From a virus, in IMG/VR virus record IMGVR_UViG_3300009609_000054, positions 1 through 25,868 of that record: a stretch of 25,868 bases of DNA, one strand, 5' to 3'. A program made the translations under genes and the position numbers. The first letter of the stretch is position 1, and each line of letters opens with the position of its first letter. Of the stretch, positions 1 to 25,868 are shown piece after piece. The notes under the pieces are model-generated. The model was not told where the DNA came from. It ran no database searches and saw only the letters and a list, made by a program, of their open reading frames with translations.

Positions 1-172
1 CGACAATGGCCTGACCAGCCGCCAGTGACCGCGACTTGACGACCGGATAGCCGTTGAAGGAGTTGGCGGTGATGACCGGGTGGTTCGCATTGTTGCCGTA
101 CTCCCACTCAACCAACTTGCCCCAATCAAGCGGATTGACCAGGATCGCGTCAACCACGCCACCCGCCCACTC
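1..172. repeat. Terminal homologous segment, left copy
   Basis: Aligns without gaps to 25697-25868. The first 55 bases are identical; the remaining 117 differ at many positions while keeping the capsid reading frame. It marks where the circular or permuted genome closes. Confidence 0.85.
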
Positions 173-1033
173 AACCGATGCGGTGGCGTTGAAAAGCTGC
201 TCAATCAGGTCATCGCCGCCTGCGGTGTTAGTGACCTGATTGAGTACGCCGTTCATTTGTGGCGCAACGCCGGTGCCGTGCAGCACGCGGTTTTCCAGTC
301 GTTCCAGCACGCCTTCCGATAACTCAGTCTCGATCTCACCCCTCAACTGCGGGATGTATTTCAATACTTGTCGGACAGTTTCCTTCCAATGTGCAATTGT
401 CGTCTGCGTCAGAGTCAAAATGTCACCAGTGTTCGTACTTTCTGGTTTAGGCTGACCTAAAGCAACACTGGCGGCGTTATTCGTGAACGTTAGCGGCAGA
501 TAGTTGATATTGAACTGGTTGGTCGGCACCGTGCGGATCAGGTCAAGCACCGGATGGCGCTTGCGCGGCTGGGTCGCACTGTTGAATACGTCAACCAGAC
601 CACCCGACCTATCCAGGTTGCCGGGGATGAACACCGCCTTGGCCTCAGAGAAGCCGGGGAACAGCTTCGTCAGCGGCATGACTTCACGGACATTCATAAA
701 GTCGTCAATGCCGCGTTTGAAGCTCTTGCTCTCGACAACGGTATCGAACCAGCCCTTGCTTTCGCTCTGCTGGCCGATAGACGACTTCTCATACACGGCG
801 CGCGGCTGCGGTGCCGGCTCGCTGAGACTTTCAAACATTGACTCGGCGCCGAGCGACTTCTGGTGCCGCTCGATGGCCTTGTCGTACTCAGCCTTCATCG
901 TGCTGAGTGAGACGGTCAGACTGTCGATTGCCGACTTCTGCTCATCGGTGGGGGCATCGATCAGGTTTAACTCACGAAGCTCTTCCAGCTTCGGCTTCAT
1001 GTCTTGCTTCAATCTCGCCGCGTATGCTGACAT
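1..1033 (-). CDS. HK97-fold major capsid protein, 5' part (cut by window start)
   Basis: The reading frame opens at ATG 1033 (good Shine-Dalgarno GAGGTG four bases upstream) and is still open at position 1. About 344 codons are present. The first ~70 residues are charged and heptad-like, as expected for the HK97 delta (scaffold) domain that the prohead protease removes. The rest contains typical capsid-fold segments such as RTVPTNQFNINYLPL and the late motif NSFNGYPVVKSRSLAAGQA. The start lies 62 bp inside the 3' end of the protease gene, in another frame. The missing C-terminus is at the other window end: joining position 1 to 25696 keeps the frame and gives 429 codons including the stop. 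Capsid identity is firm from sequence pattern and neighbours; the join is inferred. Confidence 0.88.
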   Translation of the reverse strand, partial: MSAYAARLKQDMKPKLEELRELNLIDAPTDEQKSAIDSLTVSLSTMKAEYDKAIERHQKSLGAESMFESLSEPAPQPRAVYEKSSIGQQSESKGWFDTVVESKSFKRGIDDFMNVREVMPLTKLFPGFSEAKAVFIPGNLDRSGGLVDVFNSATQPRKRHPVLDLIRTVPTNQFNINYLPLTFTNNAASVALGQPKPESTNTGDILTLTQTTIAHWKETVRQVLKYIPQLRGEIETELSEGVLERLENRVLHGTGVAPQMNGVLNQVTNTAGGDDLIEQLFNATASVEWAGGVVDAILVNPLDWGKLVEWEYGNNANHPVITANSFNGYPVVKSRSLAAGQAIV

Positions 1034-1817
1034 TGGACACCTCGTAGATTGAACTGACTTCGGAGAGAAGGTCATCAATCACAGTCGAGGTGCGTGCGGG
1101 CTGAGCCTGCGGCGCGGCGTCGATCAGCGTGATATTACTCGCGCCCAGGCTTGCGACCAGGGCAGCGATCTGATTCAGAATGGCAATATCGTTATGCTGG
1201 CCGTGACGCCAGCCTGCTTTCATTTCCTCAAGCAACTCAAGGGCTTTGCCGAGTCGTGTGCGGGTCGCAGCGTTGGCGGCGTGGCCGGGTAAGGTTGTGG
1301 ACACCTCGAACAAGCGCAACTCTTTGATAACGCGCGCCTTGCGTCCGTTGCTCAGTGTCTTGTTTTCAGACCGGACCACCTGATACCCAAAGCTGGCCTG
1401 GTAGCCAATACCCTCCGACAGACCCTCGAACACCTCAGCGCCACGACCGCTCTTGAGGTAGCGTGACACGCACGCCATCCCCCCGGTCGCCTCAGGATGC
1501 TCCTGTTGCACATCGGTCGGCAGCTCGGCGCGGGTCAATGGTTGGAACTCAAGTATCCGAGCGATGGCAGGCTGTGCGGTTTCGTGCATGAATAAATGCG
1601 GGATGCGCCCGCTGCGCTCAGCAATCGACTTCCTGAATGCCGATACTTCGGCAATATCCCCAACGCTATCAAGGTTGTCCACCGAGAAGAGCGTGGTCAC
1701 ATCACGGTTATCAATGTCAAGGACAGAGGTCGGTATATCGGCCTTGAACTCAATGCGGTCAGGATTCAGTGATTGCAACGCGGCCAACGCCTCAGCCGCG
1801 CGTAGATCGTCACTCAT
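972..1817 (-). CDS. Prohead (HK97-family) maturation protease
   Basis: This 281-residue protein sits between a small head gene and the capsid gene, the usual protease position. It matches HK97/U35-type prohead proteases, which cleave the capsid delta domain after assembly. A His lies in the PHLFMHE segment (about residue 78), a Ser in GYQASFGYQV (about 142), and an acidic residue in the LFEVSTTLPGHAANAAT block (Glu171). These are plausible members of the catalytic set. The C-terminal ~90 residues are low in conserved motifs, and their last 60 bp encode the capsid start in another frame. ATG 1817 overlaps the upstream stop as ATGA, implying translational coupling. Confidence 0.85.
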   Translation of the reverse strand: MSDDLRAAEALAALQSLNPDRIEFKADIPTSVLDIDNRDVTTLFSVDNLDSVGDIAEVSAFRKSIAERSGRIPHLFMHETAQPAIARILEFQPLTRAELPTDVQQEHPEATGGMACVSRYLKSGRGAEVFEGLSEGIGYQASFGYQVVRSENKTLSNGRKARVIKELRLFEVSTTLPGHAANAATRTRLGKALELLEEMKAGWRHGQHNDIAILNQIAALVASLGASNITLIDAAPQAQPARTSTVIDDLLSEVSSIYEVSNVSIRGEIEARHEAEAGRAS

Positions 1818-2089
1818 ACTGTCACACCACCTTTCAGCGATGGGGACGCCGGATCGTTCAGGAATGCTCTGAGACTGACAGCCTTCTCCCCTCGAATCAG
1901 ATCGAACTCAAAATCTTCATCAATCAGAACGATCTGTACATCCTTGCCGTCAAGCTGTAAGGCTTCACTGATCTTCTCTTTCACTTGCTTTGCGAATGCT
2001 TCACTCATATGACCGTGGCAAGTGACGACAATCACATCGCCATCCACCGGAGAGAGGACTTTCAACTTGTCGATCTCAAAGAAGTTCAT
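1814..2089 (-). CDS. Small head-region protein of unknown function
   Basis: A 91-residue acidic protein between the portal and protease genes, overlapping both by ATGA junctions, which strongly supports it as a real gene. It starts MNFFEIDKLKVLSPVDGDV and has alternating beta-like hydrophobic stretches (VIVVTCHG, VQIVLIDEDFEFDLI). No catalytic motif is visible. Small proteins at this position in siphovirus head modules are often uncharacterised, so I assign no function. It is expected to be co-expressed with the head genes. Confidence 0.75.
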   Translation of the reverse strand: MNFFEIDKLKVLSPVDGDVIVVTCHGHMSEAFAKQVKEKISEALQLDGKDVQIVLIDEDFEFDLIRGEKAVSLRAFLNDPASPSLKGGVTV

Positions 2090-4146
2090 GGTGCCACCTC
2101 CATCGTTGCGGCCACAATCGGGGCGTAATCACAAACGCACGCCGGGTGCGCTGGCAACTCTGGTGCGCTGTCGAGTGCATAGTGCTTGCCGTCGCGTTCC
2201 TGGCACTCTGGACACGGATCAGGTCCGGTCAACCATTCAAGCTCAGAGACAATGCCGCTGGCCTGGTACGCATCCCTGGCAGCGGTCGTGCTTGCGATTG
2301 CCAGCTCAGTGCGGGTGATCAGTGGCGCGCGTGCCGCTGAGCGGGTAAAGCCCAGTTCGCCGATCTTCTCGGCAATCTCAGCATCCGACCATTGCTCCTG
2401 CGTGCCCTTGATAATCAGGTCGGCAATCTCTTGCCGGGTCGTGCCCGCGATGCCCACGCAGCGTTCGGCCAGGAGGTCAACCGCGCGGGTCACATCGCCC
2501 GTATCGAGCGTCACGTCCCAATCAATCTTGAGTGCGGCCTGCTTCCATGACTCGGTGTAGGCTTTGCGCTCGGCTGGTCCCATGATGCCGAATAACCCCG
2601 TCCCGCTGTCCAGCGCATCTTCGAGTGCAACGACCGCACCCTCAGCACCTTCTGAGATGACCACGCGCCGGCCCTTCGCATACTCATTCTTGAGGTACTT
2701 CTGTACATCGGCGTCAAGCCTCGGTGTTGGCTTTGGCTTGGCTTTGACGTTATGCACGATCGGCAGACTCTTTATCGGCGCTTCGTCGCTCTCGGTGGCT
2801 GCCAGGGCCTCCTGCGGGTCTGTTGGTGGGAGCTGCCACGGAACGGGTGGTGACGGTGGTGCCTTGAATACGTCGCCGTCAGGATGGCCAGCCAGCCCCA
2901 TCACGGCGCGTAGTTCGTTCATCGTGACAGCGCCCGCATCATAGGCGTCGCGGTAGAGCGTGATCTTCGCGTCGACATCTTCCTGGTATGGTCCTATGCC
3001 CGTTGGATCGAACCTGGACCGCACGTTACCGAGCAGCACATCATCACGATCTTCGTATTGGGTAAGGAGTGCAAAGTCGATCCAATTTTGCCATTCTTTC
3101 AAAAGTGGCAGTGCTGTCGCATCCCAGTAGCTCGCCCATGCCTCTTGAAGGTTGCTATAGGTTGCTTTGAGTAGGCCGGCATACGCATAGATGATCAGCG
3201 GCGGCACACCGAAGCACATACAGATACGTGTTTCAATGAACATGCGTAAAGTTTCATTGTCCAATTCGTTTAAGCTGACGCCGAGTCTTGTATAACTCTC
3301 AATGTTCTCATCGAAGATCGCCGGGCCGCCGGCCGCCATACCCCCTGGTCCGAAGCGTTCCATCCACGTCCCACGGAAGGCATCAGTGAGTTCCTTTGAC
3401 CAGGAGCCTTTGACCTTGACGATACCGGACGGCACGCCCGCGTTCGCAAAGAAGCCGCGCATGAAGTCATTCGAGAATTGGTCGGCCTCGACAGCGCCGA
3501 GCGCGGCAATCAGCGGCGGCACATCTGCCCAGTCAACCGCTCGGCGCACAATCAGGTCATCCACACCGAAGCGCACCATGCGCGCATCCGGTGGTGACCA
3601 GTCATAGCCGACCAGCGCACCATCCGTAAAGCGCTCGGTGATGTAGGATGGATTGAGCGGATTGAGTGCCGCAAGGCCGCCACCACGACCATAGCTTGGT
3701 TCCAGGTACAGTCTGCCGAGCGATGCGTACGATGCCTCCATGCAGCGCCACAGGGTTGCGGTATCGATGTTCGGACCAGGACGGCGCAAGAGTGCCGTGA
3801 GTGCGTGCCGGTCATCTACCAGATACGAGCCATCCGGTTGGCGGCGTTCTACCACGAACGCGGGCGTGATCAGCACCTTCATGCGTTCGCGCATACAGGC
3901 ATACACGATCTCATTGAGCGTGAGCTGCTGGAGCAGTGTCCCGGTATCGGAGGCGTCAATCGTGCGGGCGGTGTAGCCGTCCAACCCGATGGACCAGCCG
4001 CGCTTCTCAACGCCCGCAATCAGTGACAGCGTTGACGTTGCCAGTGACCGCAAACTGCCGCCAACTGCCGTAAACGTCGCATCGCGTGAGCGGGTACTGG
4101 CCTTGACCAGACGGTCGCGGGTGAAGGTTGTCAGACGTGTGCTCAT
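2086..4146 (-). CDS. Portal protein with C-terminal Mu-F-like (minor head) domain
   Basis: The portal forms the dodecameric ring through which DNA enters and leaves the capsid. The first ~450 residues have SPP1/HK97-like portal character: LTLNEIVYACMRERMKV near the N-terminus, FSNDFMRGFFANAGVPSGIVKVKG, and ETRICMCFGVPPLIIYAYAGLLKATYSNLQEA. After a Pro-rich linker, residues ~480-686 resemble the phage Mu gpF minor head domain: LITRTELAIASTTAARDAY followed by a metal-binding-like cluster CPEC (645-648) and HPACVC (667-672). In most phages these are separate genes. I chose ATG 4146, which overlaps the terminase stop (TGATG). An upstream in-frame ATG at 4212 would add 22 residues antisense to nothing and inside terL, so it is less likely. 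Confidence 0.87.
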   Translation of the reverse strand: MSTRLTTFTRDRLVKASTRSRDATFTAVGGSLRSLATSTLSLIAGVEKRGWSIGLDGYTARTIDASDTGTLLQQLTLNEIVYACMRERMKVLITPAFVVERRQPDGSYLVDDRHALTALLRRPGPNIDTATLWRCMEASYASLGRLYLEPSYGRGGGLAALNPLNPSYITERFTDGALVGYDWSPPDARMVRFGVDDLIVRRAVDWADVPPLIAALGAVEADQFSNDFMRGFFANAGVPSGIVKVKGSWSKELTDAFRGTWMERFGPGGMAAGGPAIFDENIESYTRLGVSLNELDNETLRMFIETRICMCFGVPPLIIYAYAGLLKATYSNLQEAWASYWDATALPLLKEWQNWIDFALLTQYEDRDDVLLGNVRSRFDPTGIGPYQEDVDAKITLYRDAYDAGAVTMNELRAVMGLAGHPDGDVFKAPPSPPVPWQLPPTDPQEALAATESDEAPIKSLPIVHNVKAKPKPTPRLDADVQKYLKNEYAKGRRVVISEGAEGAVVALEDALDSGTGLFGIMGPAERKAYTESWKQAALKIDWDVTLDTGDVTRAVDLLAERCVGIAGTTRQEIADLIIKGTQEQWSDAEIAEKIGELGFTRSAARAPLITRTELAIASTTAARDAYQASGIVSELEWLTGPDPCPECQERDGKHYALDSAPELPAHPACVCDYAPIVAATMEVAP

Positions 4147-5381
4147 CACCAGATCCCCGCGCTTGTCGGAATCCGCATATGCGCGGCACCGATTGCTAGA
4201 GCCATCACACAATCCTGCGTGAGAGAACGGTCATCCCACTGGTAGGTCATCAGTTCGCGCCTGGCCTGGTCTGACCATCTGGCCTTATAGCGCCGTTGTT
4301 CGAGCAGCAATTGCAACGATTGGATAGCTTGCACTTTTGATTTTGCCGTGGTCACGAATGGCTCGGCGTACACGTCAAGATTCTCGATGAGGGGATCACC
4401 GACGCCATTACTCTCGATAATCAGCCGGCCGGGATAGGCCCGCGCGCGCTCGGCGATACGCGCCTGAATCACCGGATAGGGGATACGTTCTAAACGGTCA
4501 AACGCGACAAGCTGAAACGGATCGGCAGTTGTATCCACGGTTGCGATCACGGTCGCATCCTGACGCCGGCCTACGTCCACTGAGGTCAGATAGCGCCGTC
4601 CGGTGATGGGTGCTGTCTCACCGATTGCGCCATCCTCAGCCGCGCTTATATCGTCCTGACGAAAGACGGTGAGTCCGGTATCGGCAAACTCGGCCAGTAT
4701 CTCGGCGGCGTACACCGTCGCGGGTAACATTGACTTGATATCGTCAAGCTCAGCGGCTGCGATGTAGGGATTTGCATGGGTTGGAAAGCGGAACGCAGAC
4801 CAGCCGGATTCCTTATTCATGCCACGCTGAAACAGAGCATGGAATCCATCGAGGCCGGCCGGTGTCGAGATCAGGTAGCAATCACCACGCAGCCGTGCCA
4901 GCGTCGGACGGATGACAGCAAAATAGGTGTGTTCAAGATCGGACACGAGGCGGGCCTCATCGACAATCACCCGTTTGTAGCGCCGGCCGCGTAGCGCGTT
5001 GGGATCATCGAGTGACCAGCCTTCAATCACACCGCCACTCATCAACTCAATCCGGTGTGCTTGCTCCTGGCGGCGAACAATGATTGGGTCAAGCCGTTCA
5101 CACAACTCGCGCCACACTTGCGTGAGCATCTTGTGAGTAGGCGCGCAGTAGGCGGTCGGCTGCGTGATCATCTCTTTGGTCATCAGTTGATGCTGAGCAA
5201 GGGTTGACTTGCCGAACTGGCGGCCACAGCACACGACCGTCTGCCGAGCGTGGCCGGCGACGATTGTGCGCTGCGCGGGATGGAGCCTCGGCTGCTCAAC
5301 CAAAATCGGCGTCGAGGATCTTGTGCCCAGAGGGCGCCCGTGCCCGCTCTTCTCGGATCTGGATAACGACTGTGCCGCCAT
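4146..5381 (-). CDS. terL: Terminase large subunit (ATPase-nuclease)
   Basis: This is the packaging motor that pumps DNA into the prohead and cuts it. Walker A GRQFGKST is at residues 53-60, Walker B VIVDEA at 138-143, and a coupling motif LISTP near 170-174. The C-terminal RNase H-like nuclease shows acidic residues in SVDVGRRQDATV (Asp269), IIESNGVGDPLIE (Glu323) and LTQDCVMALAIG (Asp390). At 411 residues it is slightly short for the family but complete. The start is uncertain: ATG 5381 overlaps terS by 86 bp and lacks a clear ribosome site, while a TTG at 5303 (reading MVEQPRLHPAQRTIV) would nearly abut the terS stop. Function is firm. Confidence 0.9.
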   Translation of the reverse strand: MAAQSLSRSEKSGHGRPLGTRSSTPILVEQPRLHPAQRTIVAGHARQTVVCCGRQFGKSTLAQHQLMTKEMITQPTAYCAPTHKMLTQVWRELCERLDPIIVRRQEQAHRIELMSGGVIEGWSLDDPNALRGRRYKRVIVDEARLVSDLEHTYFAVIRPTLARLRGDCYLISTPAGLDGFHALFQRGMNKESGWSAFRFPTHANPYIAAAELDDIKSMLPATVYAAEILAEFADTGLTVFRQDDISAAEDGAIGETAPITGRRYLTSVDVGRRQDATVIATVDTTADPFQLVAFDRLERIPYPVIQARIAERARAYPGRLIIESNGVGDPLIENLDVYAEPFVTTAKSKVQAIQSLQLLLEQRRYKARWSDQARRELMTYQWDDRSLTQDCVMALAIGAAHMRIPTSAGIW

Positions 5382-5592
5382 GATCGACGTTCTCGCTTAC
5401 CTTGCCGTATTTGCGGTCCATCAACTCTTTGAACGCTGCGACGTTGCCTTTCTTGGCCTGTCTGACCATCGCTATCGTCGCCGCGCGCTCTGCTGCCTCA
5501 TCAAAGACGGTTAGCAGGACCATCTGCTCACCATCTTCTTTTTTCTGCGGTGGCCGGCCTGGACCACCTTTCCAGCCCTTCTGAAATGGCAT
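5296..5592 (-). CDS. terS: Probable terminase small subunit
   Basis: A 98-residue protein directly before terL. It begins with a basic FQKGWKGGPGRPPQKK segment that resembles an AT-hook-like or DUF5681-type DNA-binding N-terminus. It is followed by a helical region (FDEAAERAATIAMVRQAKKGNVAAFKELMDRKYGKV) of the kind that oligomerises in small terminases. The small subunit recognises the packaging site and loads the large subunit. Assignment rests mainly on position and size; no specific family motif is decisive. The ribosome site is weak (GGA five bases upstream of ATG). An 18-bp perfect palindrome lies ten bases upstream. Confidence 0.65.
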   Translation of the reverse strand: MPFQKGWKGGPGRPPQKKEDGEQMVLLTVFDEAAERAATIAMVRQAKKGNVAAFKELMDRKYGKVSENVDHGGTVVIQIREERARAPSGHKILDADFG

Positions 5593-5601
5593 AGTTGTCC
5601 G

Positions 5602-5619
5602 TATTTAGATATCTAAATA
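5602..5619. promoter_or_regulatory. 18-bp perfect palindrome upstream of terS
   Basis: TATTTAGATATCTAAATA is a perfect dyad centred between 5610 and 5611, in an AT-rich island of otherwise GC-rich DNA. It lies between the end of the upstream gene (5658) and terS (5592). It could be a repressor operator, a packaging-recognition element or a coincidental dyad. No second copy was noticed in the window. Confidence 0.5.
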
Positions 5620-5657
5620 TCGCGATTGCGCGCCTGATTGACTTGCAATCGGCACGA

Positions 5658-6086
5658 TCATGGTGTCCATCCCGGTACAGGCCACGCGGTCTGCGCTAAC
5701 GGGTTACGGTCGCGTAGGTTATCAATCTGCACGGTCACGTACCAAAGCCATCCGTCCGGCATCACGACCAACTCACCGTTGGCAAAGAACTGGGTCGGGT
5801 TGGTCGGGTTGACTTGCGTTGGTGTCCCACGCTGGCCGGGTGCGGTGCCCTGATAGCCATCCACGCGCCACACCAGCCCACCGATTGAGCTATCGGCGCG
5901 GGTTGCCGCCCATATCACGCCCGCACGGTCACGGATGATCTGCGGGTTGGTGAAGTTGAGGCCCGTTCCGAACGGCGGCACATCAATCACGATTGGCTCA
6001 GTCGGTGCGGTTGGTGGGACGGGCACGCTCGACATGATCAGCGGCAACCAGATGATCGCGGCGAGGATGTAGCTAAATCGTCTCAT
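5658..6086 (-). CDS. Secreted or membrane-anchored small protein in the lysis region
   Basis: The protein has 142 residues from ATG 6086, which overlaps the upstream stop as ATGA and so decides the start. Residues 1-20 (MRRFSYILAAIIWLPLIMSS) form a signal peptide or membrane anchor with a basic N-region. A Pro-rich stretch VPVPPTAPTEP follows, then a beta-rich domain with several Trp residues (WAATRADSSIGGLVWRVDGY, MPDGWLWYVTVQ). No Cys lipobox is visible. Position after the endolysin would suit a spanin-like or superinfection-exclusion protein, but nothing in the sequence proves either. Confidence 0.65.
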   Translation of the reverse strand: MRRFSYILAAIIWLPLIMSSVPVPPTAPTEPIVIDVPPFGTGLNFTNPQIIRDRAGVIWAATRADSSIGGLVWRVDGYQGTAPGQRGTPTQVNPTNPTQFFANGELVVMPDGWLWYVTVQIDNLRDRNPLAQTAWPVPGWTP

Positions 6087-6361
6087 GCGGCCCGCCTCTC
6101 GGTGACGAGCCTGAGCTTGCTCCATGCAGCCGCTGCTATCGGCTCGTCGGCGTCCTGGTCCAACTCCCACCATTCCTGCGTTGCCAGGTTGACGTACTCC
6201 CACTCGGCGCGGCCATCTTCGTGGACCTCAAGGTCAAGCGCGTGAGGACGGTTGCGCCACTGGATGAGCATCTGCGTGCCGCATTGGTACACCTTTGAGA
6301 CGAGCGGCATACCGGGTGCGAGGAGCTGACGGACGAGCAGCGTGTCGTGCGGTGTTTTCAT
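6083..6361 (-). CDS. Small soluble protein of unknown function downstream of endolysin
   Basis: A 92-residue protein with ATGA overlaps at both ends: with the endolysin stop and with the next start. It is rich in Trp and acidic residues (RAEWEYVNLATQEWWELD) and has one Cys (YQCGTQM). No family was recognised. The coupled overlaps are the main support. It is expected to be translated with the lysis genes from the late transcript. Confidence 0.7.
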   Translation of the reverse strand: MKTPHDTLLVRQLLAPGMPLVSKVYQCGTQMLIQWRNRPHALDLEVHEDGRAEWEYVNLATQEWWELDQDADEPIAAAAWSKLRLVTERRAA

Positions 6362-7095
6362 CAGACCAGCTCCGACAGCAATAACGCGTCTATCTGCCCA
6401 TCCGGATGCAGGCGCAGGCCGGCGCGCTCGAACATCTGCACGCCGTTGGTGAGTGGCGTCAGGGCATAGCCTGGTGCAAAGCGGTCCTTCTGCCAGATAC
6501 CACCTGACTTTTCCCAGTAGGCTTTGAGGCGTGGGTCAACCGCAACGGTTCCCAGCGGCTGGTCGGTCTTATACAGGCTCGCGCGCCAGGCGTAGAACTC
6601 ATCATCGGACCAATCGCTTGGGTCCACCTTGCGGCCAGCCGGCAACGCAATAAACCGATGCGTCTCTATCAGGGTGTCCGGGAGATGGTAGACGGCGATA
6701 TACTCAAGAACGCGTTCGGTGAGGGCTTGCATCTGCTTCGAGGTGTAGGCCTCCCCGACCGCATGGTGCAGTTCGATACCGATGGAGAGGTGGTTGGCGA
6801 ACGGTGGCTTGCAACTGCCCGCGTGCCAGGGCACCATGCCAGCCGGCAATATCTCAACGATGGTGCCATCCTTGCCAATGAGGTCACTACACGAGACGTT
6901 CTTACTGTCGCGCAGAAATGCGGCCTCGCCTGCCAGGGTTGACCCTTTATTGCCGTTGGTGCTATGGATGACCAGTGAGGTAGCTTTGCCGGGTCGCCAT
7001 CCTGTCCAGTCACCGCTCGAAGATGAGACGCGGCCATAGCCGAATCCAGCCGGGTGGCGTAGATCTTTGCGGTAGCGTTGGTCAAGCTCAGTCAT
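6361..7095 (-). CDS. Endolysin: N-acetylmuramoyl-L-alanine amidase (Amidase_2/PGRP type)
   Basis: This enzyme should cut the amide bond between N-acetylmuramic acid and L-Ala in peptidoglycan at the end of infection. The Zn amidase fold shows LVIHST (His44), VPWHAG (His91), SIGIELHHAVGE (~105-114), and ETHRFIALPAGRKVDP, where His146 and Asp158 would complete the metal site (Asp replaces the Cys of T7 lysozyme) with Lys156 nearby. The C-terminal ~60 residues (from DPRLKAYWEKSGGIWQ) form a separate small region, possibly wall-binding. At 244 residues it is a normal size. ATG 7095 overlaps the stop of the upstream small membrane protein. Confidence 0.88.
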   Translation of the reverse strand: MTELDQRYRKDLRHPAGFGYGRVSSSSGDWTGWRPGKATSLVIHSTNGNKGSTLAGEAAFLRDSKNVSCSDLIGKDGTIVEILPAGMVPWHAGSCKPPFANHLSIGIELHHAVGEAYTSKQMQALTERVLEYIAVYHLPDTLIETHRFIALPAGRKVDPSDWSDDEFYAWRASLYKTDQPLGTVAVDPRLKAYWEKSGGIWQKDRFAPGYALTPLTNGVQMFERAGLRLHPDGQIDALLLSELV

Positions 7096-7226
7096 AGCAC
7101 CCCAACCTGGCGCAAGGCCACAAGCATCGCCACAAGCACGGTGAGGAACAGGATCACGAGCATGGACACAAACAGCCGGATTAACAGATGGACCAACACG
7201 GTGAGCTTTGCATCAAGCTCGGTCAT
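7092..7226 (-). CDS. 44-residue single-TM protein, holin or antiholin candidate
   Basis: This tiny ORF starts MTELDAKLTVLVHLLIR and consists mostly of one hydrophobic helix (LFVSMLVILFLTVLVAMLVAL). Its stop overlaps the endolysin ATG (ATGA), and its ATG overlaps the preceding stop (TAATG). This tight coupling immediately before an amidase endolysin is the classic place for holins, which permeabilise the inner membrane. Assignment is by topology and position only. The endolysin also begins MTELD, so the two N-termini are alike. Confidence 0.65.
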   Translation of the reverse strand: MTELDAKLTVLVHLLIRLFVSMLVILFLTVLVAMLVALRQVGVL

Positions 7227-7387
7227 TAGAGGTAGCCCAGGCGTTGGAGCAGGATCAGAATGACTATCACGATGGCAATGACCATGATGATGTTGCGGAG
7301 GATCTGTTGCATGGGGATGAGCGTCAGAATCCAGCCGAGTAAGGCCAGAATGACCAATGCCACAACTAAGAAGATGAGTAAGTCCAT
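7226..7387 (-). CDS. 53-residue two-TM protein, holin candidate
   Basis: It starts MDLLIFLVVALVILALLGW and contains two hydrophobic helices (about residues 2-22 and 32-48) separated by a short MQQILRN turn. That topology matches class II-like small holins. A GAGG ribosome site lies four bases upstream of ATG 7387. It is the first gene after the strong leftward promoter at 7469-7497, so it would lead the late operon. Two tandem membrane ORFs may be a holin/antiholin pair. No family was identified. Confidence 0.65.
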   Translation of the reverse strand: MDLLIFLVVALVILALLGWILTLIPMQQILRNIIMVIAIVIVILILLQRLGYL

Positions 7388-7425
7388 TGCGCCTCAGCCC
7401 GTAGCAGCCGAGCGCGCGCGGGAAA

Positions 7426-7460
7426 CCGCACAGGATACGCTTACGCGCTCGACTGTGCGG
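7426..7460 (-). promoter_or_regulatory. 5'-leader hairpin of late transcript
   Basis: CCGCACAG (7426-7433) pairs with CTGTGCGG (7453-7460). It lies at the extreme 5' end of the RNA predicted from the 7469-7497 promoter. It may stabilise the message or act as an attenuator; the base run after it is only weakly T-rich. Confidence 0.4.
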
Positions 7461-7468
7461 TCACTTCG

Positions 7469-7497
7469 ATTATACGGGTTGTGTCAAGAACTGTCAC
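7469..7497 (-). promoter_or_regulatory. Leftward sigma70-type promoter of the lysis/late operon
   Basis: On the minus strand, -35 GTGACA (7497-7492) is followed by 17 bp and a perfect -10 TATAAT (7474-7469). It faces the first holin candidate about 80 bp downstream. A direct-repeat array begins two bases upstream of the -35 box. Confidence 0.72.
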
Positions 7498-7499
7498 AT

Positions 7500-7559
7500 G
7501 GTGGTTAGACGGTGGTTAGACGGTGGTTAGACGGTGGTTAGGGTGGTTAGGGTGGTTAG
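7500..7559. repeat. Direct-repeat array: 3 x 11 bp then 3 x 9 bp
   Basis: Three perfect GGTGGTTAGAC units (7500-7532) are followed by three GGTGGTTAG units (7533-7559). The 11-bp period is about one helical turn. The array abuts the -35 box of the late promoter and lies between it and an upstream terminator hairpin. It looks like a regulator-binding array rather than coding sequence. The G-rich strand could also fold in a quadruplex-like way. Confidence 0.8.
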
Positions 7560-7587
7560 TATATCGGCAGTACCTTTGAGGGTAAGG

Positions 7588-7620
7588 GAAACGCACCGAT
7601 TGATACCATCGGTGCGTTTC
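7588..7620. terminator. Intrinsic terminator hairpin after the methyltransferase gene
   Basis: A perfect 13-bp stem GAAACGCACCGAT (7588-7600) / ATCGGTGCGTTTC (7608-7620) with a 7-base loop. It lies just beyond the methyltransferase stop, so it likely ends that leftward transcript and insulates the late promoter. The T-tracts on either side are short. Confidence 0.65.
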
Positions 7621-7706
7621 TATTTGTCTGGCCCCTGCGAGAGCGCCGGACGGTTCGGAGTATAGCAGAGTGGAGGGGTATTCCCGTGTTTGCTGATTCA
7701 CAATAG

Positions 7707-8237
7707 CTACGCCGCTATCATCGGCCATAAGTCGATCTGCTCACCGCGCTCTCGTTCCTGGTACATCTGCCAGATCGAGGAAACAATTCCGGTGCCAGGA
7801 AACAGATCGATCAACTCATCGCCGGGTTGCATGTTCAGCACATCAAAAATCCAGAAACAGAACGCTACTGGCTTTGCGCCTGTCAGACCCTTCCGAAGTG
7901 TCATACTCTCGGCCAGCCAATCACGGACGGTTGGTTGCTGCCGTGTGCGCTTGCGCCCGCCCAGTACTATCACTGGTTCCCACGCATAGGCCGGATTCAC
8001 ATTGGCCTTGAACGCACAGAACGGCTTGACCCAGGCCATCACCCGGACATCAGTAGGACAATACGAAAGAATCTGCTGCAAGCTCGGAGACGAGCACGAG
8101 AGCGCCCAACCATCGGGATAGTCGCGCTGCAGCTGCGGAATCAGTAGCGCGTGGTCAACTTCCGCGCAGTTCGGATCATGGCTATAGTGTTTCTGCGCTT
8201 GCCCGATGTAGGGCGGGTCGGCATAACAAAATCTCAT
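7707..8237 (-). CDS. DNA adenine methyltransferase-like protein (permuted motif order)
   Basis: The 176-residue protein starts MRFCYADPPYIGQ. The ATG at 8237 has an AAGGA ribosome site six bases upstream; the ATG at 8258 lacks one. DPPY (residues 7-10) is motif IV of N6-adenine/N4-cytosine methyltransferases. The SAM-binding motif DLFPGTG is near the C-terminus (~144-150), so the order IV...I is that of beta-class permuted enzymes. No restriction enzyme gene is adjacent, so this is an orphan methylase that may protect phage DNA. At 176 residues it is small, with a short target-recognition region, so its specificity cannot be read from sequence. Confidence 0.78.
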   Translation of the reverse strand: MRFCYADPPYIGQAQKHYSHDPNCAEVDHALLIPQLQRDYPDGWALSCSSPSLQQILSYCPTDVRVMAWVKPFCAFKANVNPAYAWEPVIVLGGRKRTRQQPTVRDWLAESMTLRKGLTGAKPVAFCFWIFDVLNMQPGDELIDLFPGTGIVSSIWQMYQERERGEQIDLWPMIAA

Positions 8238-8301
8238 CAGGTTCCTTAGCTTATGCAAAGCTCTGTTTACGATAGCAGGTGCAAAGGGCCATCTTCAAAA
8301 G

Positions 8302-8490
8302 CTATGTGGCGGTCCACGGCAACGGAGGTTCCATCAGGTAGTACAGGTCACGCGTACCAGGCCGGCAGAACGTGGTAATAAAGCCGAGTTGTTGATAGAC
8401 CACAACCATGAGTGATCGGGCAGGTGCATACACGGTGCCGTCCTCGTCATAGAGGGGACGAACCAGACAGACCAGCGGGTCAGTATCCAT
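8302..8490 (-). CDS. Small protein of unknown function upstream of the methyltransferase
   Basis: The 62-residue frame has convincing amino-acid texture (MDTDPLVCLVRPLYDEDGTV, then ARSLMVVVYQQLGFITTF) and codon use like its neighbours. It lies 64 bp upstream of the methyltransferase start on the same strand, so the two may share a transcript. No clear Shine-Dalgarno precedes ATG 8490, which tempers confidence. No domain was recognised. Confidence 0.5.
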   Translation of the reverse strand: MDTDPLVCLVRPLYDEDGTVYAPARSLMVVVYQQLGFITTFCRPGTRDLYYLMEPPLPWTAT

Positions 8491-8581
8491 GCTAGGATTG
8501 TAGCATCAGGGCAGCGACCTCTGGCTTAATCTGGGGGGTGACGGTCAAGGTCGCACCCTGCCCCCATGGGAGAATCGCCGG

Positions 8582-8755
8582 ATGCCAGCGCAAGCAACAC
8601 CGATCCTGATCTGTCTTATATGCAAGGAACGGATCGCCAATGATGATCCGTATATTTTGGATATGTGGGCAAGAGCCTGGTGTGAATCGTGTGTGATTGA
8701 CTATCTCGGCCAGTACGAACCACTGGTACAATCGTTGAAACGGGAGCACCGTTAA
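8582..8755 (+). CDS. 57-residue zinc-ribbon-like mini-protein (candidate)
   Basis: The plus-strand frame from ATG 8582 to TAA 8755 contains CLIC near the N-terminus and CESC about 20 residues later, a CxxC...CxxC pattern that could bind zinc. GGGAGA lies eight bases upstream of the ATG. A strong 13-bp hairpin begins five bases after the stop, as expected for a terminated gene. An antisense frame (8492-8749, 85 codons) overlaps it; I prefer the plus-strand call because of the Cys pairs, ribosome site and terminator. No function can be assigned. Confidence 0.45.
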   Translation: MPAQATPILICLICKERIANDDPYILDMWARAWCESCVIDYLGQYEPLVQSLKREHR

Positions 8756-8759
8756 ATGC

Positions 8760-8791
8760 CGAACGGCTGCACATCATTGTGCAGCCGTTCG
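8760..8791. terminator. Bidirectional terminator hairpin
   Basis: A perfect 13-bp stem (CGAACGGCTGCAC / GTGCAGCCGTTCG) with the 6-base loop ATCATT. It lies between the candidate rightward zinc-ribbon ORF (stop 8755) and the leftward secreted protein gene (stop 8845), so it can serve both. Confidence 0.65.
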
Positions 8792-8844
8792 TATGACCAG
8801 GGCTTGCGCCTAGCGTTCGGTCCAGTCCATCAACTCTTGTGCCG

Positions 8845-9408
8845 TCAGCGCTTGGCTGCTCGATAGCCGGCAGCTTCGGCATCGGCTGACGTCGCGAAAC
8901 ACTGCTCGGGGTCGGTGCGGCGATACGAGCTGCCGCCTGGCCGATGATAGATCCACCCGCTGGTGCCCTGATTGCCCTTGATCATGGCCTCGGGCGGGCA
9001 CTCGTCGCCGATGGGCGCGACTGGGCCACTCACCGCCGCAGATGCAGGCGCGTCGACGACCGGCGCCTCGGTCGGTTGTTCGGCCGGCACTTCGATCGTT
9101 GCGGTCGGCTCGATAGCTGCGGGTTGCTCAACGTCGGGCGCTGTGGTCGGGGTGTTGCGCGGTGGGCGCGGCGTGCGGGTTGGCGCTGACGTGCGGGTTG
9201 GCGGCGACTTCTGCCGAGCCGAGGTGGGCGCGGCTGGGGCTGTTGGCGTGAGCATACCAAAGAGCATGATCAGGCCGAAGATCGGCACGATGATCCAGGC
9301 CATCTGGCGGCTGCCCTCTGCGGCACGCACACGGCGCACATAGGCGCGCCAAACGGCCACAAGGATACGCCAAACGGCCAGGAGAATAGTAAGTACACGG
9401 TTAAACAC
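8845..9408 (-). CDS. Membrane-anchored or secreted protein with C-terminal IKGN/YHxPG/PExCF domain
   Basis: The 187 residues start at GTG 9408 with GAGAGG upstream. An Arg-rich N-terminus containing a short repeat (AVWRILVAVWRAYVRR) precedes a membrane segment (WIIVPIFGLIMLFGML). A long Pro/Thr/Ala linker follows (about residues 54-125). The C-terminal ~50 residues read EAMIKGN, YHRPGGSSYRRTDPEQCFAT and AEAAGYRAAKR. I recognise this as the small C-terminal domain often named sunset domain, frequent in Chloroflexota and Actinobacteria secreted proteins; its function is unknown to me. In a phage it could modify the surface of a lysogen or derive from the host. Confidence 0.7.
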   Translation of the reverse strand: MFNRVLTILLAVWRILVAVWRAYVRRVRAAEGSRQMAWIIVPIFGLIMLFGMLTPTAPAAPTSARQKSPPTRTSAPTRTPRPPRNTPTTAPDVEQPAAIEPTATIEVPAEQPTEAPVVDAPASAAVSGPVAPIGDECPPEAMIKGNQGTSGWIYHRPGGSSYRRTDPEQCFATSADAEAAGYRAAKR

Positions 9409-9444
9409 TGCAATGTCCTCTCAGAAAATACAAAAGCAAGGTGC

Positions 9445-9472
9445 ACACGAGTCGGAGTCTACCGACTCGTGT
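9445..9472 (-). terminator. Hairpin downstream of the SWIM-protein operon
   Basis: An 11-bp perfect stem ACACGAGTCGG / CCGACTCGTGT with a 6-base loop. On the minus strand it is followed shortly by a T-rich tract (GCTTTTGTATTTT). It lies after the stop at 9524 and before the next gene start at 9408, so it probably ends the 10554-9524 transcript. Confidence 0.55.
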
Positions 9473-9523
9473 AGCGGTGGTCTTGGGAACGGATAAGAGT
9501 ATGCTGAGGGGAAGCTGAGAGCC

Positions 9524-9718
9524 CTACCAGGCTTGCCCTGCGAGACGTTGCCGGTAGCGGACCTCATCCCAATCAATGACAGCATCAGGCGCAAGGCTGC
9601 GAGCTTGCTTCTCTGTGTCTACCACGGCAATAGTCTTGCCGTCCTGGTCCATAACTTCAAACCATGTTTCGACCTCGCCAGTGCGCGTGTCGTTGCGAAG
9701 AAACGCGATAATTGCCAT
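9524..9718 (-). CDS. Small protein, third gene of SWIM operon
   Basis: The 64 residues start at ATG 9718, preceded by GGAGGG four bases away; an ATG at 9730 would place the start before the ribosome site and is rejected. The sequence begins MAIIAFLRNDTRTGEVETWFEVMDQ and continues with an acidic, beta-rich pattern (KTIAVVDTEKQARSLAPDAV). No domain was recognised. Its start region is almost the same as that of the preceding gene, suggesting duplication or a shared translational signal. Confidence 0.6.
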   Translation of the reverse strand: MAIIAFLRNDTRTGEVETWFEVMDQDGKTIAVVDTEKQARSLAPDAVIDWDEVRYRQRLAGQAW

Positions 9719-9736
9719 ACTTCCCTCCATGAGAAC

Positions 9737-9952
9737 CTACCAGGCCCCCAGCCGCGCCGGGAGGCCGTCATCGTCGAACAGAACGACGCGCGCCGGCGCA
9801 TACCGCGTTGACGCCGGCAGCTCCAGCAGCGCCGGCAGCTCGGCACACGCGGCCACAAATGCCGCCTCGTCAGTCAGGCTGTGCTCGCTGGTCAATTCGT
9901 GGATGAGATCCAGAAGCTCAGCGAGATCGGCCCAGGTGTTCAGCGTGATCAT
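9737..9952 (-). CDS. Small acidic protein, second gene of SWIM operon
   Basis: The 71 residues start at ATG 9952 (GGAGGG four bases upstream), reading MITLNTWADLAELLDLIHEL. The ribosome site lies just after the stop of the SWIM gene (9964), so translation is coupled. It is Leu/Ala-rich and probably helical, with a C-terminal VVLFDDDGLPARLGAW segment. No family was recognised. Confidence 0.6.
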   Translation of the reverse strand: MITLNTWADLAELLDLIHELTSEHSLTDEAAFVAACAELPALLELPASTRYAPARVVLFDDDGLPARLGAW

Positions 9953-9963
9953 GCTGCCCTCCA

Positions 9964-10554
9964 TCACGCTGCAAAGAGCTCATCAGCCAGGGCCTGGGCG
10001 CGGGCGAAGTCAGAGCCGGGCGCGGGCACCAGCTCCGCACTGCGCGCCGGTGTGCGCCGGACCAGTGGCACATACACCGGGAGGTAGTCAACTTCCTCGA
10101 AAGCGACCGGGGCCATCGGGATCACATCGCCGTACTCGTCCCAGCCTGTCAGCGACTCATCAGCGAAGCCGTCGAAGTCGCCATCTAAGAAACTTCCCGG
10201 CTCGTCATCGCCCTCGGCAACACAGAGCGGCAACGGAATCGGCGCGACAGGGTTGATGCCCGACGCGGCAATGGTCGAAAGAATGAACCAGGCTGCCCGG
10301 TGATAGCACACACCTTTTGATGTGGGGCATGAACACTCAAGGCCGTCGGTGGCGTTGACATCCGTCGGGTGACTGAATGAGGCGATCTGCAGGATGCCAC
10401 AGGTGATCGTCCATGCCTGGTCGATCAACCGCTGCTCGGCCTTGCCGAGTGCCCGCGCCATGCTCGCATCGGCGGGATGGGCGATCCGAACAAGCATCGA
10501 CCCTGCCGTGAGCATCTCCGGTGTGACCGTCCGTGTTACCATTTGAGCTGTCAT
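9964..10554 (-). CDS. SWIM-type zinc-finger protein
   Basis: The 196-residue protein has a CxCx6CxH SWIM signature at residues 74-85 (ECSCPTSKGVCYHR). SWIM fingers bind DNA or protein partners. The N-terminal ~70 residues resemble the short beta lead-in common before SWIM motifs. The C-terminal half is acidic and low-complexity (GDDEPGSFLDGDFDGFADES, DEYGDVIP). GGAG lies six bases before ATG 10554. It is the first gene after a near-consensus leftward promoter at 10650-10679, so it is likely an early or lysogenic gene. Its target is unknown. Confidence 0.7.
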   Translation of the reverse strand: MTAQMVTRTVTPEMLTAGSMLVRIAHPADASMARALGKAEQRLIDQAWTITCGILQIASFSHPTDVNATDGLECSCPTSKGVCYHRAAWFILSTIAASGINPVAPIPLPLCVAEGDDEPGSFLDGDFDGFADESLTGWDEYGDVIPMAPVAFEEVDYLPVYVPLVRRTPARSAELVPAPGSDFARAQALADELFAA

Positions 10555-10649
10555 GGTCTACTCCATGCGTGGCCCCGTGGGATGTACTAGATCCTGCGGG
10601 GCTGTTGTGTTCCGTCCGACGTTCCGAACAATCCTTGACTACAAAAAGG

Positions 10650-10679
10650 ATTATAGCATCTTATCATTACTCTTGTCAA
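10650..10679 (-). promoter_or_regulatory. Leftward consensus promoter for the SWIM operon
   Basis: On the minus strand, -35 TTGACA (10679-10674) and -10 TATAAT (10655-10650) are both perfect, with an 18-bp spacer. It faces the gene starting at 10554 and is divergent from the promoter at 10709-10737. Confidence 0.8.
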
Positions 10680-10708
10680 TGATTTATTCGGCAACGGTTG
10701 GAAAATGG

Positions 10709-10737
10709 TTGACACGCACAAGTGTTCGGTGTATATT
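10709..10737 (+). promoter_or_regulatory. Rightward promoter for the HTH regulator
   Basis: The -35 TTGACA (10709-10714), 17-bp spacer and -10 TATATT (10732-10737) are followed about 25 bp later by a GTG start. ACAC/GTGT half-sites overlap the spacer (ACAC 10712-10715, GTGT 10722-10725) and could be operator elements. Confidence 0.78.
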
Positions 10738-10762
10738 CGTTGACACAGGAAAGGGGCTGACG

Positions 10763-11008
10763 GTGCTACAGGAACTTGATGATATGTTGACCGGCGCTGA
10801 CGCAGCGCGCGAGCTGGGCGTGACGCGCCAGCGCATCACGGAACTCGCGCAGGCAGGGCGTATGGGACGGCAAGTTGCCGGACGCTATTGGTTCTTTACG
10901 CGGGAAGAAATCGAAGCGTACAAGAATGAACGAAAGGTTGGCCGCCCAAAAAGCGAGCTCGAAGTGACGATGAAACACGAAGCGCCCGGACTAACACCAG
11001 CTTATTAG
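10763..11008 (+). CDS. Small HTH DNA-binding protein (excisionase/regulator-like)
   Basis: The 81-residue protein starts at GTG 10763, with AGGAAAGGGG six bases upstream and a promoter at 10709-10737; the longer frame back to 10553 would span both promoters and is rejected. It carries an HTH of the excisionase/MerR N-terminal kind (LTGADAARELGVTRQRITEL, then AGRYWFFTREEIEAYKNERK) and ends in a basic GRPKS tail. It is monocistronic, closed by a terminator overlapping its stop. Near attP and the integrase, it could be Xis or the switch regulator. No separate CI-like repressor was found. Confidence 0.72.
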   Translation: MLQELDDMLTGADAARELGVTRQRITELAQAGRMGRQVAGRYWFFTREEIEAYKNERKVGRPKSELEVTMKHEAPGLTPAY

Positions 11009-11029
11009 GCTGTTAGTCCGGGCGCTTCG
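10978..11029 (+). terminator. Long-stem terminator overlapping the end of the HTH gene
   Basis: A perfect 19-bp stem, 10978-10996 pairing with 11011-11029 (GAAGCGCCCGGACTAACA arm), with a 14-base loop holding the HTH gene's stop codon. The sequence after it is GTTTGTGGTTCT. It separates the regulator from attP and the convergent integrase. Confidence 0.72.
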
Positions 11030-11128
11030 TTTGTGGTTCTACTGCTCAGTTTGGCGACGGGTCAGTATCCCCACATACCTCCGGTACAGAACCCCTTTCG
11101 AAGCTCTTTACCAGGTGAACATGATCCA

Positions 11129-11145
11129 GAGTCCACCGTGGACTC
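11129..11145. repeat. Short inverted repeat near attP
   Basis: GAGTCCA / TGGACTC with a 3-base spacer, 11 bases from the tRNA-like core. It could be a binding site for integrase, an accessory protein or excisionase. This is inferred from position only. Confidence 0.35.
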
Positions 11146-11155
11146 GACTAAGTTG

Positions 11156-11199
11156 TGGCTGGGGTACAAGGATTCGAACCTCAACTAACTGATCCAGAA
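11156..11199 (-). other. attP core: 3' half of a tRNA-Gln(CUG) gene
   Basis: Read on the minus strand, this begins in an anticodon loop TTCTGGA (anticodon CTG at 11197-11195). It continues through a 3' anticodon stem, a 4-base variable loop, a T-arm with loop TTCGAAT, the acceptor strand TACCCCA, a G discriminator and CCA. The matching 5' tRNA half is absent upstream, so this is not a functional tRNA. Phages that integrate in tRNA genes carry such 3' fragments to restore the host gene, and it lies 20 bp from the integrase stop. The acceptor matches bacterial tRNA-Gln. Confidence 0.78.
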
Positions 11200-11219
11200 C
11201 ACGCGGTCCGGCGTCTGAA

Positions 11220-12125
11220 TCAGCTATCCTCGTAAGAATCAGGTATCCTTGCGCCCGCGATCATCCGACCGAGTGGATTGACGCGGTGTTTGACCTCAGC
11301 TAACTCCGAATCCGCGAGCTGAGCATAGAACGCGCTCATGCTGATGTCGGCGTGGCCGAGCAGCTCGCGCAGTGATTCCAGATCGCCGCCCTCTTGAATG
11401 AACGACTTGGCAAAGGTCACGCGGAACGAATGGATCAGCCGGCGCACATCGTCGCGGATGCCGACCTGTTCGGCGCGCCGATGGAGCATCTTGTGGACCC
11501 CGATCGGCGTTAGGCGTCCCTTCGTCCCGGTGAAGACAGCCGGGTTGCGATCGTGTCGCGTGTCCAGGTAATCGACGAGCACACCCTGGGCGTAGGAGCT
11601 CAGCCAGCCGGCCCGCTCTTTGTCACCCTTGCCGATCACCGTGAAGCCGCCCGTGTCCCAATCGAACGATGAGCGGTTGAGGCTCGTCAGCTCACTGGCA
11701 CGCAGGCCCGTATCCAGCAGCACGATCACGATCGCCCGGTCGCGCGCATCGCAGACGGCCAGCAGTTGCCGAACGTGGTACTCGGTGTAGTGCGGCGGCC
11801 TGCGTTTGGGAACACGCGGCCCGAGCTTATAGGCCGGGTTTGCTTCTAAGAGCTTTTCAGTCACCAGCCAACCACAGAACACGGCAACGTCGCGGAAATA
11901 GGCCGCAACCGTGGCCTTGCTCAGCCTGGGATTGCGTTGCAGGTGGGCCAGGTAGAAGCGCAGATTGTCGCGGGTGATTGTGCCGTCACCCAGCCAGGCG
12001 ACAAAGAGCGCCAGGCGCTCACGATAGGTGTGGATCGTTTTGGGTGACAGGCCCTTGGCGATTTTGGCGTCGAGAAAGGACTCGGCCAGGTCCGAGGTCG
12101 AGATCGGGACCATTGGGTAGCTCAT
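11220..12125 (-). CDS. int: Tyrosine-family integrase (XerC/D-like)
   Basis: This 301-residue recombinase catalyses integration between attP and a host tRNA gene. The N-terminal SAM-like core-binding domain (~10-100) includes the typical LSPKTIHTYRERLALFVAWL. The catalytic domain shows Arg142 (DTGLRASEL), Lys166 (GKGDKE), His232/Arg235 (HSFR), His258 (LLGHADI) and the nucleophile Tyr267 (SAFYAQ). The full catalytic set is present, so it should be active. GGAG lies seven bases before ATG 12125. The gene reads toward the attP core just beyond its stop, the usual int-attP arrangement. It has no obvious arm-binding domain. Confidence 0.92.
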   Translation of the reverse strand: MSYPMVPISTSDLAESFLDAKIAKGLSPKTIHTYRERLALFVAWLGDGTITRDNLRFYLAHLQRNPRLSKATVAAYFRDVAVFCGWLVTEKLLEANPAYKLGPRVPKRRPPHYTEYHVRQLLAVCDARDRAIVIVLLDTGLRASELTSLNRSSFDWDTGGFTVIGKGDKERAGWLSSYAQGVLVDYLDTRHDRNPAVFTGTKGRLTPIGVHKMLHRRAEQVGIRDDVRRLIHSFRVTFAKSFIQEGGDLESLRELLGHADISMSAFYAQLADSELAEVKHRVNPLGRMIAGARIPDSYEDS

Positions 12126-12200
12126 GACAGGACTCCATCACTAGAGTCTGTCACTCGCCAGTTGTATCAGGTAAGTCAGTGACGTGATCTGATGCATCGG

Positions 12201-12218
12201 GAGTGATGTGCGGTCCCG
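12201..12218 (+). repeat. Direct repeat copy 1 (with 12307-12324)
   Basis: GAGTGATGTGCGGTCCCG. The copy at 12307-12324 differs only by G to A at one position. Each copy contains a stop (TGA), then a start (GTG or ATG) and codons for Arg-Ser-Arg, so the repeat duplicates a gene-junction-like signal. Confidence 0.6.
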
Positions 12219-12312
12219 TCCGGTGGATCAGCTAGGTGCTAGTGTACCCGTGTTTGTCGCTCGTAGTGTTGCAGGAGGTGAACGCGACGTGAAGATCCCG
12301 AGCCACGAGTGA
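12208..12312 (+). CDS. Possible 34-residue micro-ORF
   Basis: GTG 12208 to TGA 12310-12312 encodes a peptide starting MRSRPVDQLGASVPVFVA. GGGAG precedes the start by four bases. An internal GTG at 12289, seven bases after the AGGAGGTGA site, could instead start a 7-residue leader peptide (MKIPSHE) in the same frame. Support is weak and no homology is recognised. It may be only a leader peptide for regulating the next ORF or operon. Confidence 0.25.
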   Translation: MRSRPVDQLGASVPVFVARSVAGGERDVKIPSHE

Positions 12313-12337
12313 TATGCGGTCCCGCGTGGCCCGGGAT
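12295..12337 (+). promoter_or_regulatory. Hairpin in leader region
   Basis: ATCCCGAGCCACG (12295-12307) pairs with CGTGGCCCGGGAT (12325-12337), 12 of 13 bases paired, with a 17-base loop containing the second 18-mer repeat and the candidate ATG 12314. It could mask or expose that start. Confidence 0.45.
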
Positions 12338-12412
12338 ATTGACCTCCTGACTTTTGCCCTCAGGAGGGTGTCCGAACTCTACCACCGATGGGCGCATCGT
12401 GCGCCGACTTAA
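12314..12412 (+). CDS. Possible 32-residue micro-ORF before terminator
   Basis: ATG 12314 to TAA 12410-12412 encodes a basic, amphipathic-looking peptide starting MRSRVARDIDLLTFALRRV. The start follows the previous micro-ORF stop by one base (TGATATG), and the stop precedes a strong terminator by four bases. That layout suggests a real mini-gene or a translated leader. There is no independent ribosome site apart from GAG. Confidence 0.3.
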   Translation: MRSRVARDIDLLTFALRRVSELYHRWAHRAPT

Positions 12413-12416
12413 AAGC

Positions 12417-12449
12417 AGCCGCCTCGACGGGCAAAACGTCGAGGCGGCT
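12417..12449 (+). terminator. Intrinsic terminator just upstream of the replication operon
   Basis: A perfect 13-bp stem AGCCGCCTCGACG / CGTCGAGGCGGCT with a 7-base loop, followed by TTGTATT. It lies 18 bp before ATG 12467. It may end the micro-ORF transcript or act as an attenuator of the operon. Confidence 0.75.
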
Positions 12450-12466
12450 TTGTATTCTGAGGTTCT

Positions 12467-12682
12467 ATGAGCATGCATAGTACCACATCTGAATCAGACT
12501 TTGCCCGCGAGCTCCGCGAGCTGCTCACGGAGCATGGCTGGCGTCAGGATTCAATCGACTTCCTAGCAGCCAAGAGTGAAGCCGAGATCGCGGCCAATCT
12601 AGGACCGCGATTCCTTGCTCGGCTTCGTCGTGAGCTGCGCCTGGCCGCATGCCAGCAACCCCCACGGGAGGAAACACCATGA
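12467..12682 (+). CDS. Small protein, first gene of the replication operon
   Basis: The 71 residues begin MSMHSTTSESDFARELREL and are helical and charged (SDFARELRELLTEHGWRQD, EAEIAANLGPRFLARLRREL). GAGG lies four bases before ATG 12467; ATG 12473 is an alternative. The stop overlaps the next gene start (12679). It could be a small regulator or replication partner, but no HTH is evident and I assign no function. Confidence 0.6.
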   Translation: MSMHSTTSESDFARELRELLTEHGWRQDSIDFLAAKSEAEIAANLGPRFLARLRRELRLAACQQPPREETP

Positions 12683-13764
12683 GTGTTGAACAATGGATTG
12701 CGCGGGATGCGCGTCGGCCCGGCCACTTCTGGGCCGATAATGAGATCTACGACCGCTATGCCCGTCTCATCGGCGTCAATGCGTTTGCTGTCTATATGTC
12801 GCTCACGCGCCACGCCGACAATCATGGAACCTGTTACCCGTCGCACCAGACGTTAGCTGATGACCTCGGACTCAGCCGGGCAACCGTCCTCCGAGCAATC
12901 CACATCCTAGAACGGCATGAACTGATCCATGTAGACGTTCGCCGGCTGCCTGTCCGTGGTCAGACAACCAATATCTACACCCTGATCCAGGTTGCTAAAA
13001 CCGCTGTTGCAGAAAGTGACAGCGGTAGCAAAACCCCTGTTGCTGTGGTTGACAGCGGTGGTGCTACCGCTGTTGCTGTGGTTGACAGCCAAGCCAAACC
13101 GCTGTCAACCACAGCAACCCCCCCTGTATCTCTGCAACAGGGGGGGTATCACACAGCAACACCCCCTGTTGCTGTGGTTGACAGCCATATTAACAATACC
13201 CACGTTAACAAGACCCAATTAACAACCACCACCATACCTCCTCCGGCGCCAGTCCTCCGGTTGATTCCCGGTGGTGGTGGTGGTGGTGGAGGAGATGTTT
13301 ACGAAAGAGACGACGATGGAGAGCGGATCGACGTGGAGATTGTTGATGCGTGCGAGATCGAAAGTGAGCAGACACGCCGCGCCGAGCTGGTCGATCAACT
13401 CGTCGCCCTGGGCGTATGGCGCTCCAAAGCGGTTGAAGCGGTAGACGCCGGCACGGTTACGACTGAGCACGATATTGTGTGCTGTAAGCGTTTCGTCGCC
13501 GCGTCTACTGCGGAGCGTCCGGCTTCGACGCTCTGGTCTAACTGGCTTGCTGGTGGTGACGTGCCACCGCTCCCCCAGACCACGCCGTCGAGCGTGACGC
13601 CGGACCTCATCGCAGCAGCTCGTGCGATGCGTGAGGAGTCCGACCGGATGCAGCAAACGCCGGTTGACACGGTTGGTCCGGCTGGCATAGCCGCAGCAAT
13701 CAGGCAGGGATCAATGCGTGCGTTCCCCGCAAAGAAGCGCGCGTTTGACTGGGTGCAGCCATGA
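12679..13764 (+). CDS. Winged-helix replication initiator-like protein with internal origin-like repeats
   Basis: The 361 residues start at ATG 12679 (GGGAGGA eight bases upstream; the in-frame ATG at 12649 lacks this). The N-terminal ~105 residues are a winged HTH of the phage replication-initiator type: FWADNEIYDRYARLIGVNAF, then YPSHQTLADDLGLSRATVLR and AIHILERHELIHV. The middle (~115-205) is low complexity with repeated PVAVVDS and an eight-Gly run, and its DNA forms iteron-like repeats. The C-terminal ~100 residues (ELVDQLVALGVWRSKAVEAV, STLWSNWLAGG) resemble helicase-loader-like tails seen in such proteins. The stop overlaps the next ATG (ATGA). Confidence 0.72.
   Translation: MSVEQWIARDARRPGHFWADNEIYDRYARLIGVNAFAVYMSLTRHADNHGTCYPSHQTLADDLGLSRATVLRAIHILERHELIHVDVRRLPVRGQTTNIYTLIQVAKTAVAESDSGSKTPVAVVDSGGATAVAVVDSQAKPLSTTATPPVSLQQGGYHTATPPVAVVDSHINNTHVNKTQLTTTTIPPPAPVLRLIPGGGGGGGGDVYERDDDGERIDVEIVDACEIESEQTRRAELVDQLVALGVWRSKAVEAVDAGTVTTEHDIVCCKRFVAASTAERPASTLWSNWLAGGDVPPLPQTTPSSVTPDLIAAARAMREESDRMQQTPVDTVGPAGIAAAIRQGSMRAFPAKKRAFDWVQP
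13004..13226 (+). other. Putative replication origin inside the initiator gene
   Basis: Three perfect direct copies of CTGTTGCTGTGGTTGACAGC (13037-13056, 13070-13089, 13166-13185), one inverted copy matching 18 of 20 (13101-13118) and one degenerate copy (13004-13023, 15 of 20) are present. A CCCCCCCTGT / ACAGGGGGGG dyad (13118-13146) lies among them. Immediately after comes an AT-rich segment with three TTAACAA units (13189-13225). Iterons followed by an AT-rich unwinding region within the initiator gene is the lambda ori arrangement. Function is inferred. Confidence 0.68.
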
Positions 13765-14534
13765 GCGAACGACGCGCAACCTATGGTGAAGGTCGAGATA
13801 CCGAAGATAAGCTCGATCTCTTTGCGGCCCTGCTCAACTTGCATATGACGATATGTAGCGAGAAAGTCTGGTGTCCACGCTATGAATATATTGATATGAA
13901 CGCCGGACCAGGCATAGCGCCACAACTGCAAATCCACGGGAGTCCGTTGCTCTTCCTTGATACCATCAGGCGATTCAAGCTGTCATATCATGCCCTGATG
14001 ATAGAGCAGGATGGCAGATCAGCCGTGGAGTTGCGTGATCGGATCGGCATTGACGACCATACACGCGTGGTTCAAGGCGATCATGCACTCGTCGTCCCAC
14101 AGCACATTCGCACGCTGGCAGGGCAACCCGCCGGCATCATTCATCACGATCCAAACGGATTGCCATCGTGGGACGTGTTACGAGACATCTTTGCTCATCC
14201 GCAAGCCAAACGGCTCGACCTCTTTATGTATTGCCGGACCAATGATGTGCGGCGGGTGAATGGCTACCGCTACAATCGCGGGATTCCTGACATCACGTTG
14301 CCGGAAGGACTCGCGGCAATCAAGAAAGACTACTGGCTCATCCGCACACCACGCAAGGCGTCATGCTGGACCTATATCATCGGTACCAACTGGCCCGGAT
14401 TCCCCGAATGGCGTAAGAACGGCGTGTATCGGTTGGAAAGCAAGGAAGGTCAAGCTATCTTGCACAATGTCACGTTCCGACCGAAGCAACCGCCCGAACT
14501 CGACCAGCAAGCAATCCCGCTTGAATTGCTATAA
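13761..14534 (+). CDS. tcmP: Three-Cys-motif partner protein (TcmP-like), methyltransferase-like
   Basis: The 257-residue protein starts at ATG 13761, overlapping the initiator stop. It resembles TcmP proteins, which are named for occurring beside phage Gp37/Gp68 (DUF5131) three-Cys proteins, exactly as here. YIDMNAGPG (residues 43-51) looks like a SAM-binding motif I, and IIHHDPNG (126-133) like a motif IV with DPNG in place of DPPY/DPFG, so a Rossmann methyltransferase fold is plausible. The N-terminal GRDTEDKLDLFAALLNLHMT and the C-terminal KASCWTYIIGTNWPGFPEW segments fit this. Substrate is unknown to me. It is co-transcribed with the ParB-radical-SAM fusion eight bases downstream. Confidence 0.75.
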   Translation: MSERRATYGEGRDTEDKLDLFAALLNLHMTICSEKVWCPRYEYIDMNAGPGIAPQLQIHGSPLLFLDTIRRFKLSYHALMIEQDGRSAVELRDRIGIDDHTRVVQGDHALVVPQHIRTLAGQPAGIIHHDPNGLPSWDVLRDIFAHPQAKRLDLFMYCRTNDVRRVNGYRYNRGIPDITLPEGLAAIKKDYWLIRTPRKASCWTYIIGTNWPGFPEWRKNGVYRLESKEGQAILHNVTFRPKQPPELDQQAIPLELL

Positions 14535-14542
14535 GGATGGAT

Positions 14543-15997
14543 ATGTATACTCGCACGATAGCAGACCTTCATCCGCATCCCCGCAACGCTGCGATCTACG
14601 GCGATAGTGCCGACGCAGACTTGATTGAGAGTGTCAGGTCGAAGGGCATACTCAATCCGTTACTGATTGCCCACGATGGGACGATCATCAGTGGACACCG
14701 CCGCCTGATTGCCGCGCAACGCGTCGGCCTGGCCGATGTTCCGGTTGTGATCTATGGATCGGATGATGATCTCGACATCCTTGAGGCATTGATTGAAAGT
14801 AACCGGCAACGTGAGAAAACCAATTATCAAGTCGGTCGTGAAGCTGCTGCGTCCCTTGAAATTGAGCACGAACGCGCTCGGCGGCGGCAAGCGGTCCGAT
14901 CTTTACTTCCGCAGAATTCTGCGGAAGTAAACGGGGATGCCCGCAAGATCGTTGCTGATAAGCTCGGCATGTCACACCCGAAAGTCACGCAAGCCGCAGC
15001 CGTGGTCGAGGTGATAGACAAACTCACCGAGGCCGGCGATACCCGCCATGCTGACCAGCTCCGCACGGTGCTTAATGACAAGAGTGTTCACGCGGCGTAT
15101 AAGAAAGCAAAGGACGATGGGCACATCGCCGTTGCCGATGCTGAGACGTCGAAGGATGCACCCGCCATGCAAGACGCGTATACGCTTTTCGAGTGGGACG
15201 CTATGACAGCCGCTGCTCAGCAAGCACTCATTAGTGGCGCGTTGCTCCATCCACCACGCGGCAAGATGAACTTTCAAAAGACAGACAACATTGAGTGGGC
15301 GTTCTGGTCGTGGAATCCAATCACCGGCTGTTATCACGATTGCATCTACTGCTATGCCCGCGATATTGCGAACCGCTACTATCCGCAGAAGTTCGACGCC
15401 GCGATACTGCCACACCGCTTGACCATTCCACGCTACCAGCAGCCGCCCACGCACGCCAAAGAGCAGATCGGCTATAAGAATATCTTTACCTGTAGCATGG
15501 CTGATCTGTTCGGCAAGTGGGTACCACAACCCTGGATCGATGCTGTTCTGGACACGGTACGCAAATCCCCACAGTGGAACTTTCTGTTTCTCACCAAGTT
15601 CCCGATCCGATTGTCTGAGCAGACCTGGCCGGATAATGCGTGGGTTGGCTGCACAGTTGACCGCCAGGCCCGCGTTGCGAGTGCCGAGCGTGCATTCCGC
15701 AAGGTCAAGGCCGGCCTCAAGTGGCTGTCGTGCGAACCGCTCCTCGAACCGCTCACCTTCACATCACTTGAAATGTTCGACTGGATCGTGATTGGCGGGC
15801 AGACCAAGAGCACGCAGGCACCAGCATTTGATCCACCGTGGGAATGGATCGAGAGCCTTGTGAACCAGGCACGCGCGGCCGGCTGCAAGGTCTATTTCAA
15901 AACGAATCTCCACGCGCGGCCAAAGGAATATCCGTTCAGCGAAAGGGGTACACATGATGATTCAGTTCATCCGCTATCGCCTGGCCGATCTCGCTGA
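14543..15997 (+). CDS. ParB-like nuclease domain fused to a radical-SAM-like Gp37/Gp68 (DUF5131) domain
   Basis: About 484 residues. ATG 14543 is preferred (AAGGA five bases upstream); ATG 14537 adds two residues. Residues ~5-70 are a ParB/Srx domain (LHPHPRNAAIY, SKGILNPLLIAHDGTIISGHRRL, with GHRR at 51-54), followed by a ParB-type HTH region (ARKIVADKLGMSHPKVTQA). From ~240 the Gp37/Gp68 domain begins (IEWAFWSWNPITGCYHDCIYC) with Cys263, Cys267 and Cys270 in the CxxxCxxC pattern that binds the 4Fe-4S cluster of radical SAM enzymes. Later segments MADLFGKWVP, FLFLTKFP, WLSCEPLLEPL and DWIVIGGQT fit the family. The fusion suggests a DNA-targeted radical reaction, which is inference. A 30-bp palindrome lies within the gene. 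Confidence 0.8.
   Translation: MYTRTIADLHPHPRNAAIYGDSADADLIESVRSKGILNPLLIAHDGTIISGHRRLIAAQRVGLADVPVVIYGSDDDLDILEALIESNRQREKTNYQVGREAAASLEIEHERARRRQAVRSLLPQNSAEVNGDARKIVADKLGMSHPKVTQAAAVVEVIDKLTEAGDTRHADQLRTVLNDKSVHAAYKKAKDDGHIAVADAETSKDAPAMQDAYTLFEWDAMTAAAQQALISGALLHPPRGKMNFQKTDNIEWAFWSWNPITGCYHDCIYCYARDIANRYYPQKFDAAILPHRLTIPRYQQPPTHAKEQIGYKNIFTCSMADLFGKWVPQPWIDAVLDTVRKSPQWNFLFLTKFPIRLSEQTWPDNAWVGCTVDRQARVASAERAFRKVKAGLKWLSCEPLLEPLTFTSLEMFDWIVIGGQTKSTQAPAFDPPWEWIESLVNQARAAGCKVYFKTNLHARPKEYPFSERGTHDDSVHPLSPGRSR
14902..14931. promoter_or_regulatory. 30-bp perfect palindrome inside the ParB-fusion gene
   Basis: The half-site TTTACTTCCGCAGAA (14902-14916) is followed directly by its exact reverse complement (14917-14931), with GAATTC at the centre. 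It encodes the linker between the ParB and HTH parts (LLPQNSAEVN). ParB proteins bind palindromic parS sites, often near parB, so this could be its own binding site. It could also be an RNA hairpin. Confidence 0.6.
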
Positions 15998-16058
15998 GGC
16001 GTTGCCCGCGTTCATCATCCGTTGGTGGTACTGGTATCGCATCGGGAGGGTCAGATGA
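15954..16058 (+). CDS. 34-residue basic/hydrophobic mini-protein
   Basis: Starts at ATG 15954 (or 15957) after GAAAGGGG and stops at 16056-16058, overlapping the next ATG as ATGA. The sequence begins MMIQFIRYRLADLAEALPAF and then has a Trp/Tyr-rich segment IIRWWYWYRIGRVR, suggesting membrane association. Its 5' end overlaps the 3' end of the ParB-fusion gene in another frame. The ribosome site and coupled overlap support translation. Function is unknown. Confidence 0.5.
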   Translation: MMIQFIRYRLADLAEALPAFIIRWWYWYRIGRVR

Positions 16059-16336
16059 CCAGACGCCCGCCAGGGCCGCTCCACGCCACGGAGCGACTCA
16101 TAACGCCCCCATTGCGCAGTCTTATGGCTATCGCGCCATCTGGCGCCGCTGTATGGCTTGTAAAGTTTACCGAGCATGACCATGAGCTGGGCTGGGGTGC
16201 GGGCAATATCACCGACGCTGAGTATCCGCAGTTCCGCAAGGCGCGCGGCCTGGCCGAGCGATCCGGCATTGAGAAGTGGAACGCTGCCCGCGCGGTCCTG
16301 GTCAATGCCGGGTGGACGATCCAACGGGACGAATAA
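16055..16336 (+). CDS. 93-residue protein of unknown function
   Basis: ATG 16055 has GGGAGGG five bases upstream and overlaps the previous stop, so it is chosen over the in-frame ATG at 16022. A Pro/Arg-rich start (MTRRPPGPLHATERLITPP) precedes a compact region (SGAAVWLVKFTEHDHELGWG, then KWNAARAVLVNAGWT). No domain was recognised. It belongs to the end of the replication operon. Confidence 0.6.
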   Translation: MTRRPPGPLHATERLITPPLRSLMAIAPSGAAVWLVKFTEHDHELGWGAGNITDAEYPQFRKARGLAERSGIEKWNAARAVLVNAGWTIQRDE

Positions 16337-16377
16337 GCGCAAGATCGCGCAAGGTTTCATACGCGAAGGATAGACCC

Positions 16378-16671
16378 ATGCTTAAACCGGATTGGATAGA
16401 GGGACCACACGCCGATGGTGAGTACAGCGCGTATTCCTTGCTCGACGCCGTGAAATATGAATCGTATCGGCTCCGCGTGCAACAATGGGAAGCTGGCTCG
16501 TGGGTTGGTAATGTCGTCTACTACGTCAACCCGTTCGAGTATTTCAATGCGGTCAAGCGGAGGCTGCCCGATGTGGAGACTGCGAAGGTGTGGTGTGAGA
16601 CTGCGTTGATCCACCTGATGATCGTCGGCACGGAAATAGGAATCGAGGATGAACAGCATGATACCGTTTGA
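16378..16671 (+). CDS. 97-residue protein of unknown function
   Basis: ATG 16378 follows GAAGGA seven bases upstream; the longer frame from 16276 overlaps the previous gene and is rejected. It starts MLKPDWIEGPHADGEYSAYS and is rich in Tyr, Val and Trp (YRLRVQQWEAGSWVGNVVYY). No family is recognised. Its last ~14 bp overlap the next gene start. Confidence 0.6.
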   Translation: MLKPDWIEGPHADGEYSAYSLLDAVKYESYRLRVQQWEAGSWVGNVVYYVNPFEYFNAVKRRLPDVETAKVWCETALIHLMIVGTEIGIEDEQHDTV

Positions 16672-16816
16672 CTATCTGTTCATCGGCTTGCTGGTGGTGC
16701 TGGTGGTTGGCATCGCCATCGAACGGTGGCGCACGCGTGACGAGCGGTACCTCGACAGGCCCGTTGACCGCCACTGGACGCAGGTCAAGCCGCCTGACGA
16801 TAACCACCGACTCTAG
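16658..16816 (+). CDS. 52-residue single-TM protein, last gene of the rightward operon
   Basis: ATG 16658 (GAGG nine bases upstream; ATG 16649 adds three residues) encodes MIPFDYLFIGLLVVLVVGIA, one membrane helix, followed by a charged cytoplasmic-type tail (ERWRTRDERYLDRPVDRHW). Its TAG stop at 16814-16816 overlaps by two bases the stop of the opposing leftward gene. Function is unknown. Confidence 0.6.
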   Translation: MIPFDYLFIGLLVVLVVGIAIERWRTRDERYLDRPVDRHWTQVKPPDDNHRL

Positions 16817-17040
16817 CCGAGATCAAGCGGTGGGAGTGCAGCTCGCGCGTCGCGCATGGCCTGCTCGTGCTCGTGCATCAGTACTTCGGATTTGAGCCAG
16901 TCGGTTATCTGTTCTTTGGCAAACTGGCCTTTGGTCTGGTCCTTGCCGGCTTCGTCCTTGCCGGTGTAGCCGTGGCGGTCTGCAATCGCGTCAAGCACGC
17001 GCGGCGCCATCTCGTCCGGTATATTAATTCTGATCTCCAT
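16813..17040 (-). CDS. Small protein, last gene of the late operon
   Basis: The 75 residues begin MEIRINIPDEMAPRVLDAIA and continue with GQFAKEQITDWLKSEVLMHE. Short proteins of this type (an IxIPD start, AFA..QI..WVK middle) often lie at the end of siphovirus tail operons. GGGGGAG lies three bases before the ATG. It is probably helical and soluble. No function can be assigned. Its stop overlaps the stop of the convergent rightward operon. Confidence 0.7.
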   Translation of the reverse strand: MEIRINIPDEMAPRVLDAIADRHGYTGKDEAGKDQTKGQFAKEQITDWLKSEVLMHEHEQAMRDARAALPPLDLG

Positions 17041-17048
17041 GACTCCCC

Positions 17049-17918
17049 CTAGACGAGCGTAACTGTCTTTCGCACAGCGCCCACAGTGAAGTACAAAACA
17101 CCACCGGAATACTCGAACGCACCATCCTCCGGTGTGGTCATGTTGGTTCCCGCCGTGAGCTTGAGCGGTGCAGTATTCGCAGTGGCCGAACCAGCCGCGA
17201 TATGCACGCGCGCGGTTGGCGTGGTCACAGCACCAATACCAATATTCCCCGTCGCTGCTATACGCATCCGTTCGGTCGGTACGGCCCCTACGGTGGCCGG
17301 AGTGGTCCGGAATATCAATCTGCCGGGGTTGATATCGGTTGTGACCGTTGCGGCCGCCTGAGCCTCGATGTCGGCCACAACGAAGTTGGTCGTGGTGCTC
17401 GTGTCTGCCGCCCAGAATTGCAGCTTGCCAATCGTATCATCGAGCGTGACTGAGGCATCCTGCCGGCGTAAGGTCAACACACCGCCAATCGTATCGTTCA
17501 CGTCGAGCCGGCCAACCGGAGGAGAGCCGCCCACACCAACGTTCCCCACCTCGTCAATGGTCATTCGCCGTGACCCGGTGTTGGTCGTCGAGGTGGCGCC
17601 GGTGTAGAGCAGTATCGTTGTCGCGCTATTGTGTATCGCTGTCCCGCCGCCAATGAACAGCGTGTTGGCCGTCGCGGCGTTGGTGGCCAGCATCATGGCG
17701 ACTGATTCCTCGGTGTTGGTGTAATGCGCCGAGGCAACACGCGCGAACTTGCTTGTTGCGTCGGTCCGCGTTGCCAGCCCGTTATCCGCGCCGAGCATCA
17801 GGGTCACGCCGCCCCACATGATGTCCACGGCATTGGTGAACGTCGTTGCCAGTGCGGTTACACCCTTCTGTACGAACCACGTAGCAAGCGTTGCGATATC
17901 CGTCTGAGTAAATTTCAA
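17049..17918 (-). CDS. Tail fibre-like protein
   Basis: This 289-residue, Thr/Ala/Gly-rich protein contains repeated fibre motifs: RRMTIDEVGNVGVGGSPPVGRLDV (about 117-140) and ERMRIAATGNIGIGAVTTPT followed by ARVHIA (about 215-240). These match the xGNVGIGtxxPxxxLhV repeats common in phage tail and tip fibres that contact the host. It likely starts at TTG 17918 (GGAGG five bases upstream), with an ATGCTTGA junction to the upstream gene. The C-terminal GGVLYFTVGAVRKTVTLV is a typical fibre end. It is probably a receptor-binding component. Confidence 0.75.
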   Translation of the reverse strand: MKFTQTDIATLATWFVQKGVTALATTFTNAVDIMWGGVTLMLGADNGLATRTDATSKFARVASAHYTNTEESVAMMLATNAATANTLFIGGGTAIHNSATTILLYTGATSTTNTGSRRMTIDEVGNVGVGGSPPVGRLDVNDTIGGVLTLRRQDASVTLDDTIGKLQFWAADTSTTTNFVVADIEAQAAATVTTDINPGRLIFRTTPATVGAVPTERMRIAATGNIGIGAVTTPTARVHIAAGSATANTAPLKLTAGTNMTTPEDGAFEYSGGVLYFTVGAVRKTVTLV

Positions 17919-19066
17919 GCATCCTCCACTTCACCAAGCACACCTTGCACGCCTGATTTATAGGACAATTCGCCGGGAGATGACCAGGTTGTCTCAGACA
18001 GATAGATGTTCTCAATACTCTCAATCGACACGCCAGGAGCGACTGATGACGGCACAAAATCAACCTGACGCAAGACGGTATCCGGTCGCACCATGTACAG
18101 CGGAATCGGTGCGCCGCTGGTGTCTGTGATACTCCCGTCGAGCTGCTCCAGGTAGTCCACCGCGCTCGAGTAGCGTTTCGATTCGTGGAGGTAGGGAATC
18201 CGGCCCTGGCCTACGCCGAAGATGAACTCTTTCGTTCCGGTGAGCGGTCCTGCCGCCTGCCTGGTCAACCGCTTGATGATCTCGCCGGGCGGCTCGAACT
18301 TGTCGAAGTTATGCACGATCGCGTCGAGGTTATCCCCGATGATGTGCGACTGATCATCAATCAGGTACGGCGCTGATCCGAGATGCGTGTCATGCAGAAT
18401 CGTTCGGATGATATCCAGCACCCACTCGAGCTCGTACGGGTTGGTGGCCGAGTAGTAATACTGGGAATACCACAGCGTGCGATACCACCCAAGACACTCA
18501 ATCTCAATAAGCGGCTCACCACCGCTGTCCGGCGCTCCACCGCTTGATTCAGGCAACCACAGCAGCCGTTGCCGCGATGCCAGCAACGACTCGGCCTTAC
18601 GCTGAGCATACTCAGTCGGCCACAGACCGCTCAGCGTATAGGCGAAGCTTGGGTACCGGCCATCGTAGGCATCAGGACCAACCACCAGCGTGCGCGGCGG
18701 CTCATCCGGTGGCAAGCCGGCCAGCGGCACATAGTTGTAGAAGATACGCCCCCACTCGGCATACCCCTCTAAACTGCGCGTGCGGCGGCGGCGTCCCGTC
18801 CCAAACCGGACACTCCAGATGAACCCCTCCCACAGCCACTCCCCGGCATCCGACCATATCTCCACCGGACAGCCGAGCCAGCGGTCAGCAGCGGTATAGC
18901 CCTCGTCGAACGTGCCAGCTACCGCGATGCGGGCCTCCAGTGGCCCCCACATCGCGGCATGGGTGAAGCTCACATCAGACACGCGCCCGCTGAGATCGGC
19001 TTTGAGGTTCGTGGTTGGTAGTCCGGTCGGATGGTTGCCGTCCTTGTCGAGCACCCTGATTTGCAT
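17915..19066 (-). CDS. Tail hub/tip protein (minor tail protein)
   Basis: The 383 residues lie between the distal-tail-like protein and the fibre, where siphoviruses encode the tail-associated hub (Tal/gp27-like). The N-terminal half is beta-rich with many Trp residues (DRWLGCPVEIWSDAGEWLWE, SVRFGTGRRRRTRSLEGYAE), resembling baseplate-hub barrels. No lysin domain is visible. The ATG overlaps the previous stop by one base (TGATG). The role is inferred from position and texture. Confidence 0.6.
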   Translation of the reverse strand: MQIRVLDKDGNHPTGLPTTNLKADLSGRVSDVSFTHAAMWGPLEARIAVAGTFDEGYTAADRWLGCPVEIWSDAGEWLWEGFIWSVRFGTGRRRRTRSLEGYAEWGRIFYNYVPLAGLPPDEPPRTLVVGPDAYDGRYPSFAYTLSGLWPTEYAQRKAESLLASRQRLLWLPESSGGAPDSGGEPLIEIECLGWYRTLWYSQYYYSATNPYELEWVLDIIRTILHDTHLGSAPYLIDDQSHIIGDNLDAIVHNFDKFEPPGEIIKRLTRQAAGPLTGTKEFIFGVGQGRIPYLHESKRYSSAVDYLEQLDGSITDTSGAPIPLYMVRPDTVLRQVDFVPSSVAPGVSIESIENIYLSETTWSSPGELSYKSGVQGVLGEVEDA

Positions 19067-20442
19067 CAGACAGCGCCCCTTAATCCAATTGAATATGACG
19101 GCAGCACTTGCACGCTCAGTGTCCCACCGGATGCGGCAGTGTGGCGCGTTGCTTCGTGCATGGCAATCCAGAACGGCGGCGTATCGCCCGGCGTCAGTGG
19201 ATGCAGCACGCCGAATCGTTCTGCGTTACGGACCAGGACGGCGGTCGTTGAGGTCACGTATTGATCAGGACTCACCAGCGGAAACACGAACGTATCATCA
19301 CGCGCTACCGATTCATAGATCAACTTCTGTGTGGTAGCGATGGCCGCTTTGAGCTTCACGAATGACCGGATCGGAATGAACTCGATATAGTCGGCCCGGA
19401 TCGTCACGGATGACCCGTCACGGCTGCGCGCTTCAACGCTGAGCAGTATCTTGGAGGAGTTGTCCTGATTGGCACGATTGGTAAACGTCGCCGGAATCAG
19501 CAGTGGTCCGAGGTCAACCAGTGACCATTCGTTGACCACACCAGGAAACGCCACCCACTGCGCTACCTGCAAGATCGTGCCGGCTGTCCCGCCGATGAGT
19601 GCGAAGCGCAGCTCCAGCAGGCCCGGTGTGCCAACCGTCACCTTGATCCGCGCCATTGCCCGCACCGGGTCATTCGTGGTCGGCGCCCAGGTCGTGACCG
19701 TCGCCAGGCTCGTCCCGCTCGTGACCACGAACTCGTCCGACCCCGCGCCGCTTGCCGTTGCATCCGTGATGGTATCGAACTCGTGAATGATTGGCGCATC
19801 GCCGAGCTCAGCAATCCAGACCTCAGACCAACTCACGCCGCTGGTATTCGTGACAATCAGCGCAAGCGGCGCCGGCATATCACCGGGCACGACTGCGGTA
19901 TTAATCGCATTATTGCCAGGACTATTTATCACACTTATCGCACTTGCAATGCTGCTCATTGCTCCGGTGTGGGCCACGGGTGCCAGCGTCAGGGTGAACT
20001 GTACGGTTAGCTCGGTTGCGATACTCGACAGGTCAAGCCAATTCATATCCTGGGCAATCGGCTCCGGCATCAGCGGAACGCCAGTGACCACGCGATAGCT
20101 CGGCTGCGTCACACCCTGGCGCGCGAACTTCAACCGGACGGGTGAGCCAATGCGCTGCTCTTCCCACCGTTGCGCCTGCTCCAGCATCAGGATGAGCGTC
20201 TGGAAGCGCGCGTCAAGGTTGTCTGCGGTTGTCCCTACAATGTTCACGACGAACTCAGCCGCCACATCGTCAAGGCTTGACGCTACCGTGCGACTACCAT
20301 CGGCAAACGGGAAGCCGGACACGCGCGCCAGCTTGCGATTGGGTCGAGGTGCGCCATACGAGACGAAGTGATAGCCGGCGACGGTGGTCATAGCTAAGTC
20401 AAGCGTTGTGGTGCCATCTGAGAGGCTAAGCGTATGCGACAT
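19066..20442 (-). CDS. Distal tail-like protein
   Basis: This 458-residue protein directly follows the tape measure (TAATG overlap), the usual place for the distal tail (Dit) protein that caps the tube. The N-terminal ~150 residues (LSLSDGTTTLDLAM, YHFVSYGAPRPNR) fit a Dit-type barrel. The middle ~190-340 residues look like an inserted carbohydrate-binding-like beta-sandwich (RIKVTVGTPGLLELRFALIG, SKILLSVEARSRDGSSV). Such insertions occur in evolved Dits that help adsorption. The assignment is moderate. Confidence 0.58.
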   Translation of the reverse strand: MSHTLSLSDGTTTLDLAMTTVAGYHFVSYGAPRPNRKLARVSGFPFADGSRTVASSLDDVAAEFVVNIVGTTADNLDARFQTLILMLEQAQRWEEQRIGSPVRLKFARQGVTQPSYRVVTGVPLMPEPIAQDMNWLDLSSIATELTVQFTLTLAPVAHTGAMSSIASAISVINSPGNNAINTAVVPGDMPAPLALIVTNTSGVSWSEVWIAELGDAPIIHEFDTITDATASGAGSDEFVVTSGTSLATVTTWAPTTNDPVRAMARIKVTVGTPGLLELRFALIGGTAGTILQVAQWVAFPGVVNEWSLVDLGPLLIPATFTNRANQDNSSKILLSVEARSRDGSSVTIRADYIEFIPIRSFVKLKAAIATTQKLIYESVARDDTFVFPLVSPDQYVTSTTAVLVRNAERFGVLHPLTPGDTPPFWIAMHEATRHTAASGGTLSVQVLPSYSIGLRGAV

Positions 20443-22361
20443 TATCTCGTCCTTGCCAGCCGATTACGCCGGTCAATCTCATCTGCGACCCGTCCCGCCA
20501 GTATCCGCGTATCTTCGCCCGGTAGCTGGTTGATCACAATGTTGTTCGTGGTGACTGTCCCGCCCGACAGCCCGCCAATCCCCCCTAGCGGTGAAACCGT
20601 GCCCAAACTCTGGCTATGCGTGTTGCCGGTTGTGCCGCCGGGGGTCCCGCCGCCGAAGCCTGATCCATTGCCGCCGCCAGGAACGGTCGGTATGTTCGGT
20701 ATGCCCGGTATGCTGTTGATAATCTCGATGACTTTGTTGAGTGCCGCGCGTGCCTCGTCGATCTTGGAATTGATGCCATCAATCAGCCCTTGCACCAGGC
20801 CGACGCCAATCCCATTCAACGCCATCGGTGCCCAGAGGACCATCCCGACCAGCCATTCCACGATCTTTTGCTTGATCTTCTCCAGCTCGGCATTGATAAA
20901 CGGCGTGACATCCTCGTCCACCCATTTCAAGAACTCACTCGACAACTTGTCGATCTCAGGTTCGAGGTCTTTCCGCGCACCCTCGACAAACTTCTGCAAG
21001 GCGACCCAGATTTTATCAAGCACTCCCGGTATCTTCGGCATGACCTCGGTATCGACCCAGTTCACAAACTTCTCTGCCAGCTTGACAATCTCAGGCGTGA
21101 CCTTGACCACCGTCTCAAGTATCCACGTGAGCAGCTTGCCGTACATCGTGCCGAGATTCTCAAGCAATGTCGGCAGTGCATCAAGCACCCACTGCGCGGC
21201 TAAGGCGGCAAACTTTGCCAGGTTCGCACCCCACACCGGCAGACGGTCAATCACCCAATCAATCATCTTGCTTGCGAATGTCGTCAGATTCTCAATCAGA
21301 CCAGGCAGCGCATCACTCACCCAGACCACCGCAGCAACCCCGAACTTGAGCAGCTCAGCCGCCCAGACTGGCAGGTGCAATGCGATCCAGTCGATCATCT
21401 TGGCGCCGAACTCGGCCAGCTTTGCAAGCAATGGCGGTCCCGCCTCAACGACCCAGTTCCAGAACGCGGTTGCCCATTCAACCAACTTTGCCGCCCAGAT
21501 TGGCCCTTGCTCGGTGATCCAGGTGCCAACATTGGTAGCGAACTCGGACAGCTTCGGCCCCACCATCTCCCACAGCCCGGTCAGACCGCCCTCCTCGAAG
21601 GCCGTCACCATGCCGTTCAATCCACCAACCACATCATTCAATGCCGGGAGGACCGCAGAGCCGACACTCTCGGCCATCTCACCCATGCGGTCCTTGAGTT
21701 GCGCCCAGCCGCCGTCCGCTTTGGCCGCGGCCTCGGCACTCCCACCGAACTCTTTGTTGAGTTCTGCCAGGATGACCGCTTGCGCACCGGCCATATCGCC
21801 GGCGTCCTGCATGGTCTTGATCTGTTCTTTCTGCTGGTCGGTGAAGGTCACACCAACCCTGGTCAATGCCGATATGCCCTCGGTTGGGTCATTGAGTGCT
21901 TTGCCGAGCTGGATAGCGCCGGCTTCCGCATCCGTTCCCATCGCCGTCGCCATGTCGAGCATCGTTTGCGTGGCATCCGGTAACTTCTCACTGATATTCG
22001 TAAATGTCAGCAGCATGTTCTGGCCGCGCTGGATATCATCATCCCCAAAGAGGGATTTACCGGACGCCGCCGATAGCTCACCGGCCATATCCGCGATCTC
22101 ATCGGCAGTAAAGCCGGCTGCCCCTCCGGTACTTTTTATAACTGCCTGCGTTTGTGCGAATACCAGATTGGCTTCGCGCGCATCCCCAATGCCATTCACC
22201 AGTGCAGTGCCGAGCGCACCCGCCCCCACGATTGCACCGCCGAACGCCAGGCCGCCCACCGCTTTCCCAATCGTGCCGAGACTGCCGCCGATCTTGCTCA
22301 GACCAGCGGAGGCCTTATCGACAACGCCGATGACCAGGTTCAGTTCAGCAGTGCTAGCCAT
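20442..22361 (-). CDS. Tape measure protein
   Basis: This 639-residue protein sets tail length and is ejected with DNA. The Gly/Ala-rich N-terminal hydrophobic region (30-56), the TP901-type motif region with LNDPTEGISALTRVGVTFT (156-174) and FGGSAEAAAK identify it. Residues 274-427 form seven 22-residue repeats with Trp at each seventh position (281, 303, 325, 347, 369, 391, 413). The tail then has an acidic helical section, a Gly-rich linker (~560-590) and a C-terminus ending in AGRVADEIDRR. At 639 residues a tail of about 95 nm would be expected from the usual ~0.15 nm per residue. Its start overlaps the upstream gene by eight bases. Confidence 0.87.
   Translation of the reverse strand: MASTAELNLVIGVVDKASAGLSKIGGSLGTIGKAVGGLAFGGAIVGAGALGTALVNGIGDAREANLVFAQTQAVIKSTGGAAGFTADEIADMAGELSAASGKSLFGDDDIQRGQNMLLTFTNISEKLPDATQTMLDMATAMGTDAEAGAIQLGKALNDPTEGISALTRVGVTFTDQQKEQIKTMQDAGDMAGAQAVILAELNKEFGGSAEAAAKADGGWAQLKDRMGEMAESVGSAVLPALNDVVGGLNGMVTAFEEGGLTGLWEMVGPKLSEFATNVGTWITEQGPIWAAKLVEWATAFWNWVVEAGPPLLAKLAEFGAKMIDWIALHLPVWAAELLKFGVAAVVWVSDALPGLIENLTTFASKMIDWVIDRLPVWGANLAKFAALAAQWVLDALPTLLENLGTMYGKLLTWILETVVKVTPEIVKLAEKFVNWVDTEVMPKIPGVLDKIWVALQKFVEGARKDLEPEIDKLSSEFLKWVDEDVTPFINAELEKIKQKIVEWLVGMVLWAPMALNGIGVGLVQGLIDGINSKIDEARAALNKVIEIINSIPGIPNIPTVPGGGNGSGFGGGTPGGTTGNTHSQSLGTVSPLGGIGGLSGGTVTTNNIVINQLPGEDTRILAGRVADEIDRRNRLARTR
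21081..21542 (-). repeat. Seven 66-bp coding repeats in the tape measure gene
   Basis: They encode residues 274-427, period exactly 22 residues: an aromatic or hydrophobic residue at position 1, Trp at position 8, usually LP or a similar pair at 14-15. Aromatic starts lie at residues 274, 296, 318, 340, 362 and 384, with Met at 406. Confidence 0.8.
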
Positions 22362-22566
22362 TGCCGTTCCTGCGTTTCATCATGGCGATCTTTCGCTTCG
22401 TGATGAGTGCTTTCTGTCTGCGCTCACGCGCTTTGGTATCAAGGTCGGCCTCCTGCACGGCATGATCACCTTGCGCCGTCCGGTAGGCCAGCAGCTCAGC
22501 GACAAACTGCGCGGGCATCCGGTCAACCTGATCCGGTGTCCAGTTATACGCATCCGCGAAGATCAC
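22354..22566 (-). CDS. Small tail assembly protein (gpT-like position)
   Basis: The 70 residues start at GTG 22566, overlapping the previous stop as GTGA. It begins MIFADAYNWTPDQVDRMPAQ and ends with a very basic helix (RERRQKALITKRKIAMMKRR). It occupies the position of the lambda gpT part or second chaperone immediately before the tape measure. No slippery frameshift site was evident at the junction; the GTGA overlap suggests reinitiation instead. Assignment is by position. Confidence 0.6.
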   Translation of the reverse strand: MIFADAYNWTPDQVDRMPAQFVAELLAYRTAQGDHAVQEADLDTKARERRQKALITKRKIAMMKRRNGNG

Positions 22567-22994
22567 GTGGAGGTCATAACGTCCGCCGGTCTCACCAGCC
22601 TTACCATCGAGGACTGCGAGCCAGCGGTCAATACGTTTGGGTCGGGCATCGCATCCGTGTTGACTTCGTTGATCTTCTCGCGCGCCTTGATAAACACTGG
22701 CAACATCCGCTCTAATCGTTCGATGTTCTCCGGTGTGCAGGGAACGGCGCGTTTGGTCATCGGGTCAACGAACGCGGGTCCATCCCAACCGACGATGTTA
22801 TGGATCGCCAGTGCCAGCTCCTGTGAGCCGGTCGTGACGTGCAGCTCTCCGACCTGGCCGTTGGCTATCGCCATGCGTGCCAGCGTGTCCCGCACTCTGC
22901 ACCACGTCCCGTAGTCCATCCGTGGCTTGATATAGATCGTATCGTCACCGTCTGTCACGGCCAGCCGGGTTGTATCCACAAATGCCGAGATCAT
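22563..22994 (-). CDS. Tail assembly chaperone-like protein (gpG-like position)
   Basis: The 143 residues start at ATG 22994 (AGGA eight bases upstream), overlapping the tail tube stop as ATGA; the TTG at 23018 is rejected. It reads MISAFVDTTRLAVTDGDDTI and later VGWDGPAFVDPMTKRAVP and ENIERLERMLPVFIKAREKI. Size, position between the tail tube and tape measure, and the helical C-terminal half fit tail assembly chaperones. No family motif is decisive. Confidence 0.62.
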   Translation of the reverse strand: MISAFVDTTRLAVTDGDDTIYIKPRMDYGTWCRVRDTLARMAIANGQVGELHVTTGSQELALAIHNIVGWDGPAFVDPMTKRAVPCTPENIERLERMLPVFIKAREKINEVNTDAMPDPNVLTAGSQSSMVRLVRPADVMTST

Positions 22995-23989
22995 AGTGTG
23001 GTCCTGTTGCTTTGACAATAAAGCGCCCAGGAATAGCCGACAGTTGCGTCCTTGGTTGATGTTATCGTCACGTCCAATGTTCTGTTCGTGGTTTCGAACT
23101 CACCCCAGGCGGGTTCGGCCATAATTCCAAAAATGTCCCATTGGATATAGTGATACTGGCCAGGATCAGCCGCGATTGGCGCCCCGCTGATCCGTACCCT
23201 GACCTTGCACGGTGTACCGGCGTCCATCAGATCCCACTCAGCGGTATCGGGCACTTCAAACCGTAGGGTGCTGGTTGCGGCGCGTTTGCCGACACCCGTC
23301 CGGTTGAAGCTCAGACCGCTCGTCGGCCCGCCTGGTAGGAACTTGCGTGTCCGTGTCAGGTCTGCCGAGAGCGTTGCCGATACCAGGCGTGAGACAACCT
23401 CGGTTGTACCAATGACGCCTGCCCCGGTATCAATCCAGCATTGCATATAGGTCGGGAGCAGCGCATCCCCAACCGCCCGCGTCGGCACAACCGGATCGGA
23501 CACCTTCGTCATCGGTTGCCCCATGCCGTTGATCTCAATCATCACCGGGTCGGTCCCTGTCGCATCGCTCGTGATGGTGAAGGCATCGGCCATGCTATAG
23601 GCGGCTTGCCAGATTTGCACGTTCGGGTCGCCAAAGAACAGGGTTGCGCTCTTCTGCACATCAGAGGTCACAATCGGCGTGAAGGTCCACAGCCGCGACG
23701 TCGTGCCCCCTGGTGGTGCCACACCAGTGGTTACTGGCTTGACCAGCATATTGAACCAGAACGGCGCATTGTAGGTATCAATCGCGCCGGCCACCTGCCA
23801 CTCCGACCACTTGCGGGTGATCGTCTCCGATGCGTACAGTTCCAGCGTGCCGTCCGTGATCGTCTTGCGGTACACATCGAACGCCTGTTGGATGGTCCCG
23901 CCCAGATAGAATGAGTGGGTTGGTACCGGGATCACCGTCCCGCGCGTGACCTCCAGGGCGCCTAAAAATTCCTCAAATGCAATTTCGAT
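22991..23989 (-). CDS. Major tail tube protein, probably starting at a non-standard ATC codon
   Basis: This forms the tail tube rings. A standard start exists only at GTG 23935, but the frame upstream reads FEEFLGALEVTRGTVIPVPT, and LGALExTRGT is a conserved opening of siphovirus tube proteins, so it must be translated. The only good ribosome site is AGGAGGA (24003-23997), seven bases before ATC 23989, giving 332 residues. The frame is open back to the stop of the previous gene (24031-24029), with no ATG, GTG or TTG. The body is beta-rich (SRLVSATLSADLTRTRKFLP, TLRFEVPDTAEWDLMDAG). The start codon is the uncertain part: it could be ATC, ATT 23983 or a sequence error. Confidence 0.72.
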   Translation of the reverse strand: MEIAFEEFLGALEVTRGTVIPVPTHSFYLGGTIQQAFDVYRKTITDGTLELYASETITRKWSEWQVAGAIDTYNAPFWFNMLVKPVTTGVAPPGGTTSRLWTFTPIVTSDVQKSATLFFGDPNVQIWQAAYSMADAFTITSDATGTDPVMIEINGMGQPMTKVSDPVVPTRAVGDALLPTYMQCWIDTGAGVIGTTEVVSRLVSATLSADLTRTRKFLPGGPTSGLSFNRTGVGKRAATSTLRFEVPDTAEWDLMDAGTPCKVRVRISGAPIAADPGQYHYIQWDIFGIMAEPAWGEFETTNRTLDVTITSTKDATVGYSWALYCQSNRTTL

Positions 23990-24028
23990 CTTGGGTTCCT
24001 CCTGCTGTAGCTCGACTACAACTTTGCG

Positions 24029-24259
24029 TTATACGGGTGCGGCCTCATCGGTTGGTTCCGGCTCCGCTGCGGGTTCCGGCTCGTCTTTGGATGCCTTCGG
24101 CTTCGTCTTCCGGAATGCTGCCCAGGCATCAATGCTCGTGCGTACATGCTCAGGGAACTCGTTGTACTCGTCCTCCGTCAGGTCACGCGCCGGTACGCCG
24201 AGCGGTAGACTGTCGCCCGGTTCAAGTTTTGATGCGTCAAAATATCGGAAAACTGGCAT
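24029..24259 (-). CDS. Small protein upstream of the tail tube gene
   Basis: The 76 residues begin MPVFRYFDASKLEPGDSLPL, with AAGGGGA seven bases before the ATG. The C-terminal ~25 residues are a Lys/Pro/Glu tail (KASKDEPEPAAEPEP). It is in the same frame as the tail tube gene, separated from it by a TAA. No function was recognised. It may be a tail-assembly accessory protein. Confidence 0.65.
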   Translation of the reverse strand: MPVFRYFDASKLEPGDSLPLGVPARDLTEDEYNEFPEHVRTSIDAWAAFRKTKPKASKDEPEPAAEPEPTDEAAPV

Positions 24260-24271
24260 AGATTTTCCCCT

Positions 24272-24676
24272 TTACAGTTTGTCCATTACATCGAGCCGAA
24301 ACACCATCGAGCGGTAGGTCGTATCGTTGACCGTGTAGTAGCCGTCACCGCCCTCACTGCTGAGTTCCATCCCCCGCAGAACCGATGCCTTCCCTCCGAG
24401 CGTCATATCGGCCCGGATCGCTTCTCCAATGAGGTCGGCATAAGGAACCAACTCGGCCTCAGCCTCGACCGGATCTTGCAATGCAACGCAGACCCGCACG
24501 GCAAAGCGCCACACGCGCGGGTTCACCTGGGCAGTTGGGGAGAACGTGCCGCCGATGAGTGAGATAATCGCGGCGGGCCGCTCTTGCAGGGAGAAGGGTT
24601 CAGCATCGAGGACGTGGAGGCTCGTGATCGTGCTGATGCACTCAATCAGTCCTTGCCTGGCTGCTACTGCGCTCAC
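24272..24676 (-). CDS. Tail terminator/completion-like protein
   Basis: The 134 residues (IECISTITSLHVLDAEPFSL, then FRLDVMDKL) sit between the HK97 gp10-like protein and the tail tube, where the tail terminator that ends tube growth and docks to the head is found. An ATGA overlap links it to the upstream gene. The strand pattern (VWRFAVRVCVALQD, YRSMVFRLDVM) fits the terminator fold. Position is the main evidence. Confidence 0.6.
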   Translation of the reverse strand: MSAVAARQGLIECISTITSLHVLDAEPFSLQERPAAIISLIGGTFSPTAQVNPRVWRFAVRVCVALQDPVEAEAELVPYADLIGEAIRADMTLGGKASVLRGMELSSEGGDGYYTVNDTTYRSMVFRLDVMDKL

Positions 24677-25098
24677 TTTATTTGCCCCAATGCTTTCCCA
24701 AAGACGCTGCTCAATTCCTTCTCGGCAATCGGTCGCAGTCGTTCTACCGTGTGTTGCTTGAAGTGGCGCCCCTTGCGCGCTGGTATCGTGACCTTGCGGA
24801 CCGGATGCCGCGCACCCTTCCAGAACAGCGCCTTTGCTCGTCGAGGTACGATGTCGCGCCGTGGTGACCCTTCGTCTACCGCAGTCGCATAGGCAACGTT
24901 CGTATCCACGATGCCCCGTTTGCCGCCCTGCTCGACCCGGCCATTAATCGACCTCGACAGCCGGCCTGTCTTGCGCGGCGTCTCACGTTTCATAATGGCC
25001 ACACCTTGCAGGACTACCGAGTGCATCGCATCCGGCAGCGTCTTTGGGACCAGGCGCTCGAGCTGGCCAGCAACGCGGGTGAAGTCATCTGCAGCCAT
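24673..25098 (-). CDS. HK97 gp10-like head-tail connector/tail component
   Basis: The 141 residues match the HK97-gp10 family pattern: a helical N-terminus (LERLVPKTLPDAMHSVVLQG), then KRETPRKTGRLSRSINGRV, a hallmark (xxPxxTGxLxxSI), and VDTNVAYATAVDEGSPRR. The basic C-terminus (RKVTIPARKGRHFKQHTVER) precedes a last helix. It helps join the head to the tail. The ATG overlaps the previous stop by one base. Confidence 0.78.
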   Translation of the reverse strand: MAADDFTRVAGQLERLVPKTLPDAMHSVVLQGVAIMKRETPRKTGRLSRSINGRVEQGGKRGIVDTNVAYATAVDEGSPRRDIVPRRAKALFWKGARHPVRKVTIPARKGRHFKQHTVERLRPIAEKELSSVFGKALGQIK

Positions 25099-25439
25099 CA
25101 GAACGCTATTGCCCCCTGCTCGATCCGATACTGCCTCAGTGCAGCCTTCTGTGGTCCGGTCAACCCACCGGACGGCGTGAGCGTCACAACACCATCCGGC
25201 CCCATCGATTGCGTGCCGGCTACCACCCCGCGTGTCTGGTGGTAGCCGGTCGCAACCTCTAGGGTGATCTGTTTGATATCCTCCGGCGCGGGTGCCTCGA
25301 TGGTCACGCCGGTTAAGTAGCGCGTGATGGTGGCCTCAGCGCGGTCGAGCACGACCTGCAGCAGTGCATCCTTCTCGGCACTCACACCGATCTGGTCAAG
25401 GTATTGCCGCAGCTCAGACACCGTACAGATCGTGCTCAT
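25098..25439 (-). CDS. gp6-like head-tail adaptor
   Basis: The 113-residue protein follows the capsid gene. Its helical N-terminal half (TVSELRQYLDQIGVSAEKDALLQVVLDRAEATITRYL) matches gp6-like connectors that bind the portal and form the next ring, with the AEATITRYL signature. The C-terminal part (QKAALRQYRIEQGAIAF) is typical. GGGG eight bases before the ATG supports the start. Confidence 0.75.
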   Translation of the reverse strand: MSTICTVSELRQYLDQIGVSAEKDALLQVVLDRAEATITRYLTGVTIEAPAPEDIKQITLEVATGYHQTRGVVAGTQSMGPDGVVTLTPSGGLTGPQKAALRQYRIEQGAIAF

Positions 25440-25442
25440 TGG

Positions 25443-25868
25443 TTATTCCCCTTTGCCCTTTTTGGCGGGTGTTTCGTCAGCAGCGCGTCCTTCGGGTGCT
25501 GAGCGTGCCGCGAAGCTGCCAATCACAACCGGCAGTGGTCCGGCGCACTTGTACATCAGCCAGGGCCGGCTCACGAGGACCACCGCATCCATCTCAGCGC
25601 GGAACGTGACGATGTTCGACTTGAAGCCGAGCGCCTCAGTCACGTCAACGCGGAGCGCATCACCGACATACAGCACGACTGCCGATGCCCAATCCCCGAC
25701 AATGGCCTGACCAGCCGCCAGTGACCGCGACTTGACGACCGGATAGCCGTTAAAGCTTGTGGCGGTGATGACCGGGTTGACCGCGTTGTTGAGGTACTCG
25801 TACTGTTGCAGCTCGCCCCAGTCGAGCGGATTGACCACAATCGCATCCACCACGCCACCGGCCCATTC
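25443..25868 (-). CDS. Major capsid protein, 3' part (cut by window end; second allele in its first 117 bases)
   Basis: The frame is open from the window end to the stop at 25443 and encodes the capsid C-terminal region: EWAGGVVDAIVVNPLDW, SLAAGQAIVGDWASAVVLYV, and TFRAEMDAVVLVSRPWLMYK. It ends in a basic Ala-rich tail. Residues encoded by 25697-25868 are homologous to those encoded by 1-172, with differences clustered between the NPLDWG and VITA motifs. From 25696 down to 25443 it supplies the part missing from the window start. The internal GTG at 25853 is not a real start. Confidence 0.88.
   Translation of the reverse strand, partial: EWAGGVVDAIVVNPLDWGELQQYEYLNNAVNPVITATSFNGYPVVKSRSLAAGQAIVGDWASAVVLYVGDALRVDVTEALGFKSNIVTFRAEMDAVVLVSRPWLMYKCAGPLPVVIGSFAARSAPEGRAADETPAKKGKGE
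25697..25868. repeat. Terminal homologous segment, right copy
   Basis: Counterpart of 1-172: identity over 25697-25751, then divergence with codon frame preserved. Probably a second capsid allele in the sampled population joined at a shared 55-mer, or less likely a true partial duplication. Confidence 0.85.

Follow-up and report, generated by a model that had tools for sequence, protein, structure and literature searches.

A phage gene pair of a TcmP-like protein and a ParB-DUF5131 fusion, a candidate system for DNA-directed chemical modification

TcmP proteins and DUF5131 (Gp37/Gp68) proteins with three cysteines are encoded by a common gene pair. The pairing itself is already known, and PADLOC holds matching candidate defence families. 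On chromosomes, the DUF5131 protein is standalone and carries the cysteines as CX6CX2C, while its TcmP neighbour has DPYG, DPFG or DQYG as motif IV. RlmJ, which methylates N6 of A2030 in 23S rRNA, is inactive as either the K18A or the D164A variant (PMC3814359). ParB-like modules are found in several DNA-modification settings, including methyltransferase fusions, CmoX neighbourhoods, DpdB and DndB. The phage ParB-methyltransferase fusions were surveyed in PNAS in 2025 (PMC12704722), in the main text of which radical, DUF5131 and Gp37 are unmentioned; DUF5131 was named in no paper of the open-access literature searched.

Here, a window of 25,868 nucleotides was analyzed, comprising positions 1 to 25,868 of the IMG/VR virus record IMGVR_UViG_3300009609_000054. 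It carries a two-gene cassette with the following features.

12649..13764, + strand: replication-initiation protein directly upstream, given as context and outside the cassette (PHROG 270, E 2.1e-17; HTH_36, E 8.9e-15)
13761..14534, + strand: TcmP-like (RlmJ-fold) methyltransferase-like protein P0001, 257 aa (TIGR04474, hhalign, AF2, PDB fold matches to RlmJ)
13809..13811, + strand: Lys17, present in all of 23 phage sequences and a candidate counterpart of Lys18 (motif X), which is essential in RlmJ
13887..13913, + strand: SAM-binding motif I, YIDMNAGPG, aa 43-51 (from sequence)
14148..14159, + strand: motif IV, DPNG, aa 130-133, with Asp130 the candidate counterpart of RlmJ Asp164 in DPPY (from conservation)
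14543..15997, + strand: ParB_N-HTH-DUF5131 (radical-SAM-like) fusion (Pfam, full-length homologues, AF2)
14597..14797, + strand: ParB_N/Srx-fold domain, aa 21-87, with GHRR at aa 53-56 (PF02195, Foldseek)
14822..15121, + strand: helical/HTH region past ParB_N (model helices 96-193; ParB matches span more than 200 columns)
14902..14931, + strand: perfect palindrome of 30 bp, TTTACTTCCGCAGAATTCTGCGGAAGTAAA, located in the fusion gene between the ParB_N and HTH parts, at a position shared by relatives
15287..15904, + strand: DUF5131/Gp37-Gp68 domain, aa 251-456 (PF07505, fold match)
15329..15352, + strand: CX3CX2C radical-SAM-type cluster motif (sequence, Cys conservation)

The TcmP-like open reading frame overlaps the gene upstream by 4 bp (ATGA). 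The longest open reading frame of the fusion gene runs from 14537 to 15997 (486 aa); an AAGGA Shine-Dalgarno sequence supports the second ATG, at 14543, as the start, which leaves an 8-base gap after the TcmP-like gene. Counted from this ATG the cluster cysteines are Cys263/267/270, and from the first ATG they are Cys265/269/272. The preliminary description had read the locus as two genes eight bases apart, the first with YIDMNAGPG and DPNG and the second fusing ParB/Srx (GHRR), HTH and Gp37/Gp68 domains with a CxxxCxxC motif; all of this was confirmed. No HNH gene lies between the two genes in the window, no match to ParA was obtained among the window proteins scanned, and no parA gene was seen beside the cassette.

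For P0001, TIGR04474 (TcmP) was the sole NCBIfam match (E 2.2e-11), at 44.2 bits under the curated cut-off of 53. The same model matched 12 of 23 phage relatives at E≤0.01, with no other NCBIfam family found. In a profile-profile alignment with hhalign, phage and chromosomal TcmP matched at 99.0% (E 6.6e-18), indicative of homology to accepted members, and the three-Cys Gp37/Gp68 neighbor that serves as a criterion for TcmP is present in the window. In the AF2 model of the protein (pLDDT 88.6), RlmJ accounted for the top 13 PDB fold matches. Both the kinship with TcmP and the SAM-type fold proposed at the outset were thereby borne out. Sequence similarity to RlmJ is hardly detectable (E 0.58 against the chromosomal TcmP profile). 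Within the phage alignment, D45 of motif I is invariant and G49 and G51 are almost so, and motif IV has an invariant D130 followed by almost invariant P131 and N132. The protein encoded upstream of the fusion is a divergent TcmP; it has an RlmJ-like methyltransferase fold, and its catalytic positions are conserved: those matching the essential RlmJ Lys18 and Asp164 are invariant in the phage proteins, where the equivalence of Lys17 is taken from motif order. Weak TIGR04474 matches in many Proteobacteria were considered as TcmP and rejected, since they are most likely RlmJ instead.

The second protein joins a ParB_N-HTH module to a DUF5131 domain with a canonical CX3CX2C motif and a radical-SAM-like fold. 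Its ParB_N part scored above the cut-off of PF02195 (E 1e-9; 38.8 bits versus 26.3), and Foldseek matched the N-terminal module to ParB, KorB and Noc (E 1e-7 to 1e-4), in agreement with the DNA link that had been drawn from the ParB fusion. The partition ParB family TIGR00180 gave 49.7 bits, under its cut-off of 58.45. Since the protein has GHRR without the Glu of GERR, clamp cycling may differ from that of ParB. DUF5131 was matched by PF07505 (E 4e-40; 138.3 bits against a gathering cut-off of 28.9), and the three cysteines are invariant in 35 fused or TcmP-paired proteins. Pfam Radical_SAM (PF04055) aligned to aa 260-284 at E 0.0095 and 16.6 bits, under its cut-off of 29.5. In the AF2 model of the fusion (pLDDT 90.2, pTM 0.63), the top radical-SAM fold match of DUF5131 was a modest one, to spore photoproduct lyase (4fhg, E 1.5e-3, prob 1.00), and the second was RlmN (E 7e-3). 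A PA0069 radical-SAM profile matched at 96.7% (E 4.6e-10) across NPxxGCxHxCxYCYAR; the corresponding SplB-like family, NF033668, gave 21.8 bits under a cut-off of 360, so that this kinship is at the profile level only. The radical-SAM-like domain suspected earlier was thus recovered both in fold and in profile. When the DUF5131 sequence profile was searched against the PDB, only chance hits and no radical-SAM protein were returned. An equivalence of Cys319 (FTCSMAD) with the Cys that acts as H donor in spore photoproduct lyase was considered and dropped; this residue is one position off relative to SCYTD of L152 and is not near-invariant.

The palindrome is a concrete candidate DNA ligand. Other copies of its exact core are absent from the window and from the viral contigs, and in-gene palindromes are enriched 27.6-fold and surpass synonymous shuffles in half of the genes, with the best synonymous-shuffle p in 18/37 N-terminal halves versus 0/34 DUF5131 halves. 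Most have a loop of 0, which is typical of DNA dyads and not of RNA hairpins; as RNA, the palindrome is also predicted to form a strong hairpin (z -4.8). Some unfused ParB-like genes (the second ParB of L079, and L171) possess it too, and others lack it.

ParB-DUF5131 fusions were found in 27 distinct viral contigs. Since a fusion (L002) is 56% identical over the full length and more than 25 others exist, the arrangement is not a product of chance. A TcmP-like gene lies within 525 bp in 25 of the 27, against 0/39 standalone CX3CX2C DUF5131 loci, and the two without a detected TcmP are L077 and L081; co-occurrence in other genomes, the absence of which would have told against the preliminary description, was thus seen. 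All fused or TcmP-paired phage DUF5131 proteins group into a single clade with 100/100 support, and at least five replacements of the N-terminal module are forced within it. ParB is absent from seven cassette members, and alternative N termini include DUF3102, above cut-off in L074 and weakly in two others. Among 398 Pseudomonadota genomes, DUF5131 adjoins TcmP in 23/23 with an above-cut-off TcmP. The adjacency of a three-Cys Gp37/Gp68 protein to TcmP, as initially claimed, stands, and the spacing needed refinement: chromosomal partners are CX6CX2C, and the phage clade is CX3CX2C, the canonical radical-SAM spacing. A small HNH protein, whose gene is the sole recurrent third gene of the cassette neighborhoods, occurs in 17/34 cassettes versus 0/39 standalone loci and is fused to TcmP in L007; its Pfam score is under the cut-off. 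Even in phages that have diverged widely the two genes stay linked, and this protein frequently accompanies them. An intact copy of the cassette is borne by a plasmid of a cultured Streptomyces (S. caniferus NBC_00270; TcmP, WP_328743621.1; ParB-DUF5131, WP_328743619.1).

A tblastn search of 50,697 phage records yielded 147 with DUF5131, in none of which the match extended over 80% of the fusion, and it returned no relative of the TcmP-like P0001. A genome-collection scan with a two-sequence alignment returned one ordinary chromosomal ParB and nothing else. The long chromosomal DUF5131 "fusions" L048 and L049 were discarded as spurious upstream starts lacking ParB. ASCH/ASC-1 genes adjoin some of the standalone phage DUF5131 genes.

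We give about an even chance to the view that the cassette is a conserved phage system for DNA-directed chemical modification, the chemistry and substrate of which we infer. The ParB/HTH module would dimerize on the in-gene palindrome and, perhaps acting as an NTP-gated clamp, load onto whichever DNA bears the gene, so that the radical enzyme could be kept on the genome of the phage itself. Reductive cleavage of SAM by the DUF5131 domain may then activate a base, at whose exocyclic amine TcmP might add a methyl group or process the product. Since the gene itself contains the proposed loading site, self DNA would be marked preferentially, and the mark may serve as a shield from host restriction or as a self/non-self label read by the HNH nuclease. 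Sequential modification of phage DNA by the two modules, perhaps as anti-restriction, had been suggested in the preliminary description and may apply here. The complete scheme, with ParB-type clamp loading at the gene's own palindrome, hypermodification of only cassette-carrying DNA by the radical-SAM and RlmJ-like enzymes, and HNH action on unmarked DNA, is offered tentatively and is rather unlikely to hold in every part. Several observations speak against this view: RlmJ and RlmN, one of the two radical-SAM fold neighbors, both act on RNA; the DUF5131 fold match is modest, and its sequence profile finds no radical-SAM protein in the PDB; the DPN/DPFG motif of TcmP lacks the tyrosine of DPPY, as GHRR lacks the Glu of GERR; and the seven members without ParB, the two fusions without TcmP, the missing HNH gene in the window and the uneven presence of the palindrome in unfused ParB-like genes depart from the scheme.

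The main rival, possible and yet doubtful, is modification of RNA (tRNA, rRNA or a phage transcript), with ParB/HTH only regulating the operon or acting as a tether. It draws on RlmJ as the closest fold of TcmP, on RlmN, on the ASCH/ASC-1 neighbors and on the potential RNA hairpin. However, ParB/HTH is covalently fused across a diverse clade and is swapped for other putative DNA-binding N termini, the spore photoproduct lyase match outranks RlmN, and loops of 0 point to DNA dyads. An unlikely alternative is phage restriction-modification or rival exclusion, with TcmP and the radical enzyme providing a mark on self DNA and HNH cutting unmarked rivals or the host. The HNH distribution and the TcmP-HNH fusion argue for it, as do the PADLOC candidate defence models (B models of PDC-M30 and PDC-M41 against DUF5131, E 1e-37 to 1e-38; A models against the TcmP-like protein weak, the best reaching E 1.9e-4 across some 60 residues) and an S. 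meliloti TcmP gene listed as adjoining the Hna defence gene; yet half of the cassettes, including the one in the window, lack the HNH gene, its Pfam score is under the cut-off, and phages commonly carry free-standing HNH genes. Very improbable is a partition or autoregulatory protein acting through its ParB part, with DUF5131 as an accessory: the ParB fold, the location in replication modules and the palindrome, which recalls parS inside spo0J, would suit it, but no parA gene was seen beside the cassette in the window, the Fe-S cysteines are invariant, and the TcmP partnership is conserved, whereas partition ParB proteins are not known to have methyltransferase partners. DNA repair, with an SPL-like radical enzyme reversing a base lesion and TcmP as a processing factor, would accord with the top fold match and the SPL-like motif region but is the least probable, as it leaves the dedicated methyltransferase, palindrome and HNH partner without a role and the PA0069 cut-off is missed.

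Since a textbook radical-SAM motif is covalently joined to a DNA-binding module, the question of the substrate becomes directly testable, by searching DNA for a novel base; a DNA substrate would add a radical-chemistry route to phage DNA modification. Compared with known systems, the phage pair shares its two families and their adjacency with the chromosomal TcmP/DUF5131 pair and differs in being ParB-fused, in CX3CX2C and DPN, and in forming a separate clade. The TcmP-like protein resembles RlmJ in fold, GSPLI motif, N-terminal Lys and motif IV Asp and differs from it in DPN(G) versus DPPY, in partner, in context and probably in substrate. With spore photoproduct lyase and PA0069-type (SplB-like) proteins, the fusion has in common the NPxxGCxHxCxYCYAR motif and a barrel-like fold, while it has an extra ParB/HTH, an obligate methyltransferase neighbor and a sub-cut-off PA0069 score. 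Like the phage ParB-methyltransferase fusions (also L175 and L177), it joins ParB_N to a nucleic-acid-modifying enzyme, which here is a radical-SAM-type DUF5131 instead. New here are the phage ParB-fused clade, the HNH partner, the embedded palindrome and the copy on a cultured Streptomyces plasmid.

Besides terminase, portal and tail tape-measure genes and a tyrosine integrase, the 25,868-base virus record carries the following features:

12649-13764, + strand, replication-initiation gene (PHROG 270)
13761-14534, + strand, TcmP-like gene (product P0001)
14543-15997, + strand, ParB-DUF5131 fusion gene (product P0002)
14902-14931, perfect 30-bp palindrome in the fusion gene, between ParB_N and HTH

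Since these three genes nearly overlap on the + strand, they are probably read as a single transcript. All motifs named for the last two in the preliminary description were found there, and its 8-base gap and Cys numbering hold from the second ATG of the fusion gene, at which AAGGA is better placed. Iteron-like direct and inverted copies of GTTGCTGTGGTTGACAGC within the replication-initiation gene (12997-13191) are likely the phage replication origin. A strong 13-pair stem with a T-rich tail (12417-12449), terminator-like on both strands, separates the integrase from the early operon. Elsewhere, a short protein with DPPY (7707-8258, - strand) gave no PHROG match and resembled D12-type DNA methyltransferases weakly (E 0.004, below the cut-off), and a perfect 18-bp palindrome, TATTTAGATATCTAAATA (5602-5619), lies immediately upstream of the gene at 5296-5592 (- strand).

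The viral survey used the DUF5131 domain alone as the query. Among the best 80 viral loci listed, in which counts are not frequencies, nearly all of those closest to the window have an N-terminal extension, and an iterative profile placed ParB in at least 27 distinct loci; Pfam alone gave ParB_N in 9/35 and DUF3102 in 1/35 of the matches listed. Of the 27 ParB fusions, 25 have a TcmP-like gene no more than 525 bp away, as do at least seven extended DUF5131 proteins lacking ParB, versus 0 of 39 standalone CX3CX2C loci, all among the viral loci listed (Fisher p 3e-16, for loci that are related and not independent events). A check of the iterative TcmP profile showed 12 of its 23 members matching TIGR04474 at E ≤ 0.01 and no match to any other NCBIfam family, and the phage set aligned to chromosomal TcmP at a profile probability of 99.0%. 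L002, another viral contig, encodes a full-length homologue of the window fusion (56% identity) with a TcmP-like gene upstream. Relatives among the matches listed are 29-57% identical to the window protein over full length, so the arrangement has survived great divergence, and on these comparisons the pair is a conserved phage cassette.

In cultured organisms, both genes, overlapping by 4 bp, are present on Streptomyces caniferus NBC_00270 plasmid NZ_CP108074.1, and a perfect 30-bp palindrome again lies within the fusion gene; Streptomyces sp. NBC_01238 has the pair too, and the N-terminus there resembles DUF3102 weakly. Close to the Streptomyces plasmid copy (locus L168, 1-4305) are genes for Ku and ATP-dependent DNA ligase. 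The fusion was not found in the INPHARED phage records searched.

A small HNH-type protein, whose gene separates TcmP from the fusion or lies a short way downstream, occurs in 17/34 cassettes among the loci listed and in none of the standalone DUF5131 loci examined. Its pattern is YxxYxEYLxHPxF...CxxC...HHLxYPxWGxFD...PENL...CHxCHCxxHGK, its Pfam HNH scores fall slightly below the cut-off, and in one locus (L007) it is fused to TcmP; no such gene lies between the two genes of the window.

A maximum-likelihood tree built from DUF5131 domains groups every phage member that is fused or paired with TcmP into one clade (34 rows, support 100/100), apart from standalone CX3CX2C proteins and from the CX6CX2C clade (support 100/98) holding the chromosomal TcmP partners. 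Cys spacing divides DUF5131 into CX6CX2C with TcmP on chromosomes and the canonical radical-SAM CX3CX2C in most viral members (loci L021-L070 versus L071-L149). Standalone CX6CX2C genes of Mycobacterium and Rhizobium phages (L016, 3986-5385; L017, 3995-5229) directly adjoin ASCH/ASC-1 genes. Non-ParB N-termini, among them DUF3102 (above cut-off in locus L074, weak in L008 and L169), are dispersed within the fused/paired clade with at least five forced changes, so the N-terminal module was swapped time and again, with the radical-SAM part and TcmP retained throughout.

The AlphaFold model of P0002 has a pLDDT of 90.2 but a pTM of 0.63, so the predicted single-domain folds can be trusted and their mutual placement cannot. 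Its N-terminal part matches ParB, KorB and Noc, and its C-terminal part matches spore photoproduct lyase (E 1.5e-3, prob 1.00) and RlmN; BFVD holds a predicted viral protein of equal full length (A0A1B1IPY1, 31% identity). Profile comparison aligned DUF5131 with the PA0069 radical-SAM family (96.7%, E 4.6e-10) across NPxxGCxHxCxYCYAR, and a search of the PDB by sequence alone found no radical-SAM protein. For P0001 (pLDDT 88.6), RlmJ accounts for every one of the top 13 PDB matches (E 1.9e-8 to 5.6e-7, TM about 0.54). RlmJ requires Lys18 (motif X) and Asp164 (DPPY) (PMC3814359), and the fitting positions of P0001, Lys17 and Asp130, do not vary among 23 phage sequences. Motif IV, DPNG in P0001, departs from DPPY at letters three and four, so adenine N6 is not necessarily the target. 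TcmP and RlmJ seem to form a single superfamily. Weak TIGR04474 matches of about 280-340 aa, plentiful in 398 Pseudomonadota genomes including E. coli, are probably RlmJ.

Across all loci scanned, the density of strong palindromes in the N-terminal halves of fused genes (19 per 26 kb) is 27.6 times that of the remaining sequence (16 per 606 kb). They mostly begin 20-40 residues past the ParB_N end and vary in sequence, often with a GCAGATCTGC-like centre in common. When each gene half was compared with 100 synonymous codon shuffles, 18/37 N-terminal halves reached the lowest possible p versus 0/34 DUF5131 halves; thus, the encoded peptide does not account for the palindromes. They occur in some unfused ParB-like genes (the second ParB of locus L079, and L171) and not in most tested, and are therefore a trait of some ParB modules, not of DUF5131. 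The palindrome may act as an RNA hairpin, but the zero or short loops favour a putative DNA dyad for a protein dimer. In B. subtilis, parS is located within spo0J, an arrangement that the palindrome inside the fusion gene resembles.

These data establish the architecture, conserved pairing, folds, conserved catalytic positions, HNH partner and palindrome of the cassette. We infer that its substrate would be DNA, because the fusion carries ParB/HTH, these are swapped for other N-terminal modules, DUF5131 is related to spore photoproduct lyase, and ParB-like modules recur in DNA-modification settings; an RNA substrate is the main rival. Acting on DNA, the fusion protein would load at the palindrome within its own gene, and a radical step would precede a methyl or amine step.

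TcmP/DUF5131 is already known as a gene pair, and the PADLOC candidate families PDC-M30/M41 appear to include it. An S. meliloti expression table lists a TcmP gene alongside the Hna phage-defence gene (SMa2243 and SMa2245; PMC12445080). DUF5131 is not named in the open-access literature searched, and the main text of a 2025 survey of ParB-fold fusions (PMC12704722) mentions no DUF5131 or radical-SAM fusion. There is a chance that the phage system will turn out to be a kind of its own.
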